Of a stretch of DNA of 5,251 nt, positions 1 through 5,251 are shown one piece after another; the stretch's first letter is position 1, and every line of letters starts with the position of its first letter. The stretch comes from a bacterium (GTDB taxonomy: Bacteria; ARS69): NCBI GenBank assembly GCA_025774865.1, contig JALGZO010000175.1, positions 1-5,251 on the forward strand, given 5' to 3'. The position numbers were made by a program, and so were the translations under genes. Below the pieces are notes generated by a model. That model saw nothing but the letters and a program-made list of their open reading frames with translations, searched no databases and was not told the DNA's origin.

Positions 1-119
1 GTCTTCGCGGGGCAAGGAGTTAGACCTGTCGAAGGGCCTGACGGGACGGTCCGTCGAGCAGGGCGCTCCCGATGGCCCGGAAACGGGGGACTTCCCTTTC
101 GGGATACTCCCCGATCCCG
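1..119. other. Intergenic or gene-flank segment with no supported gene
   Basis: I see no gene here. Two plus-strand frames are open from the left edge and run into the antisense of ppa, ending at 121-123 and 248-250. They could be the 3' end of a gene outside the window, but I recognise no domain in either translation. On the minus strand there is no ATG or GTG start, only a TTG near the edge without a ribosome binding site. The segment is rich in short inverted repeats: a CCCG-GAAA-CGGG hairpin at 76-87, a TCCC-TTTC-GGGA hairpin at 93-104, and CGGGAT/ATCCCG arms at 100-119. These fit a 3' untranslated region of the leftward ppa transcript. Confidence 0.4.
93..119 (-). terminator. Possible 3' hairpin after ppa (no U-tract)
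   Basis: Directly after the ppa stop codon, the minus strand reads CGGGAT, an 8-nt loop, then ATCCCG, a perfect 6-bp stem at 114-119 and 100-105. An alternative, mutually exclusive hairpin follows: TCCC-GAAA-GGGA with a GNRA tetraloop at 93-104. Neither is followed by a run of T on the minus strand, so this is not a textbook intrinsic terminator. It could stabilise the mRNA 3' end or act with Rho. It could also be chance pairing in GC-rich DNA. Confidence 0.28.
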
Positions 120-734
120 CTAGCCGCCGCCGAAGTGCTCTTCGTAATCCTCGATCGCCGCCGCGATCACGGCCTGGGCGTGCTCGTGATCGTACGAGCC
201 GCGCACCTCGATCGTCGCGCCCTTGCCTTCCACGAGCTTGTACGTGCTGAAGTAGTGCCGCAGCCGCTCCACGAGAATCTCGGGGAGCTCCGCGACGTCT
301 TCGACGTTCGCCCACAGATGATCGCTCTCGAGGACGGCGATGATCTTGTCGTCGGCCTCGCCGCCGTCGATCACCTCGAGCCCGCCGACCACCTTCGCGC
401 TGACGATCACCTCGGAGCGGTTGATCGGACGCTCGCTCAGGACGCAGATGTCGAGGGGGTCGGCGTCGCCGCCGTCGGCGGCGGGCATGAGCGCTCCGAC
501 GCGCACCCCGGAGAACGTGCGGGGGATGAACCCGTAGAGCGCCGGAGGCTGCGACGAGGTCCGCTGCGGCCGGTCAACTCGCGTGTAGCCGGTCGTCTTG
601 TCGACCTCGTACTTCACCACGTCGAACGGCGTGATCTCGATGTAGGCGTTGACGACCTTGGGGGGATCGTCGCCCACGTCCAGCCCGTGCCAGGGGTGGG
701 GTCGCCAACGGTAAAAGGGCTTCGGAAAGGTCAT
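120..734 (-). CDS. ppa: Soluble family I inorganic pyrophosphatase
   Basis: Hydrolyses pyrophosphate to two phosphates in the cytoplasm (EC 3.6.1.1), pulling forward nucleic-acid, protein and lipid synthesis. The 204-residue product aligns by eye with E. coli Ppa. K41 and E43 (VVKYEVDK) match K29/E31, R55 (VDR) matches R43, and Y67 (YGFIP) matches Y55. D90, D92 and D95 (DADPLD) match the metal ligands D65/D67/D70. D123, D128 and K130 match D97/D102/K104, and Y165-K166 match Y141-K142, so the catalytic set looks intact. It is about 30 residues longer than the E. coli enzyme, largely through an N-terminal extension ([12 protein letters not shown]) typical of a distinct subgroup. I chose the ATG at 734 because AAGGGGAG sits 7 nt upstream and the conserved N-terminus begins there. 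An ATG at 767 (GGAGG 4 nt upstream) and a GTG at 788 are in-frame alternatives. It lies 44 bp downstream of rmuC and is probably co-transcribed with it. Confidence 0.95.
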
Positions 735-741
735 CGCTGAG

Positions 742-749
742 CTCCCCTT
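742..749 (-). promoter_or_regulatory. Ribosome binding site deciding the ppa start
   Basis: The minus strand reads AAGGGGAG followed by a 7-nt spacer before the ATG at 734. A competing GGAGG at 772-776 precedes the in-frame ATG at 767 by only 4 nt and would add 11 residues ([11 protein letters not shown]) that lie outside the conserved family N-terminus. The spacing and conservation favour 734, but translation from both starts is possible. Confidence 0.55.
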
Positions 750-778
750 GCTCGGGTCCGGTTTCATGCCGCCTCCGG

Positions 779-2170
779 CTAGGTCCACAGGTCCGATTGC
801 TTGATGACCGAGTTCGGCGTCTCCTCGACGGGGTGCGGCGCATCGAGTGTCCGCTTCGACTGCTCGGTGACGGCGAGCTCCTCGAGCCGGCGTCCGAGGG
901 GAAGCAGGCGCCGCTCGAACGAACCGGCCGCCGCGTTGAAGGAATCCACCGCCACGTTGAGCCCCTTCCCGACGTTCGCGAGCCGCTCTCCGAACAGGGC
1001 GGCGCGGTCGTAGAGCTGGCGCGCGATCTCCGCGATCTTGACGGCGTTCTCGGCCATCGCCTTCTGCTGCCAGTAGATCGCGACCGTCCGCAGGAGCGCG
1101 ACGAGCGTGGTGGGGGTCGCCACGAGGACGCGGGATCGCAGCGCCTCGAGCTGTAGATCGGGATCGCGCGCGAAGGCGGCCGCGAGGAACTGGTCACCCG
1201 GCAGGAAGAGGACGACCAGATCCACGTCGCCGGTGACGGCCTGCGCGTAGTCGCGGGCGGCGAGCGTCCGGATGTGGGTCCGTATCGCGGCGAGGTGCCG
1301 GTCGAGCGCGTCCTCCCTGGCCTCGTCGGTCGTCGCCTGCATGGCGTCCACGTACGCGTTGATGGAGACCTTCGAGTCGACGGCGATGAAGCGCTCACCC
1401 GGGAGGCGCACCACGAGATCCGGCCGCTTGCCGTCCCCAACGTGCTCCTGCCTCAGGAAGTCGACGTGCTGGGACATTCCGGCGAGCTCCACGACGTTCT
1501 CGAGCACGATTTCGCCCCAGCGGCCCTGCATCTGAGAGCCCTTGAGCGCGCTCGTGAGCGACGTGGTCTTCTCCTGCAGGGTGGACGTGGCGTGGAGCAG
1601 CCCCTCGAGCTGCGTCTTGACCTCCCGGTAGGCTCCCTCGCGCGCCTTCTCGATCTCCCCGGTGCGCGACTCGAGCTTGCCGAGCGTCACCTGCAGCGGT
1701 CCGAGCAGCGTCTCGATCGAGCGGCGGCGCGCCTCCAGATCCTGCGCTCCCTGCTCCCGCGAGGCTTTCCACTTCTCCTCGGCCAGCTTCAGAAAGTCCT
1801 CGGTGTTGCCCTTCAAAGCTGCGCCGGCCAGCGCCTGGAACGAATCCTCGAGCTCTCGTCGAGAACCCTGGAGGAACTCTTTCTGCTCGCGAATGATCCG
1901 CTCCGCGTACTCGACGCGCTCCCGGTAGGCGACGAGCTCCTGGCCGGTCGCGTCCTTGTCGCGACGGACCTCTCGTAGCTCGACCTCGAGCTCCTGACGC
2001 CGAGCGTGCTCCCCTTCGAACGCCGTCTCCGCGGCGGCGACACGTTCCGCGCTTTCGAGCCGCTCCCGCTGGTCCCGCGCGCGCGACCGACCCGCGGCGA
2101 GGAGCCAACCCGCGCCGAAGCCGAGGCCGACGCCGGCGATCACTATCAACGTCAGAGGCAGACCGCTCAT
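779..2170 (-). CDS. rmuC: RmuC family protein (putative DNA recombination limiting factor)
   Basis: A 463-residue RmuC homologue. In E. coli, loss of rmuC raises the frequency of inversions between short inverted repeats; the biochemical activity is poorly defined, but the core resembles the PD-(D/E)xK nuclease fold. Residues 5-26 form an N-terminal membrane segment ([21 protein letters not shown]), followed by a charged, predicted coiled-coil stretch at about 30-205. The RmuC core spans about 205-425. Within it are GRWGE (216-220), PDLVVRLP (250-257), the nuclease-like DSK (265-267), LFLPGDQF (321-328) and a [18 protein letters not shown] stretch (352-369). Length and order are typical of the family. 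The start at 2170 is preceded by GGGAGG at 2175-2180 and places the membrane anchor at the N-terminus. The frame stays open to 2350, but that extension overlaps the divergent gene and resembles no RmuC N-terminus. It is followed by ppa on the same strand. Confidence 0.94.
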
Positions 2171-2174
2171 CGTC

Positions 2175-2180
2175 CCTCCC
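2175..2180 (-). promoter_or_regulatory. Ribosome binding site of rmuC
   Basis: The minus strand reads GGGAGGGACG immediately before the ATG at 2170, giving a strong Shine-Dalgarno match. It settles the start at 2170 over the in-frame upstream codons, which would extend the protein by up to 60 residues across the divergent promoter region. Confidence 0.7.
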
Positions 2181-2221
2181 GCCGCCCGAAGATACCGAAC
2201 GGTCGTCCCCCGGGTACGGCC

Positions 2222-2249
2222 TGGACTTCCTCGGGCAGCGAGATATACT
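2222..2249 (+). promoter_or_regulatory. Candidate sigma-70-like promoter for the RND-LolA gene
   Basis: TATACT at 2244-2249 matches the -10 consensus at 5 of 6 positions and stands out in GC-rich DNA. TGGACT at 2222-2227 matches the -35 consensus at 4 of 6, with a 16-bp spacer. Transcription would begin near 2256, leaving a leader of about 28 nt before the ATG at 2284. The element lies in the 113-bp region between divergent genes, where a promoter must exist for each. I found no convincing minus-strand promoter for rmuC in the same interval, though the same AT-rich core could serve it. Assigned from consensus only. Confidence 0.42.
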
Positions 2250-2254
2250 GCCCG
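2232..2254. repeat. Perfect 7-bp dyad (operator-like) over the -10 element
   Basis: CGGGCAG at 2232-2238 and CTGCCCG at 2248-2254 are perfect inverted arms around a 9-bp AT-richer centre. The dyad covers the candidate -10 hexamer of the rightward gene and lies between two divergent genes, the usual place for a repressor operator. RND transporter genes are often controlled by TetR-type repressors, but no regulator gene is in this window. It could also be chance in GC-rich sequence. Confidence 0.4.
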
Positions 2255-2270
2255 CGGTGTGCGTCGGTGT

Positions 2271-2274
2271 AGGA
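2271..2274 (+). promoter_or_regulatory. Weak ribosome binding site of the RND-LolA gene
   Basis: AGGA followed by a 9-nt spacer before the ATG at 2284. The match is short, but no better site precedes the in-frame GTG at 2257, which lies almost at the predicted transcription start. The N-terminus from 2284 (MRESPLARQ) leads into the first membrane helix at a distance normal for the family. Confidence 0.45.
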
Positions 2275-2283
2275 CTGTCGACC

Positions 2284-5251
2284 ATGCGGGAGAGCCCACT
2301 GGCACGGCAAGCGAAAGATTTCCTCCTCCGGTGGACAGTCGAGCGACCAAAGGTCATCGTCGCCCTTTGCATTCTCGCGACCGTTCTCTTCGCCGCGCAG
2401 ATACCTCGCATCCGCATCGACACGGACCCCGAGAACATGCTTCCCGCGGACGAGCCCGTCCGCATCCACCACCACGAGGTGAAGGAGACGTTCGGCGAGG
2501 AATCCGGCGGCGTGTTCCGTCCCGAGACGCTCGAGCGGGTCAACGAGATCACGGAGCGGATCCTCGACCTCGACGGAGTGATCGAGGACGACGTTCTCGC
2601 GCCCTCCCAGGTCGACGACATCTACACGCTCGACGACGGAACCCTCCGGGTCGATACGCTCATGGAGGAGGCACCGGCGTCGGCAGCGGAAGCGCAACGT
2701 GTCCTCGTACAGATCCGCGACAACCCGGTCCTTCGGGGCAAGCTCGCCTCCGACGACGGACAGGCGCTGGCGATCTTCGTGCCGGTGGAGTCGAAGGACG
2801 TCGCGGACGAGGTGGCGAAGGGGATCGAGGAGATTCTTCGCGAAGTCGGCGGCGACGAGGAGTATCACCTCGCGGGCATTCCGCTGGCCGAGGACCGTTT
2901 CGGGGCGCAGATGTTTGTCCAGATGGCGGTCGCCGCGCCGGCCGCGTTCGCTCTGATCTTCCTTCTCATGCTGTTCTTCTTCCGCAACGTCCGCCTCGTC
3001 GTGGCGCCGATGATCGTCGCGATGATGAGCGTCACCTGGGCGATGGGACTCCTCATCGGAATGGGCTTCACGGTGCACATCATGAGCTCGATGATTCCGG
3101 TCTTCCTCATCCCCATCGCGGTACTCGACGCCATTCACGTCCTCTCGGAGTTTCACGAGCGCCTGCCGAACGCGGCGAGCCGCAACGAGGCGATTCGCGG
3201 AACGATCCGCGAGCTCTTCGCGCCGATGGGCTTCACCACGCTCACCACGATCGTCGGGTTCTCCTCACTCATGCTCACCCCGATCCCTCCCGTCCAGGTG
3301 TTCGGCGCATTCGTCGCGTTCGGCATCGGAGCAGCGTGGTTTCTGACGATGACCTTCCTCGTCGCGTGGCTCGCCATGGCGCCCGAGAAGACGCTCGAGA
3401 ACTTCGGGTTTTCCGAAGAACGTGACTTCCTCGGCAACCGTTTCCTGGGGAAGCTCCGAGACTTCTCGCAGAATCGCGCCCGTCCGCTCGTGGTCGCGGG
3501 GGCGGTGGTGTTCGCGGCGTCGGTCGCCGGGCTCTTCCGGATCGAGGTGAACGACAATCCGGTCAACTGGTTCCGCGCCGATCACCCGTTGCGCGTCGCC
3601 GATACCGTCATGAACCGGCACCTCTCGGGAACGTATCTGACGTACCTCTCCCTCGACGGAGGCGAGGCGGACGCGCTGAAGAATCCGGCCGCGATGCGGT
3701 GGATCGAGCGCCTCCAGCGGAACCTCGAGGAGGATCCCAACGTCGGCGGGACGACGTCGATCGTGGACATCGTGAAGAAGGTCCGGGCGGAGCTGAAGGG
3801 GGACCCGGCCGAAGCGGTTGTCCCGGATTCGCCGGAAGAGATCGCACAGTACCTCTTCCTCTACGAGATCTCCGGCGGCGACCCGGAGGACCTCTTCAAG
3901 CTCGTCACTTCGGACACCGACCAAGCGGCCGTCTGGGTCCAGATGCGCAAAGGCGAAAACCGCGACGTGGCGCGCGTCGTGGCGCTGGCCGAGGAATTCG
4001 TCGCGGCTCACCCGCCGCCTGGACTCGACGCTCGGTGGGCGGGCCTGCCGTACATCAACATCACGTGGCAGCAGAAGATGGTCGCCGGCATGGGAAGGGC
4101 GCTCGGTGGGAGCTTCGTCGTCGTGCTCTTGATGATGACGCTCCTCTTTCGCTCCTTCCGCCTGGGCCTCCTTTCGATGATCCCGCTCACGGCGACGATC
4201 ACTCTCGTGTACGGGATCATCGGCTGGATCGGGAAGCCGTACGACATGCCGATCGCGGTGCTCTCTTCCCTCTCGCTCGGGCTCTCGATCGACTTCTCGA
4301 TTCACTTTCTCCAGCGGGCCCGCGAGGCCTTCGAGCGGCGCGGTGATCTCGGCGGCGCCCTGGAGGAGGTGTTCGGGGCGCCAGCCCGGGCGATCGTCCG
4401 CAACGTGGTCGTCATCGCGTTGGGATTTGTACCCATGTTCTTCGCGAACCTGATGCCGTACGTTACGGTCGCGGTGTTCTTCTTCGCGATCATGATCATT
4501 TCGGGGGCTACGACCATGTTTTCCCTGCCCGCGCTACTCTCCCTGTGGAACCCGTCTTATCTCGCCCGTCGGGGTAAGGCCCCTTCGGCCTCGATTGCGG
4601 CCGGCCTCACGATCGCGTTCCTGCTCGTCTCGCCGGGGGCGGCGCGCGCCCAGCTCGACGATGTCGTCGAGGAAATCGACCCCAGCGTGTACATGCGGGC
4701 GAGTCACCTCGCCATGTACTACGCGGCCGAGGACGGACGGGCCGTCGTCGAGATGGAGCTCGCCGACAAGAAGGGCAAGACGAGGACGCGTCGCTTCGTC
4801 ATGATCCGCCTCGACGAAGAGGAAGGCGGCCGGCAGCGTTACTTCACTTACTTCTTCGAACCGAACGACGTGCGCCGGACCACGTTCATGGTCTGGAAGG
4901 ATCCGGAAGAGGACGACGCGCGTTGGATCTTCGTCCCGGCGGTGGACCTCGTGAAGCGGATCTCGGCGAAGGACAAGGGATCGTCCTTCGTCGGCAGCGA
5001 CTTCTCGTACGAGGACGTGTCCGGACGGCATTGGATGGAGGACGACCACGAGTTCCTGCGCGCGGAGGAAGTCGGCGAGCGCCGCGCCTGGGTGATCCAG
5101 AGCGTGCCCAAGGAGAAGGACCACTTCTCGAGGAAGCTCACGTGGGTCGACAACGAATCCGGGCTCCCGCTGCGTGAGGAGTACTACGATCGTAAGGATC
5201 GGTTGGAGAGGATCTTCGTCGCCGAATCGATCGAGACGATCGACGGTCACC
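2284..5251 (+). CDS. MMPL/HAE3-type RND transporter fused to a LolA-like lipoprotein-sorting domain (3' end outside window)
   Basis: One frame without a stop, at least 989 codons, running off the right edge. Residues 1-757 are a full RND permease of the MMPL family. Helix 1 is at about 23-40, periplasmic porter domain 1 at about 41-210, helices 2-6 at about 212-366, helix 7 at about 402-418, porter domain 2 at about 419-600, and helices 8-12 at about 607-755. Both repeats keep the membrane aspartate expected for proton coupling: D282 (VLDAIH) and D670 (LSIDFSIH). Such pumps sit in the inner membrane and, in relatives, export lipids or other hydrophobic molecules using the proton gradient; the substrate here is unknown. 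A basic linker and hydrophobic segment (762-789) lead into a LolA-like domain (790 onward) with the family hallmarks WIFVPAVDLVKRIS (881-894), SFVGSDFSYED (901-911) and LREEYYD (964-970). About 30-50 residues of that domain are probably missing beyond the edge. Porter domain 1 looks shortened near residue 71. These two parts are usually separate adjacent genes. Confidence 0.92.
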   Translation, partial: MRESPLARQAKDFLLRWTVERPKVIVALCILATVLFAAQIPRIRIDTDPENMLPADEPVRIHHHEVKETFGEESGGVFRPETLERVNEITERILDLDGVIEDDVLAPSQVDDIYTLDDGTLRVDTLMEEAPASAAEAQRVLVQIRDNPVLRGKLASDDGQALAIFVPVESKDVADEVAKGIEEILREVGGDEEYHLAGIPLAEDRFGAQMFVQMAVAAPAAFALIFLLMLFFFRNVRLVVAPMIVAMMSVTWAMGLLIGMGFTVHIMSSMIPVFLIPIAVLDAIHVLSEFHERLPNAASRNEAIRGTIRELFAPMGFTTLTTIVGFSSLMLTPIPPVQVFGAFVAFGIGAAWFLTMTFLVAWLAMAPEKTLENFGFSEERDFLGNRFLGKLRDFSQNRARPLVVAGAVVFAASVAGLFRIEVNDNPVNWFRADHPLRVADTVMNRHLSGTYLTYLSLDGGEADALKNPAAMRWIERLQRNLEEDPNVGGTTSIVDIVKKVRAELKGDPAEAVVPDSPEEIAQYLFLYEISGGDPEDLFKLVTSDTDQAAVWVQMRKGENRDVARVVALAEEFVAAHPPPGLDARWAGLPYINITWQQKMVAGMGRALGGSFVVVLLMMTLLFRSFRLGLLSMIPLTATITLVYGIIGWIGKPYDMPIAVLSSLSLGLSIDFSIHFLQRAREAFERRGDLGGALEEVFGAPARAIVRNVVVIALGFVPMFFANLMPYVTVAVFFFAIMIISGATTMFSLPALLSLWNPSYLARRGKAPSASIAAGLTIAFLLVSPGAARAQLDDVVEEIDPSVYMRASHLAMYYAAEDGRAVVEMELADKKGKTRTRRFVMIRLDEEEGGRQRYFTYFFEPNDVRRTTFMVWKDPEEDDARWIFVPAVDLVKRISAKDKGSSFVGSDFSYEDVSGRHWMEDDHEFLRAEEVGERRAWVIQSVPKEKDHFSRKLTWVDNESGLPLREEYYDRKDRLERIFVAESIETIDGH
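4567..4650 (+). other. Internal signal-peptide-like or 13th membrane segment within the fusion
   Basis: Residues 762-789 have the three parts of a Sec signal peptide: basic RRGK, a hydrophobic core (SIAAGLTIAFLLVS) and an exit ending A787-R788-A789 before Q790, which fits the A-x-A rule for signal peptidase I. RND permeases end in the cytoplasm after helix 12, so this segment would cross back out and place the following domain in the periplasm, in keeping with the positive-inside rule. Whether it is cleaved or stays as a tether cannot be told from sequence. Confidence 0.75.
4651..5251 (+). other. LolA-like outer-membrane lipoprotein-sorting domain (part of the fused CDS, incomplete)
   Basis: This is the C-terminal domain of the fused gene, beginning at Q790 (QLDDVVEEIDP). 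It belongs to the family annotated as outer membrane lipoprotein-sorting protein (LolA_like), a half-barrel fold related to LolA that is thought to bind lipid or acyl chains in the periplasm. Recognisable elements in order are RYFTYFFEPNDVRRTTFMVW, DDARWIFVPAVDLVKRIS, SFVGSDFSYEDV, a VIQSVPKEKDHFSRKLTWVD stretch, and LPLREEYYDRKDRLERIF. Free-standing members carry their own signal peptide, which is what the preceding segment resembles. It lacks a lipobox cysteine. The end of the domain is outside the window. Confidence 0.88.

Follow-up and report, generated by a model that had tools for sequence, protein, structure and literature searches.

The window is a stretch of 5,251 nucleotides that makes up the whole of contig G000:C178, one of the 785 contigs of a draft genome. 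From an ATG at position 2284 to the contig end at 5251, its plus strand carries a single reading frame of 989 codons (2284–5250) without a stop. As the preliminary description had proposed, the frame encodes an RND pump followed by a LolA-like carrier, and Pfam domains for both are found in the one protein. Two genes on the minus strand, pointing away from the pump gene, lie upstream and have no evident link to it. The features are as follows.

120–788, minus strand: inorganic pyrophosphatase gene, upstream of the pump gene and pointing away from it.
780–2170, minus strand: RmuC-family gene, upstream of the pump gene and pointing away from it.
2284–4545, plus strand: MMPL/COG1033-type RND pump, residues 1–754 (Pfam MMPL twice; AlphaFold model).
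4546–4593, plus strand: basic cytoplasmic linker containing R-R-G-K, the putative n-region of an internal signal peptide (translation).
4594–4629, plus strand: hydrophobic core of the signal-peptide-like segment, IAAGLTIAFLLV, ~12 residues (sequence; model).
4639–4653, plus strand: predicted signal peptidase I site A-A-R-A/Q, with the cut, marked by the slash, between 4650 and 4651 (residues 789/790; sequence).
4651–5251, plus strand: LolA-like periplasmic lipid-carrier domain (PF17131), ended by the contig end (Pfam, 132 bits; structure-sequence matches).

The pump half spans the membrane with 12 helices and has two porter regions in the periplasm. MMPL (PF03176) matched it as two stretches, with 114 bits against a Pfam gathering score of 20.5, and the last RND helix is predicted to end at residue 754 (nucleotide 4545), close to the earlier estimate of about 4550. 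The AlphaFold model of the pump is closest to MmpL3/4/5, NPC1-type and HpnN transporters and aligned to NPC1L1, MmpL5 and AcrB with Z scores of 41–43, the 12-helix RND fold. Most MmpL-, NPC1- and HpnN-like transporters handle lipids or other large hydrophobic molecules. A transmembrane aspartate in the second repeat, Asp670, is invariant in 51 of 51 relatives and is the probable proton-relay residue. HAE3 is the nearest named subfamily, but the pump is not assigned to it, the HAE3 profile TIGR00921 having scored 199 bits, below the NCBI curated cut-off of 351.9. Only the domain folds were read from the structure model, and no docking of the pump to the carrier is claimed from it. Two relatives, L025 and L028, have a stop codon in the middle of the pump frame (residues 139 and 318 of the match) and are possible pseudogenes or read errors.

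The carrier half matched LolA_like (PF17131) at residues 850–988 with 132 bits against a gathering cut-off of 30, and the contig end cuts it at about 141 of the 184 profile positions. Its strands begin near residue 817 in the structure model, in fair agreement with the preliminary placement of the carrier from 4651 onwards. Its sequence matches the solved LolA-like structures 9tp6, 3bk5 and 4z48, and a lipid-carrier role is predicted for the domain. The fused gene of L011 (Eisenbacteria) has a stop near 3951–3953, inside the carrier domain, with similarity continuing past it; this gene may be broken or misassembled.

Fused and separate genes among relatives

The fusion in the window is genuine and unites two genes that are usually adjacent. 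The preliminary description had proposed counting fused against split homologues, and this was done: both halves lie on one contig in 79 of 80 relatives, as adjacent separate genes in 70 and as a fused gene in 9. With the window and G003 added, there were 11 fused genes among 83 loci. The window's own family is represented by five genomes from five genera, three of them fused and two split, and a survey widened to class and phylum returned the same five. In G002 (L009) and G003 (L091/L098), which belong to other genera and are 65–68% identical to the window, the frame is open through the junction. A stop or frameshift at this point in close relatives had been named as the observation that would speak against a fusion; the junction is open in these two, and the genes are split in G001 and G004, both of the window's family. 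In G001 the pump stop and the carrier start overlap as ATGA, likely a precursor state that a one-base indel would turn into a fusion.

The short contig and the fragmented draft genome would suit an assembly or sequencing error that removed a stop or shifted the frame. Against this, G002 and G003, assembled independently, have the same open junction, and a tree built from both pump and carrier places L009 (G002) and L091 (G003) with the window in a single clade (SH-aLRT support 100%). Since the open frame is common to three genera, we reject an assembly slip as exceedingly improbable. On the tree, 8 changes of the fusion label are required, and well supported branches force at least 7 of these; the fusion therefore arose repeatedly. 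Furthermore, members of the fused clade differ by about 0.5 changes per site, so that the fusion is old in the window's clade. The recurrence of independent fusions exactly at the signal peptide argues that pump and carrier work as partners, which supports the earlier idea that the pump cooperates with a periplasmic lipid carrier.

The relatives also have a third gene, which encodes a barrel of ~420 residues with weak DUF1302 similarity in 15 of the 18 scanned. It lies 3' of the LolA-like gene in nearly all loci with enough sequence, including the fused G003, and its model matches the OprD/OccK and AlgE barrels with Z scores of about 22. The window contig ends inside the carrier, so the next gene lies beyond the window. 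A barrel profile search of the rest of G000 gave no match, and a barrel search gave none in G002, whose contig likewise ends at this point. Because a DUF1302-like barrel gene comes next in relatives, the inner-membrane pump, periplasmic carrier and outer-membrane barrel suggest a three-part exporter of hydrophobic molecules. An ECF sigma factor gene immediately precedes the pump-carrier-barrel operon in L012, L016, L035, L040 and L078 (several of them Zixibacteria, and related genomes). In the near relatives L020 and L021, a sigma-54 activator in divergent orientation takes this place.

The join and the fate of the carrier

The join in the window is the carrier's own signal peptide; in split relatives, this peptide opens the carrier gene, which stands on its own. 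All 11 fused genes show n-, h- and c-regions at the join, arranged as in a signal peptide. In the structure model, a short helix (769–782) is followed by a stretch with pLDDT below 50 (784–795). A site of the form [AVSTG]-x-A is present at the join in 11 of 11 fused genes; the proportion is 80% among the signal peptides of 70 split genes and 19% among 603 membrane segments of RND pumps. Shuffled alanine-rich linkers yield about as many strict sites (fraction 0.46), and the site alone is not significant; we accordingly use it only as supporting evidence for cleavage, which is predicted here from the sequence of the join.

We favour a precursor that is cleaved over a permanently tethered 1:1 machine. 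That Sec would insert the protein and signal peptidase I would split it into a pump and a free carrier is, in our judgement, reasonably probable; we infer the transport direction and the substrate class (lipid, lipopeptide or hydrocarbon). Such a precursor would consist, in order, of the RND pump, the carrier's old signal peptide and the LolA-like carrier. The pump would enter the inner membrane with the end of its last helix on the cytoplasmic side, as is general for RND pumps, and for this reason the hydrophobic segment that follows would direct the carrier into the periplasm, the signal-peptide-like segment starting a second export event. Signal peptidase I would most likely cut after Ala789, which would leave a normal pump and a normal soluble carrier in matching amounts. 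The proton-driven pump would then lift a hydrophobic molecule out of the inner membrane, and the carrier would cross the periplasm with this cargo to the outer-membrane barrel encoded next in the operon.

The preliminary description had instead read the fusion as a lasting 1:1 coupling of the pump to a tethered carrier. In such an arrangement the hydrophobic segment would be a 13th helix, and the carrier, attached beside the pump exit, would pass its cargo to another carrier or to the barrel. The uncharged run at the join, at about 17 residues, is as long as that of RND membrane segments (16.5), and the fusion has been kept across a clade whose members differ by about 0.5 changes per site; both would suit a permanent tether. 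However, the hydrophobic core is short and is followed by the low-confidence stretch of the model, and most relatives lack the fusion. Moreover, the hydrophobic segment and the carrier fold lie only about 16–28 residues apart, a spacer with which an uncut carrier would be unable to reach the outer membrane, as judged from the model, though on so short a tether it could contact the pump. Cleavage-like sites at the join are kept in all 11 fused genes, which is our reason for favouring a free carrier; lasting coupling is therefore not supported, and we consider a permanent tether possible but unlikely. Two points weigh on the other side: some lineages may have acquired the fusion so recently that the site has had no time to decay, and [AVSTG]-x-A is often expected in an alanine-rich linker. 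The fuller proposal, in which the 13th helix tethers the carrier so that it and the pump act as a single machine, with loading directly at the pump exit, seems to us rather unlikely. If true, it would mean that selection favoured the fusion for coupled hand-off as well as for equal amounts. A literature search found no description of a tethered carrier layout for RND lipid exporters.

The carrier might also be made separately from a start inside the long frame, in which case the open frame would matter little. A strong Shine-Dalgarno sequence with a start codon stands just before the signal peptide in 5 of the 11 fused genes (L009, L015, L018, L023 and L024), compared with 3.9% of control windows, and L011 has, by eye, a GTG with GGAGG at this position. 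In the first five, the carrier may be made both fused and free. In contrast, the window has no in-frame ATG, GTG or TTG with a Shine-Dalgarno sequence where a carrier start would lie, and no such combination is found at the junction in L013, L030, L054 and L091. Separate synthesis would leave the window with only a rare start such as ATT, and we regard it as very unlikely. Because internal starts are kept in some fused relatives and are absent in the window and L091, the data suggest an evolutionary path from adjacent genes, through read-through with an internal start, to obligate fusion.

Comparison with known systems

The preliminary description held that such pumps and LolA-like proteins occur together only as separate proteins. 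This is wrong, as fused homologues are present in Thalassolituus and Acinetobacter. In Thalassolituus oleivorans MIL-1, TOL_3187, reported in 2018, has two MMPL domains and a LolA-like domain, was 42-fold more abundant on C28 alkane and adjoins the porin-like TOL_3188; both were induced on this alkane (PMC6304351). The organism is a marine alkane degrader and the authors propose porin export, not lipid export; our comparison with this pair is by description. The alkane uptake proteins AupA and AupB were considered as the same system and set aside: AupA is FadL-like, AupB is annotated as of unknown function, and there is no sign of RND or LolA.

In Acinetobacter baumannii, locus L104 encodes a protein of 1216 amino acids (1786–5436) that, like the window, has pump, signal-peptide-like join and LolA_like domain in a single frame, with a similar signal-peptide layout, SHA/D by eye. 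The two proteins are about 25% identical, and L104 has, at its N-terminus, an additional polyketide-cyclase/START-type domain that lies on the side of the cytoplasm and is possibly a loader for the pump. The fused gene sits downstream of a gene reading as a (lipo)peptide synthetase, and the overlapping next gene encodes a DUF1302-like barrel of 423 amino acids. Going by gene order and size, not by accession, L104 appears to be A1S_0116 of the acinetin-505 operon (A1S_0115–0117). A1S_0116 was proposed to export the product of this operon, A1S_0117 (424 amino acids) was proposed to be porin-like, and A1S_0116 mutants are impaired in surface motility (PMC5376624, PMC7997844). The fused architecture is thus present, unremarked, in Acinetobacter.

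Other systems share the components as separate genes. AmeABCD of Castellaniella, a monoterpene exporter, resembles the system of the relatives in having an HAE3-type RND pump, a periplasmic protein of the LolA superfamily (DUF1329) and a DUF1302 outer-membrane protein; unlike in the window, all are separate genes, the carrier is DUF1329 and not PF17131, and there is an additional periplasmic protein, AmeC (PMC6394551). ApeL/ApeM/ApeN of the E. coli aryl polyene cluster likewise include an RND pump and, for an outer-membrane lipid, a LolA-like chaperone, but from separate genes and with a LolB-like protein where the relatives have the barrel (PMC8253772). In Bacteroidetes, operons with adjoining MMPL and LolA-like genes show a strong rise under iron limitation. 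The joint synthesis of a membrane protein with a periplasmic one, as proposed for the window precursor, has a parallel in FbcH, the cytochrome b/c1 precursor of Bradyrhizobium, whose internal signal sequence is cut by signal peptidase, the cleavage being experimentally established; the proteins themselves are unrelated to those of the window.

The findings link a widespread, little-studied RND pump family with one particular periplasmic carrier and one particular outer-membrane barrel. They offer a natural system for asking how lipids are moved across the periplasm by RND pumps and whether cleavable membrane-protein precursors are commoner than thought. Fused pump-LolA proteins as a kind have already been described; what is new here is that the fusions are many and independent and are placed exactly at the signal peptide, that internal starts are retained in some lineages, and that a third gene is conserved beside them.
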